49,633 bases of DNA from Planctomycetota bacterium (lineage in GTDB: Bacteria > Planctomycetota > Phycisphaerae > Phycisphaerales > SM1A02). The stretch spans positions 1-49,633 of the forward strand of contig JADFFQ010000025.1 in NCBI GenBank assembly GCA_022568135.1, written 5' to 3'. Each line of letters opens with the position of its first letter. The first letter of the stretch is position 1. Below, in pieces: positions 1 to 49,633 of the stretch. The notes beneath the pieces are model-generated. The model had not been told where the DNA came from and did no database searches. It was given only the letters and a program-made list of their open reading frames with translations. A program made the position numbers and the translations under genes.

Positions 1-374
1 ACGTGGATTGGCTGATCGCGCAAGATCCGCGCGGCCGGGAGCCGCTCATTACCTTCCGCGTTGGGCAGCGGATTGATCAATTGACGGTGGGGCAACAACT
101 TACCGCCAGGCGCATCGCCGATCACCGGCCAGCATACCTGGGCTACGAAGGGCCGATCTCGGATAACCGCGGCTCGGTCAGCCGCCTATCGAGGGGAACC
201 GTTATTTCGCTTGAACAGCAGCCCGACATCTGGCACCTGGAGGTCTCTTGGCACTCCCAGACGGGCGCGCCGCAGAATCAGCGGCTGAGGATGGAACGGG
301 AGGGCCCAGATGAATGGACCATCGTTTGCACATCAAGGGACTCAAACAGCGGCACGGAACCCCAAGACCGCTGA
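1..374 (+). CDS. LigD 3'-phosphoesterase-domain-like protein (C-terminal part, cut by window edge)
   Basis: The reading frame is open at the left edge, so the true start lies outside the window; about 123 residues remain. The segment RRIADHRPAYLGYEGPISDN followed by RGSVSRLSRGT closely resembles the conserved stretch of the stand-alone DNA polymerase/ligase LigD phosphoesterase family (PF13298), in which a DHR..YL.YEGP motif precedes a basic, tryptophan-containing end. Members trim 3' ends of DNA or are uncharacterised relatives of the repair enzyme. No ligase or polymerase domain is visible in what remains. The catalytic histidines of the family lie mostly in the missing N-terminal part, so activity cannot be judged. 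The family call is recognition from motif memory. Confidence 0.6.
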   Translation, partial: VDWLIAQDPRGREPLITFRVGQRIDQLTVGQQLTARRIADHRPAYLGYEGPISDNRGSVSRLSRGTVISLEQQPDIWHLEVSWHSQTGAPQNQRLRMEREGPDEWTIVCTSRDSNSGTEPQDR

Positions 375-532
375 TCTCACCCGACTTCGTCGGGACGGAG
401 AACTTGACGGCGATTGGTTGTTTCGGGGTGGGTAGCGAGTCTAGGCTGTTGGGACGACGTGTTGCGGCTGGAATACCGGGAGGCCGGGGCCGAGCCGAGA
501 CCAGCCGTATCGACCAGGCAAAGGAATCGAAC

Positions 533-964
533 ATGAGTACTGACGCGACCGACCGGGATGAAACGTCCTCCAGGCGGATCCAGCACACCGAGCCGAGCAT
601 CGGCCCCGGTGCTCGGCAGCCCCAGCGCGAGGCATCAGTCCCCCGGGAGTCTGATTCCGAGCCGTTGCCAATCGCCGAGGGCGTTGGGCACGCGGTGGGT
701 TCGAGGAAGATTACGGCCTTCGGCAAACAGCGCCGCCATGAGGACACGTGGACGCGCACCCCCAACACGACCGGGGAGGGCGCCATCCACGTTCGAACCT
801 TTCACGGCAAGCTCACGGATGAGGCCCTGGCCTACATGGATCAATGCGTCAACGAATGGCTGGACGCTCATCCGCAATATGAGGTGAAACTGGTCAACTT
901 GACCGTGGGGATCCTGACCGCCAAGCTCAAGGAGCCGCACTTGATCTGCCAGGTCTGGGTGTGA
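533..964 (+). CDS. Conserved hypothetical protein, 143 aa
   Basis: The start at 533 is chosen because AAGGA at 521-525 lies seven bases upstream; the frame is open further upstream but overlaps the preceding gene by 60 bases. The first 85 residues are polar, low in hydrophobics and probably disordered. The last 55 residues look folded and conserved: a segment around VRTFHGKLTDEALAYMDQCV, then NEWLDAHPQYEVK and a C-terminal LICQVWV strand. I recognise this C-terminal pattern as a recurrent planctomycete domain without assigned function. There is no signal peptide or membrane segment, so it is probably cytoplasmic. Function unknown. Confidence 0.6.
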   Translation: MSTDATDRDETSSRRIQHTEPSIGPGARQPQREASVPRESDSEPLPIAEGVGHAVGSRKITAFGKQRRHEDTWTRTPNTTGEGAIHVRTFHGKLTDEALAYMDQCVNEWLDAHPQYEVKLVNLTVGILTAKLKEPHLICQVWV

Positions 965-1077
965 GCAATCGTCTCAACTTTCAGCGATCAGCTTGCCGGC
1001 GGCAGCGCTGAGACCGCCGATCATCCCGATGAAGAACCTGAATGCGAACCGCTGACCGCCGAGAGGTATGATTTGCC

Positions 1078-1359
1078 ATGCAGCCGGACGACCATGTTTG
1101 CTTGTGCCATCGTGTCAGTCTTCGCAAACTGGTCAACTACATGAACCGAGAGCGTCCGGCGGTGCCGTCACAACTCAGCGAGTGCCTGGGAGCAGGAACC
1201 GGGTGCCACTGGTGCGTGCCGTTCCTACATCAGCTGCATCGCCAGTGGCAGCGCAATGAGCAGCCTGGCATTCAGGACTCGCCCGAAAGCTACGCAGATC
1301 GCCGTTTGGCATACCACCAGACCGGGCACCGCGACGAGGCTGCCGAGCGTGGTGAATGA
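1078..1359 (+). CDS. BFD-like [2Fe-2S]-binding protein
   Basis: The 93-residue protein carries C8-x-C10 and, 33 residues later, C43-x2-C46, plus an extra C36, in the order VCLCHRVSLRKLV ... LGAGTGCHWCVPFL. This spacing is that of the BFD-like [2Fe-2S] domain (bacterioferritin-associated ferredoxin; also found in NirB and NifU-type proteins). BFD transfers electrons to bacterioferritin to release iron, but many stand-alone homologues have no known partner and no bacterioferritin gene is seen here. The last 35 residues are charged and probably unstructured. The ATG at 1078 is the only sensible start before the first cysteines. Domain call good; exact role open. Confidence 0.75.
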   Translation: MQPDDHVCLCHRVSLRKLVNYMNRERPAVPSQLSECLGAGTGCHWCVPFLHQLHRQWQRNEQPGIQDSPESYADRRLAYHQTGHRDEAAERGE

Positions 1360-1404
1360 CTCCGGCCGCAGACTTCCCATGCCGAGACCGTCGACCACAC
1401 GCGC

Positions 1405-2007
1405 CTAGCCATTCTCGCTCGGCGACGCCGGCTCTCGCGCTGGGGCGCCCTCGTTGGAATCGAGCTCGACGACGGTAACTGCCGTGTTCGAAAAGACACA
1501 GATCTCCCCTGCCGTCAGCAGAGCTTCGCGGCACAGCGCAGCTGGCGAAAGATCGGTGTGCCGCAACAAGGCCCGTGCTGCGGCCAGTGCGTACGGCCCC
1601 CCGGAGCCGATGGTGCACACGCCGTCCGACGGCTCGATCACGTCACCCTGCCCGGAGATCATCAGCGTTGTCGCCCGGTCTGCCACGATCAAAAGCGATT
1701 CCAGTCGGCGCAGGACTCGATCGGTGCGCCAGAGTTTGGCCAGCTCGATGGCGGCCCGCATGAGGTTGGTCGGCGATTCCTTGAGCTTGGCCTCGAATCG
1801 CTCCAACAGGGCAAACGAATCGGCGGCGGACCCGGCGAATCCTACCAGCACACCCGCGTCCTCGGCGCCGACATCATCGAGCATCCGTACCTTCACCGCA
1901 TCGGCCTTCGCGATGGTCTGGCCGATACTCACTTGGCCGTCGCCGGCCAAGGCCACCCGCCTCTCCCGACGCACTGAGATAATCGTCGTGGAACGGATCG
2001 CGTGCAT
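1405..2007 (-). CDS. hslV: ATP-dependent protease HslVU, peptidase subunit HslV
   Basis: This 200-residue protein has the HslV sequence along its whole length: TTIISVRR with the nucleophile threonine at residue 7 after a six-residue propeptide, GDGQVSIG, VLVGFAGSAADSFALLERFE, ELAKLWRTDR and IGSGGPYALAAARALL. HslV forms a double-hexamer proteolytic chamber that works with the unfoldase HslU in cytoplasmic protein quality control. A short acidic insertion (DDVGAEDAG) precedes the VGFAG strand and the last 20 residues are a non-conserved tail. No hslU lies on either side: the next gene downstream is a BFD-like protein on the opposite strand, so the usual hslVU operon is split. Start ATG at 2007, with no strong Shine-Dalgarno. 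Confidence 0.93.
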   Translation of the reverse strand: MHAIRSTTIISVRRERRVALAGDGQVSIGQTIAKADAVKVRMLDDVGAEDAGVLVGFAGSAADSFALLERFEAKLKESPTNLMRAAIELAKLWRTDRVLRRLESLLIVADRATTLMISGQGDVIEPSDGVCTIGSGGPYALAAARALLRHTDLSPAALCREALLTAGEICVFSNTAVTVVELDSNEGAPAREPASPSENG

Positions 2008-2434
2008 GGGCCAAGTCTACCCGCGGTGAGCTTTCGCAGGCGCCGTGGCGGCCCTGGACAAGGCGGAGGCGATCAATTCATCGACCCGGTCCGCCATCAG
2101 CGGGCAAATCCCTTGCGATCACGATCGCAGCACCAAGCCGCTTGCGCCGCCATGGCGCCGTGATGCGGACGCTGAGATTTGCCTTCGCTGCAGCTGCCCT
2201 CCGCAACAGGCGTACGACGGTTATACCGTTTCCCCACCCGATGGAATCGGGACTGTTGGGAAGATGGGGCGCCGGCCGCATATGTGGCTCGCGGCGGGAG
2301 CTCCAGCGCGATCGTGGTCTAGAATCCTGCCGTCCCAGGACACGGGAGTATTGCACCAGAGTGGCAAGGGGGTAGAATCAGTACCGCGGGATGCGCTCAG
2401 GTGTGGCTGTTTGGGCTTGAGGAAGGAGGCCATC
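2008..2434. other. Intergenic region between hslV and the secreted protease
   Basis: These 427 bases separate two divergent genes. The frame of the protease stays open upstream of its proposed start, but the translated sequence looks random, has no signal peptide and is not credible. A perfect 7-bp inverted repeat, TGCGATC-AC-GATCGCA, lies at 2114-2129 and could bind a dimeric regulator or be chance. The strong ribosome-binding site GGAAGGAGG at 2421-2429 serves the protease. No convincing sigma-70 promoter was picked out by eye. Confidence 0.5.
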
Positions 2435-5400
2435 ATGCGTTGGTTTGTCAATTGGGGCGTTCTTGTCATCGTTTCGCTGGCGACGCCCCTGCTCGCCCAA
2501 ACCACGCTCGATTACCCTGTCGGGGAGCGCCACGCCTATCACTACGACAGTGGAATCCGGCCCAACCAGGCCGAGGTCACCAATGTGGTCTCCGAGCACC
2601 TCGTCCAGGTGGATGGCGCCGCGTGGCTGAGACTGTACTTCGGCGACGTCGAACTTGAGCCGGGCAGCTTTGTCCGTATCACCTCCCAACTGGATAACGA
2701 GATTCAGGAGTTGGATGCACGCGGGTTGGCGATGTGGAGTAATTCGTCGGCCTACTTCAACGGTGACTCGGTCTTTATTGAGCTGGTCGCCGCGGCGAAA
2801 ACCAGGCAGAACCGGCTGGTGATCGAGGAAGTGGCGAGAGAGATGGCCGTGAACCCTCTCGGAGGCTGCACCTACCCCTGCGGCATCTGCGGGGGCGACA
2901 AGCGCGTGTCGTCCAATGAGAACTGGTCAGGCCGACTCTTTCCCGTCGGGTGCACCGCTTCGGTGTGGAATGAGCAGAGCTGTCTCGTTTCGGCGGGTCA
3001 CTGCATGACCACTGGACTCATTATCCAATTCAACGTGCCCAACTCCAATCCGAATTGCAGTATCAACAATCCGCCGGTCGCGGATCAGTTCCCGATCATC
3101 ACGACGGATTCGGTCAATGGAGGCGTCGGCAACGACTGGGCCGTCATGACCACCGGCACCAACAACCTCGGCCAAACGATCTTTGATCGCTACGGGTTGC
3201 TCCGCCCGATCGCCTCTACCGGGCCAATCGTCAACCAGTCTGTGGCCGTCTGGGGCTTCGGGATCGATAACCAATGCACCCTCTCACAGACGCAGCAGAC
3301 GGACGGTGGCTCGGTGAACAGCGTCTCGGGAACGTTCTTTTCACACACCGTCGATATCACCTGCGGCAGCTCGGGCTCCGCGGTTATCCGTACCGGCGAA
3401 ATCCTGGGCATTGTCACCCACTGCCCCTGCCCCGGCGCCGCCACGCGCGTGGACCTTGCCGCCTTCGCCGCCGCGCGTGATGCGCTTTGCGGCCAGCCGA
3501 CCGGCGCCTGCTGTTTCACTGACGGCACATGCACCGTGGAGACCTCGGACGATTGCAACGCGTTCGGCGGCACCTACCAGGGCGACGGCTCGCCGTGCTT
3601 CAACCCCGGCCCACTGCAGACCTTCGTGTCGACGCCGGGCGTGGCGATTCCCGATGGCAATCCAGTGGGCGTCAGCGACACGATCACCGTCCCCGGTCCC
3701 GGATCGATCATCGGCGATGTGAATGTCGATCTGACCATCAACCACACCTGGGTAGGTGATCTATGCGTCACCCTGACACACAACAATAAGACGGTGACAC
3801 TCATCGCCCGGCCCGGTCTCGTGCCGGACGTCTGCGACGGGACCGGCAGCTGCTGTGGCTGCGATGAAGACAACTACGACGACATCATCCTCGACGATGA
3901 AGGCACCGGCGGGGCGATCGAGAACCAGTGCGCGTTTAACCTGACTTCGCTGCCGAACTACACGCCCAACGAGGCTCTGAGCGCCTTCGACGGGCAGGAC
4001 AAGGCCGGCCCGTGGACGATCACGGTGACGGACCTCTTCCCCGCCGATGCCGGCACGTTGGTCCAGTGGTCGCTGCACATCGCTGAAGGGATACCCAAGT
4101 GCTCGCAGCGGCCAACGACCGGCGCGTGCTGCGTGTCCGGTGCGTGCTCCATTGAAACCGAAGCCGACTGCATCAGCTTGGGCGGAGCCTATGAGGGCGA
4201 CGGCACCAGCTGCTCGCCGAATCCCTGCCAACAGCCGCAAGCCGGCGCTTGCTGCCTCCCGGGGGACTTCTGCGCCGTGGTGAGCTCGTTTACCTGTACC
4301 GATTTGGGTGGAACCTATCAGGGCGATGGCACCAGCTGTTCGCCAGATCCATGCGTTCCGCCGATCGGCGCTTGCTGCCTGACCGACGGTACCTGCCTCG
4401 TCCTCAGCCCCGACGACTGCAATCTAATCAGCGGCATCTACCAGGGCGACGGCACCAACTGCTCACCGAATCCCTGCACACAGCCGACAACCGGGGCCTG
4501 CTGCTTCCAAGGGGGTTCGTGCTCCGAGGAAACGCAGGCCGACTGCAAAAATGCCGGCGGCGCCTATCAGGGTGATGGGACAGATTGCGCTACCACGATC
4601 TGCCGGGAATGTCTCAGCGACGCCGACTGCGACGACGGCGATCCGTGCAACGGTCTCGAAACGTGCGTTGGCGGCATCTGCCAGCCCGTTATTCCTCTGG
4701 ATTGCGATGACGGCAACCCGTGTACCGATGATTTCTGTATCCCGGGCGTCGGCTGTGTGAACGATCCAAGCCCCGCCGGTTCCCCGTGCGAGGATGGGGA
4801 CGCCTGCACCATCGGGGACATCTGTGACGGCAACGGCTTCTGCCAGCCCGGTATTCCCCTGGATTGCGACGACGGCAACCCGTGTACCATTGATTCCTGC
4901 GATGCGGGCGTATGTGTCAACGATCCCGAGCCCGTCGGTACCCCGTGCGATGATGGGGACCCCTGCACCATCGACGACTTCTGTGACGGCGGCGGCGGGT
5001 GCGCCGGCGGCCCGCCCCCCGACTGCGACGACGGCAACCCCTGCACCGATGATTTCTGTGACCCGGGCGTCGGCTGTGTGAACATCCCCAATGACGCGCT
5101 GTGCGATGATGGCGACCCGTGTACCGATGATTTCTGTGACCCGGGGGCGGGGGGATGTAACAACACCCCGATCACGCCCTGTTGCGGCAACGGGGTGCCT
5201 GAAGTCGGCGAGGATTGCGCGAATTGCCCGGCGGATGTCCAGTGCCCACCCGGCGAGGAGTGCGTCGCCGGCGTGTGTGAGCCGCCGCCTAACACCGCCG
5301 ACATCTCCGGTCCGCTCGGTGCCGGCTTCCCCGACGGATGCGTTGATGCGTTTGACCTCGGGACGCTACTGGGTGCGTGGTGCTCCGATGCGAGCGACGA

Positions 5401-5584
5401 CCCAGACCCGCCCGGCGACGTAGACCCGCCCTGCGAGGGCTGCGTCTCCCCGAACTTCGCCCTCGCGGACATCACCGGCCCGGACGATATGCCCGATGGA
5501 TGTGTTGACGCGTTCGACCTAGCGAAGCTGCTAGCCAGATGGTGCTCCGTTGTCGGCGGCAACCCCTGCGGCACCTGCTTCTAG
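2435..5584 (+). CDS. Secreted trypsin-like serine protease with GACC repeats, P-domain, CDDG repeats and dockerin-like tail
   Basis: The start at 2435 follows GGAAGGAGG by five bases and gives a classic signal peptide (MRWFVNWGVLVIVSLATPLLAQ). The mature protein is modular. A trypsin-like domain holds H189 (VSAGHC), D234 (NDWAVM) and S313 (GSSGSA). One GACC cysteine repeat follows at about 357-393. A proprotein-convertase-type P domain spans about 415-552, with GDVNVDL, WVGDLCVTL and GPWTITVTD. Four more GACC repeats fill 562-725, each ending in YQGDGT-type glycine turns. CDDG(N/D)PC repeats, rich in Asp and Cys, cover 728-916. The C-terminus has two dockerin-like EF-hand halves (about 955-988 and 1012-1042) with DGCVDAFDL and LLxxWC. 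Calcium binding and disulfides are expected. It is probably exported and anchored or assembled through the tail; the substrate is unknown. Confidence 0.85.
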   Translation: MRWFVNWGVLVIVSLATPLLAQTTLDYPVGERHAYHYDSGIRPNQAEVTNVVSEHLVQVDGAAWLRLYFGDVELEPGSFVRITSQLDNEIQELDARGLAMWSNSSAYFNGDSVFIELVAAAKTRQNRLVIEEVAREMAVNPLGGCTYPCGICGGDKRVSSNENWSGRLFPVGCTASVWNEQSCLVSAGHCMTTGLIIQFNVPNSNPNCSINNPPVADQFPIITTDSVNGGVGNDWAVMTTGTNNLGQTIFDRYGLLRPIASTGPIVNQSVAVWGFGIDNQCTLSQTQQTDGGSVNSVSGTFFSHTVDITCGSSGSAVIRTGEILGIVTHCPCPGAATRVDLAAFAAARDALCGQPTGACCFTDGTCTVETSDDCNAFGGTYQGDGSPCFNPGPLQTFVSTPGVAIPDGNPVGVSDTITVPGPGSIIGDVNVDLTINHTWVGDLCVTLTHNNKTVTLIARPGLVPDVCDGTGSCCGCDEDNYDDIILDDEGTGGAIENQCAFNLTSLPNYTPNEALSAFDGQDKAGPWTITVTDLFPADAGTLVQWSLHIAEGIPKCSQRPTTGACCVSGACSIETEADCISLGGAYEGDGTSCSPNPCQQPQAGACCLPGDFCAVVSSFTCTDLGGTYQGDGTSCSPDPCVPPIGACCLTDGTCLVLSPDDCNLISGIYQGDGTNCSPNPCTQPTTGACCFQGGSCSEETQADCKNAGGAYQGDGTDCATTICRECLSDADCDDGDPCNGLETCVGGICQPVIPLDCDDGNPCTDDFCIPGVGCVNDPSPAGSPCEDGDACTIGDICDGNGFCQPGIPLDCDDGNPCTIDSCDAGVCVNDPEPVGTPCDDGDPCTIDDFCDGGGGCAGGPPPDCDDGNPCTDDFCDPGVGCVNIPNDALCDDGDPCTDDFCDPGAGGCNNTPITPCCGNGVPEVGEDCANCPADVQCPPGEECVAGVCEPPPNTADISGPLGAGFPDGCVDAFDLGTLLGAWCSDASDDPDPPGDVDPPCEGCVSPNFALADITGPDDMPDGCVDAFDLAKLLARWCSVVGGNPCGTCF
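4700..5138 (+). repeat. Intragenic near-direct repeats coding the CDDG modules
   Basis: Blocks of about 39 bases at 4700-4738, 4862-4900, 5021-5059 and 5101-5138 are close to identical at DNA level (GACGGCAACCCGTGTACC core) and encode the CDDGNPCTDDFC modules. Similar sequence also occurs around 4940-4985. They look like recent internal duplications and could recombine to change module number. Confidence 0.7.
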
Positions 5585-5717
5585 AGCGGTTGTGAAGCAA
5601 CTGGAGCGACCGTCCCGGGCCGCGACTGCGAGAGAGCGGACCTAGCGGACGTACCGAGTGCGCTAGCTGACGTGCGCGGCTCGTCAAGTTGTTCCACTTG
5701 AACCGCAATCGCTCTAG
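5581..5717. repeat. 137-bp intergenic element bounded by 12-bp inverted repeats
   Basis: CTAGAGCGGTTG at 5581-5592 and CAATCGCTCTAG at 5706-5717 pair with a single mismatch. The left copy overlaps the stop codon of the secreted protease. Between them are more short pairings (GCAACTGG near the left end, CAAGTTGTTCCACTTG near the right end). The element fills the gap between two convergent genes, so it may act as a bidirectional terminator. It could instead be a small non-autonomous transposon (MITE). No coding sequence lies inside. Confidence 0.55.
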
Positions 5718-5780
5718 GACAATTGAATTGTGCGCAAGCGCGCGGCAATGACCCGATGACGATCTCAAGTCACCGATCTG

Positions 5781-7229
5781 TCACCGCGCCTCGATGGAAT
5801 CGGGATGCGGCAACAGGGCGACTTTCACCGTTCCCCTTTCCACCAACAGTAGCCCAACCAAATATCCATCAGCGCGGGCTACCACACAGGCCCCGTGCCA
5901 GGAGTCATCCACAGTTACCGCCGGGTCAACGGCCCAGAAGTCCTGCTGCTGCGTGAGGCGGGCGGCGGCCAACGGCAGCGGTGTCGCGGTGGGGTCCCCG
6001 ACCGCGAGACAATCCTCGGGCTCCCGCGCCGAACGCAGTCGGTCCGATGGCCAGCTCGCCGCCGCCACCTGCGCACCGATCACCGCCAGGCCGCCATACT
6101 CCCAGATTGGTTCGGCATCCAGCGGCAGCTCAGTGCCGGCAATCTCCAGCACGCTGGTCTCGCGATCGGCATCCTCATTTGGCCGAAGCAGGTCAGCCGG
6201 ACCGATCAGGCCCTGGGTGATCTGCAGGACCCACCCCTGGCGCGAGCGCTCGCGGCCGATCCACCAGCCCTGCGTCCAACCAATCGTGGCCCGCATGGGG
6301 TTTGGAAGCGGAGCCCCGGGCGGCAACATTGAGCTGCCAATGACCGTCAACGGCTGCCACTCGAGCCAATCCTCCGGCGGATCGGCCTCAAAGGGGAATC
6401 TGTGGCCGGTGCGAACAGTGTCTCCGGTCTCCGGAGGCGTAGCCAGGGCCACAGAGCCCCTCAAGAGCGTTTCCAACGATCGCACTTGTAGCGACAGCCC
6501 CCCCAGGCCGAGCTTCGCCTCGACGCCGCCTGTGTCCCAGAAGCGGGTGTGTTGCCGAATCAACTGTGCATACGCCCTGCCGATGTGCACTCGGGCCTCG
6601 ATGGCACCGCCATCGCTGGCCAGGCCCACTGACAGCACCGTCCCCACTTGGACCTGTCGGTAGGTCACCGGGGCCCCGCGTCGGAGGCTGCCCTGCTGGC
6701 TGGCCTGGAGGATGATCTCCAGATCGCCCGGCTGAACAGTGTGCACCACAGGCGGGTCGGCAAGGCCTATGAAGTGGCGCCTGCGGGGCCCGTCGCCGGG
6801 CAGCACCGCCAAGTAGCGGGGTCCGATGAGCGTCTCCAGGCCCGCCACCCCGGCCAGACCCAGTTGGGGACGAACGACCCAGTACCGGCTGCCCGAGCAC
6901 GCCAGTCGGTCCGCCTCGGTATGTAGAGCCGCGGTGATCCGTATGCCATCGAGACCTTCAGCCAGTTCCACCCGACGCACTTCGCCGACTTTAATGCCGC
7001 GATATCGCACTTCATCGCCCGGTTCGAGCCCGAAGCCCTCAGGCAACTGCACCGTCACGGTCACGCCCCGTAGCGACCAGGCTTGATAGGCAAGCCAGCC
7101 GGCGAACAGCAGCGCCAACGCCGGCAGCAGCCACACGGCCGAAAGACGCCTTCGCGGTTTCAGCACCGCCTGGGGGAGCGGGCGTGGGGTTTCGATCGTC
7201 TCGCCCTCACTTCGCGGTGCATCCGTCAT
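5781..7229 (-). CDS. pqiB: PqiB-like MCE-domain lipid-transport protein
   Basis: Start at 7229 is fixed by an ATGA overlap with the upstream pqiA-like gene, implying translational coupling. The protein (482 aa) has an N-terminal cytoplasmic stretch with prolines, one membrane helix (VWLLPALALLFAGWLAYQAW), then MCE (MlaD-type) domains: one with FGLEPGDEVRYRGIKVGEV and one with LRRGAPVTYRQVQVGTVLSV. E. coli PqiB has three MCE domains in a row; only two are evident here. The C-terminal 170 residues are not MCE-like and look beta-rich. PqiB-type proteins form periplasmic channels for lipids between inner and outer membrane. No pqiC lipoprotein gene follows. Confidence 0.8.
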   Translation of the reverse strand: MTDAPRSEGETIETPRPLPQAVLKPRRRLSAVWLLPALALLFAGWLAYQAWSLRGVTVTVQLPEGFGLEPGDEVRYRGIKVGEVRRVELAEGLDGIRITAALHTEADRLACSGSRYWVVRPQLGLAGVAGLETLIGPRYLAVLPGDGPRRRHFIGLADPPVVHTVQPGDLEIILQASQQGSLRRGAPVTYRQVQVGTVLSVGLASDGGAIEARVHIGRAYAQLIRQHTRFWDTGGVEAKLGLGGLSLQVRSLETLLRGSVALATPPETGDTVRTGHRFPFEADPPEDWLEWQPLTVIGSSMLPPGAPLPNPMRATIGWTQGWWIGRERSRQGWVLQITQGLIGPADLLRPNEDADRETSVLEIAGTELPLDAEPIWEYGGLAVIGAQVAAASWPSDRLRSAREPEDCLAVGDPTATPLPLAAARLTQQQDFWAVDPAVTVDDSWHGACVVARADGYLVGLLLVERGTVKVALLPHPDSIEAR

Positions 7230-7846
7230 GGTTGCGGCTCCCAAAGACTGTGCGGATCAAACGAGGCAGCGGCAAACAAGCTCAACGTCACGCACAACGT
7301 GAACGCCAGGGCCGCCGGTCCCACGCTCACCTCCACCAAGTCGCCGAGCTTGAGCACCGCTACGAGGATGGCCACCAACAACACGTCGAGCATGCCCCAT
7401 CGACCCGCCCACTCGACCATGCGGTAGGTCAGGGCCCGATGATGGCGTCGCAGCGCCGACCCGCCCATGGAGAGAACGATCAACGCTGCTAGCTTCAGCA
7501 CCGGAAACACCATTGAGCAAAGCAGCACGACCAGCCCGATAATGATATGGCCACGGCTCAGTAAGGTGCTGACACCTTCAACGATGCTCGCTTCATGCGC
7601 GTGACCGAACTTCTCGATTCGGATGAACGGCAAGCTCACCGCCAGTGGATAGAGAATGAGGGCCGCGGTGGCAATGGCGGCGGTGCGGCTGTTACCGGCC
7701 AGGTGCTTGGCTGGGGTTCGCAGGGTGCTGCCGCAGCGAGCACAGCAGGCCCGCATTCCCCCCGGCACGCCCGGCATCGTCTGCACCAGCCCGCAATACG
7801 GGCAGCTGCGCAGCCGCTGGGGGGTGACCGGGGCGTCGAGGCTCAT
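7226..7846 (-). CDS. pqiA: PqiA-like integral membrane protein with zinc-ribbon N-terminus
   Basis: The N-terminus has two CxxC pairs (CPYC and CARC) forming a zinc ribbon, followed by about four hydrophobic helices: TAAIATAALILYPLAVSLPF, then IIIGLVVLLCSMVFPVLKL, LLVAILVAVL and a last one near the C-terminus. This is one PqiA module; E. coli PqiA has two in tandem. The segment FIRIEKFGHAHEASIVEGVS is typical of the family. It is the inner-membrane partner of the MCE protein encoded directly downstream with an ATGA overlap. Start ATG at 7846 is preferred; an in-frame GTG at 7900 would add 18 residues without obvious homology. Confidence 0.8.
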   Translation of the reverse strand: MSLDAPVTPQRLRSCPYCGLVQTMPGVPGGMRACCARCGSTLRTPAKHLAGNSRTAAIATAALILYPLAVSLPFIRIEKFGHAHEASIVEGVSTLLSRGHIIIGLVVLLCSMVFPVLKLAALIVLSMGGSALRRHHRALTYRMVEWAGRWGMLDVLLVAILVAVLKLGDLVEVSVGPAALAFTLCVTLSLFAAASFDPHSLWEPQP

Positions 7847-7973
7847 GGTCGGCACTCCGTGCTCCGACGCAGACACTACCCCAGATGCAGGTGCAGTCAA
7901 ACAACGCCCAGCTGGCCCGCATCAGCATCACGATGATGCTCGCGTGCAGCGCCGCCGCGGCGCGCTGAACCTC

Positions 7974-8096
7974 GAAGCCGGACCTGACGAGTCTTCGAGG
8001 AAGGTCCGGATCGGAGGGGGGTCGGAGGGCACTGGGTGCTCGGTATCCGGGCCTTCCTCGTCCCGACAGGAGTCGGGACTCGTCAGACCCGGCTTC
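7974..8096. repeat. Palindromic REP-pair, copy A
   Basis: Two hairpin units face each other. The left arm (7974-8010) begins GAAGCCGGACCTGACGAG and ends GAGGAAGGTCCGGA; CCGGACCT pairs with AGGTCCGG. The right arm (8045-8096) is the same unit inverted and ends in GGCTTC, with an inner stem CCCGAC/GTCGGG. The copy ends four bases from the stop codon of the transposase-like gene at 8101. Confidence 0.85.
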
Positions 8097-8100
8097 AGGA

Positions 8101-8586
8101 TCACTTGCGTCGCAACGGCGGCGCATCGTAGTCGCGCCGCCAGATCCAGGCCGACTCCTTCTCCGCGTGTGAACAGATGTACGTGAACACCCGCTGGGCA
8201 TGCTCGGCGGTGCGGATGCGGATGATCTTCCCTCCACCGGCCCAGAGTCGACCGGGATGATCTTCGAGCTTCAGCGACGCGTACTGCTTGGCCTTTCCCA
8301 GCGTCTGCATTGCATCGGAGTCCGCCGAAGCGAAGAGTACATGAAGGTGTGTTGCGCCGCAGGACAGGGCGCGGACTTCGCAGTCGGCGTTGAACATTTT
8401 GTAGGCGAACGCCGAACCGACAATGGGCATCTGATCGCCTCGCAGTTGCACCGGACGCGACTTCATCCGCGCTCGCACGGACCGGTGGAGCCCGACATGT
8501 TCCTCAAGCGGTGGCCGGCTTCGATAGTCGCCCGACGAGTGAAGTCTGTGTCCGCGGGACCGCCAACCGCGTTCATCGCCGGGCAT
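8101..8586 (-). CDS. REP-associated Y1 (IS200-like) transposase family protein, N-terminally short
   Basis: The protein of about 161 residues has an HUH-type motif in CGATHLHVLFAS and a later helix RVFTYICSHAEKE whose tyrosine fits the catalytic Tyr of Y1 transposases. The start MPGDERGW corresponds to the (T)WLPGDERGW segment that in relatives is preceded by about 10-15 residues (a YHLTWTTYGT-like strand). Here that part is missing, because the repeat copy begins 20 bases upstream. The protein may therefore be truncated, or it may use a non-standard upstream start; the frame stays open but offers no ATG, GTG or TTG apart from a TTG one codon upstream. Single-strand DNA cleavage at the flanking hairpins is the expected activity of the family. 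Confidence 0.65.
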   Translation of the reverse strand: MPGDERGWRSRGHRLHSSGDYRSRPPLEEHVGLHRSVRARMKSRPVQLRGDQMPIVGSAFAYKMFNADCEVRALSCGATHLHVLFASADSDAMQTLGKAKQYASLKLEDHPGRLWAGGGKIIRIRTAEHAQRVFTYICSHAEKESAWIWRRDYDAPPLRRK

Positions 8587-8901
8587 CAATCCGAGAATAC
8601 TGACTGAAGCCGGACCTGACGAGGCCCGATTTGTCGGGACGAGGAAGGTCCGGGTGGAGGGGGCATCAAGCGGTCAGTATCCGGGTCTTCCTCGCTTCCT
8701 GCGGTCGCTCGTCAAACCCGGCTTCACGGCGGATTCGCCAGCCCCGGCTTCGGGCGGCTAGACTAATGCCATCATCGCGTATGGAGCCGGCGCCTGGTCA
8801 GGGGGCGACGGTAATTGGGATCCAAAGGCCTGACGACAGATCGAGACTACCTTGCCGGCGGCCCGACGCAATCGCGCCGCCGGACGCGATGAGCATCGTG
8901 C
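8587..8901. other. Intergenic region holding repeat copy B
   Basis: These 315 bases separate the divergent transposase-like gene and the PSP1 gene. Repeat copy B takes up 8606-8725; the rest (8726-8901) carries no recognisable ORF. It must contain the PSP1 promoter, but no clear -35/-10 pair was seen. Confidence 0.6.
8606..8725. repeat. Palindromic REP-pair, copy B
   Basis: The left arm starts GAAGCCGGACCTGACGAG at 8606, has an inner stem CCCGAT/GTCGGG and closes with GAGGAAGGTCCGGGT. The right arm (about 8679-8725) is the inverted unit and ends ACCCGGCTTC. It lies 20 bases upstream of the transposase-like start codon. Confidence 0.85.
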
Positions 8902-10164
8902 ATGTCGATCTTTCCGCTGCCCGTCTTTGAGGCGGACGCCGATCCTCGCCATCGCGACGCGATGACGGACGAGGAGATCTATGCGCGGCTGGAGCCGCCC
9001 AAGACGATCGTCGTCAAGTTCGGTTACATGAAGCTGGTTGCGGAGTTTCCCTACGACGGTGACGCCAAACCCGGCTGCGGCTCCAAGCTGGTGGCCCGTA
9101 CCCACCGCGGCACCGAGCTCGTGGAGATGCTCACCACCACCTGCGAGAACGCCGGTTGCTCCAAGTCCGTAACCCGCCAGGAAATGATGGAGTTTGTTGA
9201 GAACTCCGGCGGTCGAGACTTCCCGTTTCATACCAAGGGGCGCATCCTCCGCCTGGCCACGATTGAGGACCTCAACAAACAGTCGGCGCTGGAATCGAAG
9301 AAAGCGGAGTACATCAAGAGGTGCAAGTCGCTCATCAATGAGCTAGCGCTGCCCATGAAGCTCGTCGAGGTTGAGCTGATCCTCGGCGAAGAGCTGCTGA
9401 CGTTCTACTTCATGGCCCAGGAGCGGGTGGATTTTCGCGAGCTGGTGAGGCAGCTGGCGGGGGCGTTTAGAACGCGAATCGAGATGCGCCAGGTGGGGGC
9501 TCGGGATGAGGCCCGGCTGGTGGCAGACTACGAGCGGTGCGGCCAGCACTGTTGTTGCAAGAACTTCCTGAAAGTGCTCAAGCCCGTATCAATGAGGTTG
9601 GCCAAAGAGCAAAAGGCGACGCTTGATCCACTGAAAATCTCCGGCCGGTGTGGCCGGCTGATGTGTTGTCTTCGCTACGAGGACCAGACGTACAAGCAAC
9701 TCAAGGCGAGCCTCCCGCACCGCAACGCCCGAGTGGGTACCAGCGAGGGCCCGGGCGTTGTTGTGGACAGCAAGATCCTCGTGCAACTTGTGTTGGTGCG
9801 GCTGGAACATGACGACCGAGAGATCGCGGTTCCCGTGGAGGAGCTGATGGATCCCGAGCAGTGCCCCCGGCCGGCCGCCGATGAGAAACCCCTCGAATCG
9901 GATCGAGAGGCCGACCCGCTGCGAGGCCTGTCCGTGGCGGAGGTGGACAGGCGGACCGACGACCAGAAGCGAACCAGGCGCCGTCGTCAAGGGCCGGGGC
10001 GAACCACGACGCAGCAGCAGGACGCCTTCCGCCGGCGAAGCGAGGCGAAGGAAGGTTCACAGCCAGGCCCACCGCCAGCCGACGAGGCCGACAGCTCAGC
10101 CAAGCCAAAGCGCCGCCGCCGGCGACGGCGACGCCGCGGCTCCGGGCCAACCGGCACGCCGTAG
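8902..10164 (+). CDS. PSP1 domain protein (RicT/YaaT-like)
   Basis: The 420-residue protein contains the PSP1 C-terminal domain, marked by the cysteine cluster ERCGQHCCCKNFLKVLKPVS (C213, C217-C219), and, after LAKEQKATLDPLKISGRCG, the segment RLMCCLRYE (C250, C255, C256). Homologue RicT (YaaT) of Bacillus acts with RicA and RicF in an Fe-S-containing complex that promotes RNase Y-dependent mRNA maturation and phosphorelay control. RicA and RicF are not seen here. An upstream region (about 55-115) carries C59, C81 and C86 and is less familiar. The last 70 residues are disordered and end in a poly-arginine stretch (about 406-415), likely to bind nucleic acid. A downstream ATG at 8962 is an alternative start. 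Confidence 0.82.
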   Translation: MSIFPLPVFEADADPRHRDAMTDEEIYARLEPPKTIVVKFGYMKLVAEFPYDGDAKPGCGSKLVARTHRGTELVEMLTTTCENAGCSKSVTRQEMMEFVENSGGRDFPFHTKGRILRLATIEDLNKQSALESKKAEYIKRCKSLINELALPMKLVEVELILGEELLTFYFMAQERVDFRELVRQLAGAFRTRIEMRQVGARDEARLVADYERCGQHCCCKNFLKVLKPVSMRLAKEQKATLDPLKISGRCGRLMCCLRYEDQTYKQLKASLPHRNARVGTSEGPGVVVDSKILVQLVLVRLEHDDREIAVPVEELMDPEQCPRPAADEKPLESDREADPLRGLSVAEVDRRTDDQKRTRRRRQGPGRTTTQQQDAFRRRSEAKEGSQPGPPPADEADSSAKPKRRRRRRRRRGSGPTGTP

Positions 10165-10287
10165 CGCCAGCCACATCCACCGCGAGCATGGGGTCCCCTT
10201 GCCCGCATGCGCCCAGACGCCTCCTGCCGGTTCATGCCTGGCCGTATCCACCCGCCCCGGCGAGCTGGATTCTCGTACCATCAAGTG

Positions 10288-11862
10288 ATGTCAGACACAC
10301 GGCTCTCCACAGAACATCGGCACCAGGGGTCGGTAGTGGAGACGGTTCAGTCGCTGATCGTTGCGTTCGTGCTGGCGATGACCTTCCGTGGATTCGTCAC
10401 CGAGGGCTTCGTCATCCCGACCGGCTCGATGGCTCCAACCCTCATGGGCCAACACCTGCTGCTGCATTCCGACCAGACAGGGGTGACCTATCCCATTGAT
10501 ACAAGAAGAGGAAGGCGGAGCATACGGACCGGTTACGATCCAATGCTCGGGAGGAACTATCCGCTCGACAGCATCAACATCAGTGCCCACCGGCCAAGAA
10601 TGGGCGATCGCATTCTGGTGCTCAAGTGCTTGTACCCGTTCGCTGAACCGCAGCGATTCGACGTGGTGGTGTTCAAGAACCCGACCGACCCGGACGGCGA
10701 TGCGGAGAACTACATCAAGCGGCTGATCGGCCTGCCTAACGAGGCGATCTGGCTGGTGGATGGTGATCTCTTCGTGGGATCGGCCGACGATCCGGACAAC
10801 TTCGACGCCTACGAGATCAAGCGCAAGCCTCTGCACGTTCAGCGGGCGGCCTGGCAGCCGGTGCACCACAGCGACTACATCCCGATCCATCCCGAGCGGC
10901 TGCCAGGCCGCTACTCGGCGCCCTGGTTTGGCGAGAATTGGAAGACAATCGGCAGTAGAAGCTATCGATGCGATACGGTTGAGCCCTCGACCCTGCAGTG
11001 GAGCCTCCAGCAGATTGCACTGAACGATTGGGTGCCGTACAACATGCTGTCATTTCGCGGCTCGCGGCTCTATCCCGTGAGCGACCTGCGCGTCACAGCA
11101 GCCATCTTGCCCGATCAAGCTGGGTTGGAAACGACACTGGAGCTCGAAGCCCGAGGCCATCTCTTCCAATTCGTCCTGACGCCGTATGACGAAGCAATGT
11201 ACGAGGCCGTCGTGCGCATGCGGCCGCTTGACGCGTCCGAGGAATGGGTACAGGACAGCGGGCTGATCGTCGCGCCGAAGCCCGGCCAAGTCTTCAATAT
11301 TGAGTTCTGGCACGTTGATCAATCGATGGCCATCTATGTCGATGGCAATCGTGTTGCCTATTGCGAATACTCGTGGCCGCCGAGGCGGCGCCTGGAGCTC
11401 GCCTATGGCCGAGCCTACGAGACCGTGGTCGGGAAGTTGCCAACCATCACGCCGGCGGCGCCATCGCTGCGCTGGGATTTCCGGGGATCGCCGGTCACTT
11501 TGCACCGTGTCCAGGTAGATCGTGATTTGTACTACCGTCCGGAGCGGCTTGACCCGACGAAACAAAAGAACGACCCTCAGATTCACGGACCTGCCTTCGG
11601 CACGCACCCGGACAACCTTGCCATCCTCGGGCCGGATCATTTCTACATGCTGGGCGACAACAGTCCGGCCTCCTCCGACTCGCGGCTCTGGGGCAGCCCA
11701 CACCCGTTGGTCCGCGAGCAGATAGACCCCAGCCCGTTCGTGGTGAATCGGAAGCTGCTGCTGGGAAAGGCGTGGGTTGTGTATTTCCCGGCACCGTACC
11801 CAGTTACCGAGGGCGGTCGGGGCGTGATACCCGATTTCGCAAGACTTCGCTTCGTCCGCTGA
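10288..11862 (+). CDS. lepB: Signal peptidase I with large internal insertion
   Basis: The start at 10288 places one membrane helix (VVETVQSLIVAFVLAMTFRGFV) ahead of the catalytic box FVIPTGSMAPTL with nucleophile S47. The general base lies in ENYIKRLIGLP (K144), and the C-terminal box is HFYMLGDNSPASSDSRLWG. The enzyme cleaves signal peptides of exported proteins at the membrane surface. Ordinary signal peptidases are 200-330 residues; this one has 524. The extra sequence, roughly residues 165-430, separates the lysine box from the GDNS box. It contains a beta-rich stretch with PGQVFNIEFWHVDQSMAIYV, reminiscent of a lectin/laminin-G-like sandwich. Similar expanded enzymes are known to me from planctomycetes. 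The role of the insertion is unknown. Confidence 0.88.
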   Translation: MSDTRLSTEHRHQGSVVETVQSLIVAFVLAMTFRGFVTEGFVIPTGSMAPTLMGQHLLLHSDQTGVTYPIDTRRGRRSIRTGYDPMLGRNYPLDSINISAHRPRMGDRILVLKCLYPFAEPQRFDVVVFKNPTDPDGDAENYIKRLIGLPNEAIWLVDGDLFVGSADDPDNFDAYEIKRKPLHVQRAAWQPVHHSDYIPIHPERLPGRYSAPWFGENWKTIGSRSYRCDTVEPSTLQWSLQQIALNDWVPYNMLSFRGSRLYPVSDLRVTAAILPDQAGLETTLELEARGHLFQFVLTPYDEAMYEAVVRMRPLDASEEWVQDSGLIVAPKPGQVFNIEFWHVDQSMAIYVDGNRVAYCEYSWPPRRRLELAYGRAYETVVGKLPTITPAAPSLRWDFRGSPVTLHRVQVDRDLYYRPERLDPTKQKNDPQIHGPAFGTHPDNLAILGPDHFYMLGDNSPASSDSRLWGSPHPLVREQIDPSPFVVNRKLLLGKAWVVYFPAPYPVTEGGRGVIPDFARLRFVR

Positions 11863-11890
11863 ATGCGCAGCCCTGGGACCATGAACGGGA

Positions 11891-11920
11891 CATTCTCGTC
11901 TTCTGAAAAGAACGAGAATG
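11891..11920 (+). terminator. Hairpin downstream of lepB
   Basis: CATTCTCGT (11891-11899) and ACGAGAATG (11912-11920) form a perfect 9-bp stem with a 12-base loop, 28 bases after the lepB stop. No T-run follows, so intrinsic termination is uncertain; the hairpin may instead protect the lepB 3' end. Confidence 0.4.
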
Positions 11921-11988
11921 ACCCCCTCTCCCCCCCCTCTGCCTAGCGGCCATTAGCAGGTCTTGTCCGATAGGGAGGCCTACCAAGC

Positions 11989-12654
11989 ATGAGCAGGTCC
12001 CGATTCATTGCGTACAAACCATACGAACCCGAAACATCCTCGGAGGCGGCGGCTCGGCGGTTCTACGAGATTCTGAGCTTGCGCCGCTCTGTCCGTTCGT
12101 TCTCAGATCGACCGGTGAGGCGCGAAACGATCGAGAACATCATTGCGGCTGCCGGCACCGCGCCCAGCGGGGCGAACAAGCAGCCGTGGCGGTTCGTGGC
12201 GGTGCAGGAGCCGGCCATCAAGAGGGAGATCCGCGTCGCGGCCGAGGCCGAGGAACGCGAGTTCTACTACCGCCGGGCCAACGAGGCCTGGCTACGCGAT
12301 CTGCGGGCGATCGGCACCGATGAAGCAAAGCCGTTTCTCGAAATCGCCCCCTGGCTGATCGTTGTGTTCAAGTTGATGAGGGACGACAGCCCGGACCGCG
12401 GATCGGATCAGGTTTACTACGTCAACGAATCTGTGGGCATCGCCGTGGGAATGCTGCTGGCCGCCGCACATCTGGCGGGACTGGCCACCCTCATCCATAC
12501 GCCCAGCCCGATGAAGTTTCTGGCCAAGATTCTCAAGCGTCCCGACTACGAACGGCCGTATCTGCTCATTCCGGTCGGATACCCGGCCGTCGGATGTGTT
12601 GTCCCCGATCTGCAGCGCAAGCCGCTCGAGGAAATCATGGTTGTGGATCGCTAA
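11989..12654 (+). CDS. Nitroreductase-family flavoprotein, iodotyrosine-deiodinase-like
   Basis: This 221-residue protein has the nitroreductase fold signature: RRSVRSFSDRPV (FMN phosphate binding) and AAGTAPSGANKQPWRFV. The middle segment EEREFYYRRANEAWLRDL, followed by GTDEAKPFLEIAPWLIVVF, matches the active-site lid of iodotyrosine deiodinase (IYD), where Glu, Tyr and Lys grip the zwitterion of halotyrosine: the E/Y pair in EFYYRR and the lysine of EAKPFLE. LATLIHTPSPMKFL also fits IYD. IYD enzymes reductively dehalogenate tyrosines using FMN; bacterial homologues may act on other halophenols. It is soluble and has no signal peptide. Family call strong, IYD subgroup fair. Confidence 0.75.
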   Translation: MSRSRFIAYKPYEPETSSEAAARRFYEILSLRRSVRSFSDRPVRRETIENIIAAAGTAPSGANKQPWRFVAVQEPAIKREIRVAAEAEEREFYYRRANEAWLRDLRAIGTDEAKPFLEIAPWLIVVFKLMRDDSPDRGSDQVYYVNESVGIAVGMLLAAAHLAGLATLIHTPSPMKFLAKILKRPDYERPYLLIPVGYPAVGCVVPDLQRKPLEEIMVVDR

Positions 12655-12746
12655 GTCCACAGCTCATTGGTTGATCGGCTGGTGGAGCGGGGGCCCGGCC
12701 GGCTCAATGTGGAAGTCCTGCGAGAAAACGCCGAACATACCGGTAT

Positions 12747-13295
12747 ATGGACTGGCTGCTCTACGTTGTCGCTGCGATGTTCTTGCTGCTCGGGGCGGTC
12801 TGCATCGTGCTGGTGATCTTCCAACTGCCGGGCGTGTGGATCATGCTCGCCTTGGCGGGGATCATCGAGTATTGCGACCGGTTCTATTTGCCGCTGAACG
12901 ATCAGCAGACGTTCGGATGGTGGGTGCTTGGGGCGTGCGTGCTTCTGGCGGTGATCGGGGAGGTCGTGGAGTTCGTGGCTGGGGCGCTGGGGGCGAAGGA
13001 GGCCGGCAGCAGCCGGCGGGGCATGATCGGGGCGCTGATCGGCGGAATTGTCGGCGTGTTCGTCTTCATGCCGATGTTCTTCTTCATCCCCGTCTTCGGC
13101 CCCCTGGTCGGAGCGGTTCTGGGAACATTCATCGGCGCAGTCGTTGGCGAGCTCAGCGCCGAGCGGTCAACAATCACCGGGTCGATCAAGCCTGCGATCG
13201 GCGCCACGATCGGTCGCGTCATCGGCACGATGAGCAAGCTGGGCCTTGCCGTGGCGGTTTGGTTGGTGTTGACCGTCGCGGCGTTCTGGCCGTGA
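12747..13295 (+). CDS. DUF456 family membrane protein
   Basis: The 182 residues form about five hydrophobic segments: LLYVVAAMFLLLGAVCIVLV, then IFQLPGVWIMLALAGIIEY, FGWWVLGACVLLAVIGEVVE, a glycine-rich GMIGALIGGIVGVFVFMPMF and a final LAVAVWLVLTVAAFW. Conserved features of DUF456 are present: LPGVW near the start, GEVVEF followed by AGALGAKEAGSSRRGMIGA, and FGPLVGAVLGTFIGAVVGEL. The protein is an inner-membrane protein of unknown function. It starts with ATG at 12747 and has no neighbour that explains its role. Confidence 0.8.
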   Translation: MDWLLYVVAAMFLLLGAVCIVLVIFQLPGVWIMLALAGIIEYCDRFYLPLNDQQTFGWWVLGACVLLAVIGEVVEFVAGALGAKEAGSSRRGMIGALIGGIVGVFVFMPMFFFIPVFGPLVGAVLGTFIGAVVGELSAERSTITGSIKPAIGATIGRVIGTMSKLGLAVAVWLVLTVAAFWP

Positions 13296-13319
13296 AGTCA
13301 ACCGAGCGTGGCCGTCGCG

Positions 13320-13336
13320 GAGCCGCAAGCGGCTTC
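13320..13336. terminator. Short palindrome between convergent genes
   Basis: AGCCGC-AA-GCGGCT at 13321-13334 makes a tight hairpin between the convergent DUF456 and pilB genes. It may end both transcripts. The same core recurs at 35643-35655. Confidence 0.35.
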
Positions 13337-13352
13337 GAGCCTCAAGCCTCTT

Positions 13353-15302
13353 CTAGATTGTTGCTTGGGTGACGCGCAGGACCTCTTCGACCGTGGACTG
13401 GCCATCGGCGACCTTCTTGAACCCATCCTCGCGGAGGGTCACCATCCCGCGCTCAGAGCAAAGCCGGCGAAACTCAATCACGTTGGGGTTTCGCGCGATG
13501 GCGTCGCGGATGAAGTCGTCTAACAGAAGCAACTCGTAGAGGCCGAGTCGTCCGCTGTAGCCGGTCTGACGGCAGCGCTGGCATCCCTTGCCAGTGACGG
13601 TCTTTGAGGTGGAGATGCCATGCAGCTCCAGGAATTCAGCGATCTCGGGCTTGACGGGACCTTCTTCTGTGCAGTGCTTGCAGATACGGCGCACCAATCG
13701 CTGCGCCAGCACGGAATTGACCGCCGCCGCTACCAGGAACGGCTCGATGCCGATATTGATCAGTCGCGTGACCGATGCGGGGGCGTCGTTGGTGTGCAGC
13801 GTGGAGAGCACCAGGTGGCCGGTCAGCGCAGCCTGAATCGCGATCGTGGCGGTCTCCATATCCCGGATTTCACCCACCATGATCACATCGGGGTCCTGTC
13901 GCAACATTGCCCGCAGGGCGGCCGCGAAGGTCATGCCGATCTTTTCGTGCGTTTGAATCTGCGTGATCCCGGCCACGTTGTATTCCACCGGGTCTTCCAC
14001 GGTCGAGATGTTGAGCTTGCGTGTATCCATTTGCTGAATCGACGCGTAGAGCGTGGTGGTCTTTCCAGACCCGGTGGGCCCGGTGACGAGGATGATTCCA
14101 TGCGGCTGGCTGACCTGATTCTTCCAGATGGTCAGCGTGTCCTCCGAGAACCCCAGCTCCTCGAGCGGCACGTTGATGGATCGCGTGTCGAGGATACGCA
14201 TCACGGTCTTCTCACCATTCGGCGTCGGGATGGTCGAAACGCGCAGGTCGAGCTTGCGGCCGAGGACCGTGACGCGGATGCGGCCGTCCTGGGGAAGCCG
14301 GCGCTCGGCGATGTCAAGGTTGGCCATGATCTTGATGCGCGAGGTGATCGCCGCGTGCATTTTCTTAGGCGGATTCATCATGTCGAAGAGCACGCCGTCT
14401 ATGCGGAACCGAATCTTCAGTGCCTTTTCGCCCGGCTCGATGTGAATGTCAGAGGCGCCCTCTCTCATGGCGCTCTGGATGATGTGGTTGACGAGGCGAA
14501 CGACCGGCGACGACTCGGCTTCCTCGAGATCCTCGCTCTGAGCCTCCTCTTGAACAACCTCGACGTCGTCCTCCTCCACGTCCACATCACTGAGAATCTC
14601 ATCGACATCGTACGATTCGGCTTCCGCCTCGGCCTCGGTGAGCGTTTCGACGATGCTCCGAATATCCTCGCCGGTCACCAGGACGTGCCTGATGGACGTC
14701 ACGCCGAGCTTCCGTTTGACATCGTCAAGCAGAAACACATCGTGGGGACTGGCGGTGCCGACGACCATTCGTGTGCCTTCACGTCGAAGCGGGAGCACCA
14801 GATTCGTCTTGCAGAACTCTGCTCCGAGGCGATACAGGGCCTTCTCGTCATAGGCATCCGATCCATCGCTTTGCACGCGCTCGAACGGCAAGCGGGCTAG
14901 CTCCGCCACCACTTCCTGGGTGGCAGCCTCGTCAACACCCATCTCGTTGAGAACCTGAGCAATGTTCTTCCCCGGCGTCTGCTTTATCACACGCTGGGCG
15001 TTGGCCAGCTGTTCCGCATTGATGATCCCACCTTCCAAAAGCTGCGCGCCGAGATCTTCATCACTCCGTGGCGTGTCGTCTTGCGGAGTGTACAGCTCGG
15101 ACAGCGCTGCCGTGTCGCCACTTCGTCGCTGGCCGGCATCGCCTGCGGGAGCTTCGGTGCGGAAGTTCCCGCGTTGGCTAATGTCGGTGAGGCCCGCCCG
15201 GGTTGGGGGATCAGGTGAGACCGCGGGTGAAGACTCCGGCGAGGCATCCGGGGTCGCCGGGCCGGGGTCAGCTTGCAGATCATTCAGGTCGAACTTGCTC
15301 AC
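13353..15302 (-). CDS. pilB: Type IV pilus / type II secretion assembly ATPase (PilB/GspE)
   Basis: The 649-residue ATPase has a disordered Pro/Ser-rich start (1-85) and a T2SSE N-terminal domain (about 86-215). An acidic linker follows (220-262). The ATPase core carries Walker A GPTGSGKTT (408-416), the Asp box TVEDPVEY (434-441), Walker B DVIMVGEIRD (472-481) and the His box STLHTND (500-506). A zinc subdomain has C541, C544, C574 and C577, typical of PilB and GspE but absent from PilT. It powers extension of pilus or pseudopilus fibres at the inner membrane. It is the last gene of the pilM-N-O-P-like-B set, 40 bases after the PilP-like gene. PilB versus GspE cannot be decided without the secretin and pilin genes. 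Confidence 0.9.
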   Translation of the reverse strand: MSKFDLNDLQADPGPATPDASPESSPAVSPDPPTRAGLTDISQRGNFRTEAPAGDAGQRRSGDTAALSELYTPQDDTPRSDEDLGAQLLEGGIINAEQLANAQRVIKQTPGKNIAQVLNEMGVDEAATQEVVAELARLPFERVQSDGSDAYDEKALYRLGAEFCKTNLVLPLRREGTRMVVGTASPHDVFLLDDVKRKLGVTSIRHVLVTGEDIRSIVETLTEAEAEAESYDVDEILSDVDVEEDDVEVVQEEAQSEDLEEAESSPVVRLVNHIIQSAMREGASDIHIEPGEKALKIRFRIDGVLFDMMNPPKKMHAAITSRIKIMANLDIAERRLPQDGRIRVTVLGRKLDLRVSTIPTPNGEKTVMRILDTRSINVPLEELGFSEDTLTIWKNQVSQPHGIILVTGPTGSGKTTTLYASIQQMDTRKLNISTVEDPVEYNVAGITQIQTHEKIGMTFAAALRAMLRQDPDVIMVGEIRDMETATIAIQAALTGHLVLSTLHTNDAPASVTRLINIGIEPFLVAAAVNSVLAQRLVRRICKHCTEEGPVKPEIAEFLELHGISTSKTVTGKGCQRCRQTGYSGRLGLYELLLLDDFIRDAIARNPNVIEFRRLCSERGMVTLREDGFKKVADGQSTVEEVLRVTQATI

Positions 15303-15342
15303 TCGGTCTTCCCCTCGCCGACCGTCTCCGCAATTCTCAGGA

Positions 15343-16077
15343 CTAACGGTCTTGCTTCAGATACAGGACGGTCACGACGGTTAGTTCGAGGTCGGCGTCC
15401 TCGGCCACTAGCGTAATCGTGTCGCTGGTGATCTCCGCCACTCGAAACGCGATGCCCTCGTTCTGGACCGCGATCATCTCGTCTAATCGAACGAATCGAC
15501 CGTTGACATTGGCCAGAGGATTGCTACCCATGATGATGGATTTGAGGCGCAGTTGACCGGCGGCATTCTCAATCTCAGCCCGTTTCCTTTCCAGACTCGT
15601 CGTATTGCCCGGCGTATCAGGAGTCACCCCAGGTTGCACCAAGACGAACGGATTGCGCTGCACATCTGATAGGGCGACCTGCTGGCTAGTGTAGTCGTCA
15701 TGAAGCACGTCCAGGACCGAGCGGTGCTTGTTGACGAGATCACCGCTGCTCGTGCCTGGGTTGGATGAAGCATCGCCCGACACCGTTCGGAGGAATTTCT
15801 CAATCGTCTCTTCGGTATCGGTGTTGCCGCCGCCCGCAGCAGACACCTTGGCCAGGGTGTGCATGGCGAACAAACCACCAAGAGCCAAGCCGACAACGAG
15901 TATTAGCACGAGCGCGCCCGTACGCCGCTTCTTTGCCGATCCTTCCTTGGCGAGTACGTCCACGCCCGGATCGGCGTTGAAACTGCCAAGCTCCCCCGGG
16001 ACCGACTCTCCCGGGTCTCCGCCGGTATCGCCGGTATATCCCATCTGATCGGAATTGTTGAGGTCGTTGTCGCTCAT
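15343..16077 (-). CDS. PilP-like single-pass pilus assembly protein
   Basis: The 244-residue protein has an acidic, glycine-rich cytoplasmic start (1-48), one helix (TGALVLILVVGLALGGLFAM, about 53-72), a low-complexity stretch, and a C-terminal beta-rich domain after NPLANVNGRFVRLDEMI. This topology and its position after pilO suggest a PilP/GspC-type periplasmic linker, but PilP proper is a lipoprotein, so this is a functional analogy. It overlaps the pilO stop by an ATGA (16074-16077), which implies coupled translation and a shared complex. Sequence identity with known PilP could not be recognised. Confidence 0.6.
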   Translation of the reverse strand: MSDNDLNNSDQMGYTGDTGGDPGESVPGELGSFNADPGVDVLAKEGSAKKRRTGALVLILVVGLALGGLFAMHTLAKVSAAGGGNTDTEETIEKFLRTVSGDASSNPGTSSGDLVNKHRSVLDVLHDDYTSQQVALSDVQRNPFVLVQPGVTPDTPGNTTSLERKRAEIENAAGQLRLKSIIMGSNPLANVNGRFVRLDEMIAVQNEGIAFRVAEITSDTITLVAEDADLELTVVTVLYLKQDR

Positions 16078-16667
16078 CGCGCTCGCTCCGCTAGGCGGCC
16101 AGACGTTCTCGGTCGAGGTTCAAAATAGATGCTGAGTGAAAACTCGGCCTTCATCATGCCAGGGGCGCCGCTGTGCTGATCCGGCCGGCCCGGTGCGGCA
16201 AGCCGTTCCAGCTTCATTCGATGGATGCGGGTGATTCTCGGTAGTTTCTCCAGCTGCAGGAGGAATTCGTAGAACCCGTCGAACTCGCCCTCCATGATTA
16301 CTTTTAGCGGCTGCTCCATGTACAAAGCTGCCGGGACCGGCCTTTCGCTCTTGATAGACTTCACCGTGAGGCGCCTCAGCTTGGCCAGCTCCCAGATGTC
16401 CTGAAGAATCACCTCGACGTCCTGCTGCGAGGGGAGCTTCGCTTCGATGAGTTTGACGGCCTCACGGCCCTGTTCGATAGCCAGGCCGAGGTCGTCGATC
16501 TTGTCGGCCACCTCGCGGAGCTTCCTCAGTTTGGCCTGCTTGATCTCAATCTCAGCGTTCGCTTGGCGAATCTCAGCGTTTCGCGGCTTGAACACATAGA
16601 GGTACGAGGCCACCGGCACCGCAAGAAGCACGATAAGGAAGATCAGTTCGCGGATTCCAAAGCGCAT
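16074..16667 (-). CDS. pilO: PilO-like pilus assembly protein
   Basis: This 197-residue protein has the PilO/GspM layout: an N-terminal helix (LIFLIVLLAVPVASYLYVF), a coiled coil (roughly 30-85, with EIRQANAEIEIKQAKLRKL), and a ferredoxin-like domain with EGEFDGFYEFLLQLEKLPR near 125-145, a hallmark of PilO. PilO pairs with PilN in the inner-membrane alignment complex that links the motor to the secretin. It starts two bases after the pilN stop and overlaps the next gene by four bases. Confidence 0.82.
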   Translation of the reverse strand: MRFGIRELIFLIVLLAVPVASYLYVFKPRNAEIRQANAEIEIKQAKLRKLREVADKIDDLGLAIEQGREAVKLIEAKLPSQQDVEVILQDIWELAKLRRLTVKSIKSERPVPAALYMEQPLKVIMEGEFDGFYEFLLQLEKLPRITRIHRMKLERLAAPGRPDQHSGAPGMMKAEFSLSIYFEPRPRTSGRLAERAR

Positions 16668-16669
16668 CG

Positions 16670-17464
16670 CTAGCCCCCCTCCCTTCCGCCAGGCCGTACG
16701 GACGCTGTCTTCCTCGAATCGGGCGAGGTGAATTCAAGCTGGTCGCTCATTGGATTCCTTCCCCGGGGCTTGATTCGTGGTTGCACCTCACGGACGTCCA
16801 TCTCAGGGTTGAGCGTCATCCGGATTCCGAACTGACGCAGGCTCTGCTCCCCGAACGTCGTTTCCTCCGAGTAGTCCAGGATCACGTCCTGGATCAGGGG
16901 ATACGCGTTGAGTTCCCCCATGTATCGCGAGACCTCCAGATCCGTGGGAGCAACACCGACCATGGAGATCGAAACCTTGTAATGAGGTGCCTCGATTTTC
17001 TCTTGCTCCTCGGCGGCCTCGGCTCGGGTTTTGGCTCGCTTGGGCCGCTTCAGCCGGCCGGTTCTCCGTCCTTGCCCCGGCTCTTGGTGACGCTTGATTA
17101 TTTCCGATCGTAGATCGAACTTGAGCAGACCTAGACGCGGAGGCATGCGATTGATCAACTCCGCAAGAAGGATGCTGCGCGGCACGCGCTCGACCAGCGC
17201 CGCGGCCAGTTCCGCCTTGTTGAGCATCTGGTTCTTCTGCCGCTCCAGTTCATTGAGCCTTTCGATCTGCGCAGCTGCCTCTTGATATTGAGAGTTGATC
17301 GATGCCTGGGCGGCCTTCACCTGCGTCCACTGTTGATTCGTGAACAAGAATGCTGCAAAAACCGCGACCATCACGATGCCGAAGAGCGTGAGGCTGACGA
17401 CGTTGGTGCGGCGATCCGCCTTCTGGTCAAGGTAATCTTCCGGCAGGAAGCTCGTGTTGCTCAT
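16670..17464 (-). CDS. pilN: PilN-like pilus assembly protein
   Basis: The 264-residue protein begins with a short cytoplasmic stretch ending in SFLPEDYLDQ, comparable to the INLLP motif by which PilN binds PilM. A membrane helix follows (VVSLTLFGIVMVAVFAAFLF), then a coiled coil (about 50-95) and a periplasmic domain. A basic insertion (GRRTGRLKRPKRAKTRAEAA, about 135-155) and a disordered tail after residue 225 make it longer than the usual 180-200 residues. Its position between pilM and pilO supports the call. It would form the PilN-PilO heterodimer of the pilus platform. Confidence 0.8.
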   Translation of the reverse strand: MSNTSFLPEDYLDQKADRRTNVVSLTLFGIVMVAVFAAFLFTNQQWTQVKAAQASINSQYQEAAAQIERLNELERQKNQMLNKAELAAALVERVPRSILLAELINRMPPRLGLLKFDLRSEIIKRHQEPGQGRRTGRLKRPKRAKTRAEAAEEQEKIEAPHYKVSISMVGVAPTDLEVSRYMGELNAYPLIQDVILDYSEETTFGEQSLRQFGIRMTLNPEMDVREVQPRIKPRGRNPMSDQLEFTSPDSRKTASVRPGGREGG

Positions 17465-17476
17465 GCCGATGGCTCC

Positions 17477-18739
17477 TTACAGATCTGTTGGCGCGGTGCA
17501 CATACCGCAGGCCACCGCCCAGCCCGGCTGCGGCTCGCCAAGGTCAAGTCCGGGCGTCCGTTGCGATTTTGCGCTGACCAGTCTGGCGATGGGGTCACCC
17601 AACTGCGCCGGCAGGCGCAGTGCCCTGGCCACGTGCTGACAAAGCCCCACGTCCCTGGCTTCTCCCCCGAGGAAGATCATCTGATCCACCGGACGGTTGC
17701 GAAACAGACGCTGGTGGTAGCGCAGGCACATCGACAATTCGTCAGCGACCGCATCGGCCGATGAGGAAATTTCGAGATGCAAGCCGGCCTCGGAATCATC
17801 CTGCGCCATCAGGGAAGTGAGCTCCGGAGGCGTAGCGGCGACGCGCCGCTCCTGCGCCACCCCAACCGGCGATGATACTTGCTCGGTCTGCACTTCAGTT
17901 GCCGGGTCGGTCATCGCCGTCGCGACCGCCAAAGACTCGGTCGGTGCGATCGAATCGGCATCGTGCTGCGATCGGGACAACGATGCCGCGGACGGAACTT
18001 GCCCCGAGAGACGATGCTCCCTGGCACTTGCGACATCGCATTGAAGCTTCTCGGCAATCCGTCGATCGAGCTGTTGACCACCCATGTGGATGCATCTGGC
18101 GAAAACGATCTGCTTGCCGTGGGCGATCGCAACCTTGGTGGATCCCCAGCCGAGGTCAACGTATAACGTCGTGCGGTTCGTGTCCTCCTGGCGGCAATGC
18201 AGGTAGTCAAACGCGCGCACCATCGCGATCACTCCACTTTGCACCCCGACCGTTTCCAGCTTGCATTTCTTCAGAAGCTGGACGTATCGCATGACCGTGT
18301 CCCGGCCGACGGCGATGCAAATCAGCTCCGATCGACCCTGGCCTTCACCGTGGACGTCGGCGACCGCGACTGTTCGGAGCACCATGCCGTCGGCAGGCAA
18401 CCCGAGTTGGGCTTGGAGCTGTGCCTTGATGAGATCGTCGCGATTGCCGCCGTCAGCACCAGCGATCTGCATGTGCTGGATGAACGTCTGCCCGCTGGGG
18501 ACGGAGCAGATCGTTCGCTTTCCCCTGAACTTGCCCTTGGTGAGCAGCTGTGGAAGCTGCTTCTCGAAGAACTTGAATTCCTCGTCCTTCTCAGCGCGAA
18601 TTGAATCGGGAATCGGTAGCTCCGCCGCCGCCAGAAGCGTTGCCCGTTCACCCGGACCGATCTGCAGCATCTTCACCGATGCCGACCCGAAGTCGATCGC
18701 GATCGGCGAAGGCTGGGCCGAGAACATCGAGAACCCCAT
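17477..18739 (-). CDS. pilM: Actin-like pilus assembly ATPase PilM
   Basis: Start at 18739 removes a 42-residue upstream extension lacking homology and gives MGFSMFSAQPSPIAIDFGSA, the PilM phosphate-1 motif (residues 13-25). Other actin-fold marks are LYVDLGWGSTKVAI (192-205), the MGGQQLDRRIAE segment and MIFLGGEA (354-361). PilM is a cytoplasmic ring protein that binds ATP and the PilN N-terminus and links the motor to the platform. Residues about 245-325 form a polar, Ser/Ala/Thr-rich insertion not normally present in the 350-residue family. The gene heads the pilM-N-O-P-like-B set and has about 220 bases of non-coding DNA upstream for a promoter. Confidence 0.88.
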   Translation of the reverse strand: MGFSMFSAQPSPIAIDFGSASVKMLQIGPGERATLLAAAELPIPDSIRAEKDEEFKFFEKQLPQLLTKGKFRGKRTICSVPSGQTFIQHMQIAGADGGNRDDLIKAQLQAQLGLPADGMVLRTVAVADVHGEGQGRSELICIAVGRDTVMRYVQLLKKCKLETVGVQSGVIAMVRAFDYLHCRQEDTNRTTLYVDLGWGSTKVAIAHGKQIVFARCIHMGGQQLDRRIAEKLQCDVASAREHRLSGQVPSAASLSRSQHDADSIAPTESLAVATAMTDPATEVQTEQVSSPVGVAQERRVAATPPELTSLMAQDDSEAGLHLEISSSADAVADELSMCLRYHQRLFRNRPVDQMIFLGGEARDVGLCQHVARALRLPAQLGDPIARLVSAKSQRTPGLDLGEPQPGWAVACGMCTAPTDL

Positions 18740-18961
18740 CACACGACTCCGAGGCTTGCGTCTGCCGCAGCGGACCGCGCGGCCACGACCTGTCCATCGA
18801 CCCCATGCAGGGGCGGGTTGAGACTGCGACCCAGCGAACAACGAGCAAATCCACGCCGTGCCCAAACAGATCGCCTTTGAATCGGGTGCAGACCGATAAC
18901 CGGCCCCAGAACTCAGAAGATTGTGCTCGTTTCGATGCCGCCGATCGTGGCACGACAGAAA

Positions 18962-19609
18962 TCACCGGCGAGTAGCACTACCAGCACGCAGCGTGCTCAC
19001 CGCCCTGGGTACCGCCTCCCCCAGTGCCGTGAGGCCCTTCGGAAGATTCCACGCCTGCCGGAGGCGATCCCCCGTGGTGTTGCTGACCGCTCGCAGCTCG
19101 ACCCCCGGCACGCCGAGGCGGCGCGCGGCATGCACAACGGCTGCGCCTTCCATCGCTTCGGCGATCGCAGCGGTGCGTCGAACCACCTCTTGGGCGGCTG
19201 CATCAGTTCCTGAACAGGTGGCCACCGTCGCGATTGGGCCGCAACGAAACAGCAGCGATAGACGCGTTAGCGCCCGCTCATCGACCGGCACCGCATTGCC
19301 GGAAAAATCGCCGAGCGCGAGGCCCAAGGCCGCGATGTCTGTAAACCCGGACGGGGTGAGCAGACCTTCCTCCGCATACACGCACCGACTGGCGACCACA
19401 ACCTCGCCGATCGACAATCCGCCGCCGGGAAGCGCCCCCGCAACACCGGTGTTGAGCACCATGTCAAATGCGCCGTCGCGAATGATCGCCTCGGTCGTCG
19501 CTGCCGCGGCATTGGTTCGCCCAACTCCGCCGACGATGACCTTAGAGTGATCGATCGAGCCGACCGCATCGGCCTCCGCCTGCACTGATGTCACGATCAA
19601 CACTCGCAT
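18962..19609 (-). CDS. mqnB: Futalosine hydrolase (menaquinone biosynthesis)
   Basis: The 215-residue protein belongs to the nucleoside-phosphorylase-like hydrolases, with LIVTSVQAEADAV at the start, GGVGRTNAAAATT, LNTGVAGALPGGGLSIGEVV, VYAEEGLLTPSGF, VATCSGTDAAA and EAMEGAAVVHAA. That order of motifs is typical of MqnB, which splits futalosine (or aminodeoxyfutalosine) into dehypoxanthinyl futalosine (or its equivalent) and the base. The Asn-Thr-Thr-Gly-Asp segment near the end (VSNTTGDR) completes the active site. This implies the futalosine route to menaquinone. The start ATG (19609-19607) overlaps the stop of the preceding small gene by one base (TGATG). Confidence 0.88.
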   Translation of the reverse strand: MRVLIVTSVQAEADAVGSIDHSKVIVGGVGRTNAAAATTEAIIRDGAFDMVLNTGVAGALPGGGLSIGEVVVASRCVYAEEGLLTPSGFTDIAALGLALGDFSGNAVPVDERALTRLSLLFRCGPIATVATCSGTDAAAQEVVRRTAAIAEAMEGAAVVHAARRLGVPGVELRAVSNTTGDRLRQAWNLPKGLTALGEAVPRAVSTLRAGSATRR

Positions 19610-19830
19610 CAATCAAGCGACCGCACCCAGATGTTGCGATATCGCACCGGGTCGCCGTGATCCTGCAAGAGAATCGCCCGGCCCTCACGCCCCATCCAAG
19701 GGTCCCACGACGAGCCGTCGAACACCATGACGGTCTTCGCATCTTGCACCGGTTGAGACGGCCGAGAAGTGCACCCAGTAACGATTAGCGCACCAGCGGC
19801 AACCGTACACCTATGTCCGCGCATCTTCAC
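19609..19830 (-). pseudogene. DUF1080 (3-keto-disaccharide hydrolase-type) lipoprotein, internally deleted
   Basis: Only 73 codons remain. The N-terminus has a lipoprotein signal (GALIVTGC lipobox) followed by TVMVFDGSSWDPWMG, resembling the first strand of DUF1080 proteins (FDG....W). The C-terminus REGRAILLQDHGDPVRYRNI-WVRSL is the typical last strand of the same domain (LQDHG.PV.FRNIW). In intact proteins 150 or more residues separate these two parts. The reading frame is intact through the junction, so a short lipoprotein may still be made. It overlaps mqnB by one base (TGATG) and may survive because it translates into mqnB. Confidence 0.65.
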
Positions 19831-19854
19831 CGGTTGAAATCCTCCTCGACAAGC

Positions 19855-19902
19855 AAGCCGAACCTGACGAGTCCGCCGTGGCGGACGAGGAAGGTCCGGG
19901 TC
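19855..19902. repeat. Single REP-type hairpin unit, copy C
   Basis: One arm only: AAGCCGAACCTGACGAG, the inner stem GTCCGCC-GT-GGCGGAC, then GAGGAAGGTCCGGGTC. The outer stem has one mismatch (CCGAACCT against AGGTCCGG). It lies between hisS and the DUF1080 remnant. The inner stem sequence differs from copies A and B but still pairs perfectly. Confidence 0.8.
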
Positions 19903-19941
19903 GTTGTGCTGTATCCAAAATCCGCGACCTTCCGCCGGCGG

Positions 19942-21285
19942 CTACTGTTTCTGTCGCTCGCGCAGCATCGTCGCCAGATCGTCCAGCTTCACGTTCTCCT
20001 GTTTGCCGCTGTCGAGATCCTTGACGACGACCCGCCAAGGCGGGCCGTCTTTCAGCTCATCACCGAGAATGACCGCAAAACGCGCTCTGGCCTTGGCCGC
20101 CTCACCAAGCAGCTTGCCGACGTTGCGCGTGGATCGGTAGCTGTGGCGAGCGTGCAAACCTTCCCGGCGAAGCTTCGCGACCAGTGGTCGAAACTGCTTC
20201 TCGGCTTCGTCCTTGCCCGCCGAGATGACGAACGCATCCGGCCGGGGGGCGCACTCTTGGGCCGCCTTGAGCAGCCCGCGATCTTCCAAGACCAGTCGCA
20301 GGACGACATCGCCCATCGCGAAGCCGCAAGCGGGCGTCGGCGGCCCGCCGAACAATTCAACGAGATTGTCATATCGTCCGCCACCTGCAATCGCCCGCTC
20401 CTCGCCCGAGGTCTCATGAATCTCAAAGACAGTGCCGGTGTAGTATGCGAGCCCACGGACGACACCCAGGTCTACTTGGACCCACTGGCTCAAATCCAGA
20501 GATTCGAGCTCAACCATGAGTTCGAACAAAACATGGTGGACCTCAGCATCACCCGGAAACATCTGTTGCAAGGCAACGGAGTAATGGTGCCCTTGGACGA
20601 AATCAATTGTCTTATCGAGATGCGTGATGAATTCTTTGGACAGACCTATTTTCCCGGCCTCCCAAGCAAACTCTTCTCTTGACAACTTCGATCGCCGGTC
20701 CAAGAGGATGTAAACCTCCTCTTGATGAGTGGGATCGCTGATTCCTTCATCCAAAAGGATCGTTTCCATAACACGCCGGTCACTAATCTGTATCTGAATG
20801 TTTTTTGGTGATAGACCAAGTGCTTGAAGCGCGGAGACTGCGGCGCTGATGATCTCCACATCGGCTGCCACGGACTCATCGCCGATGATGTCGAGGTTCC
20901 ACTGGATGTGTTCGCGCAATCGGCCGCGCTGGGGGCGCTCGGCCCGAAAGAACGGACCGATTGAGAACCATTTCGTCGGCTTGGGCAGAGCGCCGGCCTG
21001 GGCTGCGTACATGCGGGCGAGCGTCGGGGTGAACTCCGGGCGAAGGGCGTAGTCCACGTCGCCGCCGGCCCGGCGAAAGCTGAACAGCTCGGACACGATC
21101 CCCGGCCCGGACTTGGCCGTGTAGAGGTCCAAGTGCTCGAACGTCGGTCCATCAATTTCCTCGAACCCGTGGTTGATCGAGACTTCTCGCCAGACGCTCT
21201 CGATGTATCGCCGGACGGCCAGGTCCTGCGGGTAGAAATCGCGCGTGCCCTTTGGGGGCTGAAATGTGTGGGTGCGGGCAGCCAT
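19942..21285 (-). CDS. hisS: Histidyl-tRNA synthetase
   Basis: Start at 21285 gives MAARTHTFQPPKGTRDFYPQ, the conserved class II N-terminus. Motif 2 is FFRAERPQRGRLREHIQWNL; the histidine-binding loops are LGVVRGLAYYTGTVFEI and GGGRYDNLV, and GCGFAMG-like ACGFAMGDVVLRL follows. The C-terminal anticodon-binding domain covers about residues 340-440. At 447 residues it is slightly longer than the bacterial average of 420-430. It charges tRNA-His in the cytoplasm. The frame upstream of 21285 is open but lacks homology. Confidence 0.95.
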   Translation of the reverse strand: MAARTHTFQPPKGTRDFYPQDLAVRRYIESVWREVSINHGFEEIDGPTFEHLDLYTAKSGPGIVSELFSFRRAGGDVDYALRPEFTPTLARMYAAQAGALPKPTKWFSIGPFFRAERPQRGRLREHIQWNLDIIGDESVAADVEIISAAVSALQALGLSPKNIQIQISDRRVMETILLDEGISDPTHQEEVYILLDRRSKLSREEFAWEAGKIGLSKEFITHLDKTIDFVQGHHYSVALQQMFPGDAEVHHVLFELMVELESLDLSQWVQVDLGVVRGLAYYTGTVFEIHETSGEERAIAGGGRYDNLVELFGGPPTPACGFAMGDVVLRLVLEDRGLLKAAQECAPRPDAFVISAGKDEAEKQFRPLVAKLRREGLHARHSYRSTRNVGKLLGEAAKARARFAVILGDELKDGPPWRVVVKDLDSGKQENVKLDDLATMLRERQKQ

Positions 21286-21414
21286 CACCGAGCAGTGTAG
21301 CGATCTTGCACCCAGCCAGCCGTCCGCCGAGGCGGATCCCCGCCCGCGGCTTCCGGGCAATCACATGCCGATCCGTGACGGTTCAGCAACCGCTGTGGGG
21401 ACACGGCGGCTCGC

Positions 21415-22425
21415 TCAAACCACCAACACTGCAGCACCCTTGATTGCATCGTGCTTGAGCGCAATCAGCGCATCGTTGGCTTGGGCTAACGGGAACGTCT
21501 CGACGTGTGTCTTCACCCCCACGCGTGCGGCTTCTTCGAGAAACGCCCGGCCGTCGGCGCGCGTGTTGTTGGCCACACTGCGGATGACGCGCTCCCAATA
21601 GAGGTCCTGGTATTGGAGCGACGGGATTCGGCTCATGTGGATCCCGCCCAGGACGAGGCAGCCGCCGCGGTCCAGGGCCTCCAGCGCCGCCGGGACGATC
21701 TCCCCCGCCGGGGCATAGATGATCGCCGCGTCGAGCTTGACCGGCGGTTGATCGAAGGTATCGCCCACCCATGCGGCGCCGAGTTCTTCTGCGAGGTTCT
21801 GATGGCGCTTCCGATCACGCGTGCAGACGAAGACCTCTGCTCCGCGGCTTCGCGCGATTTGGATACCGATGTGGGCTGCCGCTCCGAAGCCATACATACC
21901 CAGCCGCGCACCGCTCCACTGCTCAATACCGGTCTGCTGCAAACAGCGATAGCCCACAATCCCCGCGCACAGCAACGGCGCGACCTGATGATCGTCAAGC
22001 TTCTGCGGCAGTGGATAGACGTAGTCCGCCGGAGCGACGACATACTCCCCATACCCGCCGTCGCGAGTCCAGCCGGTGAACTGGGCCTGTTCACAGAGAT
22101 TCTCTCGACCGGTTGAGCAGTAACGACATGAGCCGCAGGTGCAATGCAGCCACGCGATACCAACGCGATCGCCGATCGTGAAGCCGCGAGCGGCTTCACC
22201 GAGTTGCTCAACAATACCGACGATCTGGTGGCCGGGGATGATCGGCTTCTTCTGGCGGGACTGATCGAGTTCGCCTTCGACGACGTGCAAGTCGGTCCGG
22301 CAGACGCCACAGGCGCGGACCTTGATGAGCAAGTGCCCCGGCGGCGGGGTTGGTGTCTCGACCTCCGTAAAGGCCAGCGGCCGATCACGCACCGGCGCCG
22401 GCTGATGAAGCACGCAGGCCTTCAT
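21415..22425 (-). CDS. Zinc-dependent alcohol dehydrogenase
   Basis: The 336-residue MDR enzyme has the catalytic zinc ligands C42 ([10 protein letters not shown]) and the histidine of PGHQIVG, where the usual GHE is GHQ. The structural zinc cysteines are C97, C100, C103 and C111. The cofactor loop is [17 protein letters not shown](P)-binding with Ala replacing the last Gly. The sequence resembles bacterial AdhA-type dehydrogenases that oxidise or reduce short alcohols and aldehydes. It lies 35 bases downstream of hepT on the same strand. A perfect palindrome at 22180-22197 lies inside the coding frame. Confidence 0.85.
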
Positions 22426-22459
22426 GGCCGTTCATCGTAACGCACGCCGCAAGCTGTGG

Positions 22460-22807
22460 TCATCCACCAAGCGCTGCCAAGAGCTTCTGCGCCTCCTTAG
22501 CGAGCACCGCAACGTCGTTTTCGATAATCCTCCAGACAACCTCGTCCTTGATGACGTCATACCCGTGTATGAGTTGGTTGCGGAAGCCAATGATCGTTGC
22601 GGCCTCTGAAACGTTGTGTTCGATGCTCGGGTCGAGGTCAATCGCCCGCCGCAGAGCTTCGCCGATGATGATGAACTCCCGCTCGATACTGGAGCGAGTC
22701 TGCCGCACCGTTTGGTACGTCTCAAGACTCGAGCCGGCAGCGGTCTGCTCGATCGCACTGCACGCCTCCACAATGTCATGGAGATACTTCCGCAGATCAC
22801 GCGGCAT
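22460..22807 (-). CDS. hepT: HepT-like toxin (DUF86), type VII toxin-antitoxin
   Basis: The 115-residue all-alpha protein has the HEPN active-site motif R76-NQLI-H81-G-Y83 (RX4HXY). In the best studied pair, HepT is an RNase whose tyrosine is oligo-AMPylated by MntA. The start ATG at 22807 overlaps the end of mntA (22797) by 11 bases, the standard coupling for these pairs. An 11-residue upstream extension in the same frame is unlikely to be used. Confidence 0.88.
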   Translation of the reverse strand: MPRDLRKYLHDIVEACSAIEQTAAGSSLETYQTVRQTRSSIEREFIIIGEALRRAIDLDPSIEHNVSEAATIIGFRNQLIHGYDVIKDEVVWRIIENDVAVLAKEAQKLLAALGG

Positions 22808-23105
22808 AGAGCAGCACCTTGCTTGCCTCGACGGACTCACGGAAATATGGATTGCGAATTGCGGGCAGCTCGATGAGGTCGATGTTGCGGCCGAATAATC
22901 CGCTTAGCCCCTGCTGAAGCCGAAAATACACATCGTCAAATCCGCTGCGGGGGCCGGGGAGGAACTCCACGAGAAAGTCCAAATCGCTGCGGTCCGGGTC
23001 AAATCTATCGGTTGCCGCGGAGCCGACGAGGTACAGCGCCCTCACGCGATGGTCCTTGCAAAGGCTTCGGAGTTCATCCCGCTTCTTGGCGCTAATCGTA
23101 TTCAT
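22797..23105 (-). CDS. mntA: MntA-like nucleotidyltransferase antitoxin
   Basis: The 102-residue minimal nucleotidyltransferase has YLVGSAATDRFDPDRSDLDF, that is G28-S29 followed 12 residues later by D41-x-D43. The usual spacing is GS-x10-DxD; here it is one residue longer. It is expected to neutralise HepT by AMPylation. mntA precedes hepT with an 11-base overlap. The pair sits between mcm and the alcohol dehydrogenase gene, all on the minus strand. Confidence 0.85.
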   Translation of the reverse strand: MNTISAKKRDELRSLCKDHRVRALYLVGSAATDRFDPDRSDLDFLVEFLPGPRSGFDDVYFRLQQGLSGLFGRNIDLIELPAIRNPYFRESVEASKVLLYAA

Positions 23106-23155
23106 GACACGAGACTCTCAGGTCCCGCCCTTGTCTCTTGGGGAGGTGTGCAGGT

Positions 23156-24829
<1,674 letters not shown>

Positions 24830-24977
24830 GCGACTATCGTAGCGTGGCCGTGGCCGAAGACGCAGGGAATCAACGGCGCAGCACCAACCGAAGGTGGCGA
24901 GCCGTCCCGGCGCGCCGAGACCCTCCGCCGCGGTCACCACCGCTCGGCAACAGGTGTCCGTCTCCGCGGCCCCTGGT

Positions 24978-25478
24978 CTAATCGTCGTAAATTGTCCGGC
25001 CGGCGCCGGGTGGAAGTTGGCCCCCCTGAGGCGTCCACCACGTCGCCTCGCCTTGGGGCTGATCCGAGCGCAGCGCCTCGTCGGGTGGGGCGATGGCCAT
25101 CTCCGGCGCCTGGCGGAAGGTCACATCGATCCGCCGACTGGCCGCCCCGGGGACCGTCAGGGCGTTGCGGAGCCGGCCGATTCGGGTCCCGATCTCGAAG
25201 ATCTGGTAACGCATCAGATCAGGTGTGAGCACCGGATCGTCTCCTGCTTCGGCCACGAAATCGAGCGACAACTGCTTCCCAACCGGAATTTCGATCGAGA
25301 AGATCGCTTCTTCGGTGTTTGTGTCAACGAGTGTAATCGTCGTCGGCCTGGATTCGGTCGAATAATACGTCGTTGAGCCGCCGGTAAAGGGCAGGAACCC
25401 CCCGCCCGGAGCATGGCAGCCGGAGATGGCCATTGCACCGGCCACACACATCGTCAGTCGCTTGGTGAACCTCAACAT
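24978..25478 (-). CDS. Putative lipoprotein, 166 aa
   Basis: The start at 25478 follows AGGGGAG and gives a lipoprotein signal, MLRFTKRLTMCVAGAMAISG with C21 next (lipobox AISGC). The mature part has TTITLVDTNTEEAIFSIEIP then VGKQLSLDF, a short beta-rich domain, and a Pro/Gln-rich end. I do not recognise the family. It faces ispF across a 253-base divergent region and may share promoters with it. Probably attached to the periplasmic face of a membrane. Confidence 0.7.
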   Translation of the reverse strand: MLRFTKRLTMCVAGAMAISGCHAPGGGFLPFTGGSTTYYSTESRPTTITLVDTNTEEAIFSIEIPVGKQLSLDFVAEAGDDPVLTPDLMRYQIFEIGTRIGRLRNALTVPGAASRRIDVTFRQAPEMAIAPPDEALRSDQPQGEATWWTPQGGQLPPGAGRTIYDD

Positions 25479-25731
25479 GCGATCTCCCCTCGTCCACGCG
25501 CTTTGCGGCGGCTTCGAGCCGGCGGTCCCGGGCAAGCCGTTCGCGCCGCCCCGGGCTCCAGCCAATCCCGCCCATGAGGTATCGGCCAAGTTCAGCCTGG
25601 GGTGCGGCCAAAAGCCATCCGAGTTCGCGTGCCGATCCGACGCGAAAGGCCTGCCCGGGAGCATCGACCGCCCGGTGACCCGCCGCGCCGACAACTATGA
25701 GAACACCCGGCGGTGCCGGTAAAGTGTGGGC

Positions 25732-26253
25732 ATGACCAATCCCCCTGAGCCACCCTATCGCATCGGCCACGGTTACGACCTTCATCGTCTGGAGCCGCTG
25801 GCCCCGGATGGACCAGGCCGGCCGTTTGTGCTTGGGGGCGTGCGGTTCGACCATCCGCTGGGTCCGGTCGGCCACTCCGATGGCGATGCGGTCTACCACG
25901 CGGTCACGGATGCGATCCTGGGAGCGCTGGGCCAGGCCGATATCGGCGAGCTGTTTCCCGACACCGATCCCGGACACGAAGCCGCTGATTCGTCCGAGTT
26001 CGTTCGCGAAGCGGCCCGCCGGATGCACGCTTGCGGCTTCGCGCTGGGCAACCTCGACATCACCGTCGTCTGCGAACGGCCCAAGATCGCCTCTCGCAAG
26101 GCGGAACTGATTGCGAACATCGCGAAACTGTTGGATTGTGATCGCAACCGGGTGAATCTCAAGGGCAAGACGCACGAAGCGGTTGACGCGGTCGGCGAAG
26201 GCCGGGCGATCGAAGTCCACTCGGTTGTCCTCCTCCTGCGGCGCGAGACGTGA
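25732..26253 (+). CDS. ispF: 2-C-methyl-D-erythritol 2,4-cyclodiphosphate synthase
   Basis: The 173-residue protein shows the IspF metal site GHGYDLHRL (D16, H18) with the third ligand in DAVYHAVTDAILG (H56). It also has PVGHSDGDA, ADIGELFPDTDP and the C-terminal RVNLKGKTHE. IspF closes the cyclic diphosphate in the non-mevalonate isoprenoid pathway. A small insertion (PLAPDGPGRP) follows the first motif. ATG at 25732 is chosen over an in-frame GTG two codons upstream. Confidence 0.93.
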   Translation: MTNPPEPPYRIGHGYDLHRLEPLAPDGPGRPFVLGGVRFDHPLGPVGHSDGDAVYHAVTDAILGALGQADIGELFPDTDPGHEAADSSEFVREAARRMHACGFALGNLDITVVCERPKIASRKAELIANIAKLLDCDRNRVNLKGKTHEAVDAVGEGRAIEVHSVVLLLRRET

Positions 26254-26351
26254 TCGTTTGGCGATCGTATTCGTGGATCACAATGTATGACCGGAACAAC
26301 CCTGGAGCCGATGTGTCGTACGGTAGGCGGGCAGAGATTCGAGGCTTCCTT

Positions 26352-27140
26352 ATGGTCATTGAGCTTGCGATCTTGATGCTGCTGTGGATGCCCATCGGGT
26401 GTGCGACGGGTCCGGCGTCCGTCACCCGCCCAGCGCGCGCTCCGGACCCGGTTGATGAATTGCTCGAGCGGCTGGAGCGCAGCGCCGATGACCTACGTGA
26501 CTTTGCGGCCAACATCCGGTACGACAAATGGGACGCCGTGTTGGAGCGCACGGAAATCCGCACCGGCGAGGTGATCTACCAGGTCGATCGGGCCGACGGC
26601 TCAAAGCGATTCGCGATCCTGTTCGACACGCTGATCATTCCCCCGCGCAGGGAAGATCGACGAACGCACTTCATCTTCGCCGGGAGCTGGTTCGTCGAGA
26701 TCGATCACGAAGCCAAGCAGTTCATCAAGCGGCAGATCGTCGCTCCGGACAAGCAGTTCGATCCGCTCAAGCTCGGCGAAGGGCCGTTCCCCTTGCCCAT
26801 CGGGCAGCCGAAGGATGAGGTTCTTGCGCGGTTCGACGTGCAGCGCATCGACGCCCCCAAGGAAGGCCTGCTGAAGAACCTCAGTGACGTCTACGGCCTG
26901 CGGCTGACCCCCAAGCCGAACACGCCGGAGGCACAGGACGTTCGGGAGATTCAACTGTTCTACGATCGCCAGACGCTGCTTCCGGCGGGGATCAACGTCC
27001 TCGAAGTCAACGGCGACCGCAAGACGGTGCGATTACGCAATCTGCGGCGCAACCAGGGCGTCGATGAGGACAAGCTGAGCATCGAGACGCCAGATCCCAA
27101 GCAAGGATGGCACATCGACGTTCGCCCCTGGCGGCCGTAG
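26352..27140 (+). CDS. LolA-like / outer-membrane lipoprotein-sorting type protein
   Basis: The start at 26352 opens a signal sequence (MVIELAILMLLWMPIGCATG) with a cysteine that could be lipidated, although the lipobox is weak. The mature 240 residues start with a helix (DELLERLERSADDLRDFAAN). An antiparallel beta series follows with the alternation seen in LolA/LolB-fold and DUF2092-type proteins: VIYQVDRADGSKRFAILFDT, then HFIFAGSWFVEIDHEAKQFI, and later LFYDRQTLLPAGINVLEVNG. The role may be lipid or lipoprotein binding, or structural. An in-frame extension to 26250 overlaps ispF and lacks a signal. Confidence 0.55.
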   Translation: MVIELAILMLLWMPIGCATGPASVTRPARAPDPVDELLERLERSADDLRDFAANIRYDKWDAVLERTEIRTGEVIYQVDRADGSKRFAILFDTLIIPPRREDRRTHFIFAGSWFVEIDHEAKQFIKRQIVAPDKQFDPLKLGEGPFPLPIGQPKDEVLARFDVQRIDAPKEGLLKNLSDVYGLRLTPKPNTPEAQDVREIQLFYDRQTLLPAGINVLEVNGDRKTVRLRNLRRNQGVDEDKLSIETPDPKQGWHIDVRPWRP

Positions 27141-27261
27141 TGAGCAACGAACGCGAGATCTCATCGGGCGCGATAGCAAGAGCTCAGAATCGTCGTGGAT
27201 TGCCCAACCAGATGCATCCGCGGCTGGAAAGATCACGTGCGCGGCCAAATCCGACGCGGTA

Positions 27262-27840
27262 CTATTGCGGTCTCTCCACCGGCACGGCTGTGCTGGGGCG
27301 GACCGTGCCCGGCTCATCGGCCCGCATGGTGTCGAGGCTGTATACGTTGAAGTTGCGAAGCTGCGGCGAGTAGATGTGCAGATTGATCAGGTCTTCGCCC
27401 GCCGGTTGGATGTTGGCGACCTGATGAATATCCGCCTCTCGTGAAGCGCAAACGTAACCCGGATCGTGGTGCTCCGTCGAGGCCGGGTAGATCAGCCCAG
27501 ACGGCGACCGTTCGAAGCTGGTCACCGTGGCGACCCCCTCGATGACGCAAAACGCGCAGCTCGATCCGGCATGATCGTGGATGGGCGTGCGCTGGCCGCT
27601 ACGCCAGCACAGGCAGACCAGCTCGTACCAGTCAGTTTCTTTGACACGGTTTCGCCTGTATCCGTGCTCGCCAAATACGCAAGCCGGCGCCAGATCATCA
27701 CGCGTCAGGTCGAGATCTGCCAGCAGTCGACTCAATGTTGCCAGATCAGCCCGCGTCCCGAGCATGTCCAGATACTCCAGCAGCGGACGGAGCTTGGGGA
27801 ATGAGCCTCTCGTCGCTTTGGGTGTTGTCGCCGGGTTCAT
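27262..27840 (-). CDS. Cysteine dioxygenase family protein
   Basis: The 192-residue cupin has the iron ligands in RTPIHDHAGSSCAFCVIEG (two His) and DIHQVAN (third His). The cysteine five residues after the second His matches Cys93 of mammalian CDO, and the tyrosine of NLHIYSPQL matches Tyr157, so the Cys-Tyr crosslink could form. CDO oxidises cysteine to cysteine sulfinate. Related thiol dioxygenases act on mercaptopropionate. The start at 27840 follows GGAG. The divergent neighbour is a TPR metallopeptidase. Confidence 0.87.
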   Translation of the reverse strand: MNPATTPKATRGSFPKLRPLLEYLDMLGTRADLATLSRLLADLDLTRDDLAPACVFGEHGYRRNRVKETDWYELVCLCWRSGQRTPIHDHAGSSCAFCVIEGVATVTSFERSPSGLIYPASTEHHDPGYVCASREADIHQVANIQPAGEDLINLHIYSPQLRNFNVYSLDTMRADEPGTVRPSTAVPVERPQ

Positions 27841-28001
27841 GACATGCTCCTGCTTGGCCGGAACTCCCCATCCTATGGTTTTATACCTATCCATCGCCGG
27901 AATTGGAAATCGAACGACAGGCATTCGGTTGGCCGAAGGTGAATCGTAGAGACCAAAATCGGGATGCGTTGTCCAAACAATTGCCGATGAAGGAGTTGTT
28001 A

Positions 28002-30746
28002 ATGACCGCGCAAGGATGGATCACACGCGCAAGTAACCTGCGGCTTGTCTTGGCAGCCGGGGCCGGTCTGCTGTGCTGGGCGGGCCGGCTGGCACTTGCC
28101 CAGCAGGGGCCGCTGTTGGTCCCTGAACATGTCGAGCTTCACGCGTCGGCGCGAGCCGCCATCAACGCGGCGTGGTTGACCGAGGCGGAGCGAAGACCCC
28201 TGCGCGTGTTCCACGGCGTTTGGGAGCAGCGCGATCTGGATACACCTCTGGCTCGGGCCGTCGTTGCGCTGAACGCCTGGAACTTCGACCATCCGGCTCT
28301 ATCCGAGGAGTCCGTGGCAGCGGAGATCCGAGCGGAGGCGGAGCTTCACCGGGGCGAGCTTCGACAGGCTCTTGCGCTAACGGAGGGGCGCGAATCCAAC
28401 CGCGCGGCCCGCATCCGCGCCGAGGCGTACGAGGGCCTTGGTGACCATGGCGCCGCCGACATGGCGGTTGAGGCCCCGGTTCGCCAACTGTTGGAAGTCA
28501 GATTCGAGGATCCAGCCGAGCTCACCGAAGCTGTCGGCGCGCTGATCGTGCGAGCCCGGCTTCGGGGTCAACCGGCCCACGACTACCACGCGATGATGAC
28601 CCTGCTGAGCCGGGCACATCAAGACCTGGACCGTCTCTATTGGCCGGCGAAGCTGGCGGAAGCTCGGCTGCTGGTCGAAAAGGACAACGAAAAGGAAGCG
28701 GTCATCGCCCTGCACGAGACGTTGGAGCTCAATCCTCGATGCGCGGAGGCCTGGTTCATGCTCGGCCGGATCGCCTTGAAACGGTTTGACTTCGTCTCCG
28801 TTCGCCTTGCTGCTGACAAGCTGCGGCAACTCAACGGGCAGCATCCCCTGGCCGAGGTGTTGCTGGCTGAGTCGCGATTGATCCAGGATGACCCGGACGG
28901 CGCGATGGACCTGCTGCTGCCGCTGGTGGGTCGCTGGGCGAAGCTGCGGCCGGCACTGGCCCTGGTGGCGGCGAGCGAGGCCTTGCGCTACGACGAGTCG
29001 GCGATGCACGAGGCGCTGGATCGCTATGAACGCCTCTCGCCGGGGAGCGCCGTGCCCTATTTCATCGTCGGACGGCATCTGGCCGTCAACCGCCAATATG
29101 AAGCGGCGGCCGAGATGCTCGCCGAGGCCATCCGCCGCCAGGGGGCCTGGCCGGCGCCTCAGATTGAGCTGGGCCTCATGGAGCTCCAAAACGGGCGCGA
29201 CGACAAGGCCCTGGCCGTGCTCGAAGCCGTCGTCGAGCTTGATCCGTTCAACAAGCGAGCCGTCAACAGCCTGTTCCTGCTGCAAGAATTGGCCGGCTAT
29301 GAGCGAATCGAATCAGAGCACTTCGTGATCCGCTACAAGCCCGGCATCGACGAGGTGACGGCCCAGATGATGCCGGAGCCGCTGGAGCAGATTCATCGCG
29401 AGGTCTCGGCCCGGTTCGGCCACGAAACAAACCGCAAGACGATCATCGAACTGCTGCCGGACCACGAGCGTTTCGCAGTTCGGGTCACGGGAATGCCGTG
29501 GATCCATACCATCGCGGCCAGTACCGGGCCGGTGATCGCTCTGGAAGTTCCGCGAGAGGGTCTGCCCTCAAAGCATCAGGGGCCCTTTGACTGGCTGCGG
29601 GTGATTCGCCACGAGTACACCCACACCATCACGCTCAGCCAGACTCGCAACCGCATTCCGCACTGGCTGACCGAAGCGGCGGCGGTGAGCATGGAGAACG
29701 CTCCGCGCGACTATGAGACCTGCCGGATGCTCGCGCACGCGTATGAGTCGAGGACGTTGTTCGGCCTCGACCGGATCAAATGGGCGTTCGTGCGCCCGCA
29801 GCGCCCGGGAGATCGCGCTTTGGCCTATGCACAGGGGCACTGGATGGTCCAGTATCTCGACCAGCGCTACGGCGAATCGGCGCTGGTGCGGTTGCTTGGC
29901 CTGTACTTTGACGGCGTGCGGGAACAAGAGGCGATGCTGGAGGCACTCGCGGTGACGCGCGATCAGTTCTTCGAAGATTTTCTGCCCTGGGCCGGTGAGC
30001 AGGTCAAGCAGTGGGGCCTCGCGCCGCAACCTTCGCTGGAGCAATTGGAGGACGAGGTTCGTTGGGCTGATCCCGATCTTGCCGCGGCGATGGCGGCGTC
30101 TGGGCAGGCACGACTCGATGCGATCGTTGACATGCTCACCGAGCGCATCGGCCGGCCGGGGGGCTCGCGCTCGCGCCCATTCACCGCGGACCGCTGGCCG
30201 AAGCTCATCCGCCCTCGGGTGGACATCGACGGCGCCACGCTCACTGCGTGGCTTGAGCAATACCCGGATCATCCCGATGTGCTGGAGATGTATTTGCGAC
30301 GCCGTATCGAGCAGACCGGGTCACCTGATGCCTCGCTGGTGCCCTGGCTGGAGCGGTATGCGAAAGCTCGGCCGGTCGATCCGTTTCCGCACCGCAAGCT
30401 CGCTCAGATCTGGCTCGAAAGTGATACGCCGACGCAGGCGATCCCCGATCTGGAGCGGCTCGATCGGACCGAGCAAAAGACGCCGGTGTTCGCGGTCGAG
30501 CTCGCCAGGCTGTACCGCCGTACCGGCCAACTGGACCTGGCCTTGGCCAAGGCGACCCGGGCCCTGCAGATCAATCCCTATCACGCGCCCAACCGTGAAC
30601 TGGCCGCGGCGATCGCCATCGAGGCCGACCAGCTCGAGCTTGGGCGTGAACACATCGCCGCCTTGACCGTCATTGAGCCGGATCGCCCCCAGCACCGCAA
30701 GCGGTTGGCGGCGATCGATCGGCTGATTGAGGATCGTCACCGGTAA
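28002..30746 (+). CDS. Secreted TPR-rich peptidase-MA-type metallopeptidase
   Basis: AAGGAG at 27990-27995 sits six bases before the ATG at 28002, which opens a long signal peptide ending in ALAQQ. Of 914 residues, about 60-450 are helical TPR-like repeats (for example ALHETLELNPRCAEAWFMLG, then AVLEAVVELDPFNKRAVNSL). The catalytic domain carries H537-E-Y-T-H541 and E558 in HWLTEAAAVSME, an HExxH-x16-E zincin resembling peptidase MA (M1-like spacing is x18). More TPR-like helices follow (about 780-900). The protein is probably periplasmic or on the outer membrane. Upstream in-frame starts (27903, 27987) lack a better signal or SD. Confidence 0.8.
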   Translation: MTAQGWITRASNLRLVLAAGAGLLCWAGRLALAQQGPLLVPEHVELHASARAAINAAWLTEAERRPLRVFHGVWEQRDLDTPLARAVVALNAWNFDHPALSEESVAAEIRAEAELHRGELRQALALTEGRESNRAARIRAEAYEGLGDHGAADMAVEAPVRQLLEVRFEDPAELTEAVGALIVRARLRGQPAHDYHAMMTLLSRAHQDLDRLYWPAKLAEARLLVEKDNEKEAVIALHETLELNPRCAEAWFMLGRIALKRFDFVSVRLAADKLRQLNGQHPLAEVLLAESRLIQDDPDGAMDLLLPLVGRWAKLRPALALVAASEALRYDESAMHEALDRYERLSPGSAVPYFIVGRHLAVNRQYEAAAEMLAEAIRRQGAWPAPQIELGLMELQNGRDDKALAVLEAVVELDPFNKRAVNSLFLLQELAGYERIESEHFVIRYKPGIDEVTAQMMPEPLEQIHREVSARFGHETNRKTIIELLPDHERFAVRVTGMPWIHTIAASTGPVIALEVPREGLPSKHQGPFDWLRVIRHEYTHTITLSQTRNRIPHWLTEAAAVSMENAPRDYETCRMLAHAYESRTLFGLDRIKWAFVRPQRPGDRALAYAQGHWMVQYLDQRYGESALVRLLGLYFDGVREQEAMLEALAVTRDQFFEDFLPWAGEQVKQWGLAPQPSLEQLEDEVRWADPDLAAAMAASGQARLDAIVDMLTERIGRPGGSRSRPFTADRWPKLIRPRVDIDGATLTAWLEQYPDHPDVLEMYLRRRIEQTGSPDASLVPWLERYAKARPVDPFPHRKLAQIWLESDTPTQAIPDLERLDRTEQKTPVFAVELARLYRRTGQLDLALAKATRALQINPYHAPNRELAAAIAIEADQLELGREHIAALTVIEPDRPQHRKRLAAIDRLIEDRHR

Positions 30747-30778
30747 GCCGGTTGGGCGCGTGGCAATGGGCGGACGGT

Positions 30779-31621
30779 CTATGGATCGGCCGGCGAGCTT
30801 CTCCGGTGGCTCCTGGCCGCACGGCGCATAATCAAATCCATGAATGAAGGGAACATCGTCATCACAGCAGCCACGGTCCGAACGGTGTGGCTGGTCCACA
30901 CCTCCGGTTTCGGCCGACGAAGGCATCGAACGATGGCCCGCGCCACTCGCTGCGGTGACTGGACGAACCCTCGCCGAGCATGGTCAGGAACGCTTGCCCG
31001 GCCCGCCTCGTGTCCGCTTAGCCGCTGGGCGACCTCGAAGAACTCGGTAGCCGTGGTGATCGGGTACACACTGGAGACGTCGATCGCGTGCGGCTCAAGC
31101 TCGATCCGCATGGCCCGGCAGAGGTGTGACTGCGCCGCCTTGGTCGCCGAGTAGGCGCTGTAGAACGGCAGGGTAAACTTGGCCAGACAGCTTGAGCACA
31201 TCAGCAGATGCCCCGGCCGGCCCTGGGACAGCAGTCGCTGCGCCGCTCGGGTCAACAGTTCGGCCGCAGCAAAGAAGTTCACCTCGAATATCCGACGCAG
31301 CTCCTCATCGGCAACTTCCACGACCGGCTTCTCGAACCCGTAGCCGGCGTTGGCGAAGACGACATCGAACCGGCCGAAGCGCTGTTGAGCCGCATCCAAC
31401 ATGCGAGCAGAGATACGCTGGTCAGTCACATCCCCGACGACGACTTCTGCTTGGGCGCCAGCTTGCCGCACCTGCTCGGCGACGGCGTGAAGCTTCTCTT
31501 CTCGACGGGCGTTGAGGAGGACGTTCATGCCGGCCTTGGCGCACTCGATGGCCGTGGCCGCCCCGATGCCCGAGCTGGCCCCGGTGATAATGATTACCTT
31601 GTTGGCCAGATCGCGCGGCAT
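30779..31621 (-). CDS. Short-chain dehydrogenase/reductase (SDR)
   Basis: The start at 31621 leaves 280 residues beginning MPRDLANKVIIITGASSGIG; the cofactor motif TGASSGIG spans 13-20. NAG (91-93) and the catalytic Ser (143-144) are present, with Tyr157-SAT-Lys161 (SAYSATKAA). The region NARREEKL after the second strand suggests NADP(H). Substrate unknown. The C-terminal 30 residues are basic. Its 3' end converges on the TPR gene with only 32 bases between. Confidence 0.85.
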   Translation of the reverse strand: MPRDLANKVIIITGASSGIGAATAIECAKAGMNVLLNARREEKLHAVAEQVRQAGAQAEVVVGDVTDQRISARMLDAAQQRFGRFDVVFANAGYGFEKPVVEVADEELRRIFEVNFFAAAELLTRAAQRLLSQGRPGHLLMCSSCLAKFTLPFYSAYSATKAAQSHLCRAMRIELEPHAIDVSSVYPITTATEFFEVAQRLSGHEAGRASVPDHARRGFVQSPQRVARAIVRCLRRPKPEVWTSHTVRTVAAVMTMFPSFMDLIMRRAARSHRRSSPADP

Positions 31622-31638
31622 GGCGGATACCCTCGGCA

Positions 31639-32334
31639 GTTTAGCGGGCGGGCTTGCCCGCCGCGTCATCGCAGCGGCGTGAACGCCGCCGCTGAACGTG
31701 TACCATACATTCATGGTCCAGGCATATCACGCGGTCTTCTGCGCCTACGGATTCTGGCTTCCCAATGACCCCCGCGGTTCCTGGTCGGACTTTGTGCGAA
31801 CGTGGGAGCTTCGTCTGTTCGGACCTGCGACCAAGGTCACCACACGACGTTCGGTCGCCGCCAGCCCACACGATCGTGAATTGCGCGAAGTTGCGAAGAC
31901 GGCACTTCGATTCCCGGCTGTAAACTTCAATGGTCATCAAGCGTTGAGTATTGCGCGGGGATTTGCTACCGCATCAACACATTCGGAGTATTGAGTCCTG
32001 GCGTGCAGCATTCTGCCCGAGCACGTCCATGTCGTTGTTGCACGTCATGAACGACCGATTGAAAAGATTGTCGCGCACCTGAAAGCCGAAGCAACGCGCC
32101 AATTGAATGCAGAAGGACGTCATCCGTTGCTCGGCTATACGGAGAGCCCTGGACCAGCACCGTCACCGTGGGCTCGCAAATGTTGGAAGGTCTTCCTGAA
32201 CAACAACAACGACATTCGCCGGGCGATCCGTTATGTGCAAGAGAATCCAGCCAAGGAAGGCAAGCGCCGGCAGGAATGGTCGTTTGTTACTTCGTTCGAA
32301 GGATCGCCTCGGTGGGCAAGCCCGCCCGCTAAAC
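31639..32334 (+). mobile_element. Second REP/RAYT-like unit with 21-bp perfect inverted repeats
   Basis: GTTTAGCGGGCGGGCTTGCC plus one C at 31639-31659 is repeated exactly in inverted orientation at 32314-32334. Next to each end lie further palindromes: GCGGCG-TGAA-CGCCGC near 31674-31689 and GCGACGC-TT-GCGTCGC at about 32343-32358. The Y1 transposase-like gene lies inside. The repeat family is unrelated in sequence to copies A-E. The unit begins 18 bases upstream of the SDR start and ends inside the 3' end of the transposase frame. Confidence 0.7.
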
Positions 32335-32390
32335 GGTTTAGCGGCGACGCTTGCGTCGCGCGCATTAGGTTTGCAACACGCCGGTCTTGA
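31713..32390 (+). pseudogene. Y1 (IS200/RAYT-like) transposase gene with in-frame TGA
   Basis: From ATG 31713 the frame reads MVQAYHAVFCAYGFWLPNDP (the conserved YH..F..YG.WLPNDPRGS start), meets TGA at 31992-31994, and continues in the same frame as VLACSILPEHVHVVVARHER with the HUH motif (HVH) and later IRRAIRYVQENPAKEG with the candidate catalytic tyrosine. The upstream part lacks the HUH motif, so neither half is active alone. A single C-to-T change (CGA to TGA) would explain it. TGA ends many intact genes here, so recoding is unlikely. The last 25 codons run into the inverted repeat, so the natural C-terminus is probably earlier. Confidence 0.75.
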
Positions 32391-34014
32391 ATTCGCCTTC
32401 GATGGGAAATGTGCTTGCGATCCGAAGGGCGAAGATCAATTCCTCTCGCGTCATGTGCGGCTCAATGAGGCGGTCCACCCAGCCGCGTGCGGCCCCGTAG
32501 CGGATGTCCTGTTGCTCGTCATAGGAGGCGGTGATCGCTTGCAGGAGCTGCTTGCGTTGGCGGGCGTCAATCTTCTCGCCGCGGCGCTCACGGGCGGAAA
32601 GATCAATCTCCAAGAGTGTGCTCGCGGCCTGGGCGGCCCCCATGACGGCGAATTTGCTCCCCGGCCAGGCGAGGGTCAGCAGCGGGTCAAACGCCCGGCC
32701 GCACATCGCGTAGTTGCCCGCGCCGTAGCTTGAACCCACAATCAGGGCGATCTTCGGCACGATCGAATTGCTCATCGCGTTGACCATCTTGGCCCCGGCG
32801 CGAATGATCCCGGATTGTTCCGAGTCCCGGCCGACCATGAAACCCGACGTATCATGGACGAAGATGATCGGAATCTTCTTCTGATTGCAGTCCATGATGA
32901 ATCGCGCGGCCTTGTCGGCCGAGTCGTCATAGATGACGGCCGGCAAGTTCATCGATACGGAGGGCCCGGCCTTGCCGCTGGCTAGATGCCTTTGGGTGAG
33001 CTTGCGCTGGTTGGCGACGAGGCCGCAGGGCCGGCCCCCGATGCGGGCGTAAGCACAGATCATCGACCGGCCATACTCGAGCTTATATTCGTGGTAGCTC
33101 TCGTCATCGACGATGCACTCAAGCAGGTCGACCATGTCGTACTGCTCGGTCGGTTGCGACTTGAACACGTTGTACACCTCGTCCGGCTTGCGGTGCGGCT
33201 CGACCGCTTCGAACGGCGGGTCGCCGACGGGGGCCACCGACATATCGGCATGGATGATGGAACGCAGCCGCTTGATACACGCCTCATCGTCCGGCTCGCG
33301 GAAGTCAATGGTGCCGGATACCTGGGCGTGCATGGCGGCGCCGCCGAGCGCATCACTGTCCGCATCCTGGCCGATGGCGGCCTTCACCAGCGCCGGCCCG
33401 GCGAGATACAGGCCGCTGCCTTCGGTCATCAGCAGCGTATCGCAGAGCACCGGAAGATACCCACCTCCAGCCACACAATTGCCCATGATCGCGGCGATCT
33501 GGGTAATCCCCTTGGCCGACAGCACCGCGTTGTTTCGGAAGATGCGCCCAAAGTCGTCGGTGTCGGGGAACACGTCCTCCTGCAATGGCAGAAACACCCC
33601 GGAGGAGTCCACAAGATAAATCAACGGCAATCGAGCGCGCTCGGCGATCACCTGAGCCCGGATGAACTTCTTACAGGTCATGGGGAAAAATGCGCCGGCC
33701 TTGTTGGTGGCGTCGTTGGCGATGATCATGGACAGCTTGCCCCCGACCTCGCCGATGGTCGTCACCAGCCCCGCCGCCGGCGCCCCGCCGTAGGGCTGAT
33801 ACATTTTCCACGCTGCGAACAATCCGCACTCAAACCGGCCCGAGCCGGCGTCGAGTAGGAGGTCGATTCGCTCACGGGCGGTCAGCCGGCCAAGACGGTG
33901 TTGGCGATCTATTCCGGTCGGTCCACCGCCCTGGCGGATCTGCTGAGCTTCGGCCAGGTACTGGTCAGTGGCCCCCCGGAGGGTCGTCGAAGATGGTGTA
34001 CGACGTGTGGCCAT
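32365..34014 (-). CDS. Acyl-CoA carboxylase carboxyltransferase subunit
   Basis: Start at 34014 (MATRRTPS) gives 549 residues with the two crotonase-like halves of biotin-dependent carboxyltransferases: RLTARERIDLLLDAGSGRFE, then NDATNKAGAFFPMTCKKFI, LVDSSGVFLPLQEDVFPD, GNCVAGGGYLPVL in the first half, and VHDTSGFMVGRDSEQSGIIR, IVGSSYGAGNYAMCGRAFDP in the second. It transfers carboxyl from carboxybiotin to propionyl-, methylcrotonyl- or geranyl-CoA. The QEDVFPD and KAARFI motifs resemble the methylcrotonyl/geranyl group, but substrate cannot be fixed by eye. No biotin carboxylase subunit is adjacent. A link to the mutase at 23156 through propionyl-CoA is possible. Confidence 0.85.
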   Translation of the reverse strand: MATRRTPSSTTLRGATDQYLAEAQQIRQGGGPTGIDRQHRLGRLTARERIDLLLDAGSGRFECGLFAAWKMYQPYGGAPAAGLVTTIGEVGGKLSMIIANDATNKAGAFFPMTCKKFIRAQVIAERARLPLIYLVDSSGVFLPLQEDVFPDTDDFGRIFRNNAVLSAKGITQIAAIMGNCVAGGGYLPVLCDTLLMTEGSGLYLAGPALVKAAIGQDADSDALGGAAMHAQVSGTIDFREPDDEACIKRLRSIIHADMSVAPVGDPPFEAVEPHRKPDEVYNVFKSQPTEQYDMVDLLECIVDDESYHEYKLEYGRSMICAYARIGGRPCGLVANQRKLTQRHLASGKAGPSVSMNLPAVIYDDSADKAARFIMDCNQKKIPIIFVHDTSGFMVGRDSEQSGIIRAGAKMVNAMSNSIVPKIALIVGSSYGAGNYAMCGRAFDPLLTLAWPGSKFAVMGAAQAASTLLEIDLSARERRGEKIDARQRKQLLQAITASYDEQQDIRYGAARGWVDRLIEPHMTREELIFALRIASTFPIEGEFKTGVLQT

Positions 34015-34234
34015 GGGCGATGGGTCAACTGCTGAGTGACCGAAAACAGTCAGGATATGCGATCCGATGCTTTTCGGCGGGCTCCGATGGTCCCATCGGC
34101 TGATCATTGTCCTAGTATTATCCAGACGCGGCTAGGAGGCGTGGGCCTCATTGGCCTCAATGCCGCCGATGGTGCCGGCCGGGAGTCCTCCGCCCGCACC
34201 TTGTTGATCTGCGGCTTGAAAGAAGGGAAGTGGC

Positions 34235-35350
34235 ATGCTCGGCGCTTTGACCATCCACCGACTGTTGGAGAAGATGAAGGAAGTTGACGCGTCGGATTTG
34301 CACATCAAGATTGGTTCGCCGCCGGTGCTTCGTATCGCGTCGGCGTTGCACCGTATCGATGCCCCCGTGCTGAATGGGGACGACACGCGGCAACTGTTGA
34401 CGCCGATCATTCCGCCCCACCTCAAGCAGCAGTTCGAGCAAGCCGGCGGCGTTGACTTTTCGCACACGGAAAGCGCCGACGCCCGGTTCCGATGCAGCAT
34501 CTTCCATGCGGGCGGAGGCGTGCACGCCGCCATTCGCCGCGTCAATCCCGTCATCCCCAGCTTCGATGAGTTGCACCTGCCGTCCATATATCGCGAAGTC
34601 GCCGACACCACGCACGAAGGCCTGGTGGTCATCTGCGGCGTCACCGGCTGCGGCAAATCAACCACGCTGGCCGCAATGATCGACCACATCAATGAAACGC
34701 GGCACTGCAACATCATCACCATCGAGGACCCGGTGGAGTATCTGTTCCGGCCTAACCAGTCGTTTATCAGTCAGCGGGAGATCGGCATCGATGTTGCGGA
34801 CTTCCCCCTGGCACTGCGATCGGCAGTGCGGCAAGATCCAGACGTCATCATGATCGGCGAGATGCGGGACCGGGAAACGATGATGGCCGGGCTGCAGTCG
34901 GCAGAGACCGGGCATACGGTCTTCGTGACGCTGCACACCGCCGACACCATGCAGAGCTTCGCCCGTATCCTGGAGTTCTTCCCCTCTAGCGAGCATAAGT
35001 TCATCCGTTCGAGTCTGGCCAACGGCCTGGGGGCGATCATGGCCCAGCGCCTCTTGCCGAGCGTCCGTGACGATGTTGCCCGCGTCCCGGCAACGGAGGT
35101 GCTGCTCAACTCGCCGATCGTGCAGGAAAAAATCCGCGAGGCCCAAGATGAGGACATGCCGGCCATCATTCATAGCTCTGAAGGCGAAGGCATGCATGAC
35201 TTCACATCGAGCCTGGCCCGGCTGGTGGATGAAGAGTGGGTTGATCTGCGGACCGCCGAGCGCTACGCCCCGAACCGTGAAGCGCTGATCAGCAAGGTCC
35301 GGGGCATCGAGGTCGCCGCCGACAAGCTTATCCAGCGGGTCAAGCGCTAA
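34235..35350 (+). CDS. pilT: Twitching motility ATPase PilT
   Basis: The 371-residue retraction ATPase has Walker A GVTGCGKST (135-143), the Asp box TIEDPVEY (162-169), Walker B DVIMIGEMRD (203-212) and the His box VTLHTAD (231-237). It lacks the zinc cysteines of PilB. In place of the PilT C-terminal AIRNLIRE motif it has IVQEKIREAQ, similar but not identical. PilT depolymerises pili for twitching and DNA uptake. It lies far from the pilMNOP-B set. A GAAGGGAAG Shine-Dalgarno precedes the ATG. Confidence 0.9.
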   Translation: MLGALTIHRLLEKMKEVDASDLHIKIGSPPVLRIASALHRIDAPVLNGDDTRQLLTPIIPPHLKQQFEQAGGVDFSHTESADARFRCSIFHAGGGVHAAIRRVNPVIPSFDELHLPSIYREVADTTHEGLVVICGVTGCGKSTTLAAMIDHINETRHCNIITIEDPVEYLFRPNQSFISQREIGIDVADFPLALRSAVRQDPDVIMIGEMRDRETMMAGLQSAETGHTVFVTLHTADTMQSFARILEFFPSSEHKFIRSSLANGLGAIMAQRLLPSVRDDVARVPATEVLLNSPIVQEKIREAQDEDMPAIIHSSEGEGMHDFTSSLARLVDEEWVDLRTAERYAPNREALISKVRGIEVAADKLIQRVKR

Positions 35351-35397
35351 CTCCATTGAACACTTGCATCCGGGAGGCGGAAGCAGCTCGCGGCTGG

Positions 35398-35431
35398 AAA
35401 AAAGGCCCGGCGGTCTGCCGACCGCCCGGCC
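35398..35431 (-). terminator. Intrinsic terminator reading leftward
   Basis: On the minus strand, GGCCGGGCGGTC (35431-35420), loop GGCA and GACCGCCGGGCC (35415-35404) make a 12-bp stem with one mismatch, followed by six T (35403-35398). It would end transcripts from ftsK or from the small ORF at 35489-35530. Confidence 0.75.
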
Positions 35432-35488
35432 ATTGATTCGGAGTCCAGATCACGGGCTGCACCACCGTGCAACGCCGTCGGGGCACGG

Positions 35489-35530
35489 TTACACGTGTAG
35501 CCCTCTGGTACTGCCACACTCTTGATTCAC
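35489..35530 (-). CDS. Candidate 13-residue peptide (small ORF)
   Basis: A GTG at 35530-35528 opens the short frame MNQECGSTRGLHV, closed by TAA. It is preceded at the optimal distance (7 bases) by AGGAGG within a 12-base perfect complement of the 16S rRNA 3' tail. An intrinsic terminator follows 58 bases after the stop. The peptide itself is not recognised. Since no gene lies downstream on this strand, it is not a leader peptide for a neighbour. It may be a true micro-protein, or part of a regulatory RNA whose SD binds ribosomes. Confidence 0.4.
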   Translation of the reverse strand: MNQECGSTRGLHV

Positions 35531-35532
35531 TA

Positions 35533-35544
35533 GATCACCTCCTT
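35533..35544 (-). promoter_or_regulatory. Full-length Shine-Dalgarno (AAGGAGGTGATC)
   Basis: The minus strand reads AAGGAGGTGATC, complementary over all 12 bases to the usual bacterial 16S rRNA 3' end. Most genes in this window have no such site or only a 4-6 base match. It precedes a 13-codon frame. Confidence 0.6.
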
Positions 35545-35860
35545 GCTGCAAAAGAGTTTGCCCAGCCGACACGAGCGTGACCACTCGTCGCCGGGCTCTT
35601 TTCCCCTGGGCGTCCCCAAGGGCTCACCGCCCGGGCCCGCAAAGCCGCAAGCGGCCTACGAGGCCGGTCGTCGCGATCCGCTGCCGCCGCCCAGCGAGGG
35701 GTTCTCCCTCGGTTTGCCGGCCGCTCGCCGCGATACCGGCATTATCGCTTTCTGTCACGGTAGGGCAACAGAAAAATGCCAAAAGACAGCATCGATTTGC
35801 AATGGGGCTTATCGGCCGGCGAGCCTAGCTTACGAGCCCGGTGAATCGCTGGGCATACCG

Positions 35861-38359
35861 TTACCTGCGGTACTCGTCGGGGTATTCGGCCGGCACACCC
35901 TTGCTGGGCGTCTCGACCACCGGCACCTCGGGTCGCTGATCGTGGGCTGAGCCGTCGTCAAAGAGGGTTTCGCTGGCCTCAGCCGCCTCCTCCATGGCCT
36001 TCATCTGCTCCCACTCCTCTATGGTGATGAGTACCTCCCTGGCAACGGACCCCTTGTGATCGCCGAGGATTCCCGCCTGGGCCATCTGATCGACCAGCCG
36101 TGATGACCGGCTGTAGCCGACGGCCAGGCGACGCTGCAGCAGCGACACGGAGCCCCGACCGGTTTCGATCATGATTTTGACCGCCTCATCGAATAGTGGA
36201 TCGCGTTCGGCCGGCTTGATGCCTTCTCCGCCGTCCGCGCCCTCAGGCCGGATCGTCAGCAGGCTCCGATCGAACGTGGGGGAGGCGACGTTTCGCAGGA
36301 ATCTGGCGACCTTGCGGATCTCCTGGTCGGTGACCAGCGTGCCTTGGGCTCGCTGGACCTGCGAGGTGTGCGGGCTGAGAAACAGCATGTCCCCCTGATC
36401 CAGCAACAGCTCCGCCCCTTTCTGGTCGAGCACAATGCGACTGTCCATCCCCGAGGCCACCTTGAAGCTGACGCGGCAGGGCATGTTGGATTTGATGAGC
36501 CCCGTGACCACGTTCGCCTGAGGCCGCTGCGTGGCGACGATGAGGTGGAGCCCCACCGCTCTGGCCTTCTGAGCGACGCGCACGATCGACTGTTCAACCC
36601 CCTTGTGCGTCATGATCAGGTCGGCCAGCTCGTCGATGATGAAGACGATGTAGGGTAGCTTCTTGGGGATCTTCGCTCGCTCGGCGTCGTTGGCCGGCTG
36701 GAAGCGCTCGTACAACGTCGCTTCGGAGAGCCGGTTGTATGAGGCGACGTTTCGCACCGACGCTTCGCGGAGCAGCTCGTAGCGCTCTTCCATCTTGTCC
36801 ACCGCCCACTCCAGGATTGCCGCGGCCTTGGTCGTCTCAGTCACCACCGGGCACATCAGGTGAGGGATGTCCTGAAACTGGCTCATCTCGACCATCTTCG
36901 GATCGACGAGGATCAGCTTCAGCTCATCGGGCCGCTTGGTATACAGCCAGCTCATGATGATCGTGTTCATGCACACGCTCTTGCCCGATCCGGTGGTGCC
37001 GGCGATTAGCATGTGCGGCATGCGGGTGAGGTCGGCAACGAGTGGTTCGCCGGAGGTGTCCTTTCCCAGGAACATGGGCAGGATCATGCCATCGGCATGC
37101 CGGCCGCTCATCAGCTCTTTGAGGCGCACGCGCTCCTTGTACGGGTTGGGCACCTCAATTCCAACGGTGGTCTTGCCCGCCATGTTGGGCACGATGCGGA
37201 TATTGTGAGCCCGCAGGCTTCGCGCCAGATCGCTGGCCACGGCCTGGACTTTGGACACCTTGGTCCCGGGCGCCAGTTGCACCGAGTAGAGCGTGACCAC
37301 CGGCCCCGACTCGACGCCCATCACCTCTCCATCGATGTAGTAAGTCCCAAGGGCGTCCTCCAATTGCTGCGCCTGTCTGCGGACAAACGCCTCCATCTTC
37401 GATGAATAGTTTGACTCCGGCTCTCCGAGGAGGTCCAGCGGCGGGAACTGGTATCCCTCGAAGCTTTCGGGCCGTGCAATGTCCTCGTCCTTCGCTACGG
37501 ACTTGTTCCGAGCGGACATCCGCACCGGCAGCTTGGCAATCTTTGCTCGAAGTTCCTTCGGGCTCAGACGCCGGCGCCGCGTCTCCTCGGACGTCTGGTC
37601 ATCCAGCGAATGCTCATCCGGGTCGAAGGCGTCGGTCGCCCCGAGACCACCGGCGTCAGCGTCAATGCGCGACTTCTCCTTGCGACTACGTCTACGACCG
37701 CCTGGGGCCACCACCGTTGCGTCCGGTCCCGCGCGAAGCGCACCGGACAACCAGACCCTTGGGCGCATTCGTCTGAGCACAAACATGAGTGATGCCATGA
37801 GAAGCCTTGGCAGCGCTCGCACGAGCCGATCAACCGCCACGATCGAGCCGACACCGAAGCCGGCCAACAACGCCAGCAACGTCCCCACGTCGCTGAAGCG
37901 TTGGCCCAGCTCGCCCACAATCAGCACTGCGACCAGGCCGGCGTGGGACCCGGCCAACGGTCCCGCCTGCGACGCCAGCAGACCGTGCAAACCCGACACG
38001 GCCAGACCCATCAATGCCAAGCCTGTCGCACGCAGCAATAGATGTCCCACGGCCCGTCCTCTGGCGGCCGCGGCCAGGTAGCCGGCAACGCCGGCCAGAA
38101 TGACCCACGATCCGATCCCCAGGACGTAGTAGCTCCAGTAGGCGATCAAGGCGCCGACAAACCCACAAAGATTGCGCGTCGGCTCGTTATGGACCGCGAC
38201 CGTGTGCGACGGCCAATCCGCAGAATCGAAGCTCGCCAAGGCCACGACAAGGAACAGCCAGAACCCTGTCAAGAGCACCCAACCCGCTCGTCTCGCCAGC
38301 AACCCAGGGGGCAGTTCAGGGCGGCGATTCGCGCGCACAATGACCGCTGTGCGTGCCAT
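35861..38359 (-). CDS. ftsK: DNA translocase FtsK/SpoIIIE
   Basis: The 832-residue translocase has about four membrane helices in residues 24-180, a charged linker (200-300), the motor with Walker A AGTTGSGKSVCMNTII (around 454-466), Walker B LPYIVFIIDELADLIM and QRPQANVVTGLIKSN. A C-terminal gamma winged-helix (about 750-805) reads SVSLLQRRLAVGYSRSSRLV, the domain that reads KOPS-type sequences. It moves chromosome ends away from the septum and activates dimer resolution. The N-terminal membrane part and linker are short compared with E. coli (1329 residues). Start ATG at 38359. Confidence 0.93.
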   Translation of the reverse strand: MARTAVIVRANRRPELPPGLLARRAGWVLLTGFWLFLVVALASFDSADWPSHTVAVHNEPTRNLCGFVGALIAYWSYYVLGIGSWVILAGVAGYLAAAARGRAVGHLLLRATGLALMGLAVSGLHGLLASQAGPLAGSHAGLVAVLIVGELGQRFSDVGTLLALLAGFGVGSIVAVDRLVRALPRLLMASLMFVLRRMRPRVWLSGALRAGPDATVVAPGGRRRSRKEKSRIDADAGGLGATDAFDPDEHSLDDQTSEETRRRRLSPKELRAKIAKLPVRMSARNKSVAKDEDIARPESFEGYQFPPLDLLGEPESNYSSKMEAFVRRQAQQLEDALGTYYIDGEVMGVESGPVVTLYSVQLAPGTKVSKVQAVASDLARSLRAHNIRIVPNMAGKTTVGIEVPNPYKERVRLKELMSGRHADGMILPMFLGKDTSGEPLVADLTRMPHMLIAGTTGSGKSVCMNTIIMSWLYTKRPDELKLILVDPKMVEMSQFQDIPHLMCPVVTETTKAAAILEWAVDKMEERYELLREASVRNVASYNRLSEATLYERFQPANDAERAKIPKKLPYIVFIIDELADLIMTHKGVEQSIVRVAQKARAVGLHLIVATQRPQANVVTGLIKSNMPCRVSFKVASGMDSRIVLDQKGAELLLDQGDMLFLSPHTSQVQRAQGTLVTDQEIRKVARFLRNVASPTFDRSLLTIRPEGADGGEGIKPAERDPLFDEAVKIMIETGRGSVSLLQRRLAVGYSRSSRLVDQMAQAGILGDHKGSVAREVLITIEEWEQMKAMEEAAEASETLFDDGSAHDQRPEVPVVETPSKGVPAEYPDEYRR

Positions 38360-38540
38360 AGCTCCCTGCTATCGGCTCATTTGGAGCGATCAGGACAGGA
38401 TTGCGGACCCTCGCCCCCGGGGCCGAGGGTCACCGGGGCGAGACACACCGGCCTTCTTTCGTCCGTCGCTCACGGGTCGGATTGCGTTTGCTCAACACTG
38501 CGCCTAGGCTCTGCGATTTCGACTCGCTCACAAGAACGGC

Positions 38541-38969
38541 ATGAAGTTCAATCTCATTGACATGGTGTTGGAACAGTCGCTTGACCGGATCGTGACGGTC
38601 AAGTATGTCAGCCTCGCCGAGGAGTACCTGGCGGACCACTTTCCGACCTTCCCGGTGCTGCCGGGCGTGCTGATGGTTGAGGCGATGGTTCAGGCGGCGA
38701 GGCGAATGCTTGCGGACCGCGGCGACCGGAGGCTGGTGCTGGGCGAGGTGAGGGCGCTGAAGTTTGGCAGCTTCGTCCGGCCGGGCGAGGCCCTGGAGGT
38801 GGAGGTCACGCTTGGGAAGCAGCTCGATGACGGCTCGTATCTGTGCCGCGGCACCGGGTGTGTGCGTCGCCACAATGCGATCGGCCCAAGTACCGAGACA
38901 GCAGTCACCGGCCGGTTTATTATGCGGCCGGTTCGCAGCGAGCCCGACGCCGCATCCGGGCCGGGCTGA
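38541..38969 (+). CDS. FabZ-like 3-hydroxyacyl-ACP dehydratase (first copy)
   Basis: The 142-residue hot-dog protein shows the FabZ active-site pair at the correct spacing: H33 in DHFPTFPVLPGVLMVEAMVQ and E47, 14 residues later as in E. coli FabZ (54/68). It dehydrates 3-hydroxyacyl-ACP in fatty-acid chain elongation or a related acyl pathway. Forty-two bases separate it from the acyl carrier protein gene. A second FabZ-like gene follows, which suggests a dedicated set rather than the housekeeping enzyme. The C-terminal 15 residues are non-conserved. Confidence 0.82.
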   Translation: MKFNLIDMVLEQSLDRIVTVKYVSLAEEYLADHFPTFPVLPGVLMVEAMVQAARRMLADRGDRRLVLGEVRALKFGSFVRPGEALEVEVTLGKQLDDGSYLCRGTGCVRRHNAIGPSTETAVTGRFIMRPVRSEPDAASGPG

Positions 38970-39011
38970 GCACAACGCCAAGTGGCCGCGGCATACAGGA
39001 GTAAGGTGGCG

Positions 39012-39410
39012 ATGACCCGCGAGGAAATCTTCGAGAGTGTTCGCAAGGTGCTGGAAGAAGCGCTGGGCGTTGACGAGGACGAGGTCACCCCAGAGGCGTC
39101 GCTCACGGGGGATCTTGAAGCGGAGTCGATCGACTTCCTAGACATCGTCTTTCGACTGGAGAAGACATTTGCCACCCCCGAGAGGTCGTTCAAGATCGAG
39201 CAAGGGGAACTCTTTCCCGAGAACCTCATGGAGAACCCTGAGTGGATCTCCGACAGCAAGTTCACTGAGGCGGGCATGGCCATGCTTCGCCGGCGCATGC
39301 CCCACGTTGATTTTTCCGCCTTCGAGAGCGATCGCGATGTCAACAAGGTCGCCGAGCTGATCACCGTCCAATCGATCGTTGATTTCGTAGATCGCAAGCT
39401 GGCCGTATGA
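39012..39410 (+). CDS. Acyl carrier protein with long insertion
   Basis: Start at 39012 after GGAGTAAGG. The 132-residue protein has the 4'-phosphopantetheine site in DLEAESIDFLDIVFRLEKTF (S39). Normal ACPs have about 78 residues. Here about 50 extra residues, including PENLMENPEWISDSKFTEAG, are placed between the second helix and the final NKVAELITVQSIVDFVDRKL helix. I know similar ACP-like proteins from planctomycetes. It probably carries the substrate of the two flanking FabZ-like enzymes. Confidence 0.82.
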   Translation: MTREEIFESVRKVLEEALGVDEDEVTPEASLTGDLEAESIDFLDIVFRLEKTFATPERSFKIEQGELFPENLMENPEWISDSKFTEAGMAMLRRRMPHVDFSAFESDRDVNKVAELITVQSIVDFVDRKLAV

Positions 39411-39412
39411 AC

Positions 39413-39508
39413 GAAGCCGGACCTGACGAGTCCTCGAGGAAGGTCCGGGTCAATGACAGAACCATCCACCACCCGAGTCTTCGTTGAGGACTCCTCAGAC
39501 CCGGCTTC
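39413..39508. repeat. Palindromic REP-pair, copy D, inside the fabZ-acp-fabZ set
   Basis: The left arm (39413-39451) begins GAAGCCGGACCTGACGAG and closes AGGTCCGGGT. The right arm (about 39471-39508) is inverted and ends CAGACCCGGCTTC. It starts two bases after the ACP stop and ends nine bases before the next start codon, where a ribosome-binding site would be expected. Confidence 0.85.
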
Positions 39509-39517
39509 CGGTTTCCA

Positions 39518-40039
39518 ATGCGCTGGATGTGGATAGACAGCATCGTCGAGTTCGTTGCCGACAAACGGTTGAGCGCGATCAAGAATGTTTCGCTTGCGGA
39601 GGAGTATTTGCACGATCACTTTCCAGCGACCGACTCAGCGGAGGCATTGCCCGTTCTTCCCGCGTCGTTGATTATCGAAGGGATGGCGCAGACCGCGGGG
39701 ATTCTTGTGGGATCAGCCCGCCAGTTTCGGGAAAGAGTGATCCTGGCGAAGATCTCCCTGGCCAGACTCGACTGCGAGGTCTTCCCGGGGCAGACTGTTC
39801 GTTACGACGCCACGCTGGAGCGAATCGACTCCGCTGGAGCCGCGACGGCCGGCGTGGTGAGCCGACTCGGCCCGACTTCGCTCCAATGGGAACCAATCGG
39901 GCGCATCGACCTGATGTTCAGTCACCTCGATGAAGCAATGGCCGGCATGGAGCTTCCGCAGCACAACTTCGTCTTTGGCGAGAATCTGGATGTCATCTTG
40001 CGGACCGCGGGGCTGGAGAATCTCAAGCGTGGAAGCTAG
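39518..40039 (+). CDS. FabZ-like hot-dog dehydratase (second copy)
   Basis: The 173-residue protein begins MRWMWIDSIVEFV and repeats the VSLAEEYLHDHFPATDSAEA pattern of the first copy. The active-site His34 and Glu54 (SLIIEGMAQTAG) are 20 residues apart instead of 14, because of an insertion TDSAEALPVLP. The C-terminal 50 residues extend beyond FabZ. No clear Shine-Dalgarno precedes the start; repeat copy D takes up that space. It probably works with the adjacent ACP; the insertion may widen the acyl pocket or change activity. Confidence 0.75.
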   Translation: MRWMWIDSIVEFVADKRLSAIKNVSLAEEYLHDHFPATDSAEALPVLPASLIIEGMAQTAGILVGSARQFRERVILAKISLARLDCEVFPGQTVRYDATLERIDSAGAATAGVVSRLGPTSLQWEPIGRIDLMFSHLDEAMAGMELPQHNFVFGENLDVILRTAGLENLKRGS

Positions 40040-40357
40040 AGCGATGCGGTTGAAGCCCGAAGGTGGAACCGCGCATTCCTATGCGAGGCAACAATGGAAA
40101 ACGGCCCCGTCTTCGACGGGGCCGTTTCTATCTTCGAAACCGCCATTCCGCGGATAGGCGAGAAATGGCCCCGAGCGGGGAGGCAAACCGACCGGGGCCG
40201 ATCCAGGGCTCGTGATTACCCGTTCACCAACAGCATGCAATTCAGTGGCGCACAGGCAACTGCGGACTGCGGATTTTCGCCCCAAAGGGTGCGTCTGCAA
40301 TGGCTGGTCCGACCGTAGGTATGGGCGAGGACTGCGCAGGGCTCGTACAATCGCCCC
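40040..40357. other. Intergenic region between fabZ-like gene and coaD
   Basis: These 318 bases contain the perfect terminator at 40099-40127 and a weaker hairpin (GGCCCCG at 40168-40174 with CGGGGCC at 40194-40200). The rest has no credible ORF and should hold the coaD promoter; none is obvious. Confidence 0.55.
40099..40127 (+). terminator. Intrinsic terminator after the fabZ-acp-fabZ set
   Basis: AAACGGCCCCGTC (40099-40111), loop TTC, GACGGGGCCGTTT (40115-40127): a 13-bp perfect stem with A-run before and T-run after, about 60 bases past the stop. It could also work in reverse. Confidence 0.85.
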
Positions 40358-40930
40358 ATGGCAGTCCCGACCCCCCCACAACACCTGGCCATCTACGCTG
40401 GGTCCTTCGACCCGATAACCTTCGGCCATCTCGATGTGCTGCAGCGGGCCCGCGGGCTGTTCGACAAGATCATCCTGGCCGTGGGCGACAACCCCGAGAA
40501 GCCGGCCTTGTTTACTGCCGAAGAGCGCGTGGGGATGGCCCGTACGTTGGTTGCGGGAATGATCTCAGCTGAGCCGGACGGGAGCCCGGTCCAGGTTGAT
40601 CATTACACCGGGCTGACGGTTGACTTTGCCCGCAACGTCAACGCATCGGCGATCCTGCGAGGCATCCGAAACATCACCGATCTGGCCAACGAACTTCAGC
40701 TGGCGATCACCAACCGTCAAGTCGCCGGCATCGAAACCGTATTCATCGTGACCGGCGAGAGGTACGCATTCACCAGTTCCAGCCTCATCAAGCAGGTGGC
40801 GGCCCTGGGCGGCTCACTCGACGGGTTGAGCAGCATCGTTCCGCCTCTGGTTATCGACCGGCTCAAGATAAAGCGCGACGATCCAGGCAATCCACTTGGC
40901 CGCCTTGCCCACGATCAGCTCATCGAATGA
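40358..40930 (+). CDS. coaD: Phosphopantetheine adenylyltransferase
   Basis: The 190-residue nucleotidyltransferase has AIYAGSFDPITFGHLDVLQR (T/HxGH-type site), the substrate segment LFTAEERVGMAR, TVDFARNVNASAILRGIRN, and ERYAFTSSSLIKQVAALGG near the C-terminus. It makes dephospho-CoA from phosphopantetheine in coenzyme A synthesis. It is about 25 residues longer than usual at the C-terminus. It lies after a terminator, so it is probably transcribed from its own promoter. Confidence 0.93.
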   Translation: MAVPTPPQHLAIYAGSFDPITFGHLDVLQRARGLFDKIILAVGDNPEKPALFTAEERVGMARTLVAGMISAEPDGSPVQVDHYTGLTVDFARNVNASAILRGIRNITDLANELQLAITNRQVAGIETVFIVTGERYAFTSSSLIKQVAALGGSLDGLSSIVPPLVIDRLKIKRDDPGNPLGRLAHDQLIE

Positions 40931-41065
40931 ACAGCGCGGCTACCGGCGCCCGCCGTCGGCCGGATATGCATTCGGGGCTGTGAAAGGGAAACTTGTAGCC
41001 CAGCGTGAGTGTGCGGGATCGTTCTCGGTGCCGGCCCCACTCGCGTAGGATGCGCACCGACGAGC

Positions 41066-41752
41066 ATGCCCGTGGAATACCGCATCATTTCGATTGGCAC
41101 CCTCGCGGCTCACCCGCTGTGGGGTGAGCAAGGCCAGGTGCGCACCGGCCATGCCACGACCACGTTGATCTCCGCTGACGGCGCGCGCATCCTCGTTGAT
41201 CCGTCGCTTCCCGCTCAAGCGCTGCTGGCGCGGCTCAGCGAACGAGCGAGTGTCGAGGCTTGCCGAATCACACATGTGTTTCTGACCTCGGCGGATCCGC
41301 TTCATCGTCGTGGGCTGGCGGCGTTCGACGATGCCGCCTGGCTTGCTTACGAATCAGAGCTCGACGCCGTCAAGGCAACGATCACCGAGCAGATCAGCCA
41401 GGCCCGGGCCGGCGGTGACGATGAGTTGATCGCGATGCTCAATCGCGAGCTGAGAATCTTGAAGAAATGTGAGCCGGCCCCTGATTCGATTGTGAAGGGT
41501 GTGGATCTCTTTCCCCTGCCGGGGGTGACGCCGGGCTGCTGCGGGTTGCTGCTGCTGCTGCCTCGGGTGACCACACTGATCTGCGGGGACGCCGTGGCCA
41601 CGGTCGAGCACCTTCAACAGGGCAAGGTGCTGCCGGGCTGTTTCAACGTCGACCAGGCCCTCGAATCATTCGCCGAGGCCGTCGAGATCGCCGACCTGTT
41701 GATCCCGGGGCGCGACAACCTCACCCTCAACCCGCTGCGCCTGGCAATGTGA
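41066..41752 (+). CDS. Metallo-beta-lactamase-fold-like protein with degraded metal motif
   Basis: The 228-residue protein reads ATTTLISADGARILVDPSLP, then FLTSADPLHRRGLAAF, then FPLPGVTPGCCGLLLLLPRV and LICGDAVATVEHL. This follows the strand order of the metallo-beta-lactamase fold (LVDP, LTHxHxDHxxG, PGHTPG, GD). Key residues are changed: the HxHxDH motif is SADPLH with one His left, and PGHTPG is PGVTPG, so the binuclear metal site is probably lost or different. The GD of the last motif remains. A polar helix-forming insertion lies at about 105-145. The start at 41066 is preferred to one 19 codons upstream. Confidence 0.65.
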   Translation: MPVEYRIISIGTLAAHPLWGEQGQVRTGHATTTLISADGARILVDPSLPAQALLARLSERASVEACRITHVFLTSADPLHRRGLAAFDDAAWLAYESELDAVKATITEQISQARAGGDDELIAMLNRELRILKKCEPAPDSIVKGVDLFPLPGVTPGCCGLLLLLPRVTTLICGDAVATVEHLQQGKVLPGCFNVDQALESFAEAVEIADLLIPGRDNLTLNPLRLAM

Positions 41753-41897
41753 GGCATCTAGCGAGCCGCTGCGCCTGGGCCAGCGGTTACAGCCGCGATT
41801 CTCTGAACGAGCGATACCGGGCGAAAGGACGAGCCGGCTCGCTGCTGCAGATCGGTCGCTCGCCTCCTGGCGCTGTGGGACCATCTAGAATGAATGA

Positions 41898-43823
41898 ATG
41901 CCTGCACATGTGCTGATTGCGAGCGTTGTTGCGATTGTTGCATCGGGTGCTTCGCCGCAGGGTCAGGAAAGCGCTGGTCAGCCGCCGGCGCTGCACTGGG
42001 CGATCAAGCTCGGGATGCGCGTGGAACAGGTCAACCGGGCGTTTCCACTTGTCGATCGGGTCGTGCTCGTTCCCGATGGTGCGACCTATGTTGATGAACT
42101 GTCCAAGTGGTCGCCGCAAGGCCGCTGGCCGGTGCTCATTGAGGACGACCATCTGGCCCCAATGTTCATCCGTCGGTTCAAGCCGGCCCAGGTGGTTCGT
42201 CGCACCTCGGTAGGGCGCTTCGGCCCATCGCAGCAGGATCGGCAGCGACTGCTGGAAGCGGTGGTCGTGCGAAGCTGGGGCGGCGAACCGCATCAAGACA
42301 CGCTCCGAGAAGTCTTTGAGCGAAGCAATCACACACCGGCCGGCTTGGTCATCACCTCGGTGGCGGACCCGGCATGGACGGCTGCGATTGCCCTTGCGGC
42401 TGGTCGGGGCCAACCCATTGCCTGGCTGAACGAGCGGTTCGGCCGGCCCAACCAACTGCTCGATCCTGAATCGCTTGCCCGACTACTGGGGCGAATCGAC
42501 GAGCTTCTCGCCGAATCCGGCTACCCATACGCCGATCTGGGCGACGCAATCGACGCCATCACGTTCTGCCGGGCAGTTGCCGGGCGGGCCGATGTCGATC
42601 CCGACTCAAAGCGGGACGAGGTCCGCGCGATCACCGACCTCATCGGCCGCACCCGGACCGGCACACGCAATGCGTTCGCCGGATGGATCTTCGGCGATGA
42701 GGTTCGCTGCGCGTACATCGCAATGTGTTCGATGTTTCTGCCGCGCACGCAGATATGGCTGTACAACACCTATCCCGGCACGGGCAACTGGCGGGTATAC
42801 GGTGTCGGCGACGCTACTGCGGCTCTCGCGGACAAGGGCTACCAAGCATCTGCCTTCAGCGGCGACCGGACCACGAGCGATGCGTGGATGAACATGCTCC
42901 CCGGAGGGATCGCGACGGACGTGCTGGTGATGAACACCATGGGAAGCGCAGGCCTCTTCAGATTGTCCCGCGGTCGGGCTTATAGCGGTGACGTGCCGGT
43001 ACTCAACGAGCCTTTGGCGTTACACCTGACCCACAGCTGGTCGATGCGGTCGCCTGACAATCTGGCGACCATCGGCGGGCAATGGCTGGCCCGCGGCGTC
43101 TACGCGTTCGTCGGGGCGGCAGATGAGCCCTTCCTGGGGGCGTTCTTGCCACCGGTGGAGCTTGCCAAGCGCTGGGCAAATTATGTGCCGTTTCTCATCG
43201 CGGCCAGGCACTTTAGCGACTCCGGCCCGTGGAAGGTCAACACCTTTGGTGATCCGCTGATGCTCTGCCCGCCACCGGAGCCTTCCGCAAGGCAGCGCGT
43301 TGAGCCGCCCGCCTCCGAAGGGCTTGATCTGTCCGAACACGTCACGAAACTGATGCGCCACGCCGCATCGGATCAGACCGGTGACACAATCGCCGAGGCG
43401 ATTGCCACGCTGAACCTGCTGGGCAAGGACGACATCGCGATTCAGATGTGGCGGCTGGCCGGGCAACATGGATTGCTCGCCGCGGCTGCACGTCCTTCCG
43501 CGGGACCGCTCTTTCGCGCCCAACGGGTCGATGATTACATCGCGGCGTGGCAGGCAATGCCGTATCGCGATCAACTCAGCAGCGATATGCTCTGGCACCT
43601 GATGACGCCGCGGCTGGGGCCGGCCATCGACAACGACACGCTCATTCTTCTGCAATCAGCGATCCGCAAACCTCGGAGCCATGTCGATCTCCAGCGGTTG
43701 GCGCCGCATCTGACGGCGGTGTTCGGCCTCGCTCACACCAGGCGGATCATCCAGCGCGAGCTTGAGAACACCACGAATCCGCAAGCCATCAGAAACCTCC
43801 AGCGGCTGCTGAACAGAAACTGA
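41898..43823 (+). CDS. Large secreted protein, weakly gingipain (C25)-like
   Basis: The 641-residue protein begins with a signal-like stretch (MPAHVLIASVVAIVASGASP). Repeated alpha/beta segments follow. One, TPAGLVITSVADPAWTAAIALAAG, resembles a cell-wall-binding-like subunit; another, GVYAFVGAADEPFLGAFLPP, and NTFGDPLMLCPP resemble the C-terminal end of caspase-fold peptidases of the C25/C-terminal-GDP type. I cannot identify the His-Cys dyad of C25, so a peptidase function is not supported. The last 150 residues look like helical repeats. No membrane segment besides the signal is seen. It is probably exported; function unknown. Confidence 0.45.
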   Translation: MPAHVLIASVVAIVASGASPQGQESAGQPPALHWAIKLGMRVEQVNRAFPLVDRVVLVPDGATYVDELSKWSPQGRWPVLIEDDHLAPMFIRRFKPAQVVRRTSVGRFGPSQQDRQRLLEAVVVRSWGGEPHQDTLREVFERSNHTPAGLVITSVADPAWTAAIALAAGRGQPIAWLNERFGRPNQLLDPESLARLLGRIDELLAESGYPYADLGDAIDAITFCRAVAGRADVDPDSKRDEVRAITDLIGRTRTGTRNAFAGWIFGDEVRCAYIAMCSMFLPRTQIWLYNTYPGTGNWRVYGVGDATAALADKGYQASAFSGDRTTSDAWMNMLPGGIATDVLVMNTMGSAGLFRLSRGRAYSGDVPVLNEPLALHLTHSWSMRSPDNLATIGGQWLARGVYAFVGAADEPFLGAFLPPVELAKRWANYVPFLIAARHFSDSGPWKVNTFGDPLMLCPPPEPSARQRVEPPASEGLDLSEHVTKLMRHAASDQTGDTIAEAIATLNLLGKDDIAIQMWRLAGQHGLLAAAARPSAGPLFRAQRVDDYIAAWQAMPYRDQLSSDMLWHLMTPRLGPAIDNDTLILLQSAIRKPRSHVDLQRLAPHLTAVFGLAHTRRIIQRELENTTNPQAIRNLQRLLNRN

Positions 43824-43948
43824 TTGGTTTCTCCCGGTTGTCCGCGTCGGATCAGCGGCGCGATGCGATCCGTGGAGTCCGAGCCGGCGGGTAACCATCC
43901 CGACCCACGGCCGGGGCTCACGGCCGTCTGGTCCGGACCGTAATCAGT

Positions 43949-44431
43949 TCACGGGTAGGTCGCCGCCAACCGATAGCCGGGCTCGGCAGGCGGTTGGCCG
44001 CGCGTCACCACCTCGACGTAGACCTCCACCGCGGAAAGAACCGCCTGCTCTCGATGCGGCAGCATCAACATCTGCTCCACCGGCGCAGCGTCCTCCTCCG
44101 GAGCAGGTTTCTCCAGCATCAGGTACAGCCTCAACAAACCGTCCTGGAGTTCCGCTCGATCCTCCTGCAGCCGGTAGCGTTTGGTCGGCGTGGTCGCAGT
44201 GACCATGGCTAGGTAAAGCGGCGGGTTCACCTGCTGGACTTGAATCTGGACTGTAATCGGCGGGCCGGAATACGCTTTCGCCGGCGACGGCGCGGTCGTG
44301 GCCGGGTCGTCGGTCACCGCCCCGGCGTCATCACCCGCAGCGTCATCCGGTTCGGCCCCCGGCTGCTTGCGGCATCCGGAGCCAAACCAAACAAGCCCGA
44401 TGGTCAGCGCTGCACAGAGCCAGAGTCGCAT
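43949..44431 (-). CDS. Putative lipoprotein, 160 aa
   Basis: AAAGGAG precedes ATG 44431. The signal ends in LVWFGSGC (C20 lipobox), followed by an acidic Ala/Asp-rich linker (about 25-55) and a beta-rich domain starting PPITVQIQVQQVNPPLYLAM. The family is not recognised. It lies 20 bases after sucD on the same strand and is likely cotranscribed, though no functional link is evident. Confidence 0.7.
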   Translation of the reverse strand: MRLWLCAALTIGLVWFGSGCRKQPGAEPDDAAGDDAGAVTDDPATTAPSPAKAYSGPPITVQIQVQQVNPPLYLAMVTATTPTKRYRLQEDRAELQDGLLRLYLMLEKPAPEEDAAPVEQMLMLPHREQAVLSAVEVYVEVVTRGQPPAEPGYRLAATYP

Positions 44432-44451
44432 CGCTTCTCCTTTCACAGTTT

Positions 44452-45393
44452 TCACAATCCTAGGGCTCTCGCCATGGTCGAACCGATTTCAGCCGGGCTT
44501 TCGGCGACGTGTACACCGCAGTGGCGCAGTGCCCCAATCTTCGCCTCAGCAGTGTCGTCCTTGCCGCCAATGATCGCCCCAGCGTGTCCCATGCGCTTGC
44601 CCGGCGGCGCGGTCCGCCCGGCGATAAAGGCCGTGACCGGCTTGGACATGTGCTGCTTGATCCATGCCCCGGCCTCGGTCTCGTCGGAGCCCCCGATCTC
44701 GCCGATCATCACCACGCCGTCCGTTTCACTGTCGCGCTCGAACATATCCAGCAGCTCAATGAACCCAAGACCCTTGACCGGGTCGCCGCCGATCCCGACA
44801 CATGTCGTCTGGCCGATGCCCAGATTGCTGCACTGCCACACGGCCTCGTAAGTGAGCGTGCCGGATCGACTGATGACGCCCACCGCCAGACCGCTGGCCG
44901 CATCGTGCTTGGCCAGGTGGATGTAGCCGGGCATGATGCCGATCTTGCATCCGCCCTCAAATGTTGCATCCGCGCCCTCGCCGGCCACGCGCCGCCCCGG
45001 ACTGATGATCCCCGGGCAGTTCGGACCGATCATGCGAGCCTCGGGAAAGTCTCGAAGCGCTGATTTGGCGCGGATCATGTCCTGGGTCGGGATGCCCTCG
45101 GTGATTGCACATATGACGCTGATGCCTGCGGCCGCCGCTTCGAGAATCGCGTCTGCGGCGAAGGGCGGGGGGACGAAAACCATCGTGGCGGTCGCTTGGG
45201 TGCCGGCCACCGCATCGGCGACGGTGTCGAAGATCGGAAGATCGTTGGTATCGCGCCGGCCGCCTCGGCCGGGCGTGACGCCTCCGGCCATCCGCGTGCC
45301 GTAATTCAGGCAGCCTTTTGTGTGAAGGGCGCCGAAGCTCCCGGTAATACCCTGACAGAGAACTTTCGTATCGCCATCAACCAGGATAGCCAT
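44452..45393 (-). CDS. sucD: Succinyl-CoA synthetase alpha subunit
   Basis: Start at 45393 ([20 protein letters not shown]) gives 313 residues. CoA-binding and ligase motifs are present: [46 protein letters not shown] and the phosphohistidine loop [11 protein letters not shown] (H270). The enzyme couples succinyl-CoA cleavage to ATP or GTP formation in the TCA cycle. An insertion near 136-170 makes it slightly long. The beta subunit sucC, normally directly upstream, is not present; the upstream neighbour is purM on the other strand. A stretch open far upstream in the same frame is not part of the gene. Confidence 0.93.
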
Positions 45394-45434
45394 GGCCGTA
45401 GAGTAACGAGGAAGTCGCACCCCCACAAAAGAAC

Positions 45435-45607
45435 GAAGCCGGACCTGAGGAGTCCGCCTCCGGCGGACGACGAAGGTCCGGGTCGCCTTGTGGATTGCGG
45501 CGGACGACGAAGGTCCGGGTCCGACGGGGGTCCGGGTGGCCTCGCGGCCCCTGGCGGAGCGCAACTGTACCCGGACCTTCCTCGCTTCGCTCGTCAGATC
45601 CGGCTTC
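45435..45607. repeat. Palindromic REP-type element, copy E, with internal duplication
   Basis: The outer ends are GAAGCCGGACCT (45435) and GATCCGGCTTC (45607). The left unit has inner stem GTCCGCC-TCC-GGCGGAC. A 23-base stretch with GGCGGACGACGAAGGTCCGG at 45462 is repeated exactly 37 bases later (45499). The right arm carries CCCGGACCTTCCTCGCTTCG. It fills most of the divergent sucD-purM region. Confidence 0.85.
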
Positions 45608-45642
45608 TTCGTGCGCGGGCGCCGATCGCCTACACTGCGGCC

Positions 45643-46728
<1,086 letters not shown>

Positions 46729-46745
46729 ACACGGCCCGAATGCGG

Positions 46746-47105
46746 TCAGGCCCGTCTGCTTCTTGCAGCTGAGGATTCTCGATGACGCCGGCCGTCGGTC
46801 TTCGGTTCGTATCTGTGCCCAGGTGGGGTCGTGATGGCATGGTCGCGGATGAATGCTCGCACCTCATCCAAGGTGCGGAACAGCGCATCGAAATCTTCCG
46901 ACCAGACGGTGATGTTGAACTTGCGGAAGGCGCCGTCGCCTTGGGGCACACCTTCCACGAGCCACAGACATGGATTGCCGTTGGAGGCCCGCCGAAGCTG
47001 TAGGGCGTATTTCCTCGGTCCGACCGAATCAAATACCCACGTTTTGAGAACCTCGCCTTGCCGCTTGGGTTGCTGAGCACGGGGACGGTCTTGCGTGATG
47101 GTGAT
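46746..47105 (-). CDS. PUR-alpha-like / DUF3276-type small protein, probable AUC start
   Basis: The frame encodes EVLKTWVFDSVGPRKYALQL, then RRASNGNPCLWLVEGVPQGD, GAFRKFNITVWSEDFDALFR and TLDEVRAFIRDHAI. The strand-strand-strand-helix pattern ending in a DFDALFRTLDEV helix resembles the PUR-alpha/DUF3276 nucleic-acid-binding repeat. It looks conserved and folded, but no ATG, GTG or TTG occurs in frame before the stop at 47178-47180 except a GTG deep inside the domain (46958). AGGAG at 47118-47114 sits seven bases from ATC at 47105, so translation may start there (as infC starts on AUU), giving 119 residues. The alternative is an ATG lost by mutation. Confidence 0.6.
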   Translation of the reverse strand: MTITQDRPRAQQPKRQGEVLKTWVFDSVGPRKYALQLRRASNGNPCLWLVEGVPQGDGAFRKFNITVWSEDFDALFRTLDEVRAFIRDHAITTPPGHRYEPKTDGRRHRESSAARSRRA

Positions 47106-47413
47106 GGCCTGACTCCTGCGTAGGAAACCACCTTCGACGAGATGATCTCGCCGCCGAGCAGAATACCGAACAACGACCTATCATACAAGCCGCAACTGGG
47201 AAGTTCGCAGCGGGTACCAGCAGCGTCTCTCGCCTGCACTGGCGGCCCAGCGGCCTGGCCGCGCCGGCCCGGATGATTGCAAGTTCAAGTGCTAACAGAC
47301 TTTGTGAGAGAAAAAACGAATTGATAATTCGATGAAATATCCTTGCCAGAGCCGATAAATCAGAAAAGCTTAGTATGGCAATTCGGAGGGGCCCAACGCA
47401 AGGAGGCACGGCC
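47106..47413. promoter_or_regulatory. AT-rich upstream region of the CBS-domain gene
   Basis: The region 47290-47375 is unusually AT-rich for this window and holds a perfect inverted repeat CGAATT-GAT-AATTCG (47317-47331), a candidate operator, and possible promoter hexamers (TTGATA, TTAGTAT). A strong SD AAGGAGG lies just before ATG 47414. The part 47120-47260 is shared with the 5' side of the divergent PUR-like gene and has no other ORF. Confidence 0.45.
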
Positions 47414-47845
47414 ATGGCTACTGCCGAGCAACTGACCGCGATCAAGGGAGGCGCGATCGCCTCATTGCCCCCCCAAGCCACAGTGCTCGAGGCGGCGCAG
47501 CTGATGAACGATCGGCACATCGGCTCGGTGCTGGTGACCGAAGGCAACCAACTGGTAGGGATCTTCACCGAGCGCGACGTCCTGCGACGTGTCGTTGCCG
47601 ACCAGCGCGACCCGGCCACCACCACGGTGGCGGATGTCATGACCAGCCCCGTTGCCTGCGCCGCCCCGCACACCACCCTCGACGAGATTCGCACCGTCAT
47701 GCGGGACAAGCGAATCCGCCACGTACCTGTGGTGAATGGTGGCGCGGTGCTGGGAATGATCTCCCTGGGCGACCTCAACAAGGCCGAGCACGATGGGCAA
47801 GTTGAGACTATCCGCTATCTCGAACAGTACATGTCGGTGACATAG
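47414..47845 (+). CDS. CBS-domain pair protein
   Basis: The 143-residue protein consists of two CBS domains: PPQATVLEAAQLMNDRHIGS then VLVTEGNQLVGIFTERDVLR, and VMTSPVACAAPHTTLDEIRT then VPVVNGGAVLGMISLGDLNK. CBS pairs bind adenosine nucleotides and act as energy sensors or regulators. This stand-alone form has no catalytic domain. Start ATG 47414 after AAGGAGG; an upstream in-frame start is less likely. Confidence 0.9.
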   Translation: MATAEQLTAIKGGAIASLPPQATVLEAAQLMNDRHIGSVLVTEGNQLVGIFTERDVLRRVVADQRDPATTTVADVMTSPVACAAPHTTLDEIRTVMRDKRIRHVPVVNGGAVLGMISLGDLNKAEHDGQVETIRYLEQYMSVT

Positions 47846-47883
47846 CCTCTGCGGCCCCCGGCAACGATGCGTCCGCTCGGCCC

Positions 47884-48333
47884 TCACTCCTCGGGATCGG
47901 GCTTGCGTCGGGCTTCTTTCTTCTCGGATTGCTGGCGCTTCTGCTCTAGACGCTTCGCAACCACGGCCGGCGACGGCCGGATTGGCTTGCGCTTCTTCAG
48001 CTCGATGGCCGCTTCGGACACCAGCGCTCGCAGGCGCTCCACGCAGGCCCGCTTGTTGGCCAGCTGAGATCGGTAGGTAGCGGCACGAAAGACCAACTCA
48101 TCGTTGCGGGTCAGCCGCTGCCCGGCCAAGCGACGCAGCCGGGCCTTCGCCTGCTGCCCAAGACCGACGATCGCCTCCACGGACAATCGCAGCTGGGCTC
48201 GAGAACTGAGCTTGTTGACCGCCTGGCCGCCGGGGCCGCTGGCCCGCGAATACGAGAATTGCAGATCCGCAGGATCAATCCACGCCCGGGGGGCCAGCTG
48301 GACGGCACGATCTGGTTTGGGGGGCGATGACAT
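47884..48333 (-). CDS. arfB: Alternative ribosome-rescue factor ArfB (YaeJ-like)
   Basis: Start at 48333 (MSSPPKPD) gives 149 residues. The release-factor core DLQFSYSRASGPGGQAVNKL includes G35-G36-Q37, which triggers peptidyl-tRNA hydrolysis. The C-terminal tail is lysine/arginine-rich (KKRKPIRPSP, EQKRQQSEKKEARRK), the part that enters the empty mRNA channel of stalled ribosomes. There is no codon-recognition domain. It lies 67 bases from the divergent outer-membrane protein gene. Confidence 0.9.
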   Translation of the reverse strand: MSSPPKPDRAVQLAPRAWIDPADLQFSYSRASGPGGQAVNKLSSRAQLRLSVEAIVGLGQQAKARLRRLAGQRLTRNDELVFRAATYRSQLANKRACVERLRALVSEAAIELKKRKPIRPSPAVVAKRLEQKRQQSEKKEARRKPDPEE

Positions 48334-48399
48334 GCGGGTTAGCCTTCTCGCCGATAGTGCACGATACGCGGTCCCCCACGCTGATCGAGGACTCACCGC

Positions 48400-49290
48400 A
48401 TGACCGGGCTATGGATTGTCACCGCTACGGCCGTAATGCTGATGAGTTCCGAGGAATTGGCCCTTGGGCCGCTTGTGGCTGACCCTCCCCTCTCGCGGCA
48501 AGAGTCGAGCCTCGAGATCACCATCCTCCCCGGCGCCTGGATACCCCGTCTGGACGGAGAATCCTTATTCGGCCCAGCCGGGGCGGGCCGAGACATCCAC
48601 CTTGCTCGCCAGCTTGGTCTTAATTCCTCCGAGCCGACGGTCAATGTGGAGCTGACCATACGCAAGCGGGAAGTATGGGAGATTCACTTCAGTGGCTTCG
48701 ACTTCTCGACCGATTCGGCGAACCGCTTCGTCGGTAGCGCAACATTCGGAGGCCTCGCGCTTGCCCACGGTGATCCGTTCCGCGCCTCGTTCGACATGAC
48801 CTCCTTCTCCGCGGGAATAAGCATCGGCGCCTTTCGGCCGTTTGCTGACGACCGACAGGGCCCGGCCAACCTTGATAATCGCACGTGGGAGGGTCGATAC
48901 ATCGCCGACCTTCGAATCTCCCCCCAATTCGGGATGCGGTTCCTCGATATCTCGCAGTCGGTCATTGTGCCTGACGGTCGCAGCGAGACGGCCGGCGGTG
49001 AATGGGTTGCGGTCTACGGCGGGCTGCAGTTTCTCTTGGACTATCGCCCCGAGCAGAGATTGCCTTTCCTGCATATGCTACGAATGCAGGCCAGCCTTGC
49101 GGTCGGCCCGGCGCTGGGCGGGGACGGCGGAATCATGTGGCAGGTGGGTGGCGGTCTGACGATGCAGATCACCGAAACCCTTGGCGTCATGTTCGGCTAT
49201 CGGCTCCTTGAGCTGGACGTTGAAAATGACGACTACACCCTTCAAGGCGGCCTGCAGGGGCTATTCCTGGCTGGGTCCGTTCGCTTTTAG
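48400..49290 (+). CDS. Putative outer-membrane beta-barrel protein
   Basis: The 296-residue protein starts with a short hydrophobic segment (MTGLWIVTATAVMLMSSEEL) that could be a signal peptide. Amphipathic strands follow: VNVELTIRKREVWEIHFSGF, then DMTSFSAGISIGAFRPF, VYGGLQFLLDYRPE, GIMWQVGGGLTMQITETLGV and MFGYRLLELDVENDDYTLQG. It ends in SVRF, with a terminal Phe typical of barrels inserted by BamA. No family recognised. It diverges from arfB. Confidence 0.65.
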   Translation: MTGLWIVTATAVMLMSSEELALGPLVADPPLSRQESSLEITILPGAWIPRLDGESLFGPAGAGRDIHLARQLGLNSSEPTVNVELTIRKREVWEIHFSGFDFSTDSANRFVGSATFGGLALAHGDPFRASFDMTSFSAGISIGAFRPFADDRQGPANLDNRTWEGRYIADLRISPQFGMRFLDISQSVIVPDGRSETAGGEWVAVYGGLQFLLDYRPEQRLPFLHMLRMQASLAVGPALGGDGGIMWQVGGGLTMQITETLGVMFGYRLLELDVENDDYTLQGGLQGLFLAGSVRF

Positions 49291-49371
49291 AGACTGATCA
49301 AGCACCTGGGACGTTGGTCAGTCGTAGTACCACTTGGGCTCTCACGCTTGGGCCCATACGATTCATCAGCC

Positions 49372-49633
49372 ATGGCCAAGCTCGCTCGCCGGCACCACAG
49401 CAACCTCCTGAAGTATCGTCGTGCGCGAATCAGACATTTTCTGTTCACACTCGGTCCGAATCGGATCACCGGAGGCCGAATCACACGCCGGCATATCGCC
49501 CAGGGCGTCGCCATCCGAGAAACTGAAATGGCGAGCCCGCTGTGGCCTTTAGCCTTTGACGGCTTACGGATCGGTCATGTCAGCGACTTCCATCTGGGCG
49601 AGCTGCTTCCAATCGACAAGGCCCTGGAAGTCG
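49372..49633 (+). CDS. Metallophosphoesterase (N-terminal part, cut by window edge)
   Basis: From ATG 49372 the frame is open to the window end (87 codons). After a basic start (MAKLARRHHSNLLKYRRARI) it reads LRIGHVSDFHLGELLPIDKA, where DFH is the first metal motif (DxH) of calcineurin-like phosphoesterases of the membrane-associated YkuE type, which often have such an N-terminal extension. The remaining motifs (GD, GNHD, GHxH) lie outside. No Shine-Dalgarno is evident. Confidence 0.7.
   Translation, partial: MAKLARRHHSNLLKYRRARIRHFLFTLGPNRITGGRITRRHIAQGVAIRETEMASPLWPLAFDGLRIGHVSDFHLGELLPIDKALEV

Follow-up and report, generated by a model that had tools for sequence, protein, structure and literature searches.

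A REPtron-like transposase locus in a planctomycete and the hairpin repeats shared by its relatives

In a planctomycete genome, a gene for an HUH/Y1 transposase-like protein lies between two inverted pairs of hairpin repeats. The locus is, with a probability of roughly 0.8, a REPtron-like unit whose protein family (type A) binds, cuts and rejoins the hairpin, thereby spreading single and paired units between genes. RAYT enzymes are believed to spread copies of small DNA hairpins through bacterial genomes. Models of REP-RAYT systems are few and mainly gammaproteobacterial; a GTAG guide, together with a bulge in E. coli, directs the enzyme. We lean towards the wider view that planctomycetes run a REP-RAYT lineage of their own with a different code, in which type A hairpins have an NA[AC]G guide, a tandem G.A mismatch and an [AG]T tail, and type B hairpins are perfect double-footed palindromes. 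Transposase lineage and hairpin architecture would switch together, stems would turn over at a fixed gene site across genera, and the locus described here would represent the end of the cycle, where hairpins outlive a decaying enzyme. If this is true, a lineage in another phylum, with a guide and a mismatch of its own and with two architectures that follow the transposase tree, opens two questions to direct tests: what features of the hairpin the enzyme recognises, and how enzyme and repeat keep matching while stems turn over. The 125 units described below, together with dozens of genes, are a ready set of substrates.

The gene and its flanking hairpins

The window is the whole stretch of DNA analysed, 49,633 nucleotides long, and is contig 82 in a 3.35-Mb assembly of 87 contigs. 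Its HUH/Y1 transposase-like gene occupies 8101..8589 on the minus strand (stop codon 8101-8103) and has 162 codons when read from TTG 8589, ATG 8586 being the other possible start. Its annotation as a type A gene (motif HSSGDY) draws on the open reading frame, the homologues and the predicted fold of a paralogue, P0012. The protein carries an HUH motif (HLH) and a tyrosine in YICSHAEKESAW, both conserved in the alignment, and its putative catalytic role is read from these motifs. It matches no Pfam family, PF01797 (Y1_Tnp) included, and scores 14.5 bits against the NCBIfam model REP_Tyr_transpos (NF047646), where the cut-off is 80. PF01797 matches one of the 11 members of alignment A1 (E 0.0021) and NF047646 five of them (best E 4.4e-6); the family of the window protein is recognised neither by Pfam nor at the NCBIfam cut-off. 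A Y1 transposase fold is predicted for the family from a model of P0012, for which Foldseek alone returns nothing below E 0.001 (best 1.9e-3).

P0012 is encoded on contig 56, is full-length (187 codons) and is 74% identical to the window protein. A second paralogue, on contig 13, is 60% identical and untruncated. Both have repeat units on either side, as at the window gene, with stems CCGGACCT and CCGGGTCT on contig 56, the same as in the window, and CCGGACCT, CCGGTCCT and CCGCGTCT on contig 13. Beside the full-length paralogue (L010, about 2075-2190) a repeat piece, CCGGACCTTCCGCGCGCGCTCCAC, is present in some four to five tandem copies as counted by eye. The 52 homologue loci from named genomes comprise 49 titled as planctomycetes, two as Vicinamibacteraceae (one a MAG) and one as a cyanobacterium; the Vicinamibacteraceae title is doubtful because the same proteins are encoded at loci of G047, a genome of the window's own order.

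The elements enclosing the window gene lie where a sequence-only reading had placed them, at 7974-8096 and 8606-8725, separated by 4 bases from the stop codon and by 19 bases from 8586, respectively. Each is an inverted pair of hairpins in which one stem is CCGGACCT and the other CCGGGTCT or CCGGGTTT. Downstream of the gene, the unit at 7974..8013 on the plus strand scores 47.2 bits with the repeat model R1, which was built from 17 units with this one among them; it has the foot GAAG, the stem CCGGACCT/AGGTCCGG, tandem G.A mismatches and the tail AT (-10.1 kcal/mol as folded DNA, with 1 of 200 shuffles as good). Its inverted partner at 8043..8096 on the minus strand (35.0 bits; -16.1 kcal/mol, 1 of 200 as good) has the stem CCGGGTCT/AGGCCCGG with one G.T pair. 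The upstream pair consists of 8606..8657 on the plus strand (39.4 bits; -15.6 kcal/mol, 0 of 200 as good) and 8677..8725 on the minus strand (stem CCGGGTTT; 34.5 bits), the latter with a weak fold that is unremarkable against shuffles (29 of 200 as good). Folded as single-stranded DNA, three of the four gene-flanking units beat 199 or 200 of 200 shuffles.

The same reading had noticed the family at three other sites, and model R1 finds it at each: a single unit at 19854..19903 (plus strand), an inverted pair made of 39413..39452 (plus) and 39469..39508 (minus), and a second pair made of 45435..45485 (plus) and 45567..45607 (minus). The first two sites are also occupied in G003, a genome of the same genus, which has a single unit at the third; this difference at 45435-45607 fits the processing of single units and is no proof of it. 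The window segments 22442-23158, 40940-41030 and 43774-44459 are missing or replaced in contig 46 of G003.

Chance similarity of the copies is ruled out by the 18-base unit, which has nine matches in the window at up to three mismatches against 0.08 expected from shuffles. In the whole genome it has 54 matches at up to two mismatches (three for a reversed control pattern), and the structure model recovers 48 full units at E <=0.05. When the 30 best genome units were placed with a simple ORF caller, 28 had enough flank, and seven of these lay inside called genes compared with 1071 of 1400 stretches drawn at random from these loci. A different arrangement is seen on contig 25 at 79944-80193 (L002-L005, L211, L214), where four tandem repeat half-units with a 43-base period are followed by an inverted unit.

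Hairpin design and co-occurrence with the gene

The repeats vary between lineages, and one design is common to many homologue loci. A repeat common to both flanks is present at 59 of 70 distinct homologue loci and at 1 of 376 shifted control pairs from the same loci (73 distinct loci in all, three of them too short to test). Counted with duplicates, after seven loci without an automatic ORF and three with short flanks were dropped, the figures are 64 of 77 and 1 of 386. The design consists of a foot NA[AC]G, a stem CC-N5-T, tandem G.A mismatches and a tail [AG]T, with changing stem bases. In 125 units found with a pattern that left the foot free and already included the stem-start CC, the stem-end T and the G.A mismatches, the foot is NA[AC]G in 124 and CTCG in one. 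A or G follows straight after the stem in all 125, the next base is T in 122, and the 8-base stems are of 27 kinds. A looser search, which imposed GCC and an exact stem only and required GA at both loop ends afterwards, yielded a stem closed by T in 58 of 58 units and a foot A[AC]G in 57 of 58. Beyond foot and tail there are only weak base preferences, so the element is sharp-edged. Pairing is retained across the changed stems, a covariation that is partly circular because the units were picked by their exact 8-bp stems; the selection left free only the inner G-C or C-G pair and the T-A that closes the stem. CT enrichment was looked for beside the hairpins and none was found, and foot position 3 and the first tail base show no clear pairing in the 125-unit set.

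Gene and repeat also occur together. Among 61 relatives, 21 have both the gene (E 1e-10 or better, 24 genomes) and R1 repeats (E 0.01, 23 genomes), three have the gene only, two the repeat only (one copy each) and 35 neither. By genus within the family, repeats are found in six of six gene-bearing and 1 of 28 gene-less genera. When genomes are divided by the motif of their best match (G006, which has no motif, being assigned to type A from its place in the tree), 12 of 13 type A genomes have repeats (median 20), as do 9 of 11 type B-only genomes (median 7) and 2 of 37 genomes without either type, with one copy each. In the order as a whole (251 genomes, repeats at E 0.001, at most the best 13 and 27 candidates scored per genome) both are present in 34, the gene only in 28, the repeat only in 19 and neither in 170. 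All these co-occurrence statistics ignore shared ancestry. Together with the flanking copies, they favour the REP/RAYT-like layout that had been proposed for the locus.

Equal abundance of the repeats in genomes without the gene had been named as one observation that would count against that proposal. It is not seen among the relatives (21 of 24 genomes with the gene, 2 of 37 without), but 6 of the 24 order genomes with at least eight repeats have no gene match at E 1e-10, and three species of the window's genus, described below, likewise carry many repeats with no intact type A gene found. The six order genomes (G068, G108, G146, G160, G180 and G257), from another family of the order, are hairpin-rich with apparent orphan repeats. 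A rescan of all their candidates gave no gene at E 0.001 in five and weak matches in G257 (best 1.5e-7). Stretches read from the five genomes other than G160 contain true units, in three of them as inverted pairs; G257 belongs to the same genus as the gene-bearing G232, and the two have a stem in common. Our reading is that the gene was lost and the repeats survived, and it is possible that the gene is missing through assembly gaps (the genomes are 91-97% complete). None of 16 Y1 records from four of the six genomes (L132-L147) contains an R1 unit, and the other two genomes have no Y1 match at E 0.001.

Two transposase types and a decaying gene copy

Type B members, which carry HVEGDY or a similar motif, form the sister group of type A. 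Their hairpins are mostly perfect palindromes, for example GAAGCCCACGGGCTCGAGCCCGTGGGCTTC, and those of type A are mostly mismatch-bearing where any hairpin is found. Under a strict exact 8-bp rule, the 56 type A rows divide into 24 mismatch-bearing, 4 palindromic, 4 other and 24 with none, and the 16 type B rows into 0, 15, 0 and 1; one row with neither motif has a mismatch-bearing hairpin. On the tree, 14 of 15 type B rows group on a single branch with good support (100/98). The kind of hairpin changes four times on it compared with about 14 in shuffles, none of 500 shuffles being as low. Across 45 locus records that cover type B and further Y1 genes, three genes being present twice, model R1 finds a single unit, more than 1 kb from its gene.

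Besides these, the window's own genome has some 22 Y1 transposase-like loci that belong to other families (within L012-L036). At 16 of the 22 a repeat is common to the locus's own flanks (score >=18, no separate control); many of these repeats are palindromes and they differ by family, making up a set of REPtron-like units within a single genome. One such locus, L024, lies in the window at 31947-32282 on the plus strand, with an in-frame TGA and a GTTTAGC repeat on both flanks; the surrounding region, 31622-32372, differs from G003.

The window protein has a shorter N-terminus than the nine full-length relatives in alignment A1. A near-identical protein fragment, P0010 (103 residues, from an 832-base database contig), shares the upstream repeat-derived sequence and, compared at the protein level, has 20 extra residues between two Met-Pro steps, strand 1 included. 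The junction in the window lies at the Met-Pro codons 8581..8586, and the missing residues include 15-21 of the P0012 model, the predicted first strand. This comparison suggests that strand 1 was likely lost by a 60-bp in-frame deletion at that site; an assembly error is a possible explanation too. P0010, which has both the repeat-derived sequence and the missing residues, rules out the earlier idea that the repeat replaced the N-terminus of the protein.

A type A gene stands upstream of the same PSP1-family neighbour (8902-10164 in the window; PF04468) in G000, G033 and G034, which represent three genera, at distances of about 310, 350 and 300 bases, with different stems each time; the G034 copy, for which the matches fall in two frames, may also be broken. 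On the other side lies a PqiA-family neighbour (7226-7900), which was found at the site only in G000, G002, G003 and G015, in the last of them with the transposase gene missing. In G002 and G003, of the window's genus, the site has lost the downstream pair and retains the upstream one with a short remnant of the gene. G001, G002 and G003 (82-92% complete), all of the same genus, yielded no intact type A gene, and each nevertheless has 26-28 repeats. Since P0010 keeps 20 more residues and only remnants persist in two same-genus species, the window copy is probably a young, inactive pseudogene, in line with the suggestion made from the sequence that the gene is decaying. The enzyme still at work is more likely P0012, which is full-length and has repeats with the same stems.

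It is unlikely that the window copy is instead a working short variant read from ATG 8586 or TTG 8589. The frame is open over 190 codons with the HUH motif and tyrosine in place, and a 121-residue internal form with nine member sequences exists in the protein database; against this, the first strand found in nine other full-length A1 proteins is absent here and the site has decayed further in two species of the genus. Quite improbable, too, is that another Y1 protein of the genome, outside type A, spreads the repeats. About 25 Y1 loci would be at hand for this, and some repeat-rich genomes have Y1 genes and no type A gene, but no R1 unit lies close to the genes in the 45 other Y1 records or the 16 from gene-less genomes, and many of the remaining Y1 genes come with their own repeats.

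An IS200/IS605-like transposon, in which gene and flanking hairpins jump as one mobile unit, is very improbable: at 74 and 60% identity the other two copies argue against a recent burst, most of the 48 genome repeats lie away from any type A gene, across three genera the gene keeps its PSP1 neighbour and has different repeat stems, and the window protein lacks a Pfam Y1_Tnp match. Least credible is that the hairpins are ordinary structures which the host retains to terminate transcription or stabilise mRNA, with the gene among them by accident. The units are indeed mostly intergenic, with 22 of 28 in tandem or convergent orientation and one between divergent genes, yet repeats shared by both flanks (59 of 70 against 1 of 376), the 35 of 37 gene-less relatives without repeats, and a common foot, mismatch and tail on 27 stems would not be expected of terminators.

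The type A family is therefore the likely mover of these repeats, because the gene and the shared-design hairpin co-occur far above chance in related genomes; that its protein cuts and spreads the hairpins is what we infer. If the E. coli system is a guide, the protein would bind the hairpin as folded single-stranded DNA, recognising its foot, G.A mismatch and tail. The conserved tyrosine would cut next to the hairpin, rejoining would follow, and action in trans on dispersed copies would spread single and paired hairpins between genes. In the E. coli REP, according to the available portion of PMC8266576, foot and stem bulge are both needed.

Relation to known systems

The locus resembles the REPtrons of RAYT systems in that the gene is flanked by repeats dispersed in the genome. 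In the excerpts available for the canonical RAYT/TnpA-REP systems with GTAG REPs of E. coli and Pseudomonas (PMC2817692, PMC8266576, PDB 4er8), the shared features are the HUH motif and tyrosine, the predicted fold, the REPtron layout, inverted pairs, a foot with a mismatched bulge and intergenic dispersal. The canonical GT[AG]G foot is absent here, with NA[AC]G in its place, a tandem G.A mismatch replaces the AA/GC bulge described in those excerpts, and the near-invariant [AG]T tail is unlike canonical REPs. The Y-x-x-x-NP motif that the accessible part of PMC6006769 gives for canonical RAYTs occurs in none of the 67 listed tyrosine motifs of the family, the tyrosine having been picked automatically, wrongly in at least one row (L012) and not at all in one of 68 rows. 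Because foot, tyrosine motif and NF047646 score all differ, the window protein is not a canonical class 2 GTAG RAYT. With IS200/IS605 TnpA (IS608, ISDra2) it shares the predicted fold and the HUH and tyrosine motifs; unlike in those elements, the repeats are dispersed alone, with no sign of one-unit movement and no near-identical copies in the genome that moved with both ends (the other copies are 74 and 60% identical).

The suggestion that a planctomycete version may be undescribed holds in part. Planctomycete REPs, Y1 transposases and a 'class 3' are published (PMC3733652, PMC6006769), and the hairpin design with NA[AC]G foot and G.A mismatch was not met in the portions of the literature examined. 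The text seen of PMC3733652 describes TIRYTs/TIRtrons and planctomycete GTAG REPs, many of them in R. baltica. TIRYTs are alike in that their Y1 genes lie between inverted or self-complementary repeats; the repeats given in that text either bear a GTAG tag or are long TIRs, GGGGWSAS occurring in some, and the NA[AC]G design is not among them. The nearest described kin, compared by description only, are the class 3 TnpA-Y1 proteins of PMC6006769, which are, in the part of that paper available, planctomycete or acidobacterial with atypical hairpins, a Y----Q motif and a 5' foot CnGA. The window protein has A in place of that Q, which is present in 11 of 67 readable family members, and the foot here is NA[AC]G rather than CnGA; in the atypical hairpins seen here, CTGA or CAGA is found at the stem mismatch.
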